Shown here: positions 1 to 64,000 of the stretch, piece by piece
Layout: each line of letters starts with the position of its first letter
Numbering within the stretch: position 1 is the first letter of the stretch
From: a virus
Length of the DNA: 64,000 nucleotides
Reading direction: 5' to 3' (one strand)
IMG/VR virus record: IMGVR_UViG_3300021440_000003
Location: 1 to 64,000 of that record
Notes under the pieces: generated by a model
Databases searched by the model: none
What the model was told of the DNA's origin: nothing
What the model saw: only the letters and a program-made list of their open reading frames with translations
Position numbers and translations under genes: made by a program

Positions 1-193
1 AAGCCTTCAGACCAAGCCAAGCAAGCCCAAACCAAGTCAAACCTCTACTGTCGAGACCCAAAAAACGCGCAGATGCAAGCTCATTTTGGCATCTTCCGAA
101 AATTAGCCTTGCCAAAAGGACGCTGTTTTACACAAAAAACTGTCATTTTGTAACAAGATGTAACGCTAAGTTGGGTTAGTACTCACTATCGAC

Positions 194-202
194 TTATCCA
201 CA
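194..202 (+). promoter_or_regulatory. Consensus DnaA box
   Basis: TTATCCACA matches the high-affinity DnaA box consensus at every position. Imperfect copies lie at 229-237 on the other strand and at 428-436. If functional, it would let host DnaA act at this region, although the phage also encodes its own primase-helicase and polymerase. Confidence 0.55.
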
Positions 203-211
203 ACCCCCCTT

Positions 212-453
212 TATAAATCAACAACTTATTTGGATAAAGGTAGTAAGTCAGAGGTCAAAAATCGGAAAACAAAATAGTCAAATAGTTTGTTTTGATTCAA
301 GAAAACAGTGACTTAGAAGCCCAACTTTTGACTTCGGCAAGTGTTTTAGGGAAGAAAAGTCATTTTTTTTTCGTTCTGATTTCCCTCCTTATACGATTTT
401 TCAAAACACCTCTCGGATTTCCACTTGCTATCCACGTAAGTTGTTGATTTATA
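212..453. repeat. 17-bp inverted repeat, arms 212-228 and 437-453
   Basis: TATAAATCAACAACTTA at 212-228 is exactly the reverse complement of 437-453, with about 208 bases between the arms. Each arm lies beside a DnaA-box-like sequence. The arms could be paired binding sites for an initiator or regulator. No role is known. Confidence 0.7.
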
Positions 454-476
454 TAGACCCCCAAAAAAATCAAAAA

Positions 477-495
477 ATGCACCATTTTGGTGCAT
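477..495. promoter_or_regulatory. Palindrome, 8-bp arms
   Basis: ATGCACCA and TGGTGCAT flank a three-base TTT centre. On the minus strand the hairpin is followed by a T-rich run, so it could terminate leftward transcription. No leftward gene lies to its right, so an operator is the other reading. Confidence 0.45.
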
Positions 496-526
496 CGCCC
501 GATTTTCCTACCACACCCGACTTGCA

Positions 527-589
527 CTGTCAAGAAATTTTTGCTTCCTGACAGTTTCCTGTCATTTTTCACCCTATCTAGTATACTAG
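527..589 (+). promoter_or_regulatory. Candidate early promoter with operator half-sites
   Basis: A -10-like TATACT at 582-587 sits inside a perfect 12-bp palindrome CTAGTATACTAG (578-589). CTGTCA/TGACAG half-sites occur at 527-532, 549-554 and 559-564. The last two form an inverted repeat where a -35 would lie, and no good -35 consensus is present. The arrangement suggests a regulated rightward promoter for the gene at 607 and the operon after it. Confidence 0.45.
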
Positions 590-606
590 TATCGGGTACT
601 GACCCC

Positions 607-1158
607 ATGTTCACATCCAAAGTACCCCACTTGCACCCCGCCAACTACCACACAATCCTTACACTTGCCCAACGAACCAAGGGCAAACCCAACTACTCAA
701 AGAACCACAGACTGGTAATCACACCCACATCCGTGGAAGTGCTCTTGCATCACACCAACATCCTGATCTACCACAACGACAACACCCTCACCATAACCAA
801 TGGCGGGTGGGATACCCCTATGACCCGGGCATACCTGCGGGCTTACACGGACCACCCCCACCTTGCCCTGGACACACCCACCCGCATAACCCTCACCTCC
901 CCGGCCATCGTGCACCGGCCCAGATCCGACTTCACGAAGACAGTCCGATCCGCCAAAGTGCCCGAGGCCATGAAAGGGATGAGCCGACAATTCCAAGACG
1001 GCCCCTACTACCTGCGAAACCTTGCCCAACCCGTCACCAAAAGGAGCTACGCCTTACGACACCACTACCGAGACGCCTTCAAGCACAAGGAAGTGCCCTA
1101 TACCGGCCCTGAGATCTTCATGGGCGAACCGGGCTACATCCCGCTTACCCAAGCCTAA
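607..1158 (+). CDS. Conserved phage protein of unknown function
   Basis: The product has 183 residues and no domain I can name. A central stretch rich in H, N, T and I (about 60-80) runs into a GW-x-TPMTRAYLRAY segment, which resembles a motif seen in small phage proteins of unknown function. The C-terminal half is basic. I chose the ATG at 607 because it follows the promoter-like palindrome. An upstream in-frame ATG at 487 would place the palindromes inside the gene. It is the first gene of the rightward block. Confidence 0.7.
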   Translation: MFTSKVPHLHPANYHTILTLAQRTKGKPNYSKNHRLVITPTSVEVLLHHTNILIYHNDNTLTITNGGWDTPMTRAYLRAYTDHPHLALDTPTRITLTSPAIVHRPRSDFTKTVRSAKVPEAMKGMSRQFQDGPYYLRNLAQPVTKRSYALRHHYRDAFKHKEVPYTGPEIFMGEPGYIPLTQA

Positions 1159-1178
1159 AACCCAAAAAGGAACCAACC

Positions 1179-1790
1179 ATGTCCGACCAACTCACCCCCG
1201 CCCAAGAAGCCCTTGCCGCCCCCTACGTGGCCAAATACACCGCCATTGGCCTGCGTACCACCCCCGAGAACACGCAAGACCGCACACTTGCAGCCAAGGC
1301 CGCTGAAGCCTTCTTGCGGGCTGACACCAACTTTGACCAGTCCCGCCCCTGCATCCACATCGACACCGCGTCCGACCCCGACCTCACACTTGCCCTCGGC
1401 CCCGACCACAAAGGCCAGGACATGAAGGCCATGTACATCGTGACCGGGACTTGGCCCCACTTGGTTGCCCTTGCCAAGAAATTCACAGGCAAGAACGACG
1501 TGTCAGACGCCTTCTGTGTCTCGCAGTACGCCGCCCACGCCCCGGCCCATGCCACCTTCATGCGGGACGTGCTTGGCGTCAAGGGCATTGACGTGCAGAC
1601 TGACGCCTTGGATGGCTTCTCTCGGCACTGCGGCGTCACCTTGATCTACGAAAAGGCCATCTTCGTTGGCGACCCACCTGTGGCCTTCAAGGAAACCGCC
1701 GATGGCAAGCTCGACCCGATCTACACGAACGCCGAGGCCCATCAAGCAGGCTTGACCACGCCTGAAGGCTTGCCCTTGGCCGATGCTTGA
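1179..1790 (+). CDS. Hypothetical protein
   Basis: This is a soluble acidic protein of 203 residues with no recognised motif, signal peptide or membrane segment. The start is preceded by AAAGGAACCAACC, a spacing and sequence also used before the MoxR gene. It lies in the early operon between the unknown gene at 607 and the MoxR ATPase. Confidence 0.7.
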   Translation: MSDQLTPAQEALAAPYVAKYTAIGLRTTPENTQDRTLAAKAAEAFLRADTNFDQSRPCIHIDTASDPDLTLALGPDHKGQDMKAMYIVTGTWPHLVALAKKFTGKNDVSDAFCVSQYAAHAPAHATFMRDVLGVKGIDVQTDALDGFSRHCGVTLIYEKAIFVGDPPVAFKETADGKLDPIYTNAEAHQAGLTTPEGLPLADA

Positions 1791-1798
1791 CACAACGC

Positions 1799-1828
1799 CC
1801 CACAGGACCGCCAAGAACGGCCTGTGGG
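1799..1828 (+). other. Intergenic hairpin
   Basis: CCCACAGG (1799-1806) pairs with CCTGTGGG (1821-1828), and CCG/CGG extends the stem inside. No U-run follows, so it is not a classical terminator. It may be an attenuator or an RNA-processing element. Confidence 0.4.
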
Positions 1829-1835
1829 CCTCCAA

Positions 1836-1979
1836 ATGACCCTTGGCAAGCCCAAACCCCCATCCACCATCTCCAACCGCTGGCTGCCCCTTCCATGCGG
1901 CTCCACGCCCCAAGAGATGAACCCAGTCGGCAAGCGCATATTCGCCAGACTTGCCAAGCTGTGGAAAAAGCGAATCTAA
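1836..1979 (+). CDS. Small protein, divergent member of the tetrad family
   Basis: This 47-residue ORF begins M-T-L-G-K-P, close to the M-R-L-D-K-P leaders of the repeat genes downstream. Its basic C-terminal part places V, I, L, W and I at residues 31, 35, 39, 43 and 47. It ends 11 bases before the MoxR start, whose ribosome site AAAGGAACCC overlaps its stop. It has no tetrapeptide repeats. Family membership is inferred from leader, size, spacing and position. Otherwise it is unknown. Confidence 0.45.
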   Translation: MTLGKPKPPSTISNRWLPLPCGSTPQEMNPVGKRIFARLAKLWKKRI

Positions 1980-1990
1980 AGGAACCCACC

Positions 1991-3025
1991 ATGTCCAAAC
2001 TCTCCATCGAACAATCCGCCCAAGCCATCCTTGCCTGCCCCGCTGTGACTTTCTCGCTCGAAGGCCCGCCCGGAGTCGGCAAAACTCACGGCATCTCCGC
2101 CCACTTGCGCGAAGCTGGCTACACCGTTCACATCATGCCTTGCCAGAACATCCCGGCCGAGGACACGGCAGCCTTGCCTGTGGTCAAGAAAAACGGGACT
2201 GTGGACTTCGCTACCCCCGAAATGTGGCACCCCGCACCCAAGACGGCCTTCATCCTTGACGAGTTGTGGAAAGCCCCGGACGACATTCTCAACGCCTTCT
2301 TGCCCATGGTGCACGGCTTTCCCCGCACCTACATGCACCATGAGTACCCCGAGGACACCATTGTTGTCGTGACCGGCAACGCTGCTGAGTTCCGTGTGGG
2401 AGACAAGTTCAAACCGCACATGGGCAACCGAGTGGTGTCCATCGAGGTGGATGACCCCACACTTGCCGAGGCCACGCAAGTCATGCTTGACCGGGGTGTG
2501 GATGCTCGCATCATCGAGTGGGTGCGTGTCAACCCGCAGGCTTTGAAGTCTTTTGATCCGCAGGCTCAGACGAGGCCCGAGACGGAGTTGATGAACTACT
2601 ACGGGTACGACCAGCGCCACCCCAAGCGCAAATTCTGCTCGATGCGCAGCTTGGAGCTTGCCTCCAACGTCATCAAGTCCGTGCCCGAGGGTGTGCGCCA
2701 GTCCTGCTTGCAAGGCGCGATCGGCCAGAAAGCCGCTTCCAACCTTGAACACTTCCTGCGCGAATCCGCAGAGTTCATCCCGCTTGCTGACATGGTGGAC
2801 GGGACCGCGAAAGTGCCCAAGCAACTGTTCGATCGACGGCTTGCTGCGATCACCGCAGCGTCCGGGCTTGACGAGAGCAACTGGAAGCAGCTGCTCAAGT
2901 ATGCGGAGCGACTTGGTTCGGAGTTGAAGCAAGTGTTCCTGCTGAACGCGAGCCGCAAGAAAGTGAGTGCCGACTTGCTGGTGAAGTCCCAGACGTGGCG
3001 AAACGAGCTTGCCGTGATTCTTTGA
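1991..3025 (+). CDS. MoxR-type AAA+ ATPase
   Basis: This 344-residue AAA+ protein has Walker A GPPGVGKT at residues 25-32 and Walker B FILDE at 87-91. The domain order fits the MoxR/RavA group, ATPases that usually work with VWA-domain partners to remodel proteins or insert metals. Its likely partner is the VWA protein at 4101. I chose the ATG at 1991 because of the ribosome site before it; in-frame starts near 1787 would run through an intergenic hairpin and another small gene. In this phage the ATPase-VWA pair is separated and flanked by tiny repeat genes. Confidence 0.88.
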   Translation: MSKLSIEQSAQAILACPAVTFSLEGPPGVGKTHGISAHLREAGYTVHIMPCQNIPAEDTAALPVVKKNGTVDFATPEMWHPAPKTAFILDELWKAPDDILNAFLPMVHGFPRTYMHHEYPEDTIVVVTGNAAEFRVGDKFKPHMGNRVVSIEVDDPTLAEATQVMLDRGVDARIIEWVRVNPQALKSFDPQAQTRPETELMNYYGYDQRHPKRKFCSMRSLELASNVIKSVPEGVRQSCLQGAIGQKAASNLEHFLRESAEFIPLADMVDGTAKVPKQLFDRRLAAITAASGLDESNWKQLLKYAERLGSELKQVFLLNASRKKVSADLLVKSQTWRNELAVIL

Positions 3026-3035
3026 CGAAAGGAGG

Positions 3036-3053
3036 GCCGGGCGCAAGCCCGGC
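3036..3053 (+). other. Strong hairpin with GCAA tetraloop before the first repeat gene
   Basis: GCCGGGC (3036-3042), loop GCAA, GCCCGGC (3047-3053) is a perfect 7-bp stem with a GNRA loop. It lies between the stop of the MoxR gene and the ATG at 3059, right after a GGAGG sequence. It would separate that Shine-Dalgarno from the start unless folded, so folding may bring them into register. No U-run follows. Confidence 0.5.
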
Positions 3054-3058
3054 TTGCC

Positions 3059-3211
3059 ATGAGACTTGACAAGCCGAATGCTTATGTGTGGGACCAAGTG
3101 TGGGGCCAAGTGCTGGACCAAGTGTGGGACCGAGTGTGGGGCCAGGTGCGGGACCGAGTGCTGGACCAAGTGTGGGACCAAGTGCGGGAACGAATCAGGA
3201 GCAAACCATGA
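3059..3211 (+). CDS. Tetrapeptide-repeat small protein, A1
   Basis: The product has 50 residues: leader MRLDKPNAYV, nine tetrads of the W/L/R-D/G-Q/R-V or I type, then RSKP. Valine or isoleucine falls at residue 10 and every fourth residue to 46. The codons for I-R-S-K-P carry AGGAG, placed to act as the ribosome site of the next gene, and CCATGA makes a 4-base stop/start overlap with it. Function is unknown; I do not recognise the family. The W-rich repeats with alternating D and R look structured rather than disordered. Confidence 0.75.
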   Translation: MRLDKPNAYVWDQVWGQVLDQVWDRVWGQVRDRVLDQVWDQVRERIRSKP

Positions 3212-3396
3212 AACTTGACAAGCCTGGTGCTTATGTGCGGGACCGAGTGCGGGGCCGAGTGTTGGACCAAGTGTGGGACCAAGTGTGGGGCCAAGTGCTG
3301 GACCAAGTGTGGGACCGAGTGTGGGGCCAGGTGCGGGACCGAGTGCTGGACCAAGTGTGGGACCAAGTGCGGAACCAAATCAGGAGCAAACCATGA
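3208..3396 (+). CDS. Tetrapeptide-repeat small protein, A2
   Basis: The product has 62 residues: leader MKLDKPGAYV, twelve tetrads and RSKP. Its last eight or so tetrads match A1 almost base for base, so the pair differs mainly by three added units. The start overlaps the previous stop by ATGA, and its own end repeats the AGGAG-CCATGA junction. Confidence 0.75.
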   Translation: MKLDKPGAYVRDRVRGRVLDQVWDQVWGQVLDQVWDRVWGQVRDRVLDQVWDQVRNQIRSKP

Positions 3397-3635
3397 AACT
3401 TGACAAGCCTGGTGCTTATGTGCTGGGCCAAGTGTCGGTCCGAGTGCGGGACCAGTGCGGGACCGAGTGCGGGACCGAGTGCGGGACCAAGTGCGGGACC
3501 GAGTGCGGGACCGAGTACCGTACCAGATTCGGGACCGGGTGTGGGGCCAAGTGTCGGGCCGGGTGCTGGGCCAAGTATGGTACCCAGTGCGGGACCAAGT
3601 GCGGGACCGAACCAGGAGCAAGCCATGAGACTTGA
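3393..3635 (+). pseudogene. Tetrapeptide-repeat gene A3, shifted by one missing base
   Basis: The leader MKLDKPGAYV and the first tetrads are normal. Near 3451-3455 GACCAAGTG has become GACCAGTG. Translation then enters the C-G-T-K/E frame and stops at 3635, 11 bases into the next gene. Restoring one A would give VRDRV-type tetrads ending R-S-K-P with the usual ATGA overlap. It could be a decayed copy, an off state of a slipping tract, or a functional 80-residue variant. Confidence 0.65.
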
Positions 3636-3771
3636 CAACCCGAATGCTTATGTGCGGGACCACGTGTGGGACCAAGTGTCGTACCTAGTGTGGGACCAAG
3701 TGCGGGACCGAGTACCGTACCAGATTCGGGACCGAGTGTGGAACCAAGTGCGGGCCAAGTTATGTATATAG
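3625..3771 (+). CDS. Tetrapeptide-repeat small protein, A4
   Basis: The product has 48 residues: leader MRLDNPNAYV and nine looser tetrads (SYLV, PYQI, WNQV) ending L-C-I. The V/I/L spacing of four is unbroken from residue 10 to 46. A PYQI tetrad with the same bases occurs in the shifted A3 copy, showing common descent. It ends TAG without the R-S-K-P junction, and the next small gene starts 26 bases on. Confidence 0.7.
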   Translation: MRLDNPNAYVRDHVWDQVSYLVWDQVRDRVPYQIRDRVWNQVRAKLCI

Positions 3772-3796
3772 TGGTGGACCAAATCAATACCAAACC

Positions 3797-3943
3797 ATGA
3801 CACTATCCAACCCATACCGGCCCGGCCACTGGTCAGCGATGACAGCCCGTATCTACACCCTAAACAGTAACCTCTGGTTCTACACATCCCATCGCACATG
3901 GACCCCAGTGTGGGACCAAGTACGAGGACGAATATGTATCTAG
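3797..3943 (+). CDS. Divergent tetrad-family small protein, A5
   Basis: This 48-residue protein begins M-T-L-S-N-P and ends VWDQVRGRICI. The middle has lost the repeat sequence, yet L22, L26, V38, V42 and I46 fall in the same four-residue phase as the repeat copies. W27, W35 and W39 match the W phase, including the same three positions in the member at 6099. This argues that it is a real, conserved protein. Function unknown. Confidence 0.6.
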   Translation: MTLSNPYRPGHWSAMTARIYTLNSNLWFYTSHRTWTPVWDQVRGRICI

Positions 3944-4146
3944 GCGAACACAACAGGCACACCGTAGAACGGCTCAGCAGCAGAGTCTTATACGCATTGT
4001 TGGACATAGCGACCGATCAGATACCAAACCACGTGTGGAACCAATCCACCGAGATCACCTGGCAAGCCTGCTACCTAACAACCTCAACCATAAAAGCATC
4101 ATGTTTACTCAAGACGACCTCTCCAAACTCACAAAATCCCTCGTGA
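3934..4146 (+). CDS. Divergent tetrad-family protein, A6, overlapping the VWA gene
   Basis: The product has 70 residues and starts M-Y-L-G. It overlaps the previous gene by 10 bases and the VWA gene (start 4101) by 46. L14, V18, L22, A26, I30 and V34 keep the four-residue phase, with R or Q one residue before several of them and W35 and W43 in the W phase. The last 20 residues lie over the VWA start and look like an out-of-frame extension. Confidence 0.5.
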   Translation: MYLGEHNRHTVERLSSRVLYALLDIATDQIPNHVWNQSTEITWQACYLTTSTIKASCLLKTTSPNSQNPS

Positions 4147-5324
4147 CCCGCTTGCCACACATCGAACCCTTCCTGTTCGTCATACCTATGCGTGTCCTCT
4201 CACCCGAGGAGTACCAAGCCAAGATCCCCGCCCACCTCCCGCAGACGGCGGCTTGCACCTCGACCGAGTTCCTGTTCCAGTCGGAGTTCATCGCCCAAGC
4301 CCCCGCCCCGCAGCAGCGCGGCTTGATCTTGCACGAGATTCTGCACGGTGCGTTGGAACACTTGTCCCATCCTTGGCGTGACAAGACGATCACCGAGGAG
4401 TCATTCTTCCGCTTGCGCAACATCGCCCAAGACGTGGTGGTGGAGAACTTCGTGGCAGAACTGTCCGAAGCCGACCAGCCGGGGGTTAAACCTGCCGACC
4501 GGTACATTCAGAACTTCATGCCCTTGCCCGACAGCTACGCCAAGTACAAGGGCTGGAACTGGCGTGATGTGTACGAGGACTTGCGCTCTCAAGCCGATGT
4601 GCAGCCCAACGATTCATTCGACCACCACGGATACGGGGACGACAACACCCCCGAGGCCGCGCAAGCCCGAGCCGAGGCCGAACGCTTGTGGAAGTCCGCC
4701 CAGAAAGCCTCCGAAGCCGCCCGCCAAGCACTGGCTGGAAACGCCCCCGGCATCGACAACATCGCTATCACAGCGGCTGCCGAGAAGGTGCGCTGGCAAG
4801 ACACCCTTGCTGACTTCCTGCAATCCATCCCCAGCCCCGAGCGCAAGACTTGGACCAAGGTGCGCCGCCGCCCCTTCTGCACACGCCAAGAGTACCGCCC
4901 GTCCAAGACCGGGGAGCAGCCCGCCCTTGACCACGTGTACCTGTTCGTTGACACGTCCGGCTCCATGCACGGAACCTTGGCCACTGTGGCCGCCGACATT
5001 CTTGGCCTGATGCGGGCCGTCCAAGTCAGCACACTGGAGATTGTGTATTACGACGTGGGGGTGCAGCGCCGGGACGTGATCGACTTCGACGACATGGAAG
5101 GCTACACCATCACCTCCATGCCCGGAGGCGGAGGCACTGCCGTGCGCCCTGCCATGGAAGAAGTGGTTGGCAGCCCCGACTACGTGCAAGGTGCTCCGTT
5201 CGTGGTGTTGACCGACGGATACGACGATTACAACATCGGCAGCTTGCCCACCGGCCCACTTGTCTGGCTGTCCTATGAGAAGCCCGTAAACAGTGACCGG
5301 GGTGTGTCCTTGCTGGTCAAGTGA
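4101..5324 (+). CDS. VWA-domain protein with HEXXH metallopeptidase-like domain
   Basis: The product has 407 residues. An N-terminal region with a zinc-type motif HEILH (78-82) is followed by a linker and a C-terminal VWA fold with MIDAS motif DTSGSM (284-289) and a later LTDGYDDY. This matches the putative metallopeptidase plus VWA-like architecture (DUF2201 type). Such proteins pair with MoxR ATPases, here at 1991. The ATG at 4101 was chosen because earlier in-frame codons lie inside the small gene at 3934. The partner or substrate is unknown; the flanking tetrad genes are obvious candidates. Confidence 0.85.
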   Translation: MFTQDDLSKLTKSLVTRLPHIEPFLFVIPMRVLSPEEYQAKIPAHLPQTAACTSTEFLFQSEFIAQAPAPQQRGLILHEILHGALEHLSHPWRDKTITEESFFRLRNIAQDVVVENFVAELSEADQPGVKPADRYIQNFMPLPDSYAKYKGWNWRDVYEDLRSQADVQPNDSFDHHGYGDDNTPEAAQARAEAERLWKSAQKASEAARQALAGNAPGIDNIAITAAAEKVRWQDTLADFLQSIPSPERKTWTKVRRRPFCTRQEYRPSKTGEQPALDHVYLFVDTSGSMHGTLATVAADILGLMRAVQVSTLEIVYYDVGVQRRDVIDFDDMEGYTITSMPGGGGTAVRPAMEEVVGSPDYVQGAPFVVLTDGYDDYNIGSLPTGPLVWLSYEKPVNSDRGVSLLVK

Positions 5325-5331
5325 GGCTTAC

Positions 5332-5496
5332 ATGAGACTTGACAAGCCGGATAGAGAGGTGTGGGACCAAGTGCGGATTCCAGTGCGTATACAAGGGCGA
5401 TACCAATTGGTGCACCAAGTGTTGGACCAAGTGTGGGTCCAAGTGCGGGACCAAGTGTGGGACCAAGTGCTTGATAAACTAAGGAGTAAGCCATGA
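5332..5496 (+). CDS. Tetrapeptide-repeat small protein, B1
   Basis: The product has 54 residues: leader MRLDKPDREV, ten tetrads and RSKP. The early tetrads are irregular (RIPV, RIQG, RYQL) and the later ones regular. It starts just after the VWA stop and overlaps B2 by ATGA, with AGGAG inside its final codons. Confidence 0.72.
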   Translation: MRLDKPDREVWDQVRIPVRIQGRYQLVHQVLDQVWVQVRDQVWDQVLDKLRSKP

Positions 5497-5753
5497 GACT
5501 TGACAAGCCGAATAGTTGGGTGCTGGACCAAGTGTGGGTCCAAGTGCGGGACCAAGTGTGGGACCAAGTGCGGAACCAAGTGTGGGGCCAAGTGTGGGGC
5601 CAAGTGTGGGACCGAGTGTGGGGCCAAGTGCAGGGCCAAGTGTGGGACCGAGTGTGGGACCAAGTGCGGGGCCAAGTGCAGGACCAAGTGTGGGGCCAAG
5701 TGTGGGGCCGAGTGTGGGGCCGAGTATGGCCCCTAATTAGGAGCAAGCCATGA
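5493..5753 (+). CDS. Tetrapeptide-repeat small protein, B2, longest copy
   Basis: The product has 86 residues with eighteen consecutive tetrads between leader [10 protein letters not shown] and IRSKP. V or I occupies residue 10 and every fourth residue to 82 without a break. It shows how far the array can expand while staying in frame. A slight excess of R and K near the end is the only charge bias. Confidence 0.75.
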
Positions 5754-5848
5754 GACCTGACAAATCGGATGCTTATGTGCGGGGCCAAGTGCAGGGCCAA
5801 GTGTGGGTCCAAGTGTGGGACCGAATCGAAGGCAGGTATGAGACTTGA
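5750..5848 (+). CDS. Tetrapeptide-repeat small protein, B3, short copy
   Basis: The product has 32 residues: leader [10 protein letters not shown], four tetrads, then EGRYET. The end reads through the next start in the other frame and stops after 11 shared bases. AGG in the G-R-Y codons is the only ribosome-site-like sequence for B4. Confidence 0.65.
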   Translation: MRPDKSDAYVRGQVQGQVWVQVWDRIEGRYET

Positions 5849-6020
5849 CAAGCCGAATGCTTATGTGTGGGACCAAGTATGGTACCCAGTGCAGGACCTG
5901 GTGCGGGGCCAAGTGTGGTACCCAGTGTGGGGCCAAGTGCAGGACCAAGTGCAGGGCCAAGTGTGGGTCCACGTGCGGGTCCAAGTGTGGGACCGAATCG
6001 AAGGCAGGTATGAGACTTGA
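5838..6020 (+). CDS. Tetrapeptide-repeat small protein, B4
   Basis: The product has 60 residues: leader MRLDKPNAYV, eleven tetrads including WYPV twice, and the EGRYET ending shared with B3. The identical last 30 or so bases of B3 and B4 suggest duplication of the junction. It overlaps B5 by 11 bases. Confidence 0.7.
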   Translation: MRLDKPNAYVWDQVWYPVQDLVRGQVWYPVWGQVQDQVQGQVWVHVRVQVWDRIEGRYET

Positions 6021-6102
6021 CAAATCGGATGCCCGAGTGCAGGACCTGGTGCGGGGCCAAGTGTGGGTCCAAGTGTCGGACCTAATCAGGAGCAAGCCAT
6101 GA
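6010..6102 (+). CDS. Tetrapeptide-repeat small protein, B5, short copy
   Basis: The product has 30 residues: leader MRLDKSDARV, four tetrads and RSKP. It ends with the standard AGGAG-CCATGA junction into the divergent member at 6099. Confidence 0.65.
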   Translation: MRLDKSDARVQDLVRGQVWVQVSDLIRSKP

Positions 6103-6251
6103 GACTTGGACACCGGAATCTGGCCTCATGGAGCAGACTAAGAAGCCAGATATTGAGTATATCCGGTGATCTATCGTGGAATAAATCATCTACATTTATA
6201 TGGTCAGACGTGTGGCTTAAAGTATGCAAACGACTCAATAGCAAACCATGA
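6099..6251 (+). CDS. Divergent tetrad-family small protein, B6
   Basis: The product has 50 residues, begins M-R-L-G and ends with the repeat-type tail S-K-P and CCATGA. The centre is rich in S, L and I and has no tetrapeptide repeats. Even so, residues 10, 14, 18 and so on to 46 read S, L, I, S, S, S, I, V, V, L, and W11, W27, W35 and W39 sit in the W phase. Base composition is more A+T-rich than the repeat copies. It links the repetitive and non-repetitive members. Confidence 0.6.
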   Translation: MRLGHRNLASWSRLRSQILSISGDLSWNKSSTFIWSDVWLKVCKRLNSKP

Positions 6252-6405
6252 AACTGGAAAACCTTACGCTAACATCCACTTGTGGGACCTTATCCGATAC
6301 CCAGTTATGGAACAAGTTGCAGACAGCATCCGCTCGCAAGCCCGAACTTGCACTAGGTACCGGGTGATTAGTGTGGTGTGGCAGAAAGTATGGATACAAG
6401 TATGA
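6248..6405 (+). pseudogene. Divergent tetrad-family gene B7, shifted near its start
   Basis: From the ATG at 6248 the frame gives only 39 residues, to 6367. One base missing in CTGGAAAACC explains this. After it, the next frame reads P-Y-A-N-I then WDLI, RYPV, MEQV and onward to WIQV, ending at 6405 with the ATGA overlap. The four-residue spacing holds across that frame. Confidence 0.55.
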
Positions 6406-6545
6406 TATGCGGTAAGGGCATAGGTAGACTTACTCATACCTTAGTTTGGCGTAAGGTACCAGATTTATCCATAGTACTACTATTCTTCAGGTCAATTGGC
6501 TCGCAAGTAGAGCAGAGGATATATGGAACTTCACTATCCCTATGA
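6402..6545 (+). CDS. Divergent tetrad-family small protein, B8
   Basis: The product has 47 residues with a hydrophobic centre (IVLLFF). The I/V/L spacing is only partly four (V15, V19, then I24, F28, I32, V36, I40). Stop and start overlap neighbours on both sides by ATGA, and that continuity is the best evidence it is translated. Confidence 0.4.
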   Translation: MICGKGIGRLTHTLVWRKVPDLSIVLLFFRSIGSQVEQRIYGTSLSL

Positions 6546-6670
6546 TGGCATTTTCGGGCGTATATGGACAGGTATCCGTCTAGTTACACCTTACATGGTA
6601 CATTACCACGGGCAAAAACTGGTGCAATACCCCACGGCCGGAAGCGTATGGGCTATAACAAGGAGAGATC
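6546..6670 (+). other. Unresolved stretch of the small-gene array
   Basis: An ATGA overlap at 6542 opens a 13-residue frame with V-Y-G-Q-V that stops at 6583. Reading past this TAG would reach 6658. A competing 55-residue frame runs 6564-6731 without family features. The stretch may be a member broken by a nonsense change. AAGGAG at its end is the ribosome site for 6671. Confidence 0.35.
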
Positions 6671-6829
6671 GTGGCACTTGGTAATCATTCACCAACGCCA
6701 ACAATCGACTCCTTTTGGAGTCGAGTATTAAGGCAGGTAGTGAGGCAAGTCCGTATCCCAAGGCGAAGTCAAGTATACGACCTTGTATCGGACAAGATAT
6801 TCTACGTGATAGCGGCAAAAATTCTATGA
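6671..6829 (+). CDS. Divergent tetrad-family small protein, B10, GTG start
   Basis: The product has 52 residues from a GTG placed five bases after AAGGAG. The second half reads V-L-R-Q-V-V-R-Q-V and later V-Y-D-L-V. Hydrophobic residues fall at 15, 19, 23, 27, 35, 39, 43, 47 and 51, a clear period of four. It ends with ATGA into the next member. Confidence 0.55.
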   Translation: MALGNHSPTPTIDSFWSRVLRQVVRQVRIPRRSQVYDLVSDKIFYVIAAKIL

Positions 6830-6969
6830 CTCTAGGACAAAGCGACAGGGCGTACCTGTCATCCATCTTCTACGGTATTCGTGCAGCCACAACAACATTA
6901 GGCCGCGATCTAATTCAAGTCCCAATCTTCGCTAAATGCTTTCTAGGAGTTAAACATGAAACTAGGTAA
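6826..6969 (+). CDS. Divergent tetrad-family small protein, B11
   Basis: The product has 47 residues, starts M-T-L-G like the member at 1836, and ends K-H-E-T-R. I14, I18, I30, I34 and V42 are in the family phase. AGGAG in its final codons serves the next start, and the two genes overlap by 14 bases. Confidence 0.5.
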   Translation: MTLGQSDRAYLSSIFYGIRAATTTLGRDLIQVPIFAKCFLGVKHETR

Positions 6970-7081
6970 ATACAAACTGCCCATCGAGCTTTCATTCAGT
7001 GACCTACTGTACTGGTGGGAGCCGATGCTAGACTTGTCCCACGACCTGTACCACGCCAGCCTTAAAGGACTCAAGAAGTGA
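6956..7081 (+). CDS. Small protein at end of array, B12
   Basis: The product has 41 residues, starts M-K-L-G-K after AGGAG, is tryptophan-containing and acidic in the middle, with a basic end. Only I10, F14 and L18 fit the four-residue phase, so family membership is uncertain. Its TGA overlaps a GTG start at 7078. Confidence 0.45.
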   Translation: MKLGKYKLPIELSFSDLLYWWEPMLDLSHDLYHASLKGLKK

Positions 7082-7704
7082 GCAACGTATTTCGCCGCCT
7101 GCTGCTTGACCAACTCCAAGGCAGGGGCTATGGCAAGTACGACTTGGAGTGGAACGTACGCTGTGACTACTTCGACACTGACGAGGTGATGGCCTTGGCC
7201 GATGCTGAGAACATCATGGAAATCGACGTGGAACAACTGTGGGACGAGTCTGTCGAATCCGCCCGCGAAAGTATGGACAGTGACGACGGTTATCGGTCCT
7301 ACAGCCCCGCGACAGCAGCCCGCTACGGCTTGCCCTACCACGGCAAGCGCAAGTACAAGCGACATACGGACGAAATGGCCTACTACCCAGCAGGCAAGCC
7401 GGGCTGGATCTTGGTCAAGCCGTACGTTAACAGTCACTTCGACTGCAACTTTGAGCTCCAAGGGCGGCAAGGCAAACACCTTGTCCTGACCGAGTTCGAG
7501 GGCCACGAGTGTACTGACTTGGAGACCTCCATACAGGATGGTGTGGTATCCAACGAGTGGTGCCGCAACTTGCTTGCCATGCTTGAGGAGTGGGATGTAT
7601 GTTTTACGCCACAGAACGCTACTGAGCATGTGAAACACAACATGGTGTTTCGAGTAGAGCAGGACTACCAGCAGATGCTGGAGGAGTGGGAGGAGGCTTG
7701 GTGA
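7078..7704 (+). CDS. Hypothetical protein
   Basis: The product has 208 residues, is strongly acidic with many aromatic residues, and shows no motif I recognise. GTG start overlaps the stop before it (GTGA), and its own stop overlaps a GTG start at 7701. Base composition returns to the GC-rich style of the genome after the A+T-rich small genes. Confidence 0.65.
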   Translation: MSNVFRRLLLDQLQGRGYGKYDLEWNVRCDYFDTDEVMALADAENIMEIDVEQLWDESVESARESMDSDDGYRSYSPATAARYGLPYHGKRKYKRHTDEMAYYPAGKPGWILVKPYVNSHFDCNFELQGRQGKHLVLTEFEGHECTDLETSIQDGVVSNEWCRNLLAMLEEWDVCFTPQNATEHVKHNMVFRVEQDYQQMLEEWEEAW

Positions 7705-7850
7705 GATTAGGCCGACGATCACCACGCGGTACACAGTACGATGTGTACCGAAAGTGTGCGCCCGTACCCATGGACGTGCTCAACAAATCATTTTCCATGC
7801 TATGGACCACGGTACGTGACCACGTATTCAAGAGGATTTTCAGGCAATGA
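7701..7850 (+). CDS. Divergent tetrad-family small protein downstream of the array
   Basis: This 49-residue protein begins M-R-L-G from GTG and ends VRDHVFKRIFRQ. V22, V26, S30, L34, V38, V42 and I46 are in the same phase as residue 10 of the repeat copies, and W35 and D40 also match. GTGA and ATGA overlaps tie it to both neighbours. It shows that the family extends beyond the contiguous array. Confidence 0.55.
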   Translation: MRLGRRSPRGTQYDVYRKCAPVPMDVLNKSFSMLWTTVRDHVFKRIFRQ

Positions 7851-8104
7851 CCACTTCAAAACTCTCTACATTGAGACAGCCCATTGAGCCGCTGCCTGAC
7901 AACTGGGCTTGGAATGACGGGTTCCCCACCTTGACAGCAGTTGCTGCGTTTTTTGTAGCATGTTTCACAGTTTACTGTCTATGCGAATTGGCAGCAAAGC
8001 GTGTCCAACGCTTGTTTCGTGGTACAGTCCCACACCCAGAGCAAGTGAAGATACTGTTGAACAAGGCTAACCGAGACGTGCGACGGAGACCCAGATGTCT
8101 GTAA
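7847..8104 (+). CDS. Small single-span membrane protein
   Basis: The product has 85 residues with one hydrophobic segment at about 28-50 (TAVAAFFVACFTVYCLCELA) followed by a basic tail, so probably N-out/C-in in the inner membrane. It starts by ATGA overlap. Function unknown. Confidence 0.65.
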   Translation: MTTSKLSTLRQPIEPLPDNWAWNDGFPTLTAVAAFFVACFTVYCLCELAAKRVQRLFRGTVPHPEQVKILLNKANRDVRRRPRCL

Positions 8105-8316
8105 CCCTGTACGGAGTACCTGACCCAGACCCTGCGCTGCTTGACGCGGTGACTGAGTGGCTGGGTGACAGGGACGCCACGATACTGTGCCACCAGCGCA
8201 CACCAATCGACGCCAGACCTTGCCAGTACCCCGGCCGCTTGCGATACGAGCTTGTCATCAACGGAACTGCGTATGCGGCGTACCAAGAACGTACCGGAAA
8301 GATAACCCTGCCATGA
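8095..8316 (+). CDS. Hypothetical small protein
   Basis: The product has 73 soluble residues. The N-terminal half is acidic (DPDPALLDAVTEWLGDRD). It overlaps the membrane protein before it by 10 bases and the gene after it by ATGA. No motif recognised. Confidence 0.6.
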   Translation: MSVTLYGVPDPDPALLDAVTEWLGDRDATILCHQRTPIDARPCQYPGRLRYELVINGTAYAAYQERTGKITLP

Positions 8317-8654
8317 CGGAAATTCAAATAACGGTGCTCACGGAGCTGGCCAAAGGCCCGCAGCTCATGAGCCACCTCGACACACTTGGCGAGCGCCAAG
8401 CGCAAGGCCGACAGGCTGCGACCTACCTTGTCAAGCACCGATTCGCCGAGTTCATCGGCCAGAGCGTGCTAATCACCGCGAGCGGACGCAACCACTTGGC
8501 CAAGATCAATGGTGACCCCGACTTTGCTGTGGCCCAGCCGCGCCAGGTGTTCCACACCGGGCAGTATGTGCCCAAGGCATGGCATACGAGGGAGGGTTCG
8601 CAGCAAGCGGGCCAGCTCCCCAGCTTGCTCTTTGGAAAGCAACATGCAGCCTAA
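8313..8654 (+). CDS. Possible winged-helix protein
   Basis: The product has 113 residues. The first 65 look like a winged helix: helix QITVLTELAKG, helix around 25-40, then LITASGRNHLAK resembling a wing and final helix. This suggests a DNA-binding or regulatory role but is only pattern-level evidence. The C-terminal tail is unstructured-looking. ATGA overlap gives the start. Confidence 0.5.
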   Translation: MTEIQITVLTELAKGPQLMSHLDTLGERQAQGRQAATYLVKHRFAEFIGQSVLITASGRNHLAKINGDPDFAVAQPRQVFHTGQYVPKAWHTREGSQQAGQLPSLLFGKQHAA

Positions 8655-8832
8655 CCCCATCACCTTGCCTGTCAAGCAAGACAGGTGCCTCGGATACCAG
8701 TGCGCTGTGACCAGCCAGTGCGCCCGGTTCTCGTTTCACATCTGGCAAACCTTCGGACCCAAGACCAAGCAAGTTGCGCGGTACTGTGGCCCGGAACCCA
8801 AACCAACCCCCATCCTTCTGGAGAAAACATGA
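8644..8832 (+). CDS. Small cysteine-containing protein
   Basis: The product has 62 residues with four cysteines (C-x4-C-x6-C and a later C) that could bind a metal. It overlaps both neighbours, the next by ATGA. Function unknown. Confidence 0.55.
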   Translation: MQPNPITLPVKQDRCLGYQCAVTSQCARFSFHIWQTFGPKTKQVARYCGPEPKPTPILLEKT

Positions 8833-9041
8833 CCTTCACCGTTTCCTACGACCGCCCCCTGCCCGCAGCCCGTACCCGCTCGCCCATGACCGCCGCCTTG
8901 ATGGAGATGCGTGTCGGCGGCAGCATTTCGCCCCTGACCAAATCTCAAGCCGCCAACGCGACTGCCTTCCTGCGCAAGCTCGGCGGCAAGGGCGCGATGC
9001 ACAAGGAAGGCGACACCTACACCGTGTTCAAGACCGCTTGA
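8829..9041 (+). CDS. Hypothetical small protein
   Basis: The product has 70 basic residues. The C-terminal half (QAANATAFLRKLGGKGAMHK) looks helix-turn-helix-like but is too short to name. ATGA overlap at its start, TTGA overlap at its end. Confidence 0.55.
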   Translation: MTFTVSYDRPLPAARTRSPMTAALMEMRVGGSISPLTKSQAANATAFLRKLGGKGAMHKEGDTYTVFKTA

Positions 9042-9349
9042 GCGATCGAGTAGTCGCCCTCTACAGGTTGTGGAACGAGGCGCACCGCGCCTTGTCCACG
9101 GGGGCAACCCTGCCTGTGGTGTGCGACGATCAACTGGTGCGCAGGACCTGGGCAGAGCTCCTGCCCGGCCTGATGCAGCAACCCGAGGTGCAAAATGCTG
9201 TGCTGGCCAGCTTGACCCCGCACCTGCGCCTCGCCCTAGCCGAAGCATACATGCTGGCACATGCTGCCCGTGTTGTCGAAAAAGGAACCCACCATGAAGA
9301 TCAAGATGTTGACGGCAGCCCGCCGTCTTTTCAATTCCCCCTACGTTAG
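9038..9349 (+). CDS. Hypothetical protein, TTG start
   Basis: The product has 103 residues. The start TTG is chosen because TTGA overlaps the previous stop, a device seen also at 9942, 22793 and 39249. Residues 1-80 form a convincing helical protein; the final 20 overlap the next gene and are proline-rich. No family recognised. Confidence 0.5.
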   Translation: MSDRVVALYRLWNEAHRALSTGATLPVVCDDQLVRRTWAELLPGLMQQPEVQNAVLASLTPHLRLALAEAYMLAHAARVVEKGTHHEDQDVDGSPPSFQFPLR

Positions 9350-9449
9350 CCCTGAGATCAACCGAGCCAACCAGCGAAAGTGGGTCCGCTCCGTGCGCGA
9401 CCTTGGAGACAAGTGGTTGCTTGCCAAGTACCAAGGGAGGACCGCTTGA
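9294..9449 (+). CDS. Small basic protein
   Basis: The product has 51 residues and many R and K. It has a good ribosome site (AAAGGAACCCACC) and overlaps the preceding gene by 56 bases in another frame. TGATG links it to the next gene. Unknown function. Confidence 0.55.
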   Translation: MKIKMLTAARRLFNSPYVSPEINRANQRKWVRSVRDLGDKWLLAKYQGRTA

Positions 9450-9808
9450 TGGGCCACTACAGCGACTCGGAGCTGGTGGGCGTGGCCTTGGCCTCCATGA
9501 AGGCCACAGGCGTGCGCATCGTCAACCAGCTGGACCCGTCCAGTGACGAGGACGAACGACTGCTGGATGTGGCGCTGGATGAGCTTGAAAACTTCATCCA
9601 CGCGAACCACGTGACGTACGGTCCTCTTTACGAGGCCCCGCACCAGGCCATCATGGACGCCATTACCTTGGGCGGCTTTGTGGCCTGCCCTACAGCGCAG
9701 ACAGCCAAAGACTTGTTTGCGATTTTCAACATCCACGGCGAGACGTATGCCAGCGGGCTGTACGCCGAGATGTATCTCGACGGGCACCTCGTGGGAGAGA
9801 ACACATGA
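9449..9808 (+). CDS. Hypothetical acidic protein
   Basis: The product has 119 acidic residues with no recognised motif. A stretch around 25-45 (PSSDEDERLLDVALDELE) is highly acidic. It overlaps neighbours by TGATG and ATGA, so translation is probably coupled to theirs. Confidence 0.6.
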   Translation: MGHYSDSELVGVALASMKATGVRIVNQLDPSSDEDERLLDVALDELENFIHANHVTYGPLYEAPHQAIMDAITLGGFVACPTAQTAKDLFAIFNIHGETYASGLYAEMYLDGHLVGENT

Positions 9809-9945
9809 ACAACTCCGGCATCACCACCGCCGCCATCGTCCTGCTCATTGCGACAGCGGTGGCGAGCTACCTGGCTCTCCTGCTTGCCATCGACATGACG
9901 ATTGACCTGTACCACAAGTTGACTTCAAAGAAGGACCCGAATTGA
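9805..9945 (+). CDS. Small single-span membrane protein
   Basis: The product has 46 residues with a hydrophobic segment at about 7-29 and a basic tail KLTSKKDPN. It precedes another short membrane protein and lies upstream of a lipoprotein, which suggests a small envelope-directed group. Confidence 0.6.
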   Translation: MNNSGITTAAIVLLIATAVASYLALLLAIDMTIDLYHKLTSKKDPN

Positions 9946-10112
9946 CCTACATCCTTGCGGCACTGGCCGCCATCTTCGCCGTGGCCGCGTACCTGTGCAT
10001 GCTCACCAGCATGACTGGCACTCAGAGCAAGTTGAAAACCACAGCCGCCTTGGCTTGTGTGGCAGGTTCCTTCGCTTGCGCGGTAACACTTGCTTGGAGG
10101 GTACTGGCATGA
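9942..10112 (+). CDS. Small two-span membrane protein, TTG start
   Basis: The product has 56 residues with two hydrophobic segments (about 3-22 and 34-52) around a short polar loop with K30 and K32. TTGA overlap marks the start, and it ends in ATGA with the next gene. Function unknown. Confidence 0.55.
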   Translation: MTYILAALAAIFAVAAYLCMLTSMTGTQSKLKTTAALACVAGSFACAVTLAWRVLA

Positions 10113-10732
10113 CCGAGATCACGATTGACAAAGCAGTGCTGGAGCAGACGCTTGATGCGCTGGAGAGCGTAGAAGCTCTGATTGAATACCAGTACACCGG
10201 AACGCGCGACGGTATGTCCTATCTGCAAAACACAACAGATGATGCACAGGAGGCGCTGATCACCCTCCGCACCGCCATAGAGCAGGCGGCGCATGGCCCC
10301 TGTGACGGGGGCGAAATTTGCCTTGGTTGCTCTCCGCGAAATCCAGACGGTAGCTGCCCAGATGCGCCACGCACGCCGCAAGAGTGCGTGGCCGCAAGCG
10401 CCGCCATTGAGCGCAACGCCATCGAGCAAGCTGAGGTGTTCCAGCCACTTGCAACTGTGTGGAGATGGGTCGCCATCAAAGACGGAAAAGCCATCTACCA
10501 GTACAGCGACAAAGGCTATCCGCACTTGTTCCGTCACAGTGCCGTGCAGTTGCCGACTGAGGTGGATACAGCCAAGCCGCTGACGGATGAGCAAGACCTG
10601 TTCGAGCAGCATATCCGTGCTTGCACAGTACACCACGAAGCCGCGCTACGAAAAGATGAGCACGGTCGATACAGCATGTGGATGACCAAGTTGCGCTGGG
10701 CGACTTGGCAAGAAGCTAGGAGAACGAAATGA
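10109..10732 (+). CDS. Hypothetical protein
   Basis: The product has 207 residues. The N-terminal 60 residues look helical. A cysteine cluster (CDGGEICLGC, then C-P) at about 65-85 could bind metal. The C-terminal half contains VWRWVAIKDGKAIYQY and is probably a separate small domain. It is coupled by ATGA to both neighbours. Confidence 0.6.
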   Translation: MTEITIDKAVLEQTLDALESVEALIEYQYTGTRDGMSYLQNTTDDAQEALITLRTAIEQAAHGPCDGGEICLGCSPRNPDGSCPDAPRTPQECVAASAAIERNAIEQAEVFQPLATVWRWVAIKDGKAIYQYSDKGYPHLFRHSAVQLPTEVDTAKPLTDEQDLFEQHIRACTVHHEAALRKDEHGRYSMWMTKLRWATWQEARRTK

Positions 10733-10965
10733 AGATAGCAACGCTACTGCTAACCGTAGCCCTTGCTGGCTGCGAAGTTGATTCAACAAAGGTAGATCAA
10801 TGTATGCGCCGGGAGATTTTCAACGAGTGCTTGAAAACAATACCCGCAGGGCCGACTAAGGCACACTACAACGACTGGAGCGAAGTCGTCGGCAAGTGCG
10901 AGGATGCCGCGTACTACCAAAGCTTGCGAAAAACAACGCAGATAAAACCGGAGTGCAGAACTTGA
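10729..10965 (+). CDS. Small lipoprotein
   Basis: The product has 78 residues. The signal peptide MKIATLLLTVALAGC ends in a lipobox LAGC, so the mature protein would start at C15 as a lipid-anchored periplasmic protein. Four further cysteines may form disulfides. Phage lipoproteins of this size often act in superinfection exclusion, but nothing here proves that role. It is the last intact gene before the IS605-like insertion. Confidence 0.7.
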   Translation: MKIATLLLTVALAGCEVDSTKVDQCMRREIFNECLKTIPAGPTKAHYNDWSEVVGKCEDAAYYQSLRKTTQIKPECRT

Positions 10966-10979
10966 ACACCAAGGTCAAT

Positions 10980-10997
10980 CCTCCCCTTAAAGGGAGG
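10980..10997 (+). other. Left-end hairpin of the IS605-like element
   Basis: CCTCCC and GGGAGG pair around CTTAAA. Position just inside the presumed left edge fits an IS200/IS605 subterminal hairpin. It could also be a terminator for the lipoprotein gene, but no U-run follows on the plus strand. Confidence 0.5.
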
Positions 10998-11045
10998 TAA
11001 AAAAATACTTCACGCACAACGCAAATATGTTGTATGATTTGGCAC

Positions 11046-11183
11046 ATGGACAAGATGATTCGCACCAACTACTACTTCCCGCGCCAGATGCTAGACGCGC
11101 TCAAAGCCGCAGCGGAGAAGCACGGGTTGCCAATCAGCGAGCTCATTCGCCGTGCAATCACGGAGTGGCTAAAATGCAACTGA
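11046..11183 (+). CDS. Ribbon-helix-helix (CopG/Arc-like) protein
   Basis: The product has 45 residues: a short beta strand (MIRTNYYF) followed by helices QMLDALKAAAEKHG and ISELIRRAITEWL, the classic RHH layout. These proteins bind DNA as dimers and usually repress their own operon. It overlaps tnpB by 10 bases and has a -10-like TATGAT at 11033-11038, so it probably controls tnpB expression. Confidence 0.65.
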   Translation: MDKMIRTNYYFPRQMLDALKAAAEKHGLPISELIRRAITEWLKCN

Positions 11184-12210
11184 CCTACAAGTTCCGTTTA
11201 CGTGATACCTGCGACAGTGAACTTCGCAGGCAAGCCCGCTCCGTCAACCTTGTTTGGAATTACTGCAACGAACGCCAGAAGGAAGCCGTCAACAAGGGAC
11301 GCAAATGGCCCAGCAAGTACGACTTGCAAAAGTTGACAGCAGGAAGCTCGAAAGAACTTGACATACACGCGCACACCATTCAGGGTGTTTGCCGCAAGTA
11401 CGACGACAGCCGTAGGACACACAAGAAAGCCTCCCTGCGCTGGCGTAGCAACAAGAAGTCGCTCGGTTGGGTGCCATTCAACCAAGGCACCGTAAGGTAC
11501 AGCAATGGGTCGTTCTGGTTCCGTGGGCGCGAATACAAGGCATGGGTCAGCCGCGACCTCCAAGAAGGTAAGACGTTTGGGGCTGGTTCGTTTAATCAAG
11601 ACTCTCAGGGTCGTTGGTATATCAACCTGCCCGTAAAAGTCGAATGCTTGCAAACCGCACAAGGCGACGCCATTGGGGTTGACCTTGGTCTAAAGGAATT
11701 GGCTGCAATCAGCAACGGAAGCAAGATTGAGCACCCTACTCACTACCGCCGCATGGAGCAGCGCATTGCCACGGCTCAGCGAGCAAAGAAAAAGAAGCAA
11801 GTCAAAAAGTTGCATGTCAAGGTAAAAACCAACGCAATGACTTCTTGCACAAAGAATCAACCAAGCTGGTAAAGCAGCATGGTGCGATATTCGTCGGCAA
11901 CGTAAAGCCATCCGCCATCGCCAAAACCCGCATGAGTAAATCAGCACTCGATGCTGGTTGGGCAATGTTTAAGCAGAAACTTCAGTACAAAGCCATTAGG
12001 CATGGAGTTATGTTTGCGGAGGTCAACGAAGCCTATTCAACCCAGACCTGTTCTTCATGCGGAAGCGTGGAGGGGCCGAAAGGTGTCGCAGGCCTTGGAA
12101 TAAGGCGATGGACGTGTAGTTGTGGCGCGGAACATGACCGCGACACAAACGCTGCACAGAACATTGCCCGCAAAGGACTATTTGCGCTTGCAGAAGGAGC
12201 CTCAGCATGA
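11174..12210 (+). pseudogene. tnpB: TnpB-like RNA-guided nuclease gene, one-base frameshift
   Basis: Frame one gives residues from MQLTYKFRL to the RuvC-I motif IGVDLGLKEL and stops at 11872. The rest, ending with a zinc ribbon (CSSCG and CSC) and RuvC-III HDRDTNAA, is in the -1 frame from about 11825 to 12210. A shortage of one A at GGTAAAAACC joins the halves exactly. Where canonical TnpB has the RuvC-II glutamate, this protein has FVGNVKPSAI. A glutamate in EVNEAYST just before the zinc ribbon could substitute. It is dead, expressed by slippage on the A-run, or catalytically rearranged. Confidence 0.75.
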
Positions 12211-12230
12211 GCACAGATTCTCAAAAGAAT

Positions 12231-12250
12231 CCCCGTGCCTTAGCGCGGGG
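12231..12250 (+). ncRNA. Right-end hairpin, probable omega-RNA scaffold end
   Basis: CCCCGTGC and GCGCGGGG form an 8-bp stem (one G-U pair) with loop CTTA, followed by AGTAGTCAA. In TnpB elements the guide RNA scaffold ends at this position and the guide is read from flanking DNA, which would start at about 12260. The RNA itself is inferred. Confidence 0.5.
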
Positions 12251-12259
12251 AGTAGTCAA

Positions 12260-12310
12260 TGGACTTGGTACTGGCCTGAGAACGCTCGGGTGGAAAGGCG
12301 TGCGCCGTGA
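12260..12310 (+). other. Remnant of a phage gene cut by the IS605-like insertion
   Basis: An open frame ending WTWYWPENARVERRAP and a TGA at 12308-12310 joins the next gene by GTGA, as real genes do here. Its beginning is missing. A TTG at 10962, overlapping the lipoprotein stop as TTGA, may be the original start on the other side of the element. The frames do not join exactly with the boundaries I chose, so this is tentative. Confidence 0.4.
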
Positions 12311-12522
12311 GCAAGACACTTTGGAAGTGGGAGCAGAACGGCAACGGCGGCGAGAACGGCACAGCCACCTACTTCCCCGGAACCGTTTACGAGATCAGCG
12401 TGCAACTACCCACGTTCATCGAGGCGAACCACCTCTACGGTTGCATCGCTGCGACAATCCGCGACGAGCGACTTGCTGCGAGGGGTGAGCTGCTTGCTCA
12501 GATCGGGAGGTTGAAGCCATGA
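12307..12522 (+). CDS. Hypothetical small protein
   Basis: The product has 71 residues from GTG. A beta-rich part (TATYFPGTVYEISVQLPTF) is followed by a helical end. It lies between two transposons and overlaps the next gene by ATGA. Function unknown. Confidence 0.6.
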   Translation: MSKTLWKWEQNGNGGENGTATYFPGTVYEISVQLPTFIEANHLYGCIAATIRDERLAARGELLAQIGRLKP

Positions 12523-12676
12523 GCGACAATCTACACCCCACCGAGCAGGTCACCACGCTCTACGACCCGCTCACTAACCCACCGCCCAAAGGGGTGAGCT
12601 TGCTGCTCATCAACGAGGGCGGCGTGCTTATCATCGGCCAGTGGTACGAAGGTGCACTGGCCTGGGGCTGAAAACA

Positions 12677-12708
12677 GTTAGTAGAAATCTAACAAAGTCT
12701 GCTACAAT
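12677..12708 (+). promoter_or_regulatory. Promoter and inverted repeat of IS607 left end
   Basis: TACAAT at 12703-12708 is a good -10 just before the tnpA ATG at 12717. GTTAG/CTAAC at 12677-12693 forms a small inverted repeat that may bind the TnpA head domain. The -35 is weak. Confidence 0.45.
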
Positions 12709-12716
12709 CGGCTCCT

Positions 12717-13322
12717 ATGGAAAAAAGATTAGTCAAAATTGGTGAAGCGGCAGCGCTGTTGGGCGTGGCCGTCAGCACTATGCGCAAGTGGGAATCCACG
12801 GGTGAGTTGTTGCCAGACCGCAAGACGGCCGGTGGCACGCGCTACTACGACCCTGCGAAACTTGCCGGGCTTGGCGACGCGGATGCACCGACCGTGGGCT
12901 ACGCCAGAGTCAGCCGCCACGACCAGAAAGAAGACCTGGAGCGCCAGCACGCCATGCTAGAAGCATATTGCGCAGCCAAAGGTTGGCGCAGTGAGGTCAT
13001 CAAAGACCTTGGCTCCGGCATGAACTACCGCAAGAAGGGGTTGAACCAGCTGCTAGAAATGATTTTGCGCAAGCAAATGAAACGCCTGGTTATCACGCAC
13101 AAAGACCGGTTGCTTCGTTTTGGTAGTGAGTTGGTGTTTGCGTTGTGCGCCCACCAGCAAATCGAAATAATCATCATCCACAAAGGCGACGAGCCTTCGT
13201 TTGAAGAAGACTTGGCCAAGGATGTACTGGAAATCATCACCGTGTTCTCAGCCCGCCTGTACGGAAGTCGCAGCAAAAAGAACAAACAACTGATGGATGC
13301 GCTCAGCGCCGCTGTAAAGTAA
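12717..13322 (+). CDS. tnpA: IS607 TnpA serine recombinase
   Basis: The product has 201 residues. The N-terminal MerR-type helix-turn-helix (IGEAAALLGVAVSTMRKWE) is followed by a resolvase/invertase domain with nucleophile motif YARVSRHDQ and a C-terminal helical part. It cuts and rejoins DNA through a phosphoserine link. Length and order are normal for IS607 and no damage is visible, so the element may be mobile. Confidence 0.9.
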   Translation: MEKRLVKIGEAAALLGVAVSTMRKWESTGELLPDRKTAGGTRYYDPAKLAGLGDADAPTVGYARVSRHDQKEDLERQHAMLEAYCAAKGWRSEVIKDLGSGMNYRKKGLNQLLEMILRKQMKRLVITHKDRLLRFGSELVFALCAHQQIEIIIIHKGDEPSFEEDLAKDVLEIITVFSARLYGSRSKKNKQLMDALSAAVK

Positions 13323-13325
13323 ATC

Positions 13326-14528
13326 ATGCACCGCGCCCACAAGATAAAACTGCAACCAACAAAGGCTCAAGAGCAATACCTTGCTCGCGCCTGCGGTGTG
13401 GCTCGGTTTGCATTTAATTGGGCATTGGCTGAGTGGAAAAAAGACTACGAGGCTGGTGGCAAGCCGTCCGAAGCGGCGTTGCGCAAGAAACTTAACAGCA
13501 TTAAGGCGACCGAGTTTCCGTGGATGGCGGATGTCACCAAGTGCGCACCGCAACAAGCCATCAAGAACGTCGGTGCCGCATTCCAGCACTTCTTCCGGCG
13601 TGTCAAGCAAGGCGGAAAACCTGGCTACCCTAAGTTCAAACGCAAAGGCCAACACGACAGTTTCCGTGCCGACAACGGGCCTGCTGACGCCAACAGCAAT
13701 GCCGTGGAGTGTGACGGCAAGACCATCAAACTGCCACGCTGTGGCACGGTCAAGATGCGCGAGTTGTTGCGCTTCTCTGGCCGCACACTGTCTGCCACCG
13801 TTAGCAAACAAGCCGATGGCTGGTATGTCACCGTTTTGGTTGACACCTCAGACATGCTGACTGGCCCCTTGGGTGGGGGCGTTGTTGGCGTTGACCTCGG
13901 CATTAAGAATCTGGCGGTGCTAAGCACTGGCGAAGTGCTGGCACCGCTCAAACCGCACCGCGCCTTGCACACCCGCTTGGTGCGTTTATCCCGTAGTCTC
14001 AGCCGCAAGAAAAAAGGCAGCAGCAACCGAGCCAAAGCGAAAACCAAGCTGGCAAAGTTGCACAAGCGTATCGCGGACATCCGTGTTGATGCGCTGCACA
14101 AGCTGACCAACCGTCTTGCAACTGAGTTTGACACCATCGCCGTTGAAGACCTGAACGTGAAAGGAATGGTGCGTAACCGCCACCTTGCCCGCAGCGTGTC
14201 CGATGCTGGGTTTGGCGAGTTCCGCAGCCAGCTTGCATACAAGTCTGCAATGACTGGTGCATCAGTTTTTATCGTAGACCGCTTCTACCCATCGAGCAAG
14301 ACATGCTCTGCGTGCGGCGAAATCCATGATATGAAGCTGAGCGACCGTGTGATGGTGTGTGACTGCGGCAACGTGATGGACCGCGACCTGAATGCGGCCA
14401 TAAACCTAAAGAACAAGGCGGTCAGCTTGACCGTTTCAGCCTGTGGAGAGGATGGCTCTGGCCGTGGTAGCAATACCGCGACGAAACCAACCTCTATGAA
14501 GCAGGAAGATTTGGCTGCATTGTGTTGA
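13326..14528 (+). CDS. tnpB: IS607 TnpB RNA-guided nuclease
   Basis: The product has 400 residues. It keeps all three RuvC acids: D in VVGVDLGIKNLAV, E in IAVEDLNVKGM and D in MDRDLNAA. A zinc ribbon (CSACG and CDCG) lies between the last two. This family cleaves DNA guided by an omega-RNA transcribed from the right end of the element. It starts four bases after tnpA. Intact motifs make activity likely. Confidence 0.9.
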   Translation: MHRAHKIKLQPTKAQEQYLARACGVARFAFNWALAEWKKDYEAGGKPSEAALRKKLNSIKATEFPWMADVTKCAPQQAIKNVGAAFQHFFRRVKQGGKPGYPKFKRKGQHDSFRADNGPADANSNAVECDGKTIKLPRCGTVKMRELLRFSGRTLSATVSKQADGWYVTVLVDTSDMLTGPLGGGVVGVDLGIKNLAVLSTGEVLAPLKPHRALHTRLVRLSRSLSRKKKGSSNRAKAKTKLAKLHKRIADIRVDALHKLTNRLATEFDTIAVEDLNVKGMVRNRHLARSVSDAGFGEFRSQLAYKSAMTGASVFIVDRFYPSSKTCSACGEIHDMKLSDRVMVCDCGNVMDRDLNAAINLKNKAVSLTVSACGEDGSGRGSNTATKPTSMKQEDLAALC

Positions 14529-14537
14529 AACATGCAG
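14514..14537 (+). ncRNA. Terminal hairpin of IS607 omega-RNA (predicted)
   Basis: GCTGCAT (14514-14520) and ATGCAGC (14531/2-14537) can pair across the tnpB stop. TnpB guide RNAs overlap the gene end and extend into flanking DNA. The guide would then begin at about 14553 in the split phage gene. Confidence 0.45.
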
Positions 14538-14589
14538 CTATATCAGAGCGGCTACAAGCCCCGCATACCAGAATCAGTAAAAAGACGCG

Positions 14590-15972
14590 ATGCTAGACAA
14601 CCTGCTACAACAGATCAAACTCCCATTCGACCTGAAGCCCAAGCAACGTGATGCTATAGAAAACATAGCGCAGTTTGACCGGGGAGGCTTGTTCACGGAT
14701 GTGGGCACCGGCAAGACTGTGATGGCCACCTTGATCGCCATGATCTGGAGGCCACGCAAGGTGTTCATCGCCATGCCCCCGATCTTGCTTGACCAGTGGG
14801 CTGATTGGCTTGAGTCGATTGGCCAAACGGATGTGTCAATCTACCGGGGACCACGACGCAAGCCGGACCAACTTGACCACGCTTGGGTCCTCATGTCGCA
14901 CAACGTGTTCCGGGACTCCTTCGAGCACGTGAGAGACCGATTCGACGCGTCCCAAGACGTGTTGATTATGGAAGAAGCCCATGCGATGAAGAACCCGGGC
15001 AGCCAGCTGTTCAAGAAGGTGGGCAATGTCCTCATCCCGAAAGGCAAGGTCATCCTGCTCACCGGCACGCCCACCAGCAACCCGGGAGATGGCTACGCCT
15101 ACACCCGCATCAAGACCCCGGCTGTGTACCGCAGCAAGGGCCACTTCGACCGCATCCATGTGGCCGAGCGAGACATCTACAACAATGTGACCAAATGGAA
15201 GGACCTTGACCTGCTGTCCGCAAACTTGCACCTGCAAGCGGTCAAGCTGACCAAGGAAGACATTTTCGGGGACACCCCCGACCCGATCTACACCACCATG
15301 TCGTACAGGCTTGACCCGGCGCATGAGAAGCTCTACAACCAGCTGGCGGAGGAGCAGCTGCTGCTTCTGACGACCGGGGACAAGATTGACGCCACCACGG
15401 CCACCCGCTTGTACCACGCGCTCCAGCAGATCGTGGTCAACTGGTCGCACTTCGCCGCCCAGGACAAGCGCCCTGCGGCCTTCGACTTGCTTGACGAGGT
15501 GATCGAGTCCACACAGTGCATGGACAAGAGCAAGACCAAGCTGTCGGTGTGGGTCAATTACCGCATGACAAACGAGGCCGTTGTCAAGTACCTTCGCGCC
15601 AAGTTCGGAGATCGAGCCATCGCAGCGGCATACGGCGACGTGGACTCATCCAAGGGTGTGCACGCCATCATGAACGACCCGGAATGCCGGATTCTGGTGG
15701 CGCACCCGAAGTCAGCCGGTGTGGGCCTCAACATGCAGCACGTCTCGCACGAGATGTTGTTTCTGGAGGCCAGCACGGTGCCCATGGAGATGAAGCAGAC
15801 CATCGGCCGCATCGACCGGGCGGGACAGACCAAGGTGCCGCATATCCGGTTCGCCCAGGCCAAGGGCACCATCCAGGTCAAGCTGTTCCGAGACTTGCTC
15901 TCGAAGGACGATTTGGTCTCACACGTGGAGAGGTCTCCTAAGTCCCTTCGCAATTCAATTTACGGGTCCTGA
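14590..15972 (+). CDS. SNF2-like superfamily 2 helicase
   Basis: The product has 460 residues with GTGKT (39-43) as motif I, EEAH (128-131) as motif II, TGTPTSNP as motif III and QTIGRIDRAGQ (about 403-413) as motif VI. Such proteins translocate on duplex DNA using ATP. In phages they probably assist replication, recombination or removal of bound proteins. It is the first gene of the replication block and now lies just behind the IS607 element. Confidence 0.88.
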   Translation: MLDNLLQQIKLPFDLKPKQRDAIENIAQFDRGGLFTDVGTGKTVMATLIAMIWRPRKVFIAMPPILLDQWADWLESIGQTDVSIYRGPRRKPDQLDHAWVLMSHNVFRDSFEHVRDRFDASQDVLIMEEAHAMKNPGSQLFKKVGNVLIPKGKVILLTGTPTSNPGDGYAYTRIKTPAVYRSKGHFDRIHVAERDIYNNVTKWKDLDLLSANLHLQAVKLTKEDIFGDTPDPIYTTMSYRLDPAHEKLYNQLAEEQLLLLTTGDKIDATTATRLYHALQQIVVNWSHFAAQDKRPAAFDLLDEVIESTQCMDKSKTKLSVWVNYRMTNEAVVKYLRAKFGDRAIAAAYGDVDSSKGVHAIMNDPECRILVAHPKSAGVGLNMQHVSHEMLFLEASTVPMEMKQTIGRIDRAGQTKVPHIRFAQAKGTIQVKLFRDLLSKDDLVSHVERSPKSLRNSIYGS

Positions 15973-16024
15973 CCCGCCCGGCTGTGATACAGTCGCGGCT
16001 TCGAAAAGAAAGACAACCTAGATC

Positions 16025-16522
16025 ATGGACCACGCAGTACGCAGTTCCTTAGAAAAACGCTTGACACGACAAGCCGCGCAGCAGAGCCTCAACGAGAGCG
16101 AATACCTGCTGTACACCGGATGTACCCACTACGAAAGATACCTGTGCGGAGCAGGCAAGGTGCTTGCCCTGTGGCGGGTGCGTGACGGGCATCCGATCAT
16201 CGAGAACATCTACCGGGTGGTCTCCGTGGCGGTTGATGCCTATGACGGGTTCTCGGCCAAGATCGTGGGCGATGATTGCTCTGAGCACCGCATCACCCAC
16301 CACCCCACACAGCTTGGCCAGAACACGATCTTTGCCAGCTTCCCCTTCTTCCCTGAGACCATGTACCAATCGGTCGGCGTCAACAGCCGAATGATGGTGC
16401 GTTTTCCTCTGGTGTTCCGGCAAGCATCAAGCCCGAGCGCTACCTCCGAGGGTACCCAACACCTGACAGACATTCCGCGATTGGTTGATCTGTTCCCCCA
16501 ATACGAAGGCGTTAAATTCTGA
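16025..16522 (+). CDS. Hypothetical protein before the primase-helicase
   Basis: The product has 165 residues without recognisable motifs. Start ATG follows GAAAGACAACCTAGATC, a weak ribosome site, and the end overlaps the primase-helicase start by one base (TGATG). The coupling suggests a role with the replication enzymes. Confidence 0.6.
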   Translation: MDHAVRSSLEKRLTRQAAQQSLNESEYLLYTGCTHYERYLCGAGKVLALWRVRDGHPIIENIYRVVSVAVDAYDGFSAKIVGDDCSEHRITHHPTQLGQNTIFASFPFFPETMYQSVGVNSRMMVRFPLVFRQASSPSATSEGTQHLTDIPRLVDLFPQYEGVKF

Positions 16523-19410
16523 TGTACAAGTACTACCAAATCGAGGGTGGTGAGGAGTCTTGGAAAGAAATTCAAGCGAGCCACCGAAGCTCCTTGCCGG
16601 ACCCGATGTTCGTGACCGTGCTGGCCGTGGACCGCTTGGTCACGGATGGAATGACCAAGGCGGAGATTTCCAAGATCAAGTACAGCGGCCCGCTGTACTT
16701 TGATTGGGACGGAACCTCAGTGGCCGAGGTGGTGCCCAACGTGCAAGCGTTCATCGAGTCGCTGCGCAAACTTGGAATTGACGACGAGCACTACAAGCTG
16801 TACGCCACCGGAGGCCGTGGCTTCCACATCGAGATCCCGCCAGAGGTCTTCATGGAGAAGCCCAAGGCCGTGGAACACTTGCCTCTGATCTTCAAGGAAA
16901 TGGCGCTGGACTTGGTGACGGACACCATGGACTTGCGAGTGTATTCCGGCCGCAAGGGCCGCATGTGGCGGCAGCCCAACGTGCAGCGCCCCAACGGCAT
17001 GTTCAAGGTGCGCATCGACCATGACACGCTGGACGGAATGGACGAGGCGCGGTACCGCATGGTGTGTTCCGACACCGCCATCGACATTGACGTGTCTGCG
17101 GAGTTCAACCCCGGACTTGCCCTGCGCTTTGACAAGGCAGTCCAGAAGATCAAGCAGGTGCTGGGCAAGCGCAAGGGCGAGAAGCCTGTGGTGCTGCCAG
17201 CCAATATGCCTTCGATGGACGCCCTGATGGAAGGCCGTGGCATCAAGCCCGGCACAGGGTTCCAGACCATCGCCTTGCAGTTGGGTGTGTTTGCCAATGC
17301 GAGAGGTTACACCGAGGACGAGCTGGTTACCCGGTGTGCAGGCTTGCTGGAGTCGCATGAGTCGGACGGCTCGCGCTACAACAGCCAGGCCAAGCGCGAG
17401 CGAGAGCTGCGTCGCATGTGGGTGTACACCAACGACAACCCGTGCTACAGCTACTCCGCTGGGGCCATCAAGGTGTTGTTGACGCACCCCGCACCGGACG
17501 TGGAGGGCATGGCCGCCACACCCGAGGAAGTCCAAGCGATGATCGACACACCCATCGAGCAGCTGGAGCCTGATGTGGATGACCTTGCCGGTGTTGTATT
17601 AAACCAACACGGCGTGTTTGCCCGTACCGAGTTCGGACCCAAGCGCGTGTCGGCCATCTCGTTCGACAACGTGAGGACCTTGCGCTCGACGGACAACGGC
17701 ACCATCGCCATGGTGGAGGCTGATGTGATGGTCAACGGCAAGACCATCTGCCGGTCGCCCATCGAGCTGGACACGTTCCACAGCGCAGGCAACTTCAACA
17801 AGTTCGCTGCACGCCACGGACACGCGTTCCAGGGTAATGATGCCAACGTGCGGGGCATGTACCTACGCTTGATGGAGAAAGCCAAATTGACCGGTGGAGA
17901 CAACTTCGCGGTGACACGGGAAGGACTTGACGTCATCAACATCCCCAACCACCAAGACGAGAGGCTGCGCAAGCCCTTCTTGATCTGGGCGGACGGCAAG
18001 GGTGTGGTGCTGGAGCCGGAAGCGGCGCAGACCGGTTTGAAGATCTCGTTCCAAGGGTTTCCTGACCCACGAGGGCAGTTCAGGTCAGACTTGCACGACG
18101 CCCCAAACCTTGCCACCTGGCTTGAGGAAGGCAACCACAAGGAACGGATGCGAGTCGCTCTGGAGAATTTCCTCCAATGTCAAGCACCTAACTCCATGGC
18201 CAACCTGCTTGGCTGGTACATAGCATGCTTTTACCGGATGTTGTTCCATAAGGCGTACAACAAGTTCCCGCTGTTGCACGTGAATGGGGCCGCAGGATCG
18301 GCTAAAACGGAGACTAACAAGGCATTGCTTGGGTTATTCTATTATAACCAAGAGCCGCGTATGTTGACACCATCATCGACGGTGTTCGCCATCAACTACT
18401 GCGCCTCGGGCAGCGCGTCCATTCCTCTGGTGGTGGACGAGTACAAGCCGCACGAGATGCCAGCCGCCATGCACGACAAGTTGAAGCTGATCTTCCGTGA
18501 CGCGTACAACTGCCGCGACGTGGCCCGGGGCGGCGGCAGCCGAGACAATGACGACTACCGTGTGCTGTCCTCGGCGATGCTGGCCGCGCCCATGGCCTTT
18601 ATCGCGGAAGCGGTCGAGGACGAAGCAGCCCTGATGGAGCGTGTGGTGCTTGTCACCATGAGCCGACCGACACCCCTGCAAGCGAGCAAAAACCTTGCCC
18701 GCTACCTGCGGTTCTCGGAGTTCAAGGAATGCCTTGCAGTCATCGGCAAGTACATCGCAGCGGACATTGTGTCGAGCTACACGATCGACCAACTCAAGAA
18801 GGACTTTGACCCATTGCTTGAGGAGGCCCGCAAGCAGTTCATGCTGCAAGAGGGTGATATGTCCAACCTGGCCCCTGAGCAGCTGCAACGAAAGTTCTCT
18901 GCCAAGGAACGTACGGTGTTCAACTTCACGGTGGCACGATTCGGCTTGCGTCGGTTCAAGTCGCTGATGGAGGACATTTACGGCGACCAGCTCAACCACC
19001 TGATCGAGGACTTGGACAGCAAGCTCTACGACCGAATGCTTGACCTCGGCTCCTCCACGCAAGCGGAGTGGCTCAAGGTGCTCAACGTCATGGTCGATAT
19101 GTCGTACTTGGATGACAACCTACCCTACAAGATGGTGGTCGGCAAGGACTACGCACTGGTGCACCACGGCGGCATTGACTGTGTTGAGGTATCACCTCGA
19201 CTGGCCTATGCCAAGTATCGCCAGTATTGTCGGATGGCTGGCAGCCGTCCGTTGTTTTCAGGAGAGACCGCCTACTTGCACAGCTTGAGGGACGCGTCCG
19301 CAGTGGTCAACATGGGCCACACCGGAGGCAAGATTCAATGTGCAGGTGGCTCTATCCTGTTCGATGCACAAGGGCTTTCCGCCCTTGGCGTGCGAGCCTT
19401 CCGGAAGTGA
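16522..19410 (+). CDS. Primase-helicase with AEP-type primase and SF3-like ATPase domains
   Basis: The product has 962 residues. The N-terminal third has an archaeo-eukaryotic primase signature: DWD at 61-63 in YFDWDGTS, then TGGRGFHIEI and an R-K-G-R basic strand. The C-terminal half has Walker A GAAGSAKT (589-596) and Walker B PLVVDE (635-640), followed by a long helical tail. It would make primers and unwind the fork, replacing host DnaG and DnaB. The polymerase is at 23008. Confidence 0.82.
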   Translation: MYKYYQIEGGEESWKEIQASHRSSLPDPMFVTVLAVDRLVTDGMTKAEISKIKYSGPLYFDWDGTSVAEVVPNVQAFIESLRKLGIDDEHYKLYATGGRGFHIEIPPEVFMEKPKAVEHLPLIFKEMALDLVTDTMDLRVYSGRKGRMWRQPNVQRPNGMFKVRIDHDTLDGMDEARYRMVCSDTAIDIDVSAEFNPGLALRFDKAVQKIKQVLGKRKGEKPVVLPANMPSMDALMEGRGIKPGTGFQTIALQLGVFANARGYTEDELVTRCAGLLESHESDGSRYNSQAKRERELRRMWVYTNDNPCYSYSAGAIKVLLTHPAPDVEGMAATPEEVQAMIDTPIEQLEPDVDDLAGVVLNQHGVFARTEFGPKRVSAISFDNVRTLRSTDNGTIAMVEADVMVNGKTICRSPIELDTFHSAGNFNKFAARHGHAFQGNDANVRGMYLRLMEKAKLTGGDNFAVTREGLDVINIPNHQDERLRKPFLIWADGKGVVLEPEAAQTGLKISFQGFPDPRGQFRSDLHDAPNLATWLEEGNHKERMRVALENFLQCQAPNSMANLLGWYIACFYRMLFHKAYNKFPLLHVNGAAGSAKTETNKALLGLFYYNQEPRMLTPSSTVFAINYCASGSASIPLVVDEYKPHEMPAAMHDKLKLIFRDAYNCRDVARGGGSRDNDDYRVLSSAMLAAPMAFIAEAVEDEAALMERVVLVTMSRPTPLQASKNLARYLRFSEFKECLAVIGKYIAADIVSSYTIDQLKKDFDPLLEEARKQFMLQEGDMSNLAPEQLQRKFSAKERTVFNFTVARFGLRRFKSLMEDIYGDQLNHLIEDLDSKLYDRMLDLGSSTQAEWLKVLNVMVDMSYLDDNLPYKMVVGKDYALVHHGGIDCVEVSPRLAYAKYRQYCRMAGSRPLFSGETAYLHSLRDASAVVNMGHTGGKIQCAGGSILFDAQGLSALGVRAFRK

Positions 19411-19552
19411 CCCAGAAAGGACGACTTGTCTTGATCGCAAACAGGAGCGCTATTCCCAGCTGATCTAGGATATACTCCCCCACCCAATTCAGGCGACAAG
19501 CCTGAACCCGTCGCACAAGCGGTCCTTGTGCACCACGAAAAAGGAAACGAAA
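19411..19552 (+). promoter_or_regulatory. 142-base leader with weak promoter-like sequence
   Basis: The gap holds TATACT at 19471-19476 without a clear -35. The transcript would have a leader of about 70 bases ending in AAAAAGGAAACG before the ATG at 19553. The gap is unusually long for this compact region, so separate expression of the next gene is plausible. Confidence 0.35.
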
Positions 19553-20224
19553 ATGTCAATGAAAAAACCTCAATTTGAAACCAACGAAGGTACCGAAAAT
19601 GTTGCTCCTGAAGCCAGCCCCACAACGGCTGTTGCAGCGCCTGCAACATCTTCAGTGGCCATGGTCGGAGCCTCTGGCGCAGACCCTCTTGCAGCTCTCC
19701 AAGATAAACTCCACGTTGAATACGATACGCTTACTCAGGTGAAAGTGTCTCCCGGAGCTTGGCTGGAGCGCGAGACGGAAGAAAGCCTTGGCGACACCAT
19801 CGTCCTGAAGCTGCTGTCTTGGCAAGACAGCTACGTGTGCTCCCCCAACGATGACTCTGCTGAAACTGACCTCATCAAGTACAGCGACGACGGCGTGACG
19901 TCCAAGGACGGAGTGAACATGCAGGAGCATCTGGCCCAGCTGAAGGCTGACGGCTACGAAGATGCCAAGATCAGCCAGCGCATGATCTTGGTCGGTGCCC
20001 TGAAAGAGTCCGGCAAGTCCACCCGCTTCCTGAACAAGCCTGTGCAGATTGATCTGCCGCCCACCAGCCGCAAGCAGTTCGTGCGCTACCGTGCCGAGAC
20101 CGCCTACGCCGTGAGCGAAGGCTTGATGGATGGCGCGAAAGCTCTGATTGTGGAAGCGAAGATTGTCCAAGCCAAAGGTAAGGGCACGAACCGTTACTCC
20201 ATGGCAACTTTCTCGGCTGCCTAA
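19553..20224 (+). CDS. Conserved hypothetical, possible DNA-replication accessory protein
   Basis: The product has 223 residues. The first 45 are low-complexity (A, T, P, E), followed by a folded domain with no catalytic motif. It has its own leader, a strong ribosome site and a strong terminator, which suggests high-level expression. It lies between primase-helicase and exonuclease. That pattern fits a single-stranded DNA-binding or annealing protein, but I see no OB-fold signature, so this is only a guess from context. Confidence 0.6.
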   Translation: MSMKKPQFETNEGTENVAPEASPTTAVAAPATSSVAMVGASGADPLAALQDKLHVEYDTLTQVKVSPGAWLERETEESLGDTIVLKLLSWQDSYVCSPNDDSAETDLIKYSDDGVTSKDGVNMQEHLAQLKADGYEDAKISQRMILVGALKESGKSTRFLNKPVQIDLPPTSRKQFVRYRAETAYAVSEGLMDGAKALIVEAKIVQAKGKGTNRYSMATFSAA

Positions 20225-20233
20225 CTCAACTGA

Positions 20234-20262
20234 AAGCCCGGCCCCGTGCCGGGCTTCTTCAT
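20234..20262 (+). terminator. Rho-independent terminator
   Basis: AAGCCCGGC (20234-20242), loop CCCGT and GCCGGGCTT (20248-20256) are followed by CTTC. The 9-bp GC-rich stem ends the transcript of the gene at 19553, ten bases after its stop. The T-run is short, so read-through into the exonuclease is possible. Confidence 0.75.
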
Positions 20263-20271
20263 TCACACACT

Positions 20272-20946
20272 ATGCGATATTTCGTCATCGACACGGAGAC
20301 CGTTGGTCTCAAGACGCCCGAGCTGCCAGCCTCCGGTGTTGTACAAGTTGCGTGGATTGAGATTGACAAGGACCTCAACGTGTTGTCCGAGCATTCCCAC
20401 TACGTGAACCCAGGTTGTCCCATCGACCCCAAGGCATCGGAAGTCCACGGAGTCTACGACGACGACGTGAAGGACTGCCCGACACTTGCACAGGTGATGG
20501 ACCTTGGCACTGACCCGATCACGCTGATTGGCCACAATGTTGCCTTCGACTACCGCTTCTTGTCCAACTGGGTTTACCCAGCGAAAGTCCAGACCTTGTG
20601 CACCTTGCAGTTGGCTCGGCTGTATGTCAAGCACAGCGCCAACCACAAGCTGACCACGTTGGTGGAGCACCTTGAGATTCCGCAGGACAAGGCGCACAGC
20701 GCACTTGGCGACGTGAAGATGACCAACACCTTGCTCAAGGTGTTGCTGTACATGGGGCGCACCACGCTGGAAGATGCTGTGGCCCGTGAGCAGACGAATG
20801 CGCTGATGCACCGCATGCCCTTTGGCAAGCACAAGGGGGAGCTCATGATGGAGCTGCCCAAACCCTACGTTCGGTGGATGCTCGACCAGACTGACCTGCC
20901 TCCGGCCATCCGCCGCAGTCTTGAACACTTCGTGAGGCTCGCATGA
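20272..20946 (+). CDS. DEDDh 3'-5' exonuclease with DUF3820 tail
   Basis: The product has 224 residues. VIDTET gives the first two acids, GHNVAFD the third and HSALGDVKMT the final H and D. The last 60 residues (MPFGKHKGE, PKPYVRWML) match the short DUF3820 module often attached to such exonucleases. It probably proofreads or trims DNA ends. It overlaps the next gene by ATGA. Confidence 0.87.
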   Translation: MRYFVIDTETVGLKTPELPASGVVQVAWIEIDKDLNVLSEHSHYVNPGCPIDPKASEVHGVYDDDVKDCPTLAQVMDLGTDPITLIGHNVAFDYRFLSNWVYPAKVQTLCTLQLARLYVKHSANHKLTTLVEHLEIPQDKAHSALGDVKMTNTLLKVLLYMGRTTLEDAVAREQTNALMHRMPFGKHKGELMMELPKPYVRWMLDQTDLPPAIRRSLEHFVRLA

Positions 20947-21452
20947 CCTTTGACGACTACATCCCGCTGGCCATGCGCACAGCGAAGACCCTCCCTCTGG
21001 CTTTGGACATTGACCACGGCAAGATGCTGCTCATCTCCGAGGTGGGTGAGGTGGTGGACTGCTTGAAGAAGCACGTGATCTACGGCAAGGAGCTGGACAC
21101 CACCAACCTGCTGGAAGAATGCGGTGACCTCTGCTGGGGCATCGCGCTCCTGTCAAGCCGCCTTGGCTTCGTGCCCGAGGTTTACCCAGTCAAGTCATAC
21201 CGTGTGGCCACGGACATTGAGATGGTCTATCTGATGGCGCAGATGGCATCCAACATCAGCACAGGTGACATTCGCTTTGGATGCTCCAGCTTGCTCAACG
21301 CTGTGTCCAGCTTCCTGAGCCGATTCGACTTCACACTGGAGCAGGCGATGGAAAAGAACATTGCCAAGTTGGCGGTCCGGTACGGAGACAAGTACAGCGA
21401 CTATGCGGCGCTGAATCGGGACTTGTCGGCTGAGGCCGAGGTGCTTGGCTAA
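20943..21452 (+). CDS. MazG-like nucleotide pyrophosphohydrolase
   Basis: The product has 169 residues. EVGEVVDCLKK and EECGDLCWG supply the EExxE and ExxD-type metal-binding helices of the all-alpha NTP pyrophosphatases, and the end NIAKLAVRYGDKYS is typical of the family. It would hydrolyse nucleotides or ppGpp-like compounds during infection. Coupled to both neighbours. Confidence 0.75.
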   Translation: MTFDDYIPLAMRTAKTLPLALDIDHGKMLLISEVGEVVDCLKKHVIYGKELDTTNLLEECGDLCWGIALLSSRLGFVPEVYPVKSYRVATDIEMVYLMAQMASNISTGDIRFGCSSLLNAVSSFLSRFDFTLEQAMEKNIAKLAVRYGDKYSDYAALNRDLSAEAEVLG

Positions 21453-22588
21453 TGGCCACAGCACTCAATCGCATTCGTGCGACCCAGTATGCGGCTGGTA
21501 AGAAGCATACGCAGCGCATCATCGAGACGCTCGTGGACCTGCTCACGAAGGCCAAGGTGCCCGGTAAGGACCTGATGGCCTACATGCCCGACGCCCCGCT
21601 GGAGTACGCCAGGCCCGCCCTGATTGCCCCCTCCAACCGGGAGACGCTGGAAGTGAGCCCCTTGATGGTGTTCACGCCCCACATGCGAAGCCGGGATCCG
21701 GGCCTGTTCTTCAGTGCGTGGAAGAAGGCATGCAACCGGCTGCTGACCCGGCCGGGGCCTTCCAAGTGCACGTCGCTACCCGACCTGTCCAAGTTCCTGG
21801 GCTTCCCTGTGGGCCACGCAGCCATGCTGTTCTCGCCCCCTATCGGGGATTCGTACCGGGATCTGGTGCAGTTCGCAGCGGAGTCCGTCGCAGTGTTCGA
21901 GATGGTCTTCGGGGTGTCCGCCTCGGTGAACGACGACAACTACTGCGTGGAGGTGGACTCGTGCATCATCGGAGTCAAGAACCACCAGCTGTGCCTGCCC
22001 GGCTTGAGTACCACGATCATGTGTACGCCGACCGAGTTGAAGGCAAGCATGATACTGGAGCGAGGCCCGGTCTCTTGCTACGGCACGCTGGACATTCTGG
22101 ACTGCATGTACATCTGGTCGGACGAGGCGGAGGACGGAGAGGAGATCAAGTCCCACTTGCTCTACCTGCGAGCCCTCAACGACCCCGAGACCTTGATTGC
22201 GGCCCAGCGAGCTGTACTGGCTGTTGACGGTGTGACCGTCGTGAAGCGGCCACGACGCCGCAGAGCTTCCCGCGTAACCCAGATGAGGGTGACCAAGCAA
22301 ATCACGTACCCTGAGATGCTCTCGGACTTCCAGCGAGTCGAGGAAATCATCATGGACGAAGCGATACCGGACATCTCCCGTGTGTACGACATCGCGGACA
22401 TTTTGGTCACGAAGTACATGGCGGAGGAGTCATTCCGAAGCCGCTTCGGAATCCGCCTTGGGTCCTTGAGAACGAGTACACTCTCAGAGGAGCAAATTGT
22501 TCGATTCAGGACAGGGTGGACGGAGTACAGCACCGCTACCTTGGCCCGTGCCCATAAGCGAGACTCACGTGACAGACAAGTATACTGA
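21452..22588 (+). CDS. Hypothetical protein
   Basis: The product has 378 residues with no recognised motif. A very basic patch KRPRRRRASR lies near residue 260, dividing a larger N-terminal part from a C-terminal helical part. Nucleic-acid binding is possible. Context is nucleotide metabolism and replication. Confidence 0.65.
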   Translation: MATALNRIRATQYAAGKKHTQRIIETLVDLLTKAKVPGKDLMAYMPDAPLEYARPALIAPSNRETLEVSPLMVFTPHMRSRDPGLFFSAWKKACNRLLTRPGPSKCTSLPDLSKFLGFPVGHAAMLFSPPIGDSYRDLVQFAAESVAVFEMVFGVSASVNDDNYCVEVDSCIIGVKNHQLCLPGLSTTIMCTPTELKASMILERGPVSCYGTLDILDCMYIWSDEAEDGEEIKSHLLYLRALNDPETLIAAQRAVLAVDGVTVVKRPRRRRASRVTQMRVTKQITYPEMLSDFQRVEEIIMDEAIPDISRVYDIADILVTKYMAEESFRSRFGIRLGSLRTSTLSEEQIVRFRTGWTEYSTATLARAHKRDSRDRQVY

Positions 22589-22796
22589 CCCGATAGACAT
22601 TGCCTGCGAGCAGGAAGACTTCTTCAGGCAGGAAGCCATCCGCAGGCAAGCCTTGGCGTCTGCACAAGAGTACGACCCCGAGTTCGATGGAGTGCACTGC
22701 ATCGCTTGCGATGACGACATCCCAGACGGACGCTTGCTGCTTGGCAAGATTCGCTGCATCACCTGCCAAGAAATTAAAGAAAGACGAAGACGTTGA
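22569..22796 (+). CDS. TraR/DksA-type zinc finger protein
   Basis: The product has 75 residues from GTG. A helical N-terminal half (EQEDFFRQEAIRRQALA) precedes CIACDDDIPDGR and CITCQEIKERRR, a four-cysteine finger as in phage TraR-like proteins. These bind the secondary channel of RNA polymerase and modify transcription. GTG at 22569 was preferred over in-frame upstream codons because it fits the family length. Overlaps the preceding gene by 20 bases. Confidence 0.75.
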   Translation: MTDKYTDPIDIACEQEDFFRQEAIRRQALASAQEYDPEFDGVHCIACDDDIPDGRLLLGKIRCITCQEIKERRRR

Positions 22797-23005
22797 AAAA
22801 GTTACCACCACCCATCCCAGTCATCCACCCGCAACACCTACCACCGCCCAACTTGGCGGTGGTTTCCTTTCTGTGGTACCTGCTTGCCGACAAGTGGCAA
22901 GTTGGCCCCGGCTACGAAGCCGTTGGGTATGCCGCCATTGCTATCTTTTTAGGAGCAAGCTGGTTCAGGTACGTCGGGTCCCCTTGGTTCAAAATTCGGA
23001 GTTAA
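22793..23005 (+). CDS. Small membrane protein containing a terminator-like hairpin
   Basis: The product has 70 residues from TTG (TTGA overlap). Two hydrophobic stretches occur, around 21-32 and 46-58. The first 20 residues are proline-rich because the DNA there forms a terminator-like hairpin. The C-terminal 45 residues look like a genuine phage membrane protein, so a later start is possible. Confidence 0.5.
   Translation: MKKLPPPIPVIHPQHLPPPNLAVVSFLWYLLADKWQVGPGYEAVGYAAIAIFLGASWFRYVGSPWFKIRS
22841..22870 (+). terminator. Rho-independent terminator inside a small ORF
   Basis: CCACCGCC (22841-22848), CAACTT, GGCGGTGG (22855-22862), then TTTCCTTT. The 8-bp stem and following T-rich run form a convincing terminator upstream of the polymerase gene. 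It could limit transcription into polA or end the operon containing the zinc finger gene. Confidence 0.65.
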
Positions 23006-23007
23006 AT

Positions 23008-26000
23008 ATGCGTATTGCAATTGACATGGCTTCCATCCTCAAGACTTGCCTTGCTGCTGGCAAGGATGCTGAGGGCTACACCGTGGAACACGAAGGCAAG
23101 TCGGTGCAGATCAACACCGCTGCCTACGGCTACGAGTTCGTGGTCAACTCGATCAAGGCTGCCTTGGACGAGTTTGGCTTGGTGCCCATGGACCTCATCA
23201 TGGTCACCGAAGGGATGCACAGCAAGGCTCCGCGCCTTGACATGGACTCCCGCTACAAGGCGACGCGTGGCAGCCGCCCCGCCGAGTACTACAACGAGTA
23301 CCAGTCCCTGCAAGACCAAGTGCGCAAGGCGTTCCTCGACTTGGGTGCGCTGGAGATGGTCTGCGACAACGTGGAGGGTGACGACCAGCTGGCGTTCCTT
23401 GCCAAGCACACCGAGGAGGATATGGTCATCATGTCCAACGACGGCGACTTGGTGGCCCTGCACGGCGTCAACGCTCACGGCGCGAACGTCCGAGTGCGCA
23501 TCAACGGCGAGGTCGGCTACAACAAGTTCGGCCCGTTCCCGCACCACTTGGTCACCACCTACAAGGCGCTGGTGGGCGACCCGTCCGACAACATCAAGGG
23601 CTGCCCCGGCTTTGGACCCAAGAAGTTCCTCGACTTCATTGCCAAGTACAAGACGACCGGCTTGGTCGAGCTCCATGAGATGCTGGAGAACGGCAAGTTG
23701 CGCGACTTGGAAGCTCTGGCCGAGGAGTGGCAGTGCCCGCTGCTGGGTATGCTGTTTGAGCAGCGCATCGAGATCCAGAAGTCCTACAACCTGGCCCGCC
23801 TGTACCCCGAGTGGGTGGACAACCTGACCAACCCTGTGCGCTGGTCTGTGGGTCTGGTCCGCAACACGGACGACGAGCGACTCAAGCCTTGGAGCATGGC
23901 CCAGCGTCTGGTGACCGCCGACAACTTCGACAAAGCCAAGAGCTTCTTCCAGCAGCAGTTGCTGACCTCGCAGTTCGTAGCGCTCGACCTGGAAACGACT
24001 GTGCCTGATGAGAGCGATGACTGGCTGGCCGCTTCGGGCAAGGATGGGGTAGACGTGATCGGCAGCAAGATCACAGGGTGCGGCTTGACCTTCGGCCCCA
24101 ACAGCCGCTACAGCTTTTACGTGTGCACCAACCATGCGGACACCAACAACTGCTCCATGGAGCAGCTGCGTACCCTGCTGGAGTGCATCCCGCAGTCGCT
24201 CCATATCGTGTGCCACAACTCTGCTGGCTTCGAGCTGCCTGTCCTGTACAACGCCTTCGGCAAGCACTGGCAAGCCAACGGGTGGCGAGGCTTCCTGCCC
24301 AACACCATCGACACTCGAATCATGGCTTCGTTCTATGACGAGTCCGGCAAGCAAGGCTTGAAGGACTTGTCCAAGCGGCTGATGAACTACGACCAAGTGT
24401 CTTACGACACCGTGACAGGCGGGCGCAAGATGCACCAACTGTCAGGCGACGAGGTGTTCAGCTACGGTACGGACGACACGGCGGTGACGGCAGGCTTGTT
24501 CAACTTCTTCCGGCTGTTCATGCAACTCGAACACAGCTGGGACACGTTCATGGACACCGAGACGCTGCCGCCCTACCTGACGGCCCAAGCCTTTACCAAG
24601 GGCGTGCGCATCGACCTGCCCAAGCTCAAGCAGCTGTCCCGTGACGACGAAGCCGTTTATGACCAGTGCTGGACCACCTTGTCCAACTACTTGGTCGAAC
24701 ACGGCTGGGAAGGTGTGCATCCTCCGGTGTTCACTGAGATCAGCCCGGCCAACATCAAGCAAGCTGTGCAGGTGGTGCTGGGCACCGAGCTCAAGACCAT
24801 GATTCGCACGATCTCCAAGCTGGCGATTCTGGTTCGTGATCTCGATGGTGGCGACCTGCTGGCTCGCTTCATCGAGGACAACGATCTGGACTCCATCAAC
24901 AAGCTCGTCGCGCAGCACTGGACGAGCAAGCCGATCTTCAATGTGGGCTCACCTCTGCAAATCTCCAAGCTCATGTACAACGTCATGAACCTGCCTGTGC
25001 GGCTGCGCAACCCGGCCACGGAAACGCAGCGTGCCGCAGGCCAGCGTGAGGGCAACCCCCGCACGGATGACGATGCTGTAGGCTTGACCTTGAAGCTGGA
25101 TGCAACACCGGAGACAGCCCCCGTCTTGAATGCCCTGCTGACCATGAAGTCCTGCAACACCCGCAAGGCTCTCTACTGGGACGCTTGGCCCTCGATGATT
25201 CACTGGGACACCGGCCGCCTGCACCCTTCGTTCCGCCAGAGCGCGACCAACACCCGGCGCTACACCAGCAGCAAGCCCAACTTGCAGCAGATGGAAGCCG
25301 GTCCGGTTCGGGCGTGTTTGCTGCCGGAACAAGGCCACGTCATTGCAAGTCTTGACTTCGCAGGTCAGGAAGTGCGTGCACTGTGTGCCCTGTCCTGGGA
25401 CGAGAACCTGCGCTCTGTGTTTGTTGGCGAGTCTCTCAAGGACATCCACAGCATCACAGCCAGCACCTTGTTGGGAGTCCCCTACGAGCAGTTCTACGCG
25501 GAGTACACCTCGACCGACCCGGTTGTCCAGAAGACGGCCAAGGGTGTGAGGGACAAGGCCAAGATCTGCTTCTTCGCCTCGGCCTACGGTGCCACGGCCA
25601 AGAAGATTGCCGAGACGCTGGCCATCAGCGAGGACGAAGCCCAGAAGATTCTCGATGCCATCGACCAAGCGTTCCCCCGTACCGTCGAGCGTGCCGAGCG
25701 TGTGGAGCGACTTGTCAAAGAGCAGGGCTACATGACGCTGCACCCAGGCACCCGCCGCCACCTGCGCGACGAGATTCAATCGCCTGACAAGTGGGTTGCT
25801 GCCAAGGCAGTGCGCCAAGCTGGTAACGCGGAGATCCAAGGCTCTTGCGCCACGCAGACCAAGCGGGTCCTGTCCCGCATCTGGTCCAGTGACGTGCTCG
25901 ACCAAGGTGCTGTGTTCATCGCCTCCATCCACGACGAGGTGGTGCTGTCCGTCCCGAAGGACCGCCCCGATCTGGTCAAAGCGGTGCACGGCTTCATGAC

Positions 26001-26127
26001 CGAGGAGTTCTGGCCAGGCTTGCCTGCTGGCTCCAGCGTGGGTGTAGGCCCCAACTACCTCCAGCTCAACGAGCTGGGCGACTCTGCAACGCTTGAGCAG
26101 ATCACCACCGCGATGGAGGCGATCTGA
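23008..26127 (+). CDS. polA: DNA polymerase I with 5' nuclease, proofreading and polymerase domains
   Basis: The product has 1039 residues. Residues 1-290 form a FEN-type 5' nuclease (SNDGDLVAL, GDPSDNIKG, GFGPKK). The 3'-5' exonuclease starts at D327-x-E329 in ALDLETT. The polymerase has motif A D783 (SLDFAGQE), motif B from K845 to YG, and motif C HDEV (975-978). Having all three domains in one phage protein is less common than the two-domain form. Start ATG at 23008 follows CGGAGTTAAAT. It is the phage replicase. Confidence 0.93.
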   Translation: MRIAIDMASILKTCLAAGKDAEGYTVEHEGKSVQINTAAYGYEFVVNSIKAALDEFGLVPMDLIMVTEGMHSKAPRLDMDSRYKATRGSRPAEYYNEYQSLQDQVRKAFLDLGALEMVCDNVEGDDQLAFLAKHTEEDMVIMSNDGDLVALHGVNAHGANVRVRINGEVGYNKFGPFPHHLVTTYKALVGDPSDNIKGCPGFGPKKFLDFIAKYKTTGLVELHEMLENGKLRDLEALAEEWQCPLLGMLFEQRIEIQKSYNLARLYPEWVDNLTNPVRWSVGLVRNTDDERLKPWSMAQRLVTADNFDKAKSFFQQQLLTSQFVALDLETTVPDESDDWLAASGKDGVDVIGSKITGCGLTFGPNSRYSFYVCTNHADTNNCSMEQLRTLLECIPQSLHIVCHNSAGFELPVLYNAFGKHWQANGWRGFLPNTIDTRIMASFYDESGKQGLKDLSKRLMNYDQVSYDTVTGGRKMHQLSGDEVFSYGTDDTAVTAGLFNFFRLFMQLEHSWDTFMDTETLPPYLTAQAFTKGVRIDLPKLKQLSRDDEAVYDQCWTTLSNYLVEHGWEGVHPPVFTEISPANIKQAVQVVLGTELKTMIRTISKLAILVRDLDGGDLLARFIEDNDLDSINKLVAQHWTSKPIFNVGSPLQISKLMYNVMNLPVRLRNPATETQRAAGQREGNPRTDDDAVGLTLKLDATPETAPVLNALLTMKSCNTRKALYWDAWPSMIHWDTGRLHPSFRQSATNTRRYTSSKPNLQQMEAGPVRACLLPEQGHVIASLDFAGQEVRALCALSWDENLRSVFVGESLKDIHSITASTLLGVPYEQFYAEYTSTDPVVQKTAKGVRDKAKICFFASAYGATAKKIAETLAISEDEAQKILDAIDQAFPRTVERAERVERLVKEQGYMTLHPGTRRHLRDEIQSPDKWVAAKAVRQAGNAEIQGSCATQTKRVLSRIWSSDVLDQGAVFIASIHDEVVLSVPKDRPDLVKAVHGFMTEEFWPGLPAGSSVGVGPNYLQLNELGDSATLEQITTAMEAI

Positions 26128-26411
26128 TGAGGGTGGTCCACGCTACCCTTGGCAAGCACGTGTACATGGATGAGAACCTCGGTTCCCTGATCGAGTGCTT
26201 CTTCATCCACCACATGAGGGTGCCGAAGGCGTCCGTTGATTCGGAGGCCATACACCGGTCGGTTTTTGAAAACTCGAATGACCCCGAGTTTTTGTCCGAA
26301 GTTGCGGGTATGATGCTGCGCTATCCGACAGACCACCTCATTTTTGAAAGTGGCCTGTCGTTTCACATTTCGCCGCAAGGCAAGATCACCACAAAGAAAG
26401 GTTCGCAATGA
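26127..26411 (+). CDS. Hypothetical small protein
   Basis: The product has 94 residues between polymerase and thymidylate synthase, overlapped by TGATG and ATGA. No motif recognised. It contains several histidines in its first third. Confidence 0.6.
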   Translation: MRVVHATLGKHVYMDENLGSLIECFFIHHMRVPKASVDSEAIHRSVFENSNDPEFLSEVAGMMLRYPTDHLIFESGLSFHISPQGKITTKKGSQ

Positions 26412-27091
26412 CCAATAACATCATCAACGTGCTGGACCACGGGAGCGTCCGATTGGTAGAGCACATGGGCAGCGACTTGTCCATCGTGCGAAACGCCCGC
26501 GTCAGCTACGACGCGGAGTGGCGCTCCGGCGAGGACGAGGGCAAGGATGCCAAGCTCATCGACTACTTGGTGAAGAACTATCACACGTCCCCACTAGAGG
26601 CCGTGAATCTCACCTTCGACGTGCGTGCTCCTATCTTTGTAGCACGTCAACACATGCGGCACAGGGTATTTTCTTTCAACGAAATATCAGCTCGCTACTC
26701 CGAGCTGCCTGCCGTCTTCTACACCCCTTGGGTGGATCAAATCACCACGCAGAGTCCGACGAACAAGCAGATGCGCACCAAGGAACAGCACCCGCAGGCA
26801 CTGTACTTCCAAGACCTGATGCGCAAGACCTGTGCAGACGCCTTCACCGCGTACAAGGAAATGATCGACGCTGGCGTCCCCCGCGAACTTGCACGTGGCG
26901 TCTTGCCGATGAACACCTACACGCACTACTTCTGCACCGTGGACCTGCACAACCTGATGAAGTTCTGCAAGCTGCGCCTGCACCCCCATGCCCAGCACGA
27001 GATTCAGGTCTATGCCCAAGCCATGCTTGACCTTGCCAAGCAGGCCGCCCCGATCACCATTGCAGCCGTAGAACGGCACTGGATTGCCTGA
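26408..27091 (+). CDS. thyX: Flavin-dependent thymidylate synthase
   Basis: The product has 227 residues. The ThyX signature R-H-R-x2-S-x-N-E-x-S-x-R-Y-S is present at 84-98. The enzyme converts dUMP to dTMP using methylene-tetrahydrofolate and FAD, and supplies thymine for phage DNA. Coupled by ATGA and TGATG to its neighbours. Confidence 0.93.
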   Translation: MTNNIINVLDHGSVRLVEHMGSDLSIVRNARVSYDAEWRSGEDEGKDAKLIDYLVKNYHTSPLEAVNLTFDVRAPIFVARQHMRHRVFSFNEISARYSELPAVFYTPWVDQITTQSPTNKQMRTKEQHPQALYFQDLMRKTCADAFTAYKEMIDAGVPRELARGVLPMNTYTHYFCTVDLHNLMKFCKLRLHPHAQHEIQVYAQAMLDLAKQAAPITIAAVERHWIA

Positions 27092-27969
27092 TGACACCAA
27101 CCCTTGCCCAAGACATTGAGAAGTGCAAGCTCACGTTCCCGATGATCGCCCAGCCCAAGATCGACGGTGTGCGGGCTTGCTACATCGAGTCCTTCACAGG
27201 GCGATCACTCAAGCCGTTCAAAAACAAGGCGGTCATGGAGATCTTCTCCGACCCCAAGTTCAAGCACTTCGATGGCGAGATGGCTTGGGGCTCCATCAAC
27301 TCATCCTCGCTGTGCCGGGATACGACTTCGGTGCTCAACACCGTGAACGGCTCGGCAGACGACGTGGTGTGGCATGTTTTTGACATCACGGACCACCAGG
27401 ACTGGACCTACTCTCAACGCTACTCCGAGCTGCTGTCCCGTGTGGCTACCCTGCAAGACCCCCGCATCGTGGCCGTGCCCAAGCAGGTGGTGTGGACCAA
27501 GGCGGAGATCGACAGCTTGGACGCTGCGTGGGTCTCCGAAGGCATGGAGGGCACCATCCTGCGCAACCCGCTGGCCCCGTACAAGTCTGGTCGGTCTGGC
27601 ACATCCTGCGGCAGCTTGATTCGCGTCAAGCAGTTCGCAGATGCCGAGGCCACCGTGGTGCGCGTCGTGCAAGCGATGGAAAACCGCAACGAAGCCAAGA
27701 TCAACGAACTTGGCCACACCGAGCGGTCCTCGCACCAGGAAAACATGGTGCCCAAGGACATGGTGGGGGCTCTGGAGTGTGTCACAGCAAGCGGGCAGGC
27801 CATCACGGTCGGCCCCGGCAAGATGACGCACGACGAGCGCCGACACTTCTGGGCCAACCAAGACTTGCTGGTGGGCAAGCTCATCAAGTTCAAGTCGATG
27901 GTCAGCGGGGTCAAGGACAAGCCTCGCTTCCCGACATTTTTGTCACTTCGCATGGAGGAAGACACGTGA
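27091..27969 (+). CDS. ATP-dependent DNA ligase
   Basis: The product has 292 residues. Motif I K-I-D-G with adenylated K23, motif IV EGTI (153-156) and motif V LIRVKQF with K180 are in order, followed by an OB-fold-sized C-terminal part. Compact size resembles T7-type ligases. It seals nicks in phage replication and repair. Confidence 0.9.
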   Translation: MTPTLAQDIEKCKLTFPMIAQPKIDGVRACYIESFTGRSLKPFKNKAVMEIFSDPKFKHFDGEMAWGSINSSSLCRDTTSVLNTVNGSADDVVWHVFDITDHQDWTYSQRYSELLSRVATLQDPRIVAVPKQVVWTKAEIDSLDAAWVSEGMEGTILRNPLAPYKSGRSGTSCGSLIRVKQFADAEATVVRVVQAMENRNEAKINELGHTERSSHQENMVPKDMVGALECVTASGQAITVGPGKMTHDERRHFWANQDLLVGKLIKFKSMVSGVKDKPRFPTFLSLRMEEDT

Positions 27970-28376
27970 CCTTCGCAAACCGTGGCAAGGCGGCGGAAGC
28001 CGCCGTCAAGAAGTACCTGAAGTCCATCGACGCGGTGGACACCATCCACTACCGCTACCCGGACTTCCGGGCTGGGTTCAAGTCCCCCGCACCGTGCGAC
28101 TTCATGGTGCTGCGTCAAGGCAAGCTGACCTTGCTGGAAGTCAAGTCTGTGGAGCATGCGTACCGCTTGCCCCACAAAAATATGTCCCCTGACCAAGTGG
28201 CCCGCATGAGGATGTGGGCTTGTGCTGGGGCTGAGTCGTGGGTTCTGGTCCAGTTCACCACCGGGTGGAGGGCCGAATCCGTTGAGCATTTTCTGGTGCG
28301 CGATGGTGGCAGTTGGGACATGAGCCTGATTGAGCCGCGCCCGCTGGTTGCAGTGATGAAGGAGATCCTGTGCTGA
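27966..28376 (+). CDS. PD-(D/E)XK nuclease, Holliday-junction-resolvase-like
   Basis: The product has 136 residues from GTG overlapping the ligase stop. D45 in CDFMVL and E58-V-K60 in LLEVKS form the PD-(D/E)XK core, with an N-terminal helix GKAAEAAVKKYL. RecU-like resolvases have this layout. Location beside ligase and SbcCD supports a recombination role. Confidence 0.75.
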   Translation: MTFANRGKAAEAAVKKYLKSIDAVDTIHYRYPDFRAGFKSPAPCDFMVLRQGKLTLLEVKSVEHAYRLPHKNMSPDQVARMRMWACAGAESWVLVQFTTGWRAESVEHFLVRDGGSWDMSLIEPRPLVAVMKEILC

Positions 28377-29365
28377 CCGTTTTCAACGACCTACACCTCG
28401 GAGCAATTCGCAGCTCCGGCACCACCGCGCAGTCGGCCATCGCCCTGCGCAGCTACGGCATCGACAGCTACATTGACCTGCTGCAAGGCGTCAACAATGA
28501 CGTGATGCTGCTGGGCGACTGGCTCGATACCTACAACATCCCCATGAGCGATGTGCTGAAGGTGTACTGGGCCACGGCCGAGTGGCTGGCCAAGGGCTAC
28601 CACCTGTACGCAGTCAACGGCAACCACGACTTGTCCAAGTCCTCCGAAAACTTGTCCTCCATGGAGTTCTTGTGCAAGCTGCTCGGTGCCCACTACCCAT
28701 ACACCTTCCACCACGTGGCCGCCCCTACGATGACGCCTCACGGCTACGTCATCCCGCACCTGACCAACCAGCAAGAGTTTGATGACGCCCTGGCTGGCGT
28801 CCCTGCATGCGATGTGGTGTACACCCACTGCAACATCTCCAACGAGTTCGCCAAGCAGGCCGACCATTCGCTGAACATGACGATCGGGCAGCTCAATAAG
28901 CTGCCCTGCAAGCATGTGGTGAATGCCCACGAGCACCAGACCCGCAGGATTGGCAAGTGTTGGATTCCTGGCAACCAAATCCCGACCAGCGTATCCGACT
29001 GCCTCGGCAGCAAGGCCAAGTCCTTCATCCAAGTCGATGGCGGCGAGCCCCGCTTGGTGCAGATCAACTCGATCGCGCACTGGTACGCTGAAATTGACTG
29101 GCGCAGCCCGGTTCCCACGCAAGCCCAGTTCGTGCGCATGGTGGGCACAGCGACTGCCGATGAAGCAGTGCTGGTGGCCACAGCGGTCGCGGACTACCGC
29201 CGCTCCTCCCAAGCCTTCGTCGTGGCCAACGCTGTCGTGATCGACTCGGTGGATGGCGCGGACGTTGCCCAATCGCTTGAGCAGGTCGAAGCCTTCGACG
29301 TGATGGGGGCGCTGCGCGAGATTTTGTCCCCTGAAGACATGAAAACCCTGGAGAGCCTGAAGTAA
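28370..29365 (+). CDS. sbcD: SbcD/Mre11-like phosphoesterase
   Basis: The product has 331 residues with metallophosphoesterase motifs DLHLG, GDWLD, GNHD, THCN and NAHEHQ. It corresponds to SbcD or T4 gp47 and pairs with the ATPase next to it to process DNA ends in recombination-dependent replication. GTG start after AAGGAG. Confidence 0.87.
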   Translation: MLTVFNDLHLGAIRSSGTTAQSAIALRSYGIDSYIDLLQGVNNDVMLLGDWLDTYNIPMSDVLKVYWATAEWLAKGYHLYAVNGNHDLSKSSENLSSMEFLCKLLGAHYPYTFHHVAAPTMTPHGYVIPHLTNQQEFDDALAGVPACDVVYTHCNISNEFAKQADHSLNMTIGQLNKLPCKHVVNAHEHQTRRIGKCWIPGNQIPTSVSDCLGSKAKSFIQVDGGEPRLVQINSIAHWYAEIDWRSPVPTQAQFVRMVGTATADEAVLVATAVADYRRSSQAFVVANAVVIDSVDGADVAQSLEQVEAFDVMGALREILSPEDMKTLESLK

Positions 29366-31399
29366 ATGTTCACCTCACTCAAACTCACCAACTTCCGCAA
29401 ACACACTGACCGCGAGATCAACTTCCTGTCGGACTTCAACGTGTTGCGTGGAAACAACGAACACGGCAAGACCACCGTGTCCGAAGCCATCGCCTATGCC
29501 ATGTTTGGGGTCTCGTCCCTGCGCACCTCGCTGGACGAGACGGTCACGTACGGCAAGCCTGTCAGCTCCTTGCGTGTCGAGCTTGTGGTGTCCATCGACG
29601 GTGTGGACTACCATGTGTCCCGGGGCAAGAGCGGCGCGGAGATCCGCTACGGTGACCAGCACGTGACTGGCCAGACGGAGACCAAGGCGTTCATGGAACG
29701 CTTGCTGGGCACGTCCTCGCAGATGGCAGGCAAGCTGCTGTTCGCCAACCAGACGGAAATCCGAGGAATCCTGGCGCAAGGCCCGGCCGCTGCCAGCTCC
29801 CTGATCGAGACCTTGGCCAATCTCCAAGTTCTGGAGACCCTTGTGGAGAAGATCCAGGACCAGCTTCCCTGTGGCAATACCTCGATCTTGTCAGGCCAGC
29901 TGTCCGACCTGCGGGCCAAGGCGGGTGCCCCAGCACCGGCCGCGCCCTCACGGGAACTTGCTGACGCTGCGGAGCAGCACGTCTCTACCGTGGCCGACCG
30001 TTTGTCCCGCATGGAGGCAAACTTGTCCAGCCTGAAGGGCTCGTGGGTACAGGCAACGGAGGATCTGCAAGAGGCTCGCCAAGCACTGTTGAACAACGAG
30101 CGAGTGGCCAAGCGTCGCGCAGTGCTGGAGCAAGTCAGCCACCCAGGTGACGCTACAGTCTCGCAAGAGACACTTGACAACTTGATTCGTCAAGTCGCAC
30201 AGGAGACCACCACCCGGGAACTTTACGACGCCAGCCAGATCGTGTTTCCCGACTGCCCTCGCTTCGATGGCACGGTGGCCGAGTTCGAGGCTGCCAAGCA
30301 GACGGCCGACTGGGACAATATCGCTGCTCAGGAAGCCCTACGGAACATCATGGTGTCTGAGGCTCAAGCCGAGGCCAAGATGATTTCTGACGACGTGTGC
30401 CCCCTGTGCAAGCAGGACCTGTCCATGGTGCCGGAAGTGGCCGCCAGCAACCTCAAGATCACCGAGGAGCTGGCCCAGCTTGAGCAGATGCGGGAGATTG
30501 CTACAAAGCAGCTTACCGCCGCCCGCTTGCTGTGCGCGACCTACGCGGACATGGAAGCGGACGACCGCCGCATCCGCCGCTTGATGACGCCACACTGGAA
30601 GGCTGGTGACACCATGCCAGTGACGCCACAGTGGGTGCACGGCGTGATTGAGAAGCCGGGCAACACCAAGTCGGCTCTGGCCGATGCCCGTCTGGCAGTG
30701 CGCGGCCACCAAGAGGCCATGGCCAAGTGGGATGCCGCCCAGGCGGAACTGGCGTCCCTGAAGGACGTGTCGGTGATCGACACCGCCAAGGCGGAGGTTG
30801 CCATTGGTGCCTACGAGGAGGCCAAACGTATTGTTGAACAAGAGCGTGGAACACTGGCCGATGCCAAAGTCCACGCGGCAAAGGAAACCGCAGCCTTTTC
30901 CATTGCCAAGGCGGCGTATGACCGCCAAGTGTTGGACCGCGCCAGCTTGGCCGAGCAGATCGAGAAGACGAAAACCATGATCGAGACCATGACTCACCAC
31001 AATGAGCTGGTAAAGAAGCTGCGTGCAGCCCGTCCGGTCATCGCCAACAAACTCTGGACGACCGTGCTCGGCACTGTGGGCCACTACTTCTCACAAGTCC
31101 GTGGAACCCGCAGCATGGTGACCCGGGACAGCGACGGCTTCAAGGTCGATGGCCAAGGGGTAGGCGGCTTGTCCGGCTCCACTTTGGACGCCCTCGGGCT
31201 GGCCCTGCGCCTTGCCTTGGTAAAGACGTTCGTACCCACTGCCAGCTTCTTGGCCTTGGACGAACCAGCAGCCGCGTGTGACAGCACACGAGAGCTGGCC
31301 ATGCTCGGCACCATCGCTGGTGCTGGATTCGAGCAAGTCCTGCTGGTCACGCACAGCGATCTGGCCGACAGCTTTGCAACTCAAGTCATCCAACTTTAA
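29366..31399 (+). CDS. sbcC: SbcC/Rad50-like ATPase
   Basis: The product has 677 residues. Walker A is GNNEHGKT (29-36). Two coiled-coil arms flank a zinc hook CPLC (345-348), and the signature LSGSTLDAL and Walker B FLALDEP come near the end. Short arms resemble T4 gp46. It begins right after the sbcD stop. Confidence 0.9.
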   Translation: MFTSLKLTNFRKHTDREINFLSDFNVLRGNNEHGKTTVSEAIAYAMFGVSSLRTSLDETVTYGKPVSSLRVELVVSIDGVDYHVSRGKSGAEIRYGDQHVTGQTETKAFMERLLGTSSQMAGKLLFANQTEIRGILAQGPAAASSLIETLANLQVLETLVEKIQDQLPCGNTSILSGQLSDLRAKAGAPAPAAPSRELADAAEQHVSTVADRLSRMEANLSSLKGSWVQATEDLQEARQALLNNERVAKRRAVLEQVSHPGDATVSQETLDNLIRQVAQETTTRELYDASQIVFPDCPRFDGTVAEFEAAKQTADWDNIAAQEALRNIMVSEAQAEAKMISDDVCPLCKQDLSMVPEVAASNLKITEELAQLEQMREIATKQLTAARLLCATYADMEADDRRIRRLMTPHWKAGDTMPVTPQWVHGVIEKPGNTKSALADARLAVRGHQEAMAKWDAAQAELASLKDVSVIDTAKAEVAIGAYEEAKRIVEQERGTLADAKVHAAKETAAFSIAKAAYDRQVLDRASLAEQIEKTKTMIETMTHHNELVKKLRAARPVIANKLWTTVLGTVGHYFSQVRGTRSMVTRDSDGFKVDGQGVGGLSGSTLDALGLALRLALVKTFVPTASFLALDEPAAACDSTRELAMLGTIAGAGFEQVLLVTHSDLADSFATQVIQL

Positions 31400-31408
31400 G
31401 GAGCCACT

Positions 31409-31705
31409 ATGAAACGTACTGTGAAACAACCCGAAGGCCGCAAGCTCGATACTGGAAAGCTGCGATGGTCGCTGCTGCCACTGGGCACTGTGGCCTCGAT
31501 CATCGACGTGCTGGAGTTCGGCGCCCAGAAATACGACGTGGACAACTGGAAGAAGGTACCCGATGGCAAGCGTAGATACTACGACGCGCTCATGCGCCAC
31601 ATGGACGCTTGGATTGGCGGCGAGAAGCTGGACCCCGAGTCCGGCCGCAGCCACCTTGCCCACGCCGGGTGCTGCATCCTGTTCCTGCTGTTCCTGGACC
31701 GCTGA
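31409..31705 (+). CDS. dATP/dGTP diphosphohydrolase-like protein (DUF5664)
   Basis: The product has 98 residues. KYDVDNWKKVPDGKRRYYDALMRHMDAW and E-S-G-R-S-H-L-A-H-A-G-C follow the DUF5664 pattern, a relative of the MazG-type hydrolases. It probably adjusts purine dNTP pools. Together with ThyX and the MazG-like enzyme it forms the nucleotide arm of the early block. Good ribosome site AAGGAG. Confidence 0.78.
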   Translation: MKRTVKQPEGRKLDTGKLRWSLLPLGTVASIIDVLEFGAQKYDVDNWKKVPDGKRRYYDALMRHMDAWIGGEKLDPESGRSHLAHAGCCILFLLFLDR

Positions 31706-32091
31706 TGCGACGTCGGGTACAGAAAGTCAATCCTCTGGTGCACAAGGTTGCGCTCAACAACCTGCGCCAGAAGGTGGTGGACATGCGAATCCAGCTGCTG
31801 ATGCTGGATGACGGAGAGTCCTGCGCGACCCATGTGCTGCTGCTCAACCAGCAGATCACGGTCCTGTCCCTGGCCCTGGAGGCCCGACAGATGCAGGACT
31901 CCGAGCCGTACCAAGCCTTGGCGGCCGCGCACGGTGTATTCCGGGCGTGCGCCGAGGGCGGGTTCAAGTGGAACAAGTCGGACGCGATGGTCGTCGATCA
32001 GGCGCTCGGTGTGTTTCTGGAATGGACAGGCAAGCTGCCGGTGGCCGAACTTGTAGAGGCTACCCGAAAAATGCTTGCCGCATCAACGTAG
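31705..32091 (+). CDS. Hypothetical protein, last rightward gene
   Basis: The product has 128 mainly helical residues with no recognised motif. TGATG links it to the gene before. Its last 32 bases overlap the end of the leftward endolysin gene tail to tail, so transcripts from the two blocks collide here and no separate terminator is visible. Confidence 0.6.
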   Translation: MRRRVQKVNPLVHKVALNNLRQKVVDMRIQLLMLDDGESCATHVLLLNQQITVLSLALEARQMQDSEPYQALAAAHGVFRACAEGGFKWNKSDAMVVDQALGVFLEWTGKLPVAELVEATRKMLAAST

Positions 32092-32533
32092 CCTCGGCCT
32101 GCCGCCTGCGTTGCAGGCCCTTGTACACGACCCCACCGGCCGTGTCCGGCTTCGTAATCAAGTCGCAGGCATCGGCCAGCCGTCCCTCGTTCAAGGCGCG
32201 ACGCAAGCGGCTGGCCTTGAACGCGCCCAACCCGCAGTTGTAGGACCAGCTGGTGCAAGCTGCGTGAGCAAGTGGGTGCTCCAACAGCATGGGCGCAAGA
32301 CTTGCCACCCTCAAGCCATACGCCTGTGTGGCGGCCACCAGTTCAGCGTACGCGTCTTGCTTGGATATGGGTTTGGTGCCCTTGCTGATTCCTGTCGTCA
32401 TGCCGTAGCCTCTGGTCCAGACGGGCGGCTTGGCCAAGGTGTCCAAGTAGGGGTACACCTTGTCACCGCGCAAGACCTGGCACCCTTCAAAGGGCGCGAT
32501 CAGGGCAGTGGCCGTTTCGTACCAGGTGACCAC
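32060..32533 (-). CDS. GH24 endolysin (lysozyme-type)
   Basis: The product has 157 residues. E16 in FEGCQVL, D31 in YLDT and WTRGYGMT correspond to the E, D and T of T4/lambdoid lysozymes. The C-terminal helices (CTSWSYNCG, RRRQAEATL) also fit. It hydrolyses the glycan backbone of peptidoglycan. No signal or anchor segment, so release depends on a holin. GTG start directly after the upstream stop. Confidence 0.85.
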   Translation of the reverse strand: MVTWYETATALIAPFEGCQVLRGDKVYPYLDTLAKPPVWTRGYGMTTGISKGTKPISKQDAYAELVAATQAYGLRVASLAPMLLEHPLAHAACTSWSYNCGLGAFKASRLRRALNEGRLADACDLITKPDTAGGVVYKGLQRRRQAEATLMRQAFFG

Positions 32534-33013
32534 TTACTTCTTCCGCAGCCCACGGTCCATGAACCAGTAGCCGATGATGCTTCCCACGATACCACGGTCG
32601 AAGTCACCATAGATGGCCACGAAGGCAGTGGCCCAAGTCATGTTGGCCATCATGGCCAAGTAGAACAGCGCACACTTGTGCACCGTGTACATGATGATGC
32701 AGTGGTAGAACGTGAGCAGGGGCCGCATCGCTGCGGAGAACTTGGCCACCCAACCGCCCGCAGCGCGAGCTTCCGCTGTCTGGCTGGCCACGGCCACCTT
32801 CAAGGCATCCCACTCGGATGCGGATTCAGCCGCTTGAGCGTCCGCCCGGCGCATCTCGGCGTCATGGGCAAGCCGCTTGTCCTGGAGCTCGACTTGCACC
32901 ATCGTCATGCGGTGCTCGTGGTCTCGCTCCTTGTCTTTGTCCTTCAGGTCCATCCAGTGCTGAACAAGACGGCTTGCGCCGCCGAATACCAATCCCAGAA
33001 TTTCAAGCATCAT
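32534..33013 (-). CDS. Holin candidate with central coiled coil
   Basis: The product has 159 residues: short hydrophobic N terminus, charged coiled coil (about 22-75), then hydrophobic segments at about 97-120 and 125-150. It resembles three-span holins of gene-transfer-agent type. It lies directly upstream of the endolysin and is coupled to the next membrane protein by ATGA. Confidence 0.6.
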   Translation of the reverse strand: MMLEILGLVFGGASRLVQHWMDLKDKDKERDHEHRMTMVQVELQDKRLAHDAEMRRADAQAAESASEWDALKVAVASQTAEARAAGGWVAKFSAAMRPLLTFYHCIIMYTVHKCALFYLAMMANMTWATAFVAIYGDFDRGIVGSIIGYWFMDRGLRKK

Positions 33014-33267
33014 TCGCCTTTCGCCCGTATTTTCCGGGTAGTTTCAGCGGTGTACCCGGCCACCAGCCAAATGAAGATCTGCACCTTGTCGGCCGCGTAG
33101 TCGGTGCGCCAGAACTCGTAGGCCAAGCCCAAGGCGAAGATTGCCATACCGGCGAAGCACAGACGCTGAATGTTGGTGTCCTCAAACCGATGAGACCAGA
33201 CGGCGAGGAAGCTGCACGCCGAGATCAGTACCAAGGCGCAGCAAGTGGTGGTAAGCATCAGGTCCAT
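33010..33267 (-). CDS. Small membrane protein of the lysis cassette
   Basis: The product has 85 residues with hydrophobic segments at about 5-24, 36-52 and 62-72. Holin or antiholin is possible. Its place between two other membrane proteins and the endolysin is the only support. Confidence 0.5.
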   Translation of the reverse strand: MDLMLTTTCCALVLISACSFLAVWSHRFEDTNIQRLCFAGMAIFALGLAYEFWRTDYAADKVQIFIWLVAGYTAETTRKIRAKGE

Positions 33268-33273
33268 GGTCGT

Positions 33274-33603
33274 TCACTTCTTCGGGAGGAACCCACGAAT
33301 CATACTCTCTAAGTCCATCATGCGCACGGTGTCGTACACCTTTGAGCAGACGGCCATGCCGAAAAAGCCAACGAACAGCGAGGTCAACTCCAGTGGCAAG
33401 CCACTGCGTGTGGCCATCCACTGAGCACCATAGTATGACAAGGCGCAACCGCCCAGGAACATGGTGATCTTCTCGGGCATAGTGCCCTTCATGAAGGTGA
33501 AGGACAAGCAAGCCCCGATGAATCCCGCTGCCTTGGAGGCGAATACGTCGAGGTCAGGTATGGAAGAATGAGGCATGGTGATGGTCAGTAGTGCAACGCT
33601 CAT
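33274..33603 (-). CDS. Holin candidate (lambdoid/S-type-like)
   Basis: The product has 109 residues with three hydrophobic segments (about 23-40, 45-62, 70-88) and a charged C terminus FLPKK. The pattern EKITMFLGGCALSYYGAQW followed by LTSLFVGFFGM resembles phage holins that form a pore at a set time. ATGA overlap with the gene before it. Confidence 0.6.
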   Translation of the reverse strand: MSVALLTITMPHSSIPDLDVFASKAAGFIGACLSFTFMKGTMPEKITMFLGGCALSYYGAQWMATRSGLPLELTSLFVGFFGMAVCSKVYDTVRMMDLESMIRGFLPKK

Positions 33604-34094
33604 TGTTGCATGGTTTTGGTGCCATCAAATGCCATTATGGGCTGTTGCTGCGCTGCAAAATACCTGTAGAGGTCTGCCGGTGAGGGCGGTGCATCGCCAG
33701 AGTCCCACGGTGTGTTATGCCCACTGCACACCAGCAAGTTGTTGCACAGTTCGGAGCAGATCAGACCGCCTGCGTTGGGTGTCGAACGCCCAAACAGGTG
33801 GAAAAATGGGCGCAACGCGAACATCAGGTAGTCCAGATACCCGTAAGTGCCCAACTCTGAGCTGAGAGCCGACTCCAGAGTCTCTTTGGTCACCAAGGTT
33901 GGGAACAGCGCCACCTGCGATGTGGTGTACAAGGGCCAGGGCCAGGGCCGCCTGCGCATCAGCAGGTGCATGTCATAGAACATCTGCCCTTCCATGTCCA
34001 GAAACCCACAATGGTACGCTGGCAAGCCGGTCCAGAACTTGCACAGCTTGCCCGGGGTGGAATTTGGGTTGAGGATGACGGCGAGGTAGATCAT
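33600..34094 (-). CDS. Permuted NlpC/P60-like (papain-fold) protein
   Basis: The product has 164 residues. An early PAYHCGFLD and a later ICSELCNNLL give the H-then-C order of circularly permuted NlpC/P60 proteins, and GYLDYL lies between. It may cut a peptide or acyl bond in the cell wall during entry or lysis. ATGA overlaps on both sides. Confidence 0.6.
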   Translation of the reverse strand: MIYLAVILNPNSTPGKLCKFWTGLPAYHCGFLDMEGQMFYDMHLLMRRRPWPWPLYTTSQVALFPTLVTKETLESALSSELGTYGYLDYLMFALRPFFHLFGRSTPNAGGLICSELCNNLLVCSGHNTPWDSGDAPPSPADLYRYFAAQQQPIMAFDGTKTMQQ

Positions 34095-34363
34095 TGTGCG
34101 ACAAAAATGTTCTCGAAGACTGTTCCATCTTCTACCGCCTCAATTTCGTGCCACGCATTCTCTTTCAGGACAATGGGCGTGGTGCTCTTGTCAGCGAACA
34201 TCTCTAAGTTTTCTTTGCGAATGATGACCTTGCCAGCGTGGCACACCGTTGCATGCTGGAAAGTGTGTTCGTGCCTTGGCAAGCCTTCCCCAGCTTTGCA
34301 GTGGTACACGTTGTGAGTACACCCAGCATAGGTGAAGGTATGTGCTGGTATGGTGGGAATCAT
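34091..34363 (-). CDS. Cupin-like small protein
   Basis: The product has 90 residues. GLPRHEHTFQHATVCHAGKV matches cupin motif 1 with three metal-binding histidines, followed by a beta-rich rest. Role in a virion or lysis region is unknown. Confidence 0.6.
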   Translation of the reverse strand: MIPTIPAHTFTYAGCTHNVYHCKAGEGLPRHEHTFQHATVCHAGKVIIRKENLEMFADKSTTPIVLKENAWHEIEAVEDGTVFENIFVAQ

Positions 34364-34779
34364 ACTGTCTGCATTCCGGTGCTGCGTAGGGACAAGGGCA
34401 AGATTTCCTCGGACCGGGCTTCAGAGATCAAGCCGAACGTCACGAGGGCTTCCATGCCGGATGACATGCGAGGGTCGGAAAATACCACCTCTTGAGATGC
34501 CATCAACTTGTCATACCAGAGTCGAAGTGCAGGGGAAGACATTGCCGCAGTCACAATGGCAAGTTGTTCGGTATCCGTGAACTTCTCGATGAATTGCAGT
34601 GGGGTGCATTTGGTTTGCGGCACAGGTGCTTCTGCCGGTATAGCAGGCACGGGTTCATCAATGTGGTGGCCAATACCGATGTGGTCTGGGCACACTACCG
34701 AGTCCACAATCTCGCTCAGTGAGTCAACAATGACTGTGTTGATTACAATGCCGTCTTTGTTTAGAATTGCTACTCGCAT
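34360..34779 (-). CDS. Tail-fibre-associated hypothetical protein
   Basis: The product has 139 residues. A beta-rich head (MRVAILNKDGIVINTVIV) and a helical body CTPLQFIEKFTDTEQLAIV resemble small chaperone-like proteins found after tail fibre genes. It follows the fibre at 34781. Confidence 0.5.
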   Translation of the reverse strand: MRVAILNKDGIVINTVIVDSLSEIVDSVVCPDHIGIGHHIDEPVPAIPAEAPVPQTKCTPLQFIEKFTDTEQLAIVTAAMSSPALRLWYDKLMASQEVVFSDPRMSSGMEALVTFGLISEARSEEILPLSLRSTGMQTV

Positions 34780-34780
34780 G

Positions 34781-36133
34781 TTAGATCATCTCGAAAAGAA
34801 TAATTTGACCGGGTTGCCCATTACTTGCACCGGTGCCACCATCCCCTGCTTGACCACCTGCAGCATACGGGCTGAAGCTGAGGTTGACTGTGGGGAATAA
34901 TACTTGCGCAGATGCACCGTATCCACCGGAGAATTGTGGAGAACCACAGCCTGCAACAGATCCAGAAGCTCCCGCGAGGAACTTCGGAGTTCCGGGAGAT
35001 TCGACACCCGGAGATAATGCAATAGCACTGACGTTTTGAGAGGTGGCGGCAAGCCCCCCGACTCCACCACTAAGACCAGAGGCTCCGGAGCCACCTGTGC
35101 CACCGCCACCCGCTCCATTGGATCCTGCGCTCGGCGCACCTGCACCACCGGCGTATCCATTACCGGCGCGCGAACCGGCTCCGCCGCCTCCACCACCCCC
35201 GCCGCCTGCGCCCCCGCTAGCTCCGCCAGAACCTCCAGTGGCGCTGAAAGTTCCACCGGAACCAACCCCACCGGCCCCACCGGCCCCATTAACGGTTCCA
35301 CCACTTGAACCAGTGACTGTCATCACATCAAACGTGGTAGTACCACCGGAGGTGTTGGTATTACCAGACATCGTACCTCCAGCGCCAATACTATAGGTAT
35401 ATGACGCAGCTGGTGTTGCATAGTATTTCTCGGAGTACCCGGGACCTCCAGCTCCACCAACGGAATAGCTAGGGGTAGTCCTACTAGCCGATCCTGTAGC
35501 ACCTGATACAAACACATACAACCGCTTCACATCAGAGGGTGTTGTATATACCGTACCAGATGTAAGGCTACGTACACGTATGCTACTACCACCAATACCA
35601 GTAAGAGCAGAACCGTCCACGGCAGGCAACTTGCCGGACGAATCCAACTGAACCACAGAGTTAGCACCTGTGCCCACGTTCAGCACCGCAGCTGTACCAA
35701 GACCAAGGTTGGACCTTGCACCCGCAGCCGTGCTGGGAACGTAACTCACGCACTGCCACCCATTGACCGTGCCCGAGGTCGTCTTCGGAGCGAAGATCGC
35801 TACATCCCCAGCCACCACGGAGATGTTGGCGCTGTTGGGCAGGAGCAAGGTGGTGGCGTTGTGGGTAAGCGTCGGTGTGCCGGAGAATCGCACGACCACA
35901 GGCCCTCGGTAGTTGGTGCCCAGGCTCGTGATCGACGCCGTGCCGGTGACAAGCAGCTTCATGCTTGCCTGTCCGCCAATGTCGATTGTGGCGGATGCCA
36001 CGACGCTGACTTCGGCAGCTTGGTACGCCTCGTTGAGAACGTCCCAGATGGTGCCAAGAGAGGCTCTGGCAACGCCGTTGGTTGGGTTAGGGTAGGTGTC
36101 GCTTACACCTGTTCGTGCGGGAAGCATCGTCAT
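34781..36133 (-). CDS. Glycine-rich tail fibre, probable receptor-binding protein
   Basis: The product has 450 residues. An N-terminal attachment and beta region to about 200 is followed by a domain of very high glycine content with long runs of G, S, A and T (about 225-445), ending GQPGQIILFEM. Such domains occur in adhesins that form polyglycine-II helix bundles with receptor-binding loops. It lies at the end of the tail genes, where receptor-binding proteins sit. Confidence 0.65.
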   Translation of the reverse strand: MTMLPARTGVSDTYPNPTNGVARASLGTIWDVLNEAYQAAEVSVVASATIDIGGQASMKLLVTGTASITSLGTNYRGPVVVRFSGTPTLTHNATTLLLPNSANISVVAGDVAIFAPKTTSGTVNGWQCVSYVPSTAAGARSNLGLGTAAVLNVGTGANSVVQLDSSGKLPAVDGSALTGIGGSSIRVRSLTSGTVYTTPSDVKRLYVFVSGATGSASRTTPSYSVGGAGGPGYSEKYYATPAASYTYSIGAGGTMSGNTNTSGGTTTFDVMTVTGSSGGTVNGAGGAGGVGSGGTFSATGGSGGASGGAGGGGGGGGGAGSRAGNGYAGGAGAPSAGSNGAGGGGTGGSGASGLSGGVGGLAATSQNVSAIALSPGVESPGTPKFLAGASGSVAGCGSPQFSGGYGASAQVLFPTVNLSFSPYAAGGQAGDGGTGASNGQPGQIILFEMI

Positions 36134-36135
36134 TT

Positions 36136-39100
36136 TCAGTAGCCTTTGACAGTCAAATCCACGGTCGCGCCGGACACTGCGACGTGGGAAGAATTGTACA
36201 CCTTGACCAGTCTGCTGATCTTGTCAATCTCCACGGTCTCGCCCCCAGACAAGTTGGCTTGCAGGGTGGCCTGAATGTTGACGACTTTGGTGAAATTGCT
36301 GGTCAGCGGGATGGTGGTTCCGCTCGCGCTGATGGGCAAGTCGTTCACTTGCTCCTCGATGTCCGGCGCGTCGATCACGAACGCCATGTAGGTGATCTTG
36401 GGCTGCACAGTTGAGGGTGTCAATGTGACACGGAACTGGTACACATCAGCAGTGGCGGGAATCTGGCCGGGCCAAGGTGCCCATGGTGTGGCATCCGCGT
36501 AGGTTGGGTCATTGTCCGGCCCGTAGAAGCTGCCGGAGTTGGATGAGCCGTAGAAACTGCTGGAGTCCAGTCCGAAGAAAGAGCCTGGCCCAATGATGCG
36601 GTACTCGATCGTGGTGGTGGCCGCACCCTCGGTAGTCAGCAGCAGCGTGGCGTTGCTGCCAGTCAAGATGGTCGGTGGGACATACCCAAGCGTGGTGTAC
36701 ACCAACTCACCCCAAGACGCAGGGTCGTAGAACGGGTAGTTGTCCCCGATAGCGGAGCCGCCGCCAGTGTCGGAGTGGTAGAAGCTGTCGTTGTCCGGCC
36801 CGTAGAAGCTGTCCAGCCCGGTTGCAACAATGTTACCACCAGAGATCGACCCACCGGTTATCGTACCGGGGTAGCCCAAGGCATCCAGGTCGAAGGTCAC
36901 CAGCACGTTGGCCAGAGCAGCGTCTCCGAGGTCGGTGATGATGTACGCTGGATTGACGGACTCGTTTCCGCTGGTGTCCACCGCCTTGATGAGAAGCGTA
37001 ACCGGGCCGGTCGGCAGTGTGGTCATGCTGTATGGCGTCTCGGTCAGGAAACCTGAGTGCATGGGCGTGGCACTGGCCCAGTTGACGTTGTTCCCAACAT
37101 GGAACCGAACTTGGTAGCCACGCAGATCAAGCACGGACACCGGGGTCCAGGCTAGGGTAGTGCCGTAGATGGTCAGTGTTGGTACATCTGGAGGCGGGGA
37201 TGACTTGCCAATGATGGTGTGAGTGAGATATGACCAGTCTCCGCTGATACCTAGGGTAGCATTGAAGACCCGGGCACGAACCGTGTACGCCTCACCGTCC
37301 TGCACACCGGAGAAGTACGTAGAGCCATTCGACATGGCCACCGTAACGGATTCCCACGTATTGGTGACCGTCTTTTTGGCTTGTATTTCGACGAAAGATG
37401 CGCCAAGGTAGCCAGTCTGCTGCCACGATACTTTCAGGCGAGACACAATGTCGCCCGACCCAAGCACCAGCAGCACATCCTCCCCAGACTCCGCAGCCAG
37501 ACCTTGCACCAAAGGGATGGAGAACGGGTCTGGCAAGTCGGTGTTGGGTGTCTCATCCTCAACAACAGCGTCTGATTGGTCCCAGATGGTGGGGTCGTCC
37601 TCTTTCAAGGCCAGCTTGATGGGTTCCCCCACCTTGTACGACTTGTCCAGCACCCTGAACACCTTGTTGGTCATGCCGAACAAAGGCAAGGTCAAGGTCA
37701 GGCGGTCGCCGGGGCGCAAGCGCCAGGCCGCGTAGGAGAAGTCAGCCGTGATGGACAGAGCGTTACGCGTGTCCTCCATGTGGATGCGAGCCAAGTCGTG
37801 TACACCCTGCACGTTGTTCGTGTAGGGGTAGTCCACGTCGATTACAAGTTCTTCCCCGTCGGACGCCCGGTATTTGGCGTTGGTGTACGGGGTGTAGTCT
37901 GTAGGGACGTATTGGTTGGCCGGGCTGGAGTAACGGCCGCGAACCAAGTTGTACACGTCCACCAAACCAGGACCGGCATTGACGGCCAAGGACCCAACAA
38001 CAGCATCTTGTTGTAAAGCTACAACAGGTGCGCGGTACTTGCCAGCGTAGACGCTCCAAGTGGTGGCGTCCAGAGTGCCAGCCATCGAATCTGCCATCAG
38101 CTCAAGGATCTTTTTCGGAGCCTCGCCCGCCGTCACCACACCGTTGAAGGTGTAGCGCTTGCGTGTGGGTGTGCCTACCATGTCGTCGCAGTCATTGGCA
38201 GCGGCCGAGTAGTCGCTCATGGGAATGGACACGTCCGGCACGCCGATGTACGGGCCGCGCAGGTAGTCCAGCATCACCAGAGCAGGGTTGTCGCTCCACG
38301 CCGTGACGCCTGTGCGGGGGTCGTACAGCTTCTTGCCGGAGATCAACGCCTTGACGGAGGGAACTCCGTTCTGGAACTCGGGCTGGGTCAGGTTCAGGGT
38401 GATGACCAAGTAAGCGTGCCCGGGCAAGGTGTGGTCGGCCGTCCATTTGGCTGGAAGGATGTTTTGTAGGTACGAATCCGCAGGCTCCCCCGGGGTGCCA
38501 AGGTGCTTCTGGATGTTGAGCTTGGAGTTAGACGTAGACCCACTAGAACCATTCAAGCTACCAATGTAGTTATAGCTGATGGTATAAGTATCAATAATAC
38601 GATAGACGCTTGGGCTAATAGTGACTAAAGTACCTGAAATGGTAAAATCTACAGGTACTGTATATCCATCTTCGTTCCTACGTACCGATACTGAGCCCGG
38701 AACGTAATTACTTGGCAGTGTCCAAGTGTCTACTTGGTACATATTCTCAGAGATAGACTCGTTAGTACCATTGTAGTACACACCGTTGTACACCCAACCA
38801 TCATTATTGAGATCACCAACGAGCTTATCAGCTATGTAGATCTCATGGTAAGCAGTGATTTCATGGGCGGCCATTTCCACCACGAGGTGCTTGAACTCGT
38901 CGTTGTCCCCGCTGCTGAAGATGGCCACCACGTTACCGCCTACCATGTCCTTACCGTAAATGGTGCGGTAGTACTGCTCCGTGGTCACATTGGTGACCGT
39001 ACGGTCTTGCAGGGATGCAAGGGCTGCGGCCTGCGCGGCGGAGGCGCGGGCAGCCAAAGCAGCCTTGGCTTTCTTCTGTTGAGCATTACCGAATAGAGTC

Positions 39101-39249
39101 GCCCCGATCATAAAAGCGATCCGGCCGTAGGTCACACCCAGCACAGCCACAGTGGAGAAGAAGCTGGTAATCGAGGAAACTACCGCCGCTTCAACGGCGA
39201 AAGCCGAACCCGGCAGCAGGGCCAGCAGGAGCAATAGAACCGCCTTCAA
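36136..39249 (-). CDS. Central tail tip protein, J-like
   Basis: The product has 1037 residues from a TTG that overlaps the previous stop (TTGA). It begins KAVLLLLLALLPGSAFA, a signal- or membrane-like segment, then a coiled segment, a conserved tail-tip core with FNGVVTAGEAPKKILELMADSM and fibronectin-like modules in the second half (SWQQTGYLGASFVEIQAKK). This matches the lambda gpJ group, the tail end that contacts the host. A longer form from ATG at 39345 is possible but overlaps the gene before by 100 bases. Confidence 0.75.
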   Translation of the reverse strand: MKAVLLLLLALLPGSAFAVEAAVVSSITSFFSTVAVLGVTYGRIAFMIGATLFGNAQQKKAKAALAARASAAQAAALASLQDRTVTNVTTEQYYRTIYGKDMVGGNVVAIFSSGDNDEFKHLVVEMAAHEITAYHEIYIADKLVGDLNNDGWVYNGVYYNGTNESISENMYQVDTWTLPSNYVPGSVSVRRNEDGYTVPVDFTISGTLVTISPSVYRIIDTYTISYNYIGSLNGSSGSTSNSKLNIQKHLGTPGEPADSYLQNILPAKWTADHTLPGHAYLVITLNLTQPEFQNGVPSVKALISGKKLYDPRTGVTAWSDNPALVMLDYLRGPYIGVPDVSIPMSDYSAAANDCDDMVGTPTRKRYTFNGVVTAGEAPKKILELMADSMAGTLDATTWSVYAGKYRAPVVALQQDAVVGSLAVNAGPGLVDVYNLVRGRYSSPANQYVPTDYTPYTNAKYRASDGEELVIDVDYPYTNNVQGVHDLARIHMEDTRNALSITADFSYAAWRLRPGDRLTLTLPLFGMTNKVFRVLDKSYKVGEPIKLALKEDDPTIWDQSDAVVEDETPNTDLPDPFSIPLVQGLAAESGEDVLLVLGSGDIVSRLKVSWQQTGYLGASFVEIQAKKTVTNTWESVTVAMSNGSTYFSGVQDGEAYTVRARVFNATLGISGDWSYLTHTIIGKSSPPPDVPTLTIYGTTLAWTPVSVLDLRGYQVRFHVGNNVNWASATPMHSGFLTETPYSMTTLPTGPVTLLIKAVDTSGNESVNPAYIITDLGDAALANVLVTFDLDALGYPGTITGGSISGGNIVATGLDSFYGPDNDSFYHSDTGGGSAIGDNYPFYDPASWGELVYTTLGYVPPTILTGSNATLLLTTEGAATTTIEYRIIGPGSFFGLDSSSFYGSSNSGSFYGPDNDPTYADATPWAPWPGQIPATADVYQFRVTLTPSTVQPKITYMAFVIDAPDIEEQVNDLPISASGTTIPLTSNFTKVVNIQATLQANLSGGETVEIDKISRLVKVYNSSHVAVSGATVDLTVKGY

Positions 39250-39620
39250 TTGAGGCTCCAGAACGCCGCAGCAGCAGATTGTGGGTAGAACTGGAATCCA
39301 GAAGGTATGGAAACACCAATCACGTAGGGGCCAGAGACGATACACATACCCCCAAGTGTACTGGGAAGCAAGGCCAGGTCTCCGTCTTTAGGTGACGTAC
39401 GCAGCTTGGGGCCAAGTCGGGCAGACACCCCAGACTCCAGACCGCCAACGGATGAGATCACCCGCATGGCGGCTACCTTGTTGTCCCACGTGGGCAAGTC
39501 TGATAGAACGTGCCTGCCAGTGCAGTACGCTACCCACTCCGATGCGAACATCACGCAGTCGTGCACACCCCACTCGAACGGGGTGTAGAGCTTGCTCATG
39601 AGGTACTGGTCCAGCTTCAT
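39246..39620 (-). CDS. DUF6950-like tail tip protein
   Basis: The product has 124 residues. TPFEWGVHDCVMFASEW is the H-D-C pattern of the DUF6950 group, an NlpC/P60-like fold usual in this position before the central tip protein. The start at 39620 overlaps the previous stop (TGATG); an ATG 36 bases earlier is less likely. Confidence 0.65.
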   Translation of the reverse strand: MKLDQYLMSKLYTPFEWGVHDCVMFASEWVAYCTGRHVLSDLPTWDNKVAAMRVISSVGGLESGVSARLGPKLRTSPKDGDLALLPSTLGGMCIVSGPYVIGVSIPSGFQFYPQSAAAAFWSLN

Positions 39621-40204
39621 CACAACCCCGATTTCTGGAATTTCTTGGAAAGCCACAGCTGGGGGTTGGCAAGCAGATCAGCCTGATACACCATACCCAA
39701 GCTGCCTGGGCTCAGGCTCTGGTGGGTGATGTTGTTCAGGCGCAGGTTGCGCGGGCGCTGCAACCGGTCGGCCGCAGGCTTGCAACGGACCGTCACCGAC
39801 CCACCGCCGTCCTTGCCCACGTCCACCACCATCTGGTCAAGGGTACCGTTCCAGCACATGACCGGCACATCGACCAGCACGCCATCTGCCAAGGGGCAGA
39901 TGTACAGACGGGCGCTCTTGCCCCTGTAATCCGTAGCCGGAACCAAGGTCATGGCCAAGATTGTGGGGTCCGCTATGTTGAGCGTCAAATCAATCGGGGA
40001 CGACTCCAGCTTCACCATCTCCTTGACATCGTTGATGGCGCTCAACGTACCGGCCCCGATCCACGTGTTACTGCCCCATACCAGGTTCTGGTTCCAGGTG
40101 GTGAATCTGATGGTAGCCGCCCGGAACTCCAGCTCGGCGAAGAAGGCGACACTGATGTACTGGGCGGACAGCGCATTTTGCTGCGCCGTGGTGAGCGTGA
40201 ACAC
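39620..40204 (-). CDS. Minor tail protein (DUF2163/lambda L-like)
   Basis: The product has 194 residues from GTG. Beta-rich with AELEFRAATIRFTTW near the start and a C-terminal GMVYQAD. The gene order tape measure, this pair, NlpC-like, J is the usual one of siphophage tail tips. Confidence 0.6.
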   Translation of the reverse strand: MFTLTTAQQNALSAQYISVAFFAELEFRAATIRFTTWNQNLVWGSNTWIGAGTLSAINDVKEMVKLESSPIDLTLNIADPTILAMTLVPATDYRGKSARLYICPLADGVLVDVPVMCWNGTLDQMVVDVGKDGGGSVTVRCKPAADRLQRPRNLRLNNITHQSLSPGSLGMVYQADLLANPQLWLSKKFQKSGL

Positions 40205-40205
40205 G

Positions 40206-40820
40206 TCAGATTCTCCAGTCTTCGAGCAGGTCGAGCGACGCGCCGCTCACCACCACTGTGGAGTAGTCCCACCCGACCTCTGGCTGCTGCTGCCGAAACA
40301 AGGCGGTGGGCTTGTCCCACACTACAGCGTCGTTCGTGGCCCTTGCAGTACGGTTGGCGGGGGCAAAGCTCACGGTAGCCGTTCCGGTGCCCGACAGGGT
40401 GACGTCGGAAGTGACCATCACTACTTGGCGGTCATACCCGGAGCCAAGTCCAAGATAATCCCCGGCCTTGAGGGTCGTGTTGGCCTGCCCAGCCCCTGCA
40501 GTGATGGCCATGCTGGAGACCCCCGCAGCAAGTGAGCTGGATAGGGTGGGGCTTCCGCGCATGGTCCCTATGGGGGCTGGGCGACCGACGTTGTGCAGGG
40601 CGAGATGGTTACGGTTTCCCTCAAGCTGCATCAGCAAGGCTTGGTACGGTCCAGACTCGGCACTCGTCAACTGGTCGAACGTGACAGCGACCTTCCACAG
40701 CGGGTATCCGCCGTTGATGCCCTGCACGCCGAAGATGCTTCGGTGCACCACGTCTTGGGACATGCGAGACCAGCGCATGTCACTCACTCGTAGGGTGGAA
40801 GGGAAGCTCAGAATGGTCAT
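40206..40820 (-). CDS. Minor tail protein
   Basis: The product has 204 residues, beta-rich, with a central AITAGAGQANTTLKAGDYLGLGSG and a following strand-rich part. It starts by ATGA overlap with the tape measure and probably joins tail tube and tip. Confidence 0.6.
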   Translation of the reverse strand: MTILSFPSTLRVSDMRWSRMSQDVVHRSIFGVQGINGGYPLWKVAVTFDQLTSAESGPYQALLMQLEGNRNHLALHNVGRPAPIGTMRGSPTLSSSLAAGVSSMAITAGAGQANTTLKAGDYLGLGSGYDRQVVMVTSDVTLSGTGTATVSFAPANRTARATNDAVVWDKPTALFRQQQPEVGWDYSTVVVSGASLDLLEDWRI

Positions 40821-43800
40821 CGTTGCAAGGCTCCAGATTGTTCAAGTTGGTCCACCAAGCGGGCGTTGCCTGCCTGGACAGCTTGCCCGACCAGCGCCCG
40901 GATCTGGCCTTGGTCGGACCGGCTGTCAATGTTGACCACCAGATTCTGTGAGATGGTAACACCACCCATGCCGCCCAGCTTCTCAGCCGGTGTGATTACA
41001 CCCGAATTTGCACCAGTCATCAGGTAGTCTCGGCCACCCATGGAGAGCAACTCGGTACCACGCTCGTTCACTTCATAGACCGAGCGCGGGTTGACTGAGC
41101 CTCCAGATGCGAAGCCAGCCAGTGCCATCACCTCTGCGGATGCTCCGGAGTCGGACGTTACACCTCCACCAAACAAACCGGAGAACAGACCGCCAATATC
41201 GCCCTTGGCCAGAGACCCGCCAAGGGAGGACATGATGCCCCCGCCGACGCCGCCAAGCAGGTTGTCCATCATGCCCTTGACGATCACAGTGAGTGGGCGC
41301 TCCAGCAAGGCTTCTTGCAGGTAGTTGCGCAGCTTCTGGCCACCTTCCTTGCCGCCCTTGAGCAAGCTGGTGGTGATCGAGCTGGTCAACGCTGCGCTGG
41401 TGTCGGCGGTGAACTGCTTGATGTCGTTTTCGCGTTGGGTCTTCATCGCATTGACCTTGGCCATCTCGGCCCCGACCTCTCGGCGCTGGATAAGAGCCTG
41501 CTTGTTGGCTTCCGCCTTGATGCGATTGTCCACCGCGTCTTCCCACGACGTGCGGTTGCTGGCTGTCTCACTTTCGGCCAGTAGATTGCTCCACATGCGC
41601 TCGTTGTTCTGCGCCTCGGTCACCACTTTGTTGTAGCCTACCAGCTCGTCAGCGTACTTCTTCAGGTACTCGATCTTGGCCTTCGCCCCAGCAGCTTCGA
41701 CGTCAGTCATTCCAGCGGTGAACACCGTGGGCAGGGCATTCTCGGCAAGCTGCGCATCGTGCTTGTCCATGGCCAGCACAATCTTGTTGTACTCGCCTGT
41801 CGTGGCCTCCCGGTAACGCTTGAGGTCTTCGTAGCGGGCCAGTCGGGCACGCTCGTCTTCGGTACGGGCAGCGTCGCGCAGCGCCTTGCCCTGCGAGTTG
41901 TAGATGGCTTCCTTGGCAGCGGCCAGATCCTTGACCTTCATCTTGCCCAAGGCTTCCAGCTCTTTGGCAGTACCTTGGTTGATGGTGGCCACCTTCTCGT
42001 TGTACTCATCCTCGATGGACTTGACACTGGCAGCCACCGCCTCTGCGTGCGTGCGCAGACCGGCCTTTTCTTCAGCGTCGATCAAGCGGCGCTGGGACGC
42101 GTACGAGCTGGAGATTTCCTGCAAAGCGGAGGACAAGTCCTTCTTGGCGTACCCGAGGTACGGTGCTCCGGTGATGTTGTCTTTCAGAGACAGGTTACCA
42201 AATTGGTTCTTGGGTGCATTGAGTGCTTGGTTGTACTTAGTAGCCTCCGCCACCTCCTTAGACGCCAGCTTGTGCCCGGCGATCTGGAGATCAAGTTTCT
42301 TCTCAAGATCAATCAAGTCCGCGATCTGTGCGTCCAGGTCGGCCTTGCCCTGTACTCGGTTGTACCCGGTGCTGGCACTGAACGGTTCATTACCGGTAGA
42401 TGGCAGGTCCATGCGGTCGCGCTTGGCTTGCAGGGCTTCTCTGGACGACTTTGCGTCAGACTTCGCCTTACCGATGTCGCGCTCGCGCAACAAGTCCTCA
42501 AGGGAAATGTTGCGGCGCAGGGCTTCCGACTTGTCGTTGAGCGCCTTGGTCTCTTTCTCAAGCCGGTCGATCATCGCCTTGGCGGTGTTCTCAGCCAGGT
42601 TACTCTGCGCCGACTCCAGGGCCTTGCCACTGAACAAGTCGTACAGCTGCCATGCGGTGATGGCCAAGCCGATCACGGGCAGGAACCTGGAAATCCATGC
42701 GATTGTGGAAGCGACCCCGGTGGCGGCCGTCGTCATGGCAGAAGCGAACGCGGAGGTACCAGTGGCGGCCGTGGTCATGGCTGCGCCGACCGTGGTGACC
42801 TGCTGCGCCATGTTCATTTTGGACATGGCCGTCATGTCCACAGCCGTCTTCAACCCCAACATGGCAGAGGTAGAGGTCTGGATTCCCATGGCAAGTTGTG
42901 TGAACTGGCTTCCGGCGAACATGCTCAACTTGAGAGCCACCCAGCCCGCACCGACGACAGCCAGCACGTCAGCCCACTTCACCAGGAACACGATGGTTTC
43001 ACCGATGCCCACGATGAGCTTCTGAAGGCCAGACTGCATCTCCGACGACTGGAACATCTCGCGCAGTCGGGTGGACACGTCCAGGATGTAGGGCTGGGCC
43101 GAGGTGAAGGCTTCGACCAAGGCAGCCTGCCACGAGCTGGTCACCGACATCATCTGGTTCTTGCTCGTCAAGGCCAGCTCGGCAGCTGCTTGTGCCATGA
43201 AACCGAAGTGGTCCTCAATCTCGGCACGCATCTCCTGCGCCCGGGTCATGCCGCCGTACTTCTTCTGATCCTCGGCTGGCTTGGCCAGCGCATCAGATGC
43301 CTCCACGATCAGCTTACCACCACGCTCGCTGGTCAAGGTGTGGCGCAAGCGTTGGCGCTCCTGCGCGTCTCCGATCTTGTTGATGGCGACCGTGTACTCC
43401 TCGGCCAAGGTCAGCAAGTCCTTGAACTTCTTGGTGTTCTCGTCCAGGGCGCTGAACTTCAGCTTGTCCATGGCGTCTTGGGCAGACTTAGACCTACCAG
43501 ACATATCCACATACATATTGCGCAGCGCCGTACCAGCGCTGGAGCCGCCAATGTTCAAGTTGTTGAGCATGGCCACACCGAGGGCCACGTCCTCCAGGCT
43601 GACGCCATATTCCTTGTGCACCACCGAGGCGGTTTTCATGGCTTCGGTGATCGACTCGACAGAGGCTTTGGAGGTGGCCGCTGTCTTGGCGATCACATCC
43701 CCCACGTAGGAGAAGCTGCGGGCGTCCAAGTTGAAGGCCGTGGCAATACCCGTCAGCGCCTCGGCGGCTTTCTTGGAGTCCACGTCACCGGCCACCGATA

Positions 43801-45028
43801 GATTCAGCACGTCACGGATGGCATAGCTGGCGTCGGTGGCATTCTGCCCGGCCAAAGCCAACGTCTTCATGCCCTCGGCAATCGCTTGGGGGCCGATGGG
43901 GCCAGACCGGGCCATCTCCAGCATCTGAGACGTCAGGGCGGCTGTATCGGCTGTGGTGTACTGCGCCAGCACGCGCATGGTTTCCAGCGTGTGATTGACC
44001 TCGGAACCCTGCTTGATCGTCTGCACAAAGGCGTTGCTGATCGCCGCGCCAGCGAGCAAGGGACCCATGCGGCCCCACGTCAGCCAGAGCAAGTCGAATC
44101 CGCTGGCCAAGCCCCGGGCGGCGGAGCGCGCGTCGTTGGCGTGCAACGCGAAACTTTGCAGGTTCGTGTTCGTCAGCTGCGTCAAGGGGGCCATCTTGGC
44201 CTTCTTGGCAGACAGCGACTCCACCTGAGCGCTCAAGTTGGACAAGGAGCCAGTCGCCTGTGCGGCAGCCACGGCACTCTGGCCAAAACTTTGGGTCAGG
44301 GCGTCCGCCGATTGGCCGGAGTCGAGCCCGCGTAGGACTCGGCCCTGTACTCGGTACTGAGCACGGGGGTCCATCTGTGCGTATCGGTCGTCCAGCGACA
44401 GTCTCAACCGTTGCGACATGGTTGTGTAGCTGCCGGACGCAGCATCCGTTGCCGCCTTAACTTGGGCCTGGATACCGACGAACCGTGAGGTCTCAGCGTT
44501 CAGCGCCGCTTGATTGGCTACCTGGATCTCACCTTGGGTAGCCCGCATACGCATGTTTGCCAACCACTTGTCGGCATTTTCACGGGTATCTGCGTCTCCC
44601 AGCATCTGGGTCGTGCCCACCTTGGTCTTCAAGCGGAGCAACCACTTGTCTGCACCCTTGCTTGAGCCTTCATCGAACCCATCCCCGAACGCCTTGCCAG
44701 CATCCGCCCCCGCCTTGGCCGCAGGCGTACGCACATTGCCAAGCGAATTGGCGATCTGGTTGGAAATCTGTGTGCCCATCTGGCCAAAGGTCACCACAAA
44801 GGTGCTGGCCAAGGCTTCGATGCTGCGCGTCATTCCGGCTACGCCGGACGACATATTGTTCATTGCAGTCGCCATCTGCATGATGGCTTCGCGGGACTCT
44901 GTAACCGCCGTGCGCGTAGCACCCTGCGATTTGGTCATGCGGTTGCTGTTGGTCGTTATCTTGTCGATAGCATCCGCAATACGCTCTAAAGCTACAGCAT
45001 TTTGCGTGATCTCAACAGAGGTTGTCAT
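40817..45028 (-). CDS. Tail tape measure protein
   Basis: The product has 1403 residues. A TP901-type core (about 290-500, with RDVLNLSVAGDVDSKKAAEALTG split across helices) is followed by hydrophobic segments around 670-780, long coiled coils and a C-terminal GGRDYLMTGANSG region. It sets tail length and is ejected at infection. ATG at 45028 was chosen because the upstream in-frame ATG at 45061 lies in a terminator stem. Confidence 0.88.
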   Translation of the reverse strand: MTTSVEITQNAVALERIADAIDKITTNSNRMTKSQGATRTAVTESREAIMQMATAMNNMSSGVAGMTRSIEALASTFVVTFGQMGTQISNQIANSLGNVRTPAAKAGADAGKAFGDGFDEGSSKGADKWLLRLKTKVGTTQMLGDADTRENADKWLANMRMRATQGEIQVANQAALNAETSRFVGIQAQVKAATDAASGSYTTMSQRLRLSLDDRYAQMDPRAQYRVQGRVLRGLDSGQSADALTQSFGQSAVAAAQATGSLSNLSAQVESLSAKKAKMAPLTQLTNTNLQSFALHANDARSAARGLASGFDLLWLTWGRMGPLLAGAAISNAFVQTIKQGSEVNHTLETMRVLAQYTTADTAALTSQMLEMARSGPIGPQAIAEGMKTLALAGQNATDASYAIRDVLNLSVAGDVDSKKAAEALTGIATAFNLDARSFSYVGDVIAKTAATSKASVESITEAMKTASVVHKEYGVSLEDVALGVAMLNNLNIGGSSAGTALRNMYVDMSGRSKSAQDAMDKLKFSALDENTKKFKDLLTLAEEYTVAINKIGDAQERQRLRHTLTSERGGKLIVEASDALAKPAEDQKKYGGMTRAQEMRAEIEDHFGFMAQAAAELALTSKNQMMSVTSSWQAALVEAFTSAQPYILDVSTRLREMFQSSEMQSGLQKLIVGIGETIVFLVKWADVLAVVGAGWVALKLSMFAGSQFTQLAMGIQTSTSAMLGLKTAVDMTAMSKMNMAQQVTTVGAAMTTAATGTSAFASAMTTAATGVASTIAWISRFLPVIGLAITAWQLYDLFSGKALESAQSNLAENTAKAMIDRLEKETKALNDKSEALRRNISLEDLLRERDIGKAKSDAKSSREALQAKRDRMDLPSTGNEPFSASTGYNRVQGKADLDAQIADLIDLEKKLDLQIAGHKLASKEVAEATKYNQALNAPKNQFGNLSLKDNITGAPYLGYAKKDLSSALQEISSSYASQRRLIDAEEKAGLRTHAEAVAASVKSIEDEYNEKVATINQGTAKELEALGKMKVKDLAAAKEAIYNSQGKALRDAARTEDERARLARYEDLKRYREATTGEYNKIVLAMDKHDAQLAENALPTVFTAGMTDVEAAGAKAKIEYLKKYADELVGYNKVVTEAQNNERMWSNLLAESETASNRTSWEDAVDNRIKAEANKQALIQRREVGAEMAKVNAMKTQRENDIKQFTADTSAALTSSITTSLLKGGKEGGQKLRNYLQEALLERPLTVIVKGMMDNLLGGVGGGIMSSLGGSLAKGDIGGLFSGLFGGGVTSDSGASAEVMALAGFASGGSVNPRSVYEVNERGTELLSMGGRDYLMTGANSGVITPAEKLGGMGGVTISQNLVVNIDSRSDQGQIRALVGQAVQAGNARLVDQLEQSGALQR

Positions 45029-45034
45029 GGCATG

Positions 45035-45064
45035 AAAATGGCGGGTTATAGGCCCCGCCATTTT
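45035..45064 (-). terminator. Rho-independent terminator before the tape measure gene
   Basis: On the minus strand AAAATGGCGGG, loop GCCTATAA, CCCGCCATTTT. The stem with flanking A and T runs can work in both directions. It would lower tape-measure expression relative to the abundant tube and chaperone genes upstream. Confidence 0.65.
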
Positions 45065-45067
45065 AGC

Positions 45068-45816
45068 TCAGGAAGTAGCTTTCGCTGCTGCCGCCCGCTT
45101 GGCATACTGCACGTCAAGCCATATTCGGTCGAACATGAAGACGTATTCACGCAGTTCTTCGCTGTCTGTCACCGACAACTGGTGCAGTTGGCAGTGGGCA
45201 AGCAGCTCAGACACGGGTATTGGAAGCGGCTGGCCCTCTGTGTACGCCCGGCTACGGGCCAGCTCTTGGTACTGGTCGTAGTAGTAAGCAAGGTGGGGCT
45301 CCAGAGTAGGTGCAGTCAGCAGAGCTTTTGGGACAATCCCCATCTCCTCTGCTGTCTTCTGCAAGAACTCCATCTGGTCGCCCCACTCAGCGAGCCACTC
45401 GAACAGCTCCCTTACTTTTTTGCGTCGGCCTCGTCCTGCTCGGTTTTGAAGTTGGCCATCTCAGATGCTTGGACGTGGACCCATTCCCGGAAGTCCTTGA
45501 CGCCAAGCAGCAGCTTGGCGTTGGCCTTGCTGTACTCCAGCTTCTCGCCTTTGAAGGTCATGTCACCGCGCCAGCCAAGCAGGATGGTTTCGGCGTATGT
45601 GTCAACAGTGATTTCATCAGACTTCTGCTCGGCCGCATCCGATTTGGTCTCGATCACGCGCTTGTGCAGCTTGTACTGCTGGGCAAACATCTTGGCGAAT
45701 TTCTTGTTGCCGAAGCGGGCAATCAAGAACTCAACGTCGCCAGCATAGGGGACCCATGTGCCGGATTCTTCAGCAGCGGTGTCAGTTGCAAAGTCAGAAA
45801 AGATGTCGATGGACAT
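45068..45816 (-). CDS. Tail assembly chaperone GT, made by -1 frameshift
   Basis: The G frame from 45816 slips back one base at A-AAA-AAG (45421-45415) and continues in the frame that ends at 45068. The joined protein is about 248 residues, with junction KKVRELFEWLAEW. This is the classical G/GT arrangement that guides assembly of tail tube around the tape measure. The second frame has no well-placed start of its own near the overlap; an internal ATG at 45373 exists but lacks a convincing ribosome site. Confidence 0.85.
45412..45816 (-). CDS. Tail assembly chaperone G
   Basis: The product has 134 residues ending D-A-K-K. It is the unshifted product, made in excess over GT. Acidic with a helical C-terminal half. 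The gene lies between tail tube and tape measure as in lambda. Confidence 0.85.
   Translation of the reverse strand: MSIDIFSDFATDTAAEESGTWVPYAGDVEFLIARFGNKKFAKMFAQQYKLHKRVIETKSDAAEQKSDEITVDTYAETILLGWRGDMTFKGEKLEYSKANAKLLLGVKDFREWVHVQASEMANFKTEQDEADAKK
45415..45421 (-). promoter_or_regulatory. A-AAA-AAG slippery heptamer
   Basis: In frame the codons are GCA-AAA-AAG-TAA. The heptamer is the strongest known bacterial -1 slip sequence, placed immediately before the G stop, and the -1 frame is open for the whole T part. A possible stem follows (GAGC/GCTC). Confidence 0.88.
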
Positions 45817-45856
45817 TGAATGTTCTCCAGGGTTAAAGACCCTCGAATTTTAGAGC

Positions 45857-45882
45857 AAAAAACACGGGCGCAAGCGCCCGTG
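45857..45882 (-). terminator. Strong rho-independent terminator after tail tube gene
   Basis: Minus strand CACGGGCG, loop CTTG, CGCCCGTG, then TTTTTTG. The 8-bp GC stem with six U residues should terminate most transcripts after the major tail protein, leaving chaperone and tape measure genes dependent on read-through or another promoter. Confidence 0.8.
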
Positions 45883-45915
45883 AATGGTCATGTGAATGAC
45901 CCCCCAGAGAACTCT

Positions 45916-47130
45916 TTAGACGACGGCCACACCCACGCGGTCGATGAAGACCAGTTGACGCAGGGTGGAGTCAGCATTGGATGCGTCGCGCAAGGCTGTG
46001 AAGCTCACGCTGGCCATCAAGTCCTGATCTTTGCCGCCAGCCACCACTTTGTGGGTGCTGATGTTGGCCACAGGAATCGTGAACACATAGCCGTTGCCGG
46101 AACCGTCCACCGAGCTGAACACCAGCTCGGTGTTGGTGTTGTTCAGGAAACGGTCGAAGATCGAACCATCGGCGAAGTAGATCTCAGCTTGCAGCGTCAG
46201 GTTGATGTTGCCAGAGCCAAGGCCAACAGGACCCAAGCTGCACAAGGCGTTCTGCTCGCGCAGCGAGTTGTCGTAGGACATGCTGATGGATTTCACCAGG
46301 CTCAGGGGTGCGCCGTTTTCCCACAGCACGCAAGAGCTGCCAGACACACCAGAATGCACGTCGTACGTGTACGAAGGCGTAGCGGCGCTGGGCAGCAGAG
46401 TGGAGGTGCTGCGACCGACACCGGAGCCTTTGAAGTCGAACTTGATGCTGGACAAGCCGCCCTGCGACAAAGCCACATCCATCTTGGACGGGGTTTGGCC
46501 GGTGTACTTGAAGAACTGGCCCACATCGTTCAATTCTTTCTGGAAAGTGAACGAGGTCTGGGTGGTGCCGTTGGTCAAGCGGCTGGACTGGACGGCCACA
46601 CCGGCGACAGCAGTACCGGCCACAGCAGGGGTGTTGGCATCCAACGTGATGACGGTAGCGGTGGGAGCCGTGGTCTTGCTGACGCGCAGAATCTTGCCGT
46701 TGTTGGCGTTCGCACCAGCGGAGACGCGGAACCACTGACCCTTCTTCAAGCCGGTGAAGGCGCTGGAGCCTGTGGGGGCAGCCGAGGCAGTGATCGTAGT
46801 GGCAGTGAAGTCAGCCGTGAAGGTGGCACCCACACCGTTGGTACCATACACCGTGTATGCGCTTTGCAGGGCAGCAGACATCAAGCGGTCAAACTCGGCG
46901 TATTGCAGCTCGCCGCCAATGCCCCCGGAGCTGGAGGCCGACACAGGGACCATAGAGCTTACGGAACGGTAGGCGTTGATCTCTTTGGACATCTCTTTGG
47001 AGATGCTGTAATCGAACGACTCGTCGAGCACGCGCAGGGCATAGACGGTGCCAGAAGCAGGCGTAACACCAAAGGTGGCTTCGGGGATGTACGATACGTT
47101 CAGGCGGGAAGAAGAAGCTAAGGTAGGCAT
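45916..47130 (-). CDS. Major tail tube protein
   Basis: The product has 404 residues. IPEATFGVTPASG and LRVLDESFDYSISKEM near the start are typical of the phage tail tube group. The centre holds an Ig-like or beta-sandwich insertion. ATG at 47130 has TGGAG eight bases before it; a GTG two codons earlier is an alternative. Followed by a strong terminator, as expected for an abundant virion protein. Confidence 0.87.
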   Translation of the reverse strand: MPTLASSSRLNVSYIPEATFGVTPASGTVYALRVLDESFDYSISKEMSKEINAYRSVSSMVPVSASSSGGIGGELQYAEFDRLMSAALQSAYTVYGTNGVGATFTADFTATTITASAAPTGSSAFTGLKKGQWFRVSAGANANNGKILRVSKTTAPTATVITLDANTPAVAGTAVAGVAVQSSRLTNGTTQTSFTFQKELNDVGQFFKYTGQTPSKMDVALSQGGLSSIKFDFKGSGVGRSTSTLLPSAATPSYTYDVHSGVSGSSCVLWENGAPLSLVKSISMSYDNSLREQNALCSLGPVGLGSGNINLTLQAEIYFADGSIFDRFLNNTNTELVFSSVDGSGNGYVFTIPVANISTHKVVAGGKDQDLMASVSFTALRDASNADSTLRQLVFIDRVGVAVV

Positions 47131-47172
47131 GTTCACACTCCAGGTTGGTGACCCGTAGTGTAAGGCGCTGAC

Positions 47173-47259
47173 CTACCGTTGAATATCCGCGAACGCCGAT
47201 AGTGCTCCGGCTGTCAGACGTTCCTGAGTGTTGTTGTCACAAAAGCACTGAACCGTCAT
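47173..47259 (-). CDS. Possible mini-protein
   Basis: The frame has 28 residues (MTVQCFCDNNTQ onward) and begins by ATGA overlap with the preceding gene. The overlap style is the only evidence. It lies in the short leader of the tail tube gene. Confidence 0.3.
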   Translation of the reverse strand: MTVQCFCDNNTQERLTAGALSAFADIQR

Positions 47260-47744
47260 TCACCATATACCTTTGGCCAGCCGAATGATATATTGTGCAG
47301 CCACACGGCACTGGCAGTTGGAGCGGCCATCACGGCAGCTTTGTGAATCTCGGCCACCTTGAAAATCTCACCATCGGATGTGGCTGCGGCGAGAAAGATC
47401 TGGTGTGCAAGTTCTGGGGTCATCTGTACAAAGCTACCATCCATTGTTTTCCACAGGATAGTGGTAGGCATGTTGGACCCCATCAGCATAAGACCAATAT
47501 GCTGTGATCTGGACGTTAGGTCGCTGTGGAACCATTTACCATTGACTTGGTATCCACCTTCAAGAGTTCTACGGTCCCTCTCGGATTTTATGTCTTCCCA
47601 CCTCTTGGCTTTCAGCTTAGGAAGCTCAACTAAGTCAAGCACGTCGGTATCTTGCAGTGGTACACAACCTTCAGGTAGTAGATTCTCATTTTCGTTAGAA
47701 TCTATGAAGATAATCTCATTAGATGTGGTTCTATAGTATGGCAT
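47256..47744 (-). CDS. DUF4376-like tail-associated protein
   Basis: The product has 162 residues. KWFHSDLTSRSQHIGLML and FVQMTPELAHQIFLAA follow the DUF4376 pattern found in fibre assembly and tail-associated proteins. TAATG joins it to the propeller gene. Base composition is more A+T-rich than surrounding head genes, suggesting acquisition with that fibre. Confidence 0.65.
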   Translation of the reverse strand: MPYYRTTSNEIIFIDSNENENLLPEGCVPLQDTDVLDLVELPKLKAKRWEDIKSERDRRTLEGGYQVNGKWFHSDLTSRSQHIGLMLMGSNMPTTILWKTMDGSFVQMTPELAHQIFLAAATSDGEIFKVAEIHKAAVMAAPTASAVWLHNISFGWPKVYGE

Positions 47745-49117
47745 TATGCTGTCCTAGCGTACCATGAATAACCGGCTGTTAACGAAGTTGGGGCTGTACT
47801 ACCTATACCATTAGGAGTCGATAGTGTAGACGCAACTTTATAAAGCTGAGATGGTGTCGTAGATTGTGTCATCAAAAAATACGTACCATTATATGCTATA
47901 GTTGATGGGGAGGATTCAGAATTAGTTGGTGTAGTAGTATGCACATTCCAAGTCACTCCATCAGCACTGTAGATTAGATTCCCTGGTACTTTCATCCAGA
48001 AATACCCACTAGCAAATATAAGCCCACCTTGGTTAGCTTGGTATGTGAGTGTATATGGAAGTGTAGCTACATTAGACCAAGTGATACCATCGGTAGACCT
48101 ATATACGTTACCACCAGTATCTAGTATTAGGAAATATGAGCTTCCGAAAACGATACCCAACGCATACTTACCGTTCGAGAATACCTGAGTTGCGTTTGTA
48201 AATGTGATACCGTCAGTACTTACGTATGAGTACCCATACCCACCGCTAAACCCAACAGTTGCAAATTTAGTACCGCTCCAACAAATATATGACGATTGGT
48301 TAAGGTTAGTAGCACCTGCTGACCATGTTATACCATCTGTACTATAGTACTGTGGCGCAGCATTACTATTACCAAGTACGAACCTAGTACCATTCCAGAT
48401 ACCCTGCTGCATCCAGCCGTTATAGTATCCTCCTGGACCATTTGTGGTTCTAGTCGTCCATGTGGCTCCACCGTCTGCGCTGGTGTAAAATAAAGTAGTC
48501 GAGCCAGTAGACAATACTATTAAGCTACCGCTAGACATTAGAGTAGCATAAGCAATGGTTGCACCATTAACGCTGCGGGCAGTCCAAACTATACCATCTG
48601 AACTGGTGTATACAGCTGGGTTAACATTAGGTACAAATGCAATCCATCGAGTGCCATCGTATATGATCTGCCCCCCAGACACCATACTGGAGGCATTTCC
48701 GAAGTTGACGTTAGACCCGTAAGAAACATACTTAGAGTTAAGTTGCTGCAAATTATGGTAATTAGCGTCGTAGGTTAGTGAAGTACCATTTAATACGGTG
48801 AACTTACCGGTACCTAGTGTAAGTAGATTAGATGTGCTTGGATACACGATAGCATCGTTAATTGCTACTTCTACTAATGCACCACCAGACCCACCTGTGG
48901 CACTCAAAGTACCTGCCGATAGGGTCAAGCCTGTACCTACCGAGATTTCTTCGATGGCACCAGTACCGGCAGTGGTTCGTCCAGCCAGCCGTGCAGCTTG
49001 CATCGTCAGGCCGCTGGACCCGATAGCCCCGGCTACGGCTACGCCGGACACAGAATCGCCAGCGGGCAACTCTTGGAGTTGCCCGCTGACCAGTACCAGA
49101 GGCTTGCGGATTGCCAT
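47744..49117 (-). CDS. Fibre with Asp-box beta-propeller
   Basis: The product has 457 residues. After an N-terminal fibre segment (to about 90), Asp-box repeats recur: SSDGIVWT, SADGGATWT, STDGITWS, STDGITFT, STDGITWS and SADGVTWN. Six or seven blades make a sialidase-like propeller, a fold that binds or cleaves glycans. No catalytic residues can be assigned. The repeat part is clearly A+T-rich. A receptor-binding role is inferred. Confidence 0.7.
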   Translation of the reverse strand: MAIRKPLVLVSGQLQELPAGDSVSGVAVAGAIGSSGLTMQAARLAGRTTAGTGAIEEISVGTGLTLSAGTLSATGGSGGALVEVAINDAIVYPSTSNLLTLGTGKFTVLNGTSLTYDANYHNLQQLNSKYVSYGSNVNFGNASSMVSGGQIIYDGTRWIAFVPNVNPAVYTSSDGIVWTARSVNGATIAYATLMSSGSLIVLSTGSTTLFYTSADGGATWTTRTTNGPGGYYNGWMQQGIWNGTRFVLGNSNAAPQYYSTDGITWSAGATNLNQSSYICWSGTKFATVGFSGGYGYSYVSTDGITFTNATQVFSNGKYALGIVFGSSYFLILDTGGNVYRSTDGITWSNVATLPYTLTYQANQGGLIFASGYFWMKVPGNLIYSADGVTWNVHTTTPTNSESSPSTIAYNGTYFLMTQSTTPSQLYKVASTLSTPNGIGSTAPTSLTAGYSWYARTA

Positions 49118-49719
49118 TACGCCAGAACTACGGGTGGGTCAGACTGAAAGTTGATGGCCGTCGCGCTAATGGCAAATCCAATGCGCTGCGCCACATTGCC
49201 AGCGCCTGACGGGGCGGTGGAGGTGGCTCCCCCGGCTGTGGTGTTCAGGTATACCACACCTGGGGTTGCACCAGACACAGCAGTGTTGGTACCCTCGAAG
49301 TACACGGTGGCCTGTGCGCCAGAGGCCACCGCAGCCAGCACGAAGCCGTGGGCCTCTTTACCTGCGGTCGTGGCGTCGGCCTTGCGAACCTTCGCGCCAG
49401 CGGAGTTCCACACGTTCACGAAGTCTCCAGCGGCCAGTGCCTCGGATGCAGTGATAGATGCTGTATCGTCACCAAAACCGACAGGCATCATCGTCGCGTC
49501 GATGCGCCCAGAGCCGTCGAGCGCCACCACCTTGCCGGAGCTGGGCGCACCAGTAGAGGAAGTCGTGCTGTTAACGATGGTGGTGTCGAGCACCCCGGAT
49601 GCGTTCAGAGCGGGGACTTTGTTTGCGTCGGCCGCGCCAGCCGAGGTAGTCAGTGCGGCCTCCTCGGTAAGTACGCCCGATGCGTTCTTGAGGAATTTTT
49701 TGCTAGATGCGGTTCCCAT
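49117..49719 (-). CDS. Head or tail fibre with repetitive stalk
   Basis: The product has 200 residues. NASGVLTEEAAL and ALNASGVLDTTIV are stalk-like repeats rich in A, S, T and G, followed by a beta domain with AAGDFVNVWNSAGAKVRKA. Similar proteins decorate phage heads or collars. It overlaps the propeller gene by one base, and the two may assemble together. Confidence 0.6.
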   Translation of the reverse strand: MGTASSKKFLKNASGVLTEEAALTTSAGAADANKVPALNASGVLDTTIVNSTTSSTGAPSSGKVVALDGSGRIDATMMPVGFGDDTASITASEALAAGDFVNVWNSAGAKVRKADATTAGKEAHGFVLAAVASGAQATVYFEGTNTAVSGATPGVVYLNTTAGGATSTAPSGAGNVAQRIGFAISATAINFQSDPPVVLA

Positions 49720-49732
49720 TTCACAACCCCTT

Positions 49733-50533
49733 TCAGGTCAAAATCAATGGCATTTGAATGTCTACGATGATTGTAGACGGAGTTTTGGCACTTGCCACCA
49801 CAAGGGAGAAAGCAGCCGGTTGCACTGGGGGAATTTGGGTGAGCGTCCCGTTTGCACCAAGGAAAATTGGGAGGTTGACGTCCCAGTTCCAAGATGGCTC
49901 ACTGATCTCTCCAAGTCGAAGAACGGTAAGCAAGGTGCCTGCGAGTGCAGCCCCCGTGCTCATACCGGCGACCTTCGGTGCATGGTCGATCATTGTATTG
50001 TCGGCGTAGATGAACTGACCAAGGGCGTCGAACGTCACCATGCGGTGGCCGCCCACAGCCATACCGGCTGGCAGTGTGAAAGTTGGGGCAACCACCAAGG
50101 TGGTGTTGGACGGGCCAGTGGCTGTTTCGTCGTACCAAAAAGGAATCACCATGCCGATGCTCAACCACCCGTCCACGGGCTTCGACGGAGGCAGAGGCTT
50201 GGCACCCATCGTTCGGATGGGCGTCAGCATGTCCGTCATATGCAAGGCGGGGTAGAAGTGGTCGAGGATCTCGTTGGCGGCTCGGGTACCCTTACCGACC
50301 TTCACCATTCCCTCCAGGAGAATGTTGCCCATCATTCGGTGGATGGGGTTCGCCGACAAGTCCACCTGCCAACCGTCCCGGAACTGGGTGCTCACGCGCA
50401 AAAATGCGTTGGACTGTGCCCCAAGGTTCAACAGCAGGTTGTCATACTCGACGCCCAGCGCGGCACCAGACCAGCTCGTCCTGCGAGCTTCCACAGCGGT
50501 GCGGATAGCGGTGCGTATGGCTTCTGTGCTCAT
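49733..50533 (-). CDS. Tail terminator-like protein (DUF4128 type) with extra domain
   Basis: The product has 266 residues. The first 140 match the tail-terminator layout: helix RTAIRTAVEARR, then VEYDNLLLNL, AFLRVSTQFRDG, and helix TRAANEILDHFYPAL. The second half is an additional beta-rich domain that is not part of the usual family. It would cap the finished tail tube. Confidence 0.6.
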   Translation of the reverse strand: MSTEAIRTAIRTAVEARRTSWSGAALGVEYDNLLLNLGAQSNAFLRVSTQFRDGWQVDLSANPIHRMMGNILLEGMVKVGKGTRAANEILDHFYPALHMTDMLTPIRTMGAKPLPPSKPVDGWLSIGMVIPFWYDETATGPSNTTLVVAPTFTLPAGMAVGGHRMVTFDALGQFIYADNTMIDHAPKVAGMSTGAALAGTLLTVLRLGEISEPSWNWDVNLPIFLGANGTLTQIPPVQPAAFSLVVASAKTPSTIIVDIQMPLILT

Positions 50534-50538
50534 TTGGT

Positions 50539-51057
50539 TTAGGAAGAACGTGTCACGATATTGTACCCGGACAGACCGTACTTGAGTTTGATGTATTCCC
50601 CCATCATCACCTCCCCGGATGGGCCAAGGTTGACCTCCCGGATGTCGCGCCCATCGGGGCCTACACCGGCCTGCACAGCAGCCGCGTACGGGGTGCGGTT
50701 GACGAAGGTGACCTTCTGGTTCCAGCGCAGGGTGTCCAACTTTGGCATCTCGCGTACCAAGGTGGCCGTGACGGCTGGGTCATTGCCCATCTTCTGCACA
50801 CCCTTGTTGGCTTCCCCCGGGCCAGCCCACGTGGTGCTGTAGGCGGGAATCTCGCGGTAGGACGGGTTACGACCGTCGCCGATCTTGATGAACCAGTTAG
50901 ATGTCAAGTTGCCGGACCACTGCGGGGTGACCTGAACCAGGTCTGCGAACATCTCGGCCACCGCACCCCGGTACTCGGCCGTCACCCTGCCCTCAAGACG
51001 AGCCTGCACCAGCTTGGCATCGCTCAGGAGAGCATGGGCGCTGGCCATGGAGATCAT
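50539..51057 (-). CDS. Neck/tail completion protein (HK97 gp10-like)
   Basis: The product has 172 residues. The helical start and VQVTPQWSGNLTSNW followed by RTPYAAAVQAGVGPDG resemble the gp10 group. ATG at 51057 overlaps the upstream stop (ATGA). Its order between stopper and terminator genes fits. Confidence 0.65.
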   Translation of the reverse strand: MISMASAHALLSDAKLVQARLEGRVTAEYRGAVAEMFADLVQVTPQWSGNLTSNWFIKIGDGRNPSYREIPAYSTTWAGPGEANKGVQKMGNDPAVTATLVREMPKLDTLRWNQKVTFVNRTPYAAAVQAGVGPDGRDIREVNLGPSGEVMMGEYIKLKYGLSGYNIVTRSS

Positions 51058-51884
51058 GCAAGCCTCACCAAGCACTTCCAGGAGTCAGCCTCTGCTGTCA
51101 CCGAGAAGATCTGATACATGGTCCCAGCGACTTCCACCTGACGGCCGACTTCAGGAGATGCGGCGCTGGACGCTACCACCAGAATGTGGTCACCAGCTTG
51201 CACAAGTGGGTCTGCCTGTGTGCGGTACTCGTAGAGCTTGTAGGCTTCCAAGAGCAAGCCTGTGGTCGCTACCGTGGCCCCGGAGTACGACTCGCTGATG
51301 GGGTCAAAGGTGGACGCCTGGAACAGCACGGGCACCGTGGCGGCGTCCAGCTGGTCGGCTTCGCTGACCCGGTAGCCGTTGAGCAAGTCGTAGGTGTTTC
51401 GGACACGGTAGGTGGCCGTACCGCCCACCAGATACCCGCCCTTGGTCACCGTCTCCGTGGTGGACGTGTAGATGTTCCAGAACGTGTCGTATTGGGCTTC
51501 AGTCGGGCTGTTGACCGTGGACTTCAGGTATTCCTTCTGGGCGTACGCTGTGACGCCTCCAAGGCCCAGAGCAGCCTGCCCTGGCGTGCGCAGCACCAAG
51601 GTGTCCGTGATCTTGCGCATCGCGTATGACGTGCGTACGGCCTGCCCTTGGATGCCATCTCGCACGCCGTCCCCTACCAGCCACAGCTCTCCCAGGTAAC
51701 TGATGATGCGGCGGGGTGGGATGACAAGATCAGTGGCAAGCGACAGGACCCGTCGCTGGGAGATGGTGCCATCCACTTGGGAGTCGATGAACGAACTCAC
51801 TTGTCCATCGTACAGGTACGTGTTCACGTACCCATCGTAGATGGGGATGTCATCAAACCATCGGCTGTAGACATTGAGGTCCAT
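51054..51884 (-). CDS. Head closure/connector protein
   Basis: The product has 276 residues, longer than usual for a stopper. Beta-rich with an EVGRQVEVAGTMYQIFSV end. Identified from gene order only (adaptor, this gene, neck protein). Confidence 0.5.
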   Translation of the reverse strand: MDLNVYSRWFDDIPIYDGYVNTYLYDGQVSSFIDSQVDGTISQRRVLSLATDLVIPPRRIISYLGELWLVGDGVRDGIQGQAVRTSYAMRKITDTLVLRTPGQAALGLGGVTAYAQKEYLKSTVNSPTEAQYDTFWNIYTSTTETVTKGGYLVGGTATYRVRNTYDLLNGYRVSEADQLDAATVPVLFQASTFDPISESYSGATVATTGLLLEAYKLYEYRTQADPLVQAGDHILVVASSAASPEVGRQVEVAGTMYQIFSVTAEADSWKCLVRLA

Positions 51885-52390
51885 CAGGTGGTCACCGGGT
51901 CTTTGTTGAGGCCGGTCGCCGTGAAGTAGACACGGGTGTGGCCAGTGGCGCCGCTGCTCACCACCCCGCCGATCACCGTGTAGGCTGTCAGCAAGCGGCG
52001 GCGTAGGGTAGACAGCATCAAGGGGACGCTTTCCTTCACATCCGCGAAGGGGTCGGCAATTCGTTCGGCTTCCGCCCGCCCGTCGGTCACGCGCTTAACC
52101 GCGAAGTACGGCAGCGAGGTGAGCAAGGTGTTGCTTACGCTATACGCACTATATACCTGTGCCAGCTCGAAGTACCTCTGCTGGTCAGCTGTCCGTGAAC
52201 CTTGGGGAGTGCCAGAAACGGTGGCATACAGGCTGCGAATGCCTGAGCCTGCCGTACTGTCCAGAGAGTCCAAGTCAATCAGCAGGAGCCGCTCGTACAA
52301 GGCCAAGGCAAGCGTCTCGTCCTTGATGTCCTTGTTGGAGACACCAAGAACAGCACGAATCTCGTCGTAGGAAGTGTAGTCGGTCAGCAA
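51884..52390 (-). CDS. Head-tail adaptor
   Basis: The product has 168 residues from TTG, with GGAGAG spaced seven bases before it. YTSYDEIRAVLGVSNKDIKD and later LALYERLLLIDLD are typical of the helical adaptor that binds the portal ring. Confidence 0.65.
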   Translation of the reverse strand: MLTDYTSYDEIRAVLGVSNKDIKDETLALALYERLLLIDLDSLDSTAGSGIRSLYATVSGTPQGSRTADQQRYFELAQVYSAYSVSNTLLTSLPYFAVKRVTDGRAEAERIADPFADVKESVPLMLSTLRRRLLTAYTVIGGVVSSGATGHTRVYFTATGLNKDPVTT

Positions 52391-52490
52391 AATGAACTCT
52401 CCAAGTCAGCCCGAGTATTGTGACAGGGTGGGAGCCTTGGGATGTGACAAGGTGGTGCTTGGTGTGCGTTTGGTGTATGCTTCGGCCCCT

Positions 52491-52826
52491 ATGAAAACAA
52501 ATTTTGGGTTCGATGGTCGCATGTTTCTCACCGAAGCGGAGCACTCCACCTATCTCCGACGGATGCCAGTGCGCTACGTCAAGCACAAGAAATCGCTGCT
52601 ATGTTGCGTGTGCGGAAAGCCGGGGACCAAGGAATCTCCGATTGAAAACGCCCACAAGATCGGGTTCAGGGATGGCATCGTCCGGTATTGGCTGACACCT
52701 GACTACCTGGACAGGGAGGAGAACATCGCGTCCGCACACCGTGGGGCCTGCAACTCCGCTGTGGAGTGGACGCATGAGCAGGTACAAGAATTTCTGGGCA
52801 AAGAAAACCCCGCCGAGGCGGGGTGA
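52491..52826 (+). CDS. HNH-like zinc protein on the opposite strand
   Basis: The product has 111 residues. CCVCGK, ENAHKIGF and LDREENIASAHRGACNSAVEW follow a zinc-bound HNH layout. It points against the surrounding late genes and lies in a gap between adaptor and capsid genes, with a -10-like TATGCT at 52476-52481 just before the ATG. It looks like an independently transcribed moron or a free-standing homing-type nuclease gene. The stop lies inside a terminator. Confidence 0.7.
   Translation: MKTNFGFDGRMFLTEAEHSTYLRRMPVRYVKHKKSLLCCVCGKPGTKESPIENAHKIGFRDGIVRYWLTPDYLDREENIASAHRGACNSAVEWTHEQVQEFLGKENPAEAG
52800..52823 (-). terminator. Terminator shared by facing genes
   Basis: CCCCGCC, GA, GGCGGGG (52808-52823) is followed on the minus strand by TTTTCTTT. 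It ends leftward transcripts after the capsid region and also forms on the plus strand at the end of the HNH-like gene, whose last codons supply one arm. Confidence 0.7.
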
Positions 52827-52828
52827 TC

Positions 52829-53044
52829 TTATTTGGCCTTGGCCTTGGGCAATGGCTCCCGCATAGGCTCTACATCGACTGTGGGGTCGGGAATCTCCAC
52901 GATCGCAGGTTGAGACAAGATGGACACCGTGGGAGTAGCTTTGGTGGCCACCCCAGGCTGCAAGTACACACCGGCTTCGTGATCGAAGAAGGGGTAGCTT
53001 GCGGTCAGTCGGAACCATTTTCCTTTAGGGTCATGAATTTGCAT
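52829..53044 (-). CDS. Small head-region protein
   Basis: The product has 71 residues, N-terminal beta-rich, C-terminal proline- and lysine-rich (PLPKAKAK). It lies directly after the capsid gene; function unknown. Confidence 0.6.
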   Translation of the reverse strand: MQIHDPKGKWFRLTASYPFFDHEAGVYLQPGVATKATPTVSILSQPAIVEIPDPTVDVEPMREPLPKAKAK

Positions 53045-53052
53045 GTGTCAGA

Positions 53053-53072
53053 GGGCCGGGTTTCCCCGGCCC
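53053..53072 (-). other. Hairpin with GAAA loop after the capsid gene
   Basis: Minus strand GGGCCGGG, GAAA, CCCGGCCC is an 8-bp perfect stem with a GNRA tetraloop, seven bases after the capsid stop. No U-run, so it probably stabilises the capsid message or slows read-through. Confidence 0.6.
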
Positions 53073-53079
53073 ACTCCTA

Positions 53080-54282
53080 TCAGGCAATAGTCAGGATGTC
53101 AAACCCGCGCAGTTCACTGTTACCCATCGTGCGGTAGCACAGTTCGCTCCAATCATAGCGCAGTGCTGTGCTTCGAGCCATAACGAAGTTCTCTGAGGCC
53201 GCATAATTTGCAGCTGCGTTCGTCACCTTGGTGATGGCAGAGCGGCTGTCCAGAGCCCACACTTGACCTTCGGGCACGGGGCCACCAGCGGCGTAGTCGT
53301 CCACGATGAACCACTTGACATCGTTGCCGAAGCCAGCGTTCACAGCAGATGCCTGCGGGTCGATACGAGCCAGAGTGGGGTCGTAGTTGTTGGTGCCGGG
53401 GCGACCAGTACGACCTTCAACTTGCAGGTAGGTGCCCACGGTGCCGATCACGAAGTCAACCTTGCGGTACTTGCGATTGCGAGCCAGGAACTTCACCCAA
53501 GCCTTGTGGGTCAGCACGCCACCGGTGGCAGCAGCATCCAAGGATGTGGAAGTCACGGCAGACACAGCGCCAGTGTTCAGGTCGTTGTCGCCCAGGAACA
53601 AGGAGCTCAGGTAGTCATACACGCGGCTGTCCTTCTCGACTTCCATGAAGCGAGCGGTCATCAGGGCCACCATGTCCAAGGTGCTGGCACGCAGGGCCTG
53701 GTCGGAGAACTCCATACCGATCGACCACACGGGCAGACGGCGGATACGGTCAGCGGTGCTGAACTTCAGGACCGTGGCGGGCGTGGCGTTTTGGGCGATA
53801 CGCTGTGCACGGGCTTGCTCGGGACCGCCAGCAGTGCCGTAGTTGATGACGGGCTGCTCGAAGTTCTCGTTGGTCACAGAGATGTTCTGGCCAACCATCT
53901 GGTCGAACACCACGGTGTCAGTCACGCGGTCCTTGGCAAGCTGGGACTCGATGGCGGCCAGCAAGGCGGGCGGGAACAGCGTACGGGAGGCGGAGCCGAA
54001 GGGGGTGCCGGAGTCCGTGGTGTTGATACCAGCAGAAGCCTTGCCGCTCAGGATCTCGTCGATGGTGGAAGCACGCAGGCCGAAGGGGTTTTTGCCGGGG
54101 AGGGCAAGACCTTCAGAAGCGCACAGCTGCTGGAACGCGGTACCGATTTTGAGGTCGGCGTTGGCGTGTTCACGGTTCAGGAAGTGCTCAACGCTGAGGT
54201 TGGCTTCCAGAGCTTTTTTGTGGACTTCCGGTCCGACAGCAACTTGCTGGGTGTTGCCGGAAGCGTCGATGTAGGCTGCCAT
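53080..54282 (-). CDS. Major capsid protein, HK97 fold
   Basis: The product has 400 residues. QARAQRIAQNATPATVLKF, the helix region RRLPVWSIGMEFSDQAL and the final LRYDWSELCYRTMGN are typical of HK97-like capsid proteins of siphophages. It follows protease/scaffold and decoration genes and has a GAGGAGT ribosome site. Confidence 0.87.
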   Translation of the reverse strand: MAAYIDASGNTQQVAVGPEVHKKALEANLSVEHFLNREHANADLKIGTAFQQLCASEGLALPGKNPFGLRASTIDEILSGKASAGINTTDSGTPFGSASRTLFPPALLAAIESQLAKDRVTDTVVFDQMVGQNISVTNENFEQPVINYGTAGGPEQARAQRIAQNATPATVLKFSTADRIRRLPVWSIGMEFSDQALRASTLDMVALMTARFMEVEKDSRVYDYLSSLFLGDNDLNTGAVSAVTSTSLDAAATGGVLTHKAWVKFLARNRKYRKVDFVIGTVGTYLQVEGRTGRPGTNNYDPTLARIDPQASAVNAGFGNDVKWFIVDDYAAGGPVPEGQVWALDSRSAITKVTNAAANYAASENFVMARSTALRYDWSELCYRTMGNSELRGFDILTIA

Positions 54283-54302
54283 TTCGTATTACTCCTCAGA
54301 AA

Positions 54303-54779
54303 TTAAAGACGTTCGATCACGACGGTGGTGCCAACAGCACCAGTACCGACGGTACCCAGGGACACAACGCGCCACATGAAACGGATGCCAGTTTGGGAAG
54401 TGGCCTTCACGACTTTGGGGAAGTCGGTCAGATCGGTACCCTTGGCAGTCACGGTGCCAGCCACAACGTAGTCGCCAACAGCGAGAACGCCAGTGCCAGG
54501 GGTGGCTTGCAGGCCATCAGCGCGAGCATAGATGCGACCTTCGGTCACGATGCCGCCGATGGAATAGCCGTTTTGCGTGGCGGACTCGACGGAAGACACG
54601 ACGCCTTCAATCTCGTCACCAACGGCGCACAGGTTGTAGCGGGACTCGCCCACCAACTTCACCAGCTTGCCTTCGTCAACGTCAGCGAAACGATCGCCAA
54701 CTGCATTTCCAGCACCGAGACGAACGGTGGTGGACTCCTCCGAGGGAGCGGTAGGAACAATGTAATGATCGCGTGCCAT
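54303..54779 (-). CDS. Head decoration protein
   Basis: The product has 158 residues, a small beta-rich protein with VGDEIEGVVSSVESAT and repeated G and T. Its position between scaffold and capsid genes matches lambda gpD-type proteins. Strong AAGGAG ribosome site. Confidence 0.65.
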   Translation of the reverse strand: MARDHYIVPTAPSEESTTVRLGAGNAVGDRFADVDEGKLVKLVGESRYNLCAVGDEIEGVVSSVESATQNGYSIGGIVTEGRIYARADGLQATPGTGVLAVGDYVVAGTVTAKGTDLTDFPKVVKATSQTGIRFMWRVVSLGTVGTGAVGTTVVIERL

Positions 54780-54791
54780 GAAAAATACTCC

Positions 54792-55286
54792 TTATTTCGA
54801 GGCGGGAACAGATCGAGCCAACACAGCAAAGAGAGGGTTGGAAGCAGTTTCACCTTTCGGCTTGCTACCTTCAACCGGGGCGGTTGCTGCGACCCCACCC
54901 ACCTTAAACTTCTCAGCGTACACGGCAGACAAGCGTTTGTGCTCGGAGGCCAGTGCTTCACCGGTGAATGCGGAACCGCTGGCGGTGCCACCCAGGGCGA
55001 CGGCCATGTGGTCCACGCTCACGCGGACAACCGATTCAAACTCGGCGTAGAGGGCAGCTTGGCCATCGGCTTTTTCCGTGGCGGCTTTGGATTCAGCACG
55101 AGCAGCAACTGCGTCGGCTTGGGCCAGCTTCAGCTCGTCGCGCAGGAAGGACACCAGAGCGCCTTCAGTCTGCACAGCAGCAACGGGGGCCGGAGTAGCT
55201 TCAGGAGCCACAGGCTCTGCGGGGGCCACAGCAGCTACTGCGCTGGTATCTTCCAGTGTAGCTTCGGGCAAAGTAGGTTTGGTCAT
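54792..55286 (-). CDS. Internal scaffold protein (in-frame start)
   Basis: An in-frame ATG at 55286 (MTKPTLPEATLEDTS) is preceded by AAGGACATGAT at good spacing. Translation from here gives 164 residues of pure scaffold, as Nu3 is made inside gene C in lambda. Start use is inferred. Confidence 0.5.
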   Translation of the reverse strand: MTKPTLPEATLEDTSAVAAVAPAEPVAPEATPAPVAAVQTEGALVSFLRDELKLAQADAVAARAESKAATEKADGQAALYAEFESVVRVSVDHMAVALGGTASGSAFTGEALASEHKRLSAVYAEKFKVGGVAATAPVEGSKPKGETASNPLFAVLARSVPASK

Positions 55287-56180
55287 ATCATGTCCTTGAC
55301 TCAGATGTGCGGAATTATCAATCACCGCCGAGGCCGAACCAACAGAAGCACGCTGTTTTGGCTTCATACTGGCAGCGACTGATGCTGCGTATTTTAGAGC
55401 ATCCTCGTACGTACCGATGGCGTCTACAAGGCCAACATCCAAATTTTGTGAGCCGATGAAGACACGTCCTTGGGCCATCTTGGCATCAGCTTCCATCGGG
55501 CTCACGCCGCGCTGGTCGGCCACATGGGCCAAGAACGGCTTGTAGAGGTGGTCAACCTGCGACTGCAAGGTGGCTTGGCCATCTGCCGACAAGGGTTCCA
55601 TCGAGTGCGTGTTGGCTTTGTACTTTCCAGCACGCACGACCGTCACGGTGATGCCATCCTGAGCAAGCTGCTTGCTGCGCTCGGCGTGCACTTGGAGCAC
55701 ACCGATGGAACCGGCCACTGTGGTGTCACTCACGATCACGTGCGAGCCTGTGGACCCCAGCCAATACGCCGCAGAGACCATCGTGCCATCGCTGAAAGTG
55801 GTCACGGGCTTGATCTTACCGGCTTCAGCCAGGAACTTGGCCGTGTCAGACACGCCCGCAACCTGCCCGCCACCGGAATCCACGTTGAGCAAGATGGACT
55901 TGACGTCCGGGTGGACAAGGGCTTCCACCACAGCTTGGCGCACGTTGTCGTAGCCAGTCACGCCGAAGAAGCGCATCCAGCCAGCATCACCTTGCACCAG
56001 AGGGCCTTGGATGTCAACAACACCTACGTTGCCAACCCGGTGCCACATCGGGGGCATCTCCGGGGCTTTGTCGGACGCGGCGGCAGCCATGGCCACAGCC
56101 TTGTCCGAGCATGACAGCACGTATTCGTAGCTGTCTTGGGTACCGCACCAAAACGGTTGGGGTTCGATACTGGCTCTCAT
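54792..56180 (-). CDS. S49-type prohead protease fused to scaffold
   Basis: The product has 462 residues. The protease half has VDIQGPLV, NVDSGGGQV, the catalytic serine in MVSAAYWLGS and lysine in RAGKYKANTHS, as in SppA-type head proteases. From about residue 300 an A, P and E-rich coiled part acts as scaffold, as in the lambda C/Nu3 arrangement. It builds and matures the prohead. Confidence 0.85.
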   Translation of the reverse strand: MRASIEPQPFWCGTQDSYEYVLSCSDKAVAMAAAASDKAPEMPPMWHRVGNVGVVDIQGPLVQGDAGWMRFFGVTGYDNVRQAVVEALVHPDVKSILLNVDSGGGQVAGVSDTAKFLAEAGKIKPVTTFSDGTMVSAAYWLGSTGSHVIVSDTTVAGSIGVLQVHAERSKQLAQDGITVTVVRAGKYKANTHSMEPLSADGQATLQSQVDHLYKPFLAHVADQRGVSPMEADAKMAQGRVFIGSQNLDVGLVDAIGTYEDALKYAASVAASMKPKQRASVGSASAVIDNSAHLSQGHDMTKPTLPEATLEDTSAVAAVAPAEPVAPEATPAPVAAVQTEGALVSFLRDELKLAQADAVAARAESKAATEKADGQAALYAEFESVVRVSVDHMAVALGGTASGSAFTGEALASEHKRLSAVYAEKFKVGGVAATAPVEGSKPKGETASNPLFAVLARSVPASK

Positions 56181-56191
56181 TTCAACTCCAA

Positions 56192-56692
56192 TTAGGCCAA
56201 GATGTCTGTAAGCAATAGGGCGAGAATATCATCATCCGACAAGTCATGACGCCCTTCCGCGAGGATTTTACCCACTTGTGTCGCATGTTCCACGTACACC
56301 ACACGAGTTTGTGCTGCTCCACTGGCCAGCAAGTCTCCAGCTTCATACTCGTGCACCGCTGGAAGCAGGCGTACTTGGGCGCTGCCTGATGCCGTGATCT
56401 CACCAATCAGGTGGTCGTATCGGACTGCCGGAATCTTGATCTCGGCAGACACAAACTTCATGGTCGCCGGGGCGTACTTGTGCAAGCCGCGCAACGGCCC
56501 GTCAAGTGTCTTCGGTACGGCGGTGGGCGCGAACCCTTGAACGGCCAGCAGCTGCGGGCTGTACCCAACACCTTGGACCGACACCGGGTTGTGATGCCCG
56601 GCAATAATCAAGCCGATCAGGCCAGCGGCCGCTACCTGAGCGACCCCGAAGCCAATACCTTGGGCCGCTGTGGCCCTTGGGTTGATTCTCAC
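56192..56692 (-). CDS. Hypothetical virion-region protein
   Basis: The product has 166 residues. A hydrophobic segment at about 18-31 (AQVAAAGLIGLIIA) near the N terminus could anchor it. It is coupled to the gene before by ATGA. No family recognised. Confidence 0.55.
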   Translation of the reverse strand: MRINPRATAAQGIGFGVAQVAAAGLIGLIIAGHHNPVSVQGVGYSPQLLAVQGFAPTAVPKTLDGPLRGLHKYAPATMKFVSAEIKIPAVRYDHLIGEITASGSAQVRLLPAVHEYEAGDLLASGAAQTRVVYVEHATQVGKILAEGRHDLSDDDILALLLTDILA

Positions 56693-57591
56693 GCCGTGCG
56701 CGTAACGGTCACGATGCCGTTCACGTCCGTGATGCTCTGCACCATATCACCCGCCAGTCGGGTATCCACCGAGACCACCAATGGAACAGCTGGGTCAAGG
56801 CCGTGGATTTCGTACATGCGGCGCAGGTAGTCGTGCTCCACCGGGGTGAGGCCAACACCATTGGCCAGCGTGGTGCCCACGCCCAGCATGGCATCCTTGG
56901 CCGTCGTCGTGCTGTTGAGCAGGTATTCCCACGTGGCTTGAGCAATCTGTTGCAGCGGGGGCGTGGACGAGTAGTCGCCAGAGGCAAGCCTGGTGGACAC
57001 AGCCACATCAAGTTTGGCCAGCTCGACAGCCAGCTCGGTACGTACCGCAGCAGGCATGAGGTCGATGAGCGTGGATAGGTGGTCGAACTCGGCCATGTAG
57101 ATCCCCTGCCTTGTGTCAGCTTGTGCGGTGGTTTCCAGTGCAGCGAAATCTGTGGCAAGTGCCAGCTTGACGGCTGCCGCGATGTCAATGGCCGTCGGGC
57201 CTTGGTTAACGCCGCCAGCCGTAGCGATGGTGATGGCCTGCACCGGCTGCTGGCGATTGATCTGAACGGTGAAATTGCCCAGCGTGGGCACGAAGGCATC
57301 AGCCGCGCCACCATCGACGAGCAGCACACCACCCGTCACGTTGAGGGTGTGGTCAGCTTCTTGAGGACGGATGCGCCATCCGTTCATCAAGTAGCAGTAA
57401 TACGGGATGTACGTCCCAGCCGTAGCGTCGATGGGGTCACCACCGATGATGCTGAAGGCTGGGAGGTACTTGCTGTTGTCAGCAGTGGAATGCCAGCGAA
57501 CCCAATCGCTCCACAGGTCTTGAACCGAGAGGCTCGTCGTCCCTGTGGTGAGCGTAATCAGCCGGGTTTGGCCGTCGAATTGGGTTGCCAT
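56689..57591 (-). CDS. Putative virion protein
   Basis: The product has 300 residues. It is beta-rich at first (LITLTTGTTSLSVQDLWSDW, PYYCYLMNGWRIRP), then helical. I have no functional name. It belongs to a group of large unknown proteins between the window edge and protease. Confidence 0.55.
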   Translation of the reverse strand: MATQFDGQTRLITLTTGTTSLSVQDLWSDWVRWHSTADNSKYLPAFSIIGGDPIDATAGTYIPYYCYLMNGWRIRPQEADHTLNVTGGVLLVDGGAADAFVPTLGNFTVQINRQQPVQAITIATAGGVNQGPTAIDIAAAVKLALATDFAALETTAQADTRQGIYMAEFDHLSTLIDLMPAAVRTELAVELAKLDVAVSTRLASGDYSSTPPLQQIAQATWEYLLNSTTTAKDAMLGVGTTLANGVGLTPVEHDYLRRMYEIHGLDPAVPLVVSVDTRLAGDMVQSITDVNGIVTVTRTA

Positions 57592-57603
57592 GCAAAAAGC
57601 CTT

Positions 57604-58989
57604 TTACAAGTAGGCGCGGTCTTGTTCCGCGACCAGAGCAATTGTAATGCCCTTGGCTCGCGTAATGGTTGCACCGAATTGTACAGGTTTGGCACTGCCG
57701 GGGCGACCAGCGATCACGGTCACATTCGCGTCAGTACCTGCTGTACGGCCACCCTGCGAGTTGCCGTCGTAGTCGTACGTGAAGGTGATAGCGCCCGTGA
57801 ACGAGCCTGCGATGTCCACACCAGCTGCGTCCTTGACGGTGACTGCACCAGACTCGCCGAAGTCGTCCAGCACGCCTGGCAGCGTGGTGAAGAACATGCG
57901 GTAGTAGCTGCCAGCACCGATGAGGGGGCTGTTGGGCACAATGCTACCAGCCGACAGGTAGGAGTAGTAGCGGTCAACGCTGTTCTGATCCTTGAACACG
58001 ACACGGTTGATGTCGTTGGCGTTGATGTTGTTGATGAACACGCCCTGCGTGGTCTTGAGCGTGTCACCCTCGAAGGACAGCAGCGCGTCGGCGGTCTTGC
58101 CGATCACAGTGCCCGAGCCTTGGTCGATGTCGCTGTTCTGGCGAAGCAGGTACTGCACCTTGGTGTAAATCTGCTCCAGAGTAGCGCCGTTGCCCTCGAC
58201 AACAACGCGGAACGGGTAGTTCGTGCCGTTGATCGACTTGTTCTGGTTGGACGCGTAGTAGGTGACGTTGATTCCGCTGTAGGGTGCGCTGCTCATGGCG
58301 GCGTCAGCAGCGGAGATCTTCGTGTCAACCTCGTTGGACAAGAGCAAGTTGACGATGTACGCACCTGTACCAGTCTTGCCGGTGTCGGAGAGCACGCTGT
58401 CCTTGTACTTGTAGCCCTGCTCGCGCACGAAGCCACGGAAGTACGCACGGTTGTCAAAAGCGCCGTTGGTGGAGTCACCGTACACCTGCACGCCAATGTT
58501 GGCCGCGTCGGTGAAAGTGAAGTCGGTGGCCGCGCCGCCGCTGGTTTTTTGGTAGTACAACTGTGAGCCGGTGTTGACCGTGCCCAGAGACACGATGCCC
58601 ACGTACACGCGGTTGAGCGTGCCGGTGCTGGTGATCGCGCCGGGGGTGGTGGGACTCCACTCCTCCCAGCCACCATCGCGCATCATGTTGCGCGTGGCAT
58701 CATCTGCGGGCTTCCAGCCGGTGTAGAACTGACCATCGAAACCGAAACGATACTGACCTGAGAGTGCGTCAATAGCGTACATAACAAAAGGTGAGTCTTG
58801 ATATGACGCGGTTTGCCAGAGTTCGATGAACTTTGAGTAAACAGCTTGTAAACTGACACCATCCTTGGCGATAAGGCCGTTGGTTGTCGCACCAGTCGCA
58901 CTAGCTACCAATGTGAACGTACGATTCGTCTCGTCAATCGTCAGGTTTGTCCCGACGATCAGTTGAGAGCGGTTGGTTAACTTCGCCAT
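57604..58989 (-). CDS. Putative virion protein
   Basis: The product has 461 residues, beta-rich and strongly expressed-looking in codon use, without named domain. Its order in the head region suggests a structural role such as a head fibre or surface protein. Confidence 0.55.
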   Translation of the reverse strand: MAKLTNRSQLIVGTNLTIDETNRTFTLVASATGATTNGLIAKDGVSLQAVYSKFIELWQTASYQDSPFVMYAIDALSGQYRFGFDGQFYTGWKPADDATRNMMRDGGWEEWSPTTPGAITSTGTLNRVYVGIVSLGTVNTGSQLYYQKTSGGAATDFTFTDAANIGVQVYGDSTNGAFDNRAYFRGFVREQGYKYKDSVLSDTGKTGTGAYIVNLLLSNEVDTKISAADAAMSSAPYSGINVTYYASNQNKSINGTNYPFRVVVEGNGATLEQIYTKVQYLLRQNSDIDQGSGTVIGKTADALLSFEGDTLKTTQGVFINNINANDINRVVFKDQNSVDRYYSYLSAGSIVPNSPLIGAGSYYRMFFTTLPGVLDDFGESGAVTVKDAAGVDIAGSFTGAITFTYDYDGNSQGGRTAGTDANVTVIAGRPGSAKPVQFGATITRAKGITIALVAEQDRAYL

Positions 58990-59010
58990 GACATGAGCCT
59001 TTCAAGTTGG

Positions 59011-61641
59011 TTAAGCGAATACGCGGTCTACAGTTTGTGCCACAGGGATTGTGGCGGCGGTTGTCGTGAGTTGGTAGTTCCTTATGTAATAAGGTACGTA
59101 TCCGCTCAAGAAAATTCCAATGTCAATCGGTTGGGTCGTCGTGTAGCCGTAGGTGTAGCTCGACGACGGCACGCTGTCCCCGGTGTCAAGCACCGTGGTC
59201 GTGCCCGCTTGGTACACCACCACGTCTGACCCCGGCTGCACACCAGTAACCGTCAAGCCCACCGTGTCAAGCGGGTACAGCGCGGCATTTTGCAGGGCAA
59301 GTGTCGTGGTGCCGTTTACCACCATTGTGGTAATGACGTTGCTGGTGCTGGCAATGGTGCAAGTGATGCGGAACCGGAACTTCAAGCCTGTGGTCGGGCT
59401 GATGCCAGTCTCGGCAGCCAGGTTGGCGTTGCTCAGGGTCTTGAACGTGCCCGAGAAGCCAGCACCCTTGTCCATGTCGTACTGGATGGTGTGGTTGTTG
59501 GGCACGTTCGTGCCCGTGGTAGCGAACGACGTTGCACCGTTCCAGCCCAGCATGAAGTACGGCATCGTCCAGGTGATCTGGTCGCCCACGGACTGCATCA
59601 CGATGGAGCCGGTGCTCGTGAACTTCGGCGTGCCGCTGTCCACGGTGTACGTGCCCGACGTGGATGTGGACTTCTCGGTGAAGACAAGGGCTACCCGCGT
59701 CGTGGTGTCGCTGGTAAAGCTGTCCCAGAAGTGCATACCGTCAACGTGCGTGTAGGACGTAGGTACAGAACCGCTGTTCTGCCGGTTGCCGCGCACAGTG
59801 CTGTTGTACCAGTTCGGGCCTTGCGTCAAGGTGGCGTCGGTGTTGTAGCAGTTCTGGAACCTGATGCTCTGCGTGGTATTCGTGCTCGACGCCAAGCCGA
59901 TGCGCAGGTTGGTTAGCCAGTTGCGCTGGAACCGGATGTTCTTGTTCAGGCCGCCATCCGCGAACAGGTAGCCGGAACGGGCGTTCGCCACGCTGCCCCC
60001 ATCCAGAGGAGATGCAGATGAGCCAAGCCCCGTCACCAGCAGATCGGAGCAGGTGTTCATATACACCCAACCGCCCAACGGATGCACGTTGGCCACCCCC
60101 GGCCAAGTTGCCACATTGGTCAGGATGCCAGCTCGGCAGTTAGCCATCAGCTCGACCGCCTGCGTAGAAACGGTCGTGTTGGTGGTCGTCGCCTTCGGGT
60201 TGTCGGCGTAGTACACATTCGTCACAGACCAGTTCGAACAAGCCGACATGATGAGGCGCTTGCCCACCAGGTACAGGTTGGTCACGGTGATGGAGTCGCA
60301 GGTGTTGATGAACACCGGCCCGGCCAGCGCGGTAGCGTCTTGCGCGAACATGCCCTTCACGTTGTCCAGAGTCCACCCACCGTACAAGTTCACGAAGTAG
60401 ATCGCATAGCCTGCGGTGCTGATCTGCTGGGCGCGAACGCCAGTCAAGCGCTTGGCGGTGCCACCAGTCAGGCACTGCTGGAACACAATGGCGTTGGAGG
60501 CATACGAGGTGGCTTGGTTGGACAAGCCGACCATCACCCCGTCGATGTCTGGAGGTGTCGAGGGCTCACCAAGCACGAACTGCTCGCAGGTGTGCATGTC
60601 CCGGATATACACCGAGTACGCCTGCTGGATGTTCATGTACCAGCAACCGGACACGCGCCGAATGTCCACAGCGCCGGACGAGTTCGTGGCAAGCTCATAG
60701 CGGGTGCCCATCGTCAAGCTGGGGGTGGTGTTGACTGCGTACCCGACTACGCCATTGGTGCTCGACGTGACGATGTTGGGCAAGCGGATTTTGCACCCTG
60801 CGGCGGGCAGGTCCCCGGCGTTCGCGCTGTTCGTGTCGAGGCCGAACGTCAGCAGGCCAGTCGAGTTCACCCAGCAAAAGCGGGAGCGGGAGTCCGTGCC
60901 GAGGTTCGCTGCGAGAAACATCTGACCGGCATTCGGCCAGTGATCGTACACACCAGAGCCGGGGGCCGTCTCCACTTCGACGCCAGGGTAACCCATCGTC
61001 TGCAAGGACGCGCCCTGCACGAAGGCCGGAAGCTGGACGGTCTGCCCACGCACACCACTAGTGGTAGCCAAGGTGCCCGCGTCGTCGATGATCGGGTAGA
61101 ACCAGTCACCGTTGATGGTCAGCTTGTTGAGCCGGTTGACCGTCAAGGTCATGGACTCCACGCCCACCACCTCGATGAAACTGCGAATGGGCGCGACGGC
61201 AATCGTCACGACCTGGCCAGAAGACAAGGTGGCCGGGCCAGTCGTGAACGTTCCGCCCGTCATGCCGCGCAACTTGATCCAAGCACCCGTCGTCCAGACG
61301 CCGCCGGAAGCGGTAACCGCACCCCCATGGCGCTGCATGGCGATCAGGAACTCCGCCGTCACACCACCCTGCGTGATCGTCACGCCGGATGCAGGCACAG
61401 TACCAGTGGCAGCAGACACGTACATCTGCCAGACGTTGTTGCCGTCAATGGTCATCGTCCCGCCAAGGGTCGATGACAGTGAGATGTTGGCGAAGGGGCC
61501 GGTCGTAACTGTGCAGTTCGGCCCGTACCTGGTATCACTATCAACAGTCAGTGAACCACCGTTAACATTGTACGTGTCAGAACCTGTCTTTCCAGACAAG
61601 GCGGTGAAGTTCTGCGCTGTAGTGATCGTGAATGTTGCCAT
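59011..61641 (-). CDS. Large putative virion surface protein
   Basis: The product has 876 residues, rich in T, S, G, N and V. Short hydrophobic strands recur between polar turns (for example TLDNVKGMF, ITVTNLYLVG, WSVTNVYYAD), which suggests a beta-helix or other repetitive beta fold in the middle. The C-terminal 200 residues look like a separate globular beta domain. A spike or head fibre is likely; no enzyme motif seen. Confidence 0.55.
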   Translation of the reverse strand: MATFTITTAQNFTALSGKTGSDTYNVNGGSLTVDSDTRYGPNCTVTTGPFANISLSSTLGGTMTIDGNNVWQMYVSAATGTVPASGVTITQGGVTAEFLIAMQRHGGAVTASGGVWTTGAWIKLRGMTGGTFTTGPATLSSGQVVTIAVAPIRSFIEVVGVESMTLTVNRLNKLTINGDWFYPIIDDAGTLATTSGVRGQTVQLPAFVQGASLQTMGYPGVEVETAPGSGVYDHWPNAGQMFLAANLGTDSRSRFCWVNSTGLLTFGLDTNSANAGDLPAAGCKIRLPNIVTSSTNGVVGYAVNTTPSLTMGTRYELATNSSGAVDIRRVSGCWYMNIQQAYSVYIRDMHTCEQFVLGEPSTPPDIDGVMVGLSNQATSYASNAIVFQQCLTGGTAKRLTGVRAQQISTAGYAIYFVNLYGGWTLDNVKGMFAQDATALAGPVFINTCDSITVTNLYLVGKRLIMSACSNWSVTNVYYADNPKATTTNTTVSTQAVELMANCRAGILTNVATWPGVANVHPLGGWVYMNTCSDLLVTGLGSSASPLDGGSVANARSGYLFADGGLNKNIRFQRNWLTNLRIGLASSTNTTQSIRFQNCYNTDATLTQGPNWYNSTVRGNRQNSGSVPTSYTHVDGMHFWDSFTSDTTTRVALVFTEKSTSTSGTYTVDSGTPKFTSTGSIVMQSVGDQITWTMPYFMLGWNGATSFATTGTNVPNNHTIQYDMDKGAGFSGTFKTLSNANLAAETGISPTTGLKFRFRITCTIASTSNVITTMVVNGTTTLALQNAALYPLDTVGLTVTGVQPGSDVVVYQAGTTTVLDTGDSVPSSSYTYGYTTTQPIDIGIFLSGYVPYYIRNYQLTTTAATIPVAQTVDRVFA

Positions 61642-61644
61642 CGC

Positions 61645-61824
61645 TTACCCCAAAATAGGCCATTTGTTGAGCGGGCACTTGGAGTTCGTCAGCAACATCT
61701 TGCCTGACAAGGGACACTTGCACTTGCCGCACACCGGGCGACCAAACAGCATGACGCGTTCTGCACACCCGGTGCAGATGGATTCTCGACGTTCGCGCTG
61801 CTCTTTGGTCGTGATAATGCTCAT
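61645..61824 (-). CDS. Small zinc-ribbon protein
   Basis: The product has 59 residues. CTGCAERV, VCGKCKC and a later KCPLNKWP supply six cysteines in CxxC pairs. Such mini-proteins often accompany HNH genes in phages; here it overlaps the HNH gene by ATGA. Confidence 0.65.
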   Translation of the reverse strand: MSIITTKEQRERRESICTGCAERVMLFGRPVCGKCKCPLSGKMLLTNSKCPLNKWPILG

Positions 61825-62162
61825 TCCGTGGCCCTGCCAGCGATTAACTGTCGCATGCGCTCCGCATCCGACTCAACACTGGGATTGTATGCGCGAAAGT
61901 TGCCGCCGTGCCCGATGGCCAAGTGGCAGTTGATGAACTTCGTGCCTTCGCACAAAGTGATAAGATTTGTCAGTTCCAACTCCAGCTCAGGCTGCAAGTG
62001 AAACGGTTTCTTGTGATGCACTTCCACTTTGTCAGTACCACCGCACACGGCACACGCCGGGTACATGGCCAAGTGGCGCTTACGGGTGGTGGGCCATTTA
62101 GACGATCGCTTGTTACCCAAGTCGGTCTTGCCCTGTGCTACGTCAATCAAGTGGGTCAGCAT
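61821..62162 (-). CDS. HNH endonuclease-like protein
   Basis: The product has 113 residues. CAVCGG, VEVHHKKPF, LITLCEG and CHLAIGH form a complete HNH with zinc ligands. It could act in packaging, as HNH proteins near terminases do, or as a homing nuclease. GGAGG ribosome site. It lies among virion genes. Confidence 0.75.
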   Translation of the reverse strand: MLTHLIDVAQGKTDLGNKRSSKWPTTRKRHLAMYPACAVCGGTDKVEVHHKKPFHLQPELELELTNLITLCEGTKFINCHLAIGHGGNFRAYNPSVESDAERMRQLIAGRATE

Positions 62163-62186
62163 CTTAGCCTCCGATGCAAGTCGTCC

Positions 62187-62225
62187 AGAAAAGGGGTCAG
62201 CCTTGTGAGCCGACCCCCTTTCTCA
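62187..62225 (-). terminator. Terminator-like hairpin
   Basis: Minus strand AAAGGGGGTCGGC and GCTGACCCCTTTT can pair with one bulge and a mismatch, then TTTTC. It follows the coiled-coil gene at 62229 and precedes the HNH gene. Confidence 0.55.
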
Positions 62226-62228
62226 GGC

Positions 62229-63083
62229 TCAGTCAGCCAAGCCCATGCGACCACGCATTGCAGCGCGGAAGCTGTGACCAATCACGGCGCAGTTGATGTT
62301 CTGGACTTCAACTTTGGTGAGGTAGGTGTTGCCAGCAGCGGCGACATCCGAAGCCAGAGCGGCGACGGCGGCGTTGGCAGTGGCAGCAGAGGTTCCAGCG
62401 GTGGTTGCAGCGGCCTGAGCAGCAGCAGCGTTAGCCAGAGCGGTCTGAGCCGTAGCAGCAGCGGCTTCGGCAGTAGCTTGGGCAGCGGCAATGCCAGCGG
62501 CTTGGGTTTGCAGGGCCTCTACGGCAGCTTGCAGGCTGGAGATCTGGCTGGATTGGTTCGCGTCGTTGCCGGTCAGGTTGGCGACGGCGGTGTTCAGCGT
62601 GGCGATGCTGGCAGCGATGGCAGCGCAGTCACACGCACCGGCTTGACCAGCGTCAATAGCAGCTTGAATCGTCACCAGAGACTGGGCCATGTTGTCCACT
62701 TGGGACTGCACTTGGGCGATCTGGGCAGCGTTGGCGGAGTCGCCGTCGATGCGGTTCTGGGTCTCGGCAGCGAGAGCAGCCTGCACACCAGCAACGGTAG
62801 CAGCCAGGTCAGCAACAGCGGTCGAACCTTCGAGGCTCGTCACGCGGCCAGCCAGAGCGGTCAGCTGGGCCACGATGGCCTGGGCAGAAGCAGCGTCACC
62901 GGCAGTGTTGGCGGACAGCAAGCTGTTCAGGGTGTTGATCTGGGCTTGAACAGCGGCGATGTCAACGCCTTCAAGGGCCAGAACGGCGTTGATTTTTTCA
63001 TTGACCGCGAGACCAACTTCGTCACCGAAGGTGGTAGCGATACACTGAATCAAGACGGTCAAGTCGTCGTTATAGGCAGCCAT
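62229..63083 (-). CDS. Alanine-rich coiled-coil virion protein
   Basis: The product has 284 residues, with long A- and Q-rich helices from about 40 to 260 (for example AQINTLNSLLSAN, QVQSQVDNMAQSLV) and a small C-terminal head. Trimeric coiled-coil fibre is the likely form. Strong AAAGGAAA ribosome site and a following terminator suggest high expression. Confidence 0.65.
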   Translation of the reverse strand: MAAYNDDLTVLIQCIATTFGDEVGLAVNEKINAVLALEGVDIAAVQAQINTLNSLLSANTAGDAASAQAIVAQLTALAGRVTSLEGSTAVADLAATVAGVQAALAAETQNRIDGDSANAAQIAQVQSQVDNMAQSLVTIQAAIDAGQAGACDCAAIAASIATLNTAVANLTGNDANQSSQISSLQAAVEALQTQAAGIAAAQATAEAAAATAQTALANAAAAQAAATTAGTSAATANAAVAALASDVAAAGNTYLTKVEVQNINCAVIGHSFRAAMRGRMGLAD

Positions 63084-63115
63084 GGAAATTTCCTTTGCAA
63101 AAGATTTTCCACCAC

Positions 63116-63292
63116 TTACGCGGGTGGGTTAGCGTCACCAGTGCAAGCCGTACCGTCGAGCACGGCTTGCAGTTGTTGAATCCGTGCCACCTGCGCCGCC
63201 ACCTCAGCTTCAATCATGCAGCGCAGGATGTCGCCTATCTGAGCACCCACATCCGCAAACGCACAGTTGAGCTTTTCCTCAAGTTCGTTCAT
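63116..63292 (-). CDS. Small helical protein
   Basis: The product has 58 residues, mostly one amphipathic helix (EEKLNCAFADVGAQIGDILR, AEVAAQVARIQQLQAVL). It may be a partner or anchor of the coiled-coil protein next to it. No Shine-Dalgarno of note. Confidence 0.5.
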   Translation of the reverse strand: MNELEEKLNCAFADVGAQIGDILRCMIEAEVAAQVARIQQLQAVLDGTACTGDANPPA

Positions 63293-63307
63293 TTAAAGTC
63301 CAGTGCT

Positions 63308-63697
63308 TCAGAGGTAGATGGCGAAGTCGCTCAAGTGTACCTTGAAAGTATCGTTGGTCGAACTGACATCTTCACCAAGATCAAAGACAAGCAGGGTCTT
63401 GTAGTCCGAGTAAATCTGGCCGTATCGGGCACGGATGGTCGCCCCTTTCCAAGCCGCCATACCGGAAAACTGAAGGACTGCGAACTCCCCGTCCGTTCCG
63501 ACCACTGGGCCGGCGATCTGCACACCCCCGGCCCGGTACCCCTGGGCCTTGATCTCGTTGACGGTGCTGTACTTGGCCGTCGTGATAGGCAAGGGCTCGC
63601 GGAACAAGGCCAGGTAGTACGTACCGTGCTTCCAGTCCCCGGCCAGCATCGCCTTGCGGGCTGGCGTGACCCACTTAGCGCTGCTCGTCATCGTCAT
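63308..63697 (-). CDS. Putative virion protein
   Basis: The product has 129 residues, beta-rich after a helical start (TYYLALFREPLP, IRARYGQIYSDYKTLLVFDLG). It overlaps the preceding gene by 23 bases. No family name. Confidence 0.55.
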   Translation of the reverse strand: MTMTSSAKWVTPARKAMLAGDWKHGTYYLALFREPLPITTAKYSTVNEIKAQGYRAGGVQIAGPVVGTDGEFAVLQFSGMAAWKGATIRARYGQIYSDYKTLLVFDLGEDVSSTNDTFKVHLSDFAIYL

Positions 63698-64000
63698 GCT
63701 CCATCACAATAGATGAGAGTCGGCCGTCCTCGTCCCGTGTGACCTTCAAGGTCTTCGGGCCGCGTTCCTTGAGCAGGGTCAGCTTGACCTCGCTGGGGGC
63801 CACGCTCACGTTCACGGGCTGGCGCGACTGGCTGGCCACCGCATTTTGCATGGCCCAAGCCAGATCGGACACGGACTTCGTGGTGTTGTCCGTCGTCTGC
63901 TTGGCATGAGCCAGCGCGTCCTGCGCGAGCGAGTGGCTGTTGTGCAGCATCGCCGTCAAGTTGGGATCGACCTCCGCCTTCGCCGGGCCTTTGGGCTGCT
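63675..64000 (-). CDS. Partial protein at window edge, possible portal C terminus
   Basis: The open frame reaches the edge without a clear start, and about 108 residues are visible. The end TLKVTRDEDGRLSSIVMEHDDDEQR is like the charged tails of portal or other head proteins. Gene order would place the portal here. Identity is tentative. Confidence 0.4.
   Translation of the reverse strand, partial: QPKGPAKAEVDPNLTAMLHNSHSLAQDALAHAKQTTDNTTKSVSDLAWAMQNAVASQSRQPVNVSVAPSEVKLTLLKERGPKTLKVTRDEDGRLSSIVMEHDDDEQR

Follow-up and report, generated by a model that had tools for sequence, protein, structure and literature searches.

The literature that we found on tetrapeptide-repeat phage proteins concerns Tweety gp54, a mycobacteriophage protein whose counter-defence against Phrann and MichelleMyBell is tuned by the number of its tetrapeptide repeats (PMC9262239, PMC8549241). 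Its repeats show the same substitution pattern as the tetrads analysed here (PMC2884959). The original prediction for the present locus held that no described phage system is built in this way; a length-tuned repeat protein has in fact been described in gp54, but the claim stands insofar as gp54 is not an array. Among other candidates, the small phage proteins of unknown function phrog_5189 and phrog_33514 gave weak, repeat-driven matches to the tetrad stretch, and no array has been described for them. A match to Pfam DUF4816 (PF16086) fell short, at 27.6 bits, of the gathering cut-off of 29.4. A literature search found no mention of DUF6745 or DUF4816, nor of these motifs in connection with phages, with most subscription journals outside its reach and an earlier description therefore possible.

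Organization of the tetrad mini-genes

The window, meaning the whole 64-kb stretch of DNA analysed out of a 72.4-kb IMG/VR virus record, encodes siphovirus-type tail genes, a DNA polymerase, a primase and a helicase. Nine tetrad-repeat genes with a common leader were found in two blocks, 3059–3771 (array 1) and 5332–6102, interrupted by a 407-aa DUF2201/vWA gene. The features of the region are given below, where n is the number of tetrads and L128 is a closely related contig.

1179..1790, + strand: diverged DUF6745-family gene, 203 aa
1991..3025, + strand: MoxR-like AAA ATPase, upstream neighbour of the array (phrog_1297, E=1.5e-28)
3059..3211, + strand: tetrad mini-gene 1, 50 aa, n=9, RSKP end
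3208..3396, + strand: tetrad mini-gene 2, 62 aa, n=12, RSKP end; ATGA overlap, AGGAG 6 nt upstream
3393..3628, + strand: tetrad mini-gene 3, out of frame after the loss of 1 nt near 3451
3625..3771, + strand: tetrad mini-gene 4, 48 aa, RAKLCI end
3797..3943, + strand: diverged small gene (MTLSNP..VWDQVRGRICI), weakly alignable to L128
3934..4146, + strand: diverged small gene (MYLGEHN..), 70 aa, 62% identity with L128 7852-8046
4101..5324, + strand: DUF2201 metallopeptidase-vWA protein splitting the array (PF09967 2.5e-10, PF13203 1.6e-6); pN/pS 0.10 against L128
5332..5496, + strand: tetrad mini-gene 5, 54 aa, n=10, RSKP end
5493..5753, + strand: tetrad mini-gene 6, 86 aa, n=18, RSKP end; predicted by AlphaFold as one helix
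5750..5848, + strand: tetrad mini-gene 7, 32 aa, RIEGRYET tail
5838..6020, + strand: tetrad mini-gene 8, 60 aa, RIEGRYET tail
6010..6102, + strand: tetrad mini-gene 9, 30 aa, n=4, RSKP end
6099..6251, + strand: diverged mini-gene (MRLGHRN..RLNSKP), 50 aa; tetrad DNA lost, leader, tail and overlap retained
6248..6829, + strand: small overlapping ORFs (6248, 6390, 6523, 6671), uncertain, with a period-12 z of only 3.5
6826..6969, + strand: small gene (MTLGQSD..), 47 aa, conserved in L128 (pN/pS 0.46)
6956..7081, + strand: small gene (MKLGKYK..), 41 aa, conserved in L128 (pN/pS 0.14)

The mini-proteins consist of a leader of about nine residues, mostly MRLDKPNAY, followed by tetrads of the form V-[WRLQ]-[DG..]-[QR] and usually by R-S-K-P or R-I-E-G-R-Y-E-T. 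The near-identical leaders that had been read at 3059, 3208, 3393, 3625, 5332, 5493, 5838 and 6010 were all recovered, as the variants MRLDKP, MKLDKP, MRLDNP and MRLDKS, and a further one, MRPDKS, was added at 5750. The proposed length rule of 14+4n for copies ending in R-S-K-P also held (50, 62, 54, 86 and 30 aa for n = 9, 12, 10, 18 and 4). A 12-nt repeat was found in the array by TRF, with a period-12 identity of 0.62 in the first block and 0.61 in the second (z of about 21 against shuffles). The predicted total of about 17 mini-genes was revised to nine true tetrad genes, the remainder being about eight small genes, diverged or unrelated, in which the repeat is weak (z 2–3.5; 3797, 3934 and 6099–7081); the two outermost, 6956–7081 and 6826–6969, are under purifying selection relative to L128. 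Among the leader-opened copies, that at 3393 leaves the tetrad frame at its deletion, and the downstream frame, 3455–3628, still consists of tetrads and ends in RSKP. Mini-genes 1 and 2 share 99 identical nt, which points to recent duplication of the copies.

Successive mini-genes in the window overlap from stop to start by 4 or 11 nt, mostly by 4 nt (ATGA). The codons of the RSKP tail (ATC AGG AGC AAA CC) hold an AGGAG, which sits 6 nt ahead of the ATG of the following gene for the starts at 3208, 3393, 3625, 5493, 5750 and 6099. The conservation of R-S-K-P is thus due, at least partly, to the use of its AGG AGC codons as the ribosome site of the following gene. The copies ending in RYET carry GAAGG-type sites, and the first mini-gene has no clear ribosome site. 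The arrays of other phages show the same coupling logic with different tails, their neighbouring genes overlapping by 4, 8 or 14 nt or standing 4 nt apart, and a strong AGGAG is absent from most of them. As had been proposed, one message may carry all of the mini-genes.

Selection on the tetrad frame and turnover of copies

Openness of a frame is weak evidence here, because several frames of the 12-nt unit are free of stops. On one explanation the locus is a selfish or neutral minisatellite whose frames are open simply because the unit is poor in stops, which would fit both the additional overlapping and antisense ORFs that were listed and the recent duplication of mini-genes 1 and 2. A stop codon arises from TGG (W) by a single G-to-A change, but from none of CGG, AGG and GGG. 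The DNA units in the array regions were therefore counted without demanding an open frame. Across the arrays of many phages, the change of TGG to a stop was counted once among 168 cases, against 31 among 180 for the change of other NGG codons to NAG or NGA (p=6.5e-9). Corresponding counts were 0/151 against 15/317 for tetrads inside large proteins (p=0.004) and 0/78 against 11/66 for the window and L128 alone (p=1e-4). This purging of stops from the tetrad frame argues against a minisatellite, as do purifying selection on the Val codon, the conserved leaders and coupled starts, and the same-strand proximity to DUF6745 genes in unrelated phages with different codons, and we consider that explanation very improbable. 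At the protein level, these substitution patterns make a strong case that the tetrad frame is genuinely protein-coding.

Within the tetrads, Val and Gln are fixed and the two middle residues vary, mostly nonsynonymously. Where the Val codon varies, its variation is mainly synonymous (pS>pN in 18 of 22 loci), while pN exceeded pS at codon 3 in each of the 36 loci studied and at codon 2 in the majority, these being relative measures that compare repeat units evolving together and not tree-based dN/dS. The combination of fixed Val and Gln with nonsynonymous change at the middle residues implies selection for diversity. Third codon positions are near fixed in most loci, with the variation falling at first and second positions. 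Unusually constant third positions within each array would be expected if the repeat were a DNA or RNA element, such as an iteron-like origin or an RNA structure, and not a source of proteins. Against this, there was no Rfam match, the unit DNA differs among phages (GTC-TGG-GAT-CAA, GTT-CGG-AAC-CAA and others) with the tetrad retained, and DUF6745 proteins contain the same tetrads, so that such an element is scarcely credible as an explanation. The arrays examined have runs of 5–25 tetrads per mini-protein.

The nearest contigs were all from metagenomes 3300022743 and 3300022745. The flanks of L128 are 85–91% identical to the window, and mini-gene number and lengths differ between the two at the same two places. 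Most copies in L128 retain leader, frame and tail, and all seven of its R-S-K-P-type copies belong to one length class modulo 4. Judging from this comparison, mini-gene copy number and length turn over fast. Such arrays are no one-off, being found in dozens of viral contigs, and L128 mostly preserves the frame. The original prediction of a repertoire of in-frame length variants agrees with the purged stops, coupled starts, whole-tetrad lengths and re-sorting in L128, but was incomplete in that the copies also vary in sequence at two hypervariable residues.

A search of IMG/VR with the leader pattern returned tetrad arrays in the window's own lineage only. Among isolate phages, no match to a mini-protein was obtained by tblastn, a search limited by its low-complexity filter, and the array region had no megablast match. 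The array was also considered as the target of a diversity-generating retroelement, and this was rejected on the lack of an RVT_1 match in the 72.4-kb record, with positive controls.

Association with DUF6745 genes

Searching IMG/VR with the tetrad DNA pattern recovered many arrays with unrelated leaders, one leader type per phage, including MNSVK (L047), MTPIK (L039), MKSVK (L082, L087) and MTLSEEQIQPV (L064). The largest arrays were those of L297 and L358, each of 18 genes that overlap mostly as ATGA. Mini-gene arrays adjoin DUF6745 genes in dozens of viral contigs, and long DUF6745 (PF20530) proteins contain the same tetrads between their N-terminal part and the DUF6745 domain. To our knowledge, DUF6745 has no known function. 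DUF6745 was present at 45 of 55 tetrad loci, 10 of which had also seeded the HMM, compared to 1 of 65 controls (Fisher 5e-22). A tetrad-independent scan with a DUF6745 signature gave 114 loci, of which 49 had internal tetrads, about 32 had free mini-genes (33 including one edge artefact) and 32 had neither, 13 of these last being cut by the end of the stretch. None of the 114 combined internal tetrads with free mini-genes; in four apparent cases the supposed mini-genes overlapped the DUF6745 gene and were its internal repeat read in another frame. Across 43 loci, several of them near-duplicates so that the independent cases are fewer, 195 of 204 mini-genes lay on the DUF6745 strand, typically at most 500 nt away. 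No DUF6745 was found in the stretch examined of arrays L009, L024, L049, L067, L086 and L105. In GTDB genomes at least 19 loci were found, with the internal tetrad form only among the matches listed; candidate free mini-genes there were chance simple repeats with no DUF6745. Overall, genome context indicates a strong linkage of the arrays to DUF6745.

A third gene family, phrog_27831-like ('AHSETGHDH'), occurred at 103 of 151 DUF6745 loci and at 0 of 74 loci without DUF6745. Its absence from about one third of DUF6745 loci makes it common rather than defining, and no homologue was found in the window. This dependence on DUF6745, together with the close adjacency on one strand and the mutual exclusivity of the cis and trans forms, would also be consistent with DUF6745 as a toxic or host-acting effector, with the mini-proteins as diverse regulators or neutralisers and the cis form as self-regulating. 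However, no toxin-like domain or active site was recognised in DUF6745 and it had no PADLOC or NCBIfam match, and we regard an effector as improbable.

In the window, the DUF6745-family gene is that at 1179–1790, which the original prediction had missed. It was the only match among 690 window ORFs to an HMM built from ten DUF6745 proteins with no window sequence included (E=2.3e-7), and hhalign against the family gave a probability of 96 and E=3.6e-9 over 147 columns. The similarity covers the family's first half, and the gene contains no internal tetrads. The gene lies below PF20530 detection, with no Pfam match, and its lack of the C-terminal half marks it as a diverged relative and not a Pfam member. 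The gene is followed by MoxR and then, about 1.3 kb downstream, by the start of array 1, so that the window pairs free mini-genes with a nearby DUF6745 gene that lies on their strand and lacks internal tetrads. We propose its product as the partner of the mini-proteins.

The genes flanking array 1 resemble the MoxR-vWA (metallopeptidase) pair of jumbo phages (PMC7824862), but are neighbours only and are unlinked to arrays elsewhere. MoxR and vWA were dropped as module members, since among array loci the MoxR gene occurs only in the window's own lineage. An N4-like identity, hinted at by the MoxR/DUF2201 pair, was rejected given the siphovirus tail genes and the absence of a giant RNA polymerase among the window ORFs.

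Predicted structures, possible roles and comparison with known systems

AlphaFold modelled the 86-aa mini-protein as one helix spanning residues 8–83 (pLDDT 87.5, pTM 0.40), to be read with caution as AlphaFold readily makes helices from repetitive sequence and D, G or N at position 3 are poor helix formers. The mini-proteins may accordingly be modelled as single helical rods. No clear helical periodicity of W residues was seen along the rod, Foldseek returned nothing usable for the model, and a PDB sequence match of one mini-protein was discarded as low-complexity GQ repeats. The DUF6745 protein of L082 was modelled with a pLDDT of 94.6 and a pTM of 0.83; it had no PDB fold match by Foldseek (best E 0.85), and its only BFVD matches were a few phage proteins, the best being annotated DUF6745. 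The insertion point of the tetrads in the cis form is near the loop that connects helices 63–73 and 79–85 of DUF6745.

Such rods could be adjustable spacers, scaffolds or rulers for a DUF6745 complex in assembly, replication or metabolism, with turnover as tolerated repeat instability. The predicted helix, the joining of two well-folded DUF6745 parts by the tetrads of the cis form, the internal tetrads of bacterial DUF6745 and the lack of a clear order of W along the rod are consistent with this housekeeping role. A pure spacer should not, however, favour nonsynonymous change at codon 3 in every locus analysed, nor would it need up to 18 different copies, and we consider a spacer unlikely, if plausible enough to weigh.

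The explanation that we tentatively prefer, at somewhat short of an even chance, is that translated, start/stop-coupled mini-genes supply diversified rods acting in trans with DUF6745 in phage conflict. Each mini-gene would yield a short protein almost wholly of V-x-x-Q tetrads, predicted to form a helical rod, which would act in trans with the DUF6745-family protein, whose gene in the window sits directly before that of MoxR; the cis form in other phages and in bacteria would carry the same rod inside the DUF6745 protein. Unequal recombination between 12-nt units would add or remove whole tetrads, and selection would hold Val and Gln and favour change at the two middle residues, giving a changing repertoire of lengths and surfaces. 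Rods and DUF6745 may bind other proteins in phage–host or phage–phage conflict, and turnover of the repertoire may retune which target they meet, just as changes in repeat number do for Tweety gp54. We infer that the mini-proteins physically work with DUF6745 and, by analogy with Tweety gp54, that their diversity probably serves conflict. A more specific and rather doubtful version is an anticipatory repertoire of keys, in which variable letters (W/R/G/L and D/N/G/A) displayed on a Val/Gln rod in trans to DUF6745 would provide up to 18 recognition variants per genome, renewed by slippage of 12-nt units.

Compared to known systems, arrays and DUF6745 together point to an undescribed, fast-diversifying two-part protein system. 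An uncharacterised family of phages and bacteria is thereby tied to a striking architecture, in which the repeat lies either in one protein or in many small variable proteins, and which, if the preferred explanation is true, would give phages a molecular weapon or shield of the repertoire type. DUF6745 proteins with internal tetrads (prophiGD102-1 gp38, cta39025 and bacterial homologues) share the tetrad type, V/L-[WRG]-[DGA]-Q, and the pattern of variation, but have the tetrads fused into one large protein and no mini-gene array. Tweety gp54 differs in being a single gene with unique N- and C-terminal domains and Ala-Ala-x-x units, with no array and no DUF6745, whereas the mini-proteins have only a leader of about nine residues and a short tail in place of such domains. 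It is the nearest experimental precedent for the mini-proteins, as an analogue rather than a demonstrated homologue. Common to both are 12-nt/tetrapeptide repeats with two fixed and two variable residues, an NGG codon at a variable residue, invariant third codon positions with changing first and second positions, and changes in repeat number; the mini-proteins thus share with gp54 the property of tetrapeptide repeats that vary at nonsynonymous positions.

Surroundings of the first tetrad array, and two genes elsewhere in the window

In the window, the first array of tetrad mini-genes stands between the following two genes, which are also found near each other in other phages, such as phCDa and L130:
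1991-3025, MoxR ATPase
4101-5324, DUF2201 metallopeptidase-vWA

The mini-gene at 3393-3628 had 1 nt deleted near 3451, reflecting either real decay or an assembly error; past the deletion, the tetrad frame was open as far as RSKP.

Two window genes were judged by eye to be TnpB/OrfB-type transposon nuclease-like, the first being 73% identical to its counterpart in the close relative L128:
11174-11737, TnpB/OrfB-like
13326-14528, TnpB/OrfB-like

Small protein at DUF6745 loci

A phrog_27831-like small protein with the conserved motif AHSETGHDH/GEVTGHHH was present at 103 of the 151 DUF6745 loci, and no case of it without DUF6745 was found within the locus set. Examples were:
L068:1416-1769
L087:2214-2561
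L064:3424-3750

DUF6745 variants in other phages

The tetrads inside DUF6745 differed in flavour (SSL, DSV, GQL and GSL in L271 (cta39025), L272, L281 and L286), with W/R/G usually kept at one variable position. A different repeat, S-V-x-G (GSVAGSVTGS), was observed at the start of a second DUF6745 gene, which adjoins an array:
L054:3534-4532, second DUF6745 gene

Tetrads were absent from gp174 (L270:3407-4540), a DUF6745 protein of the known Microcystis phage LMM01, which offers a possible way into laboratory work.
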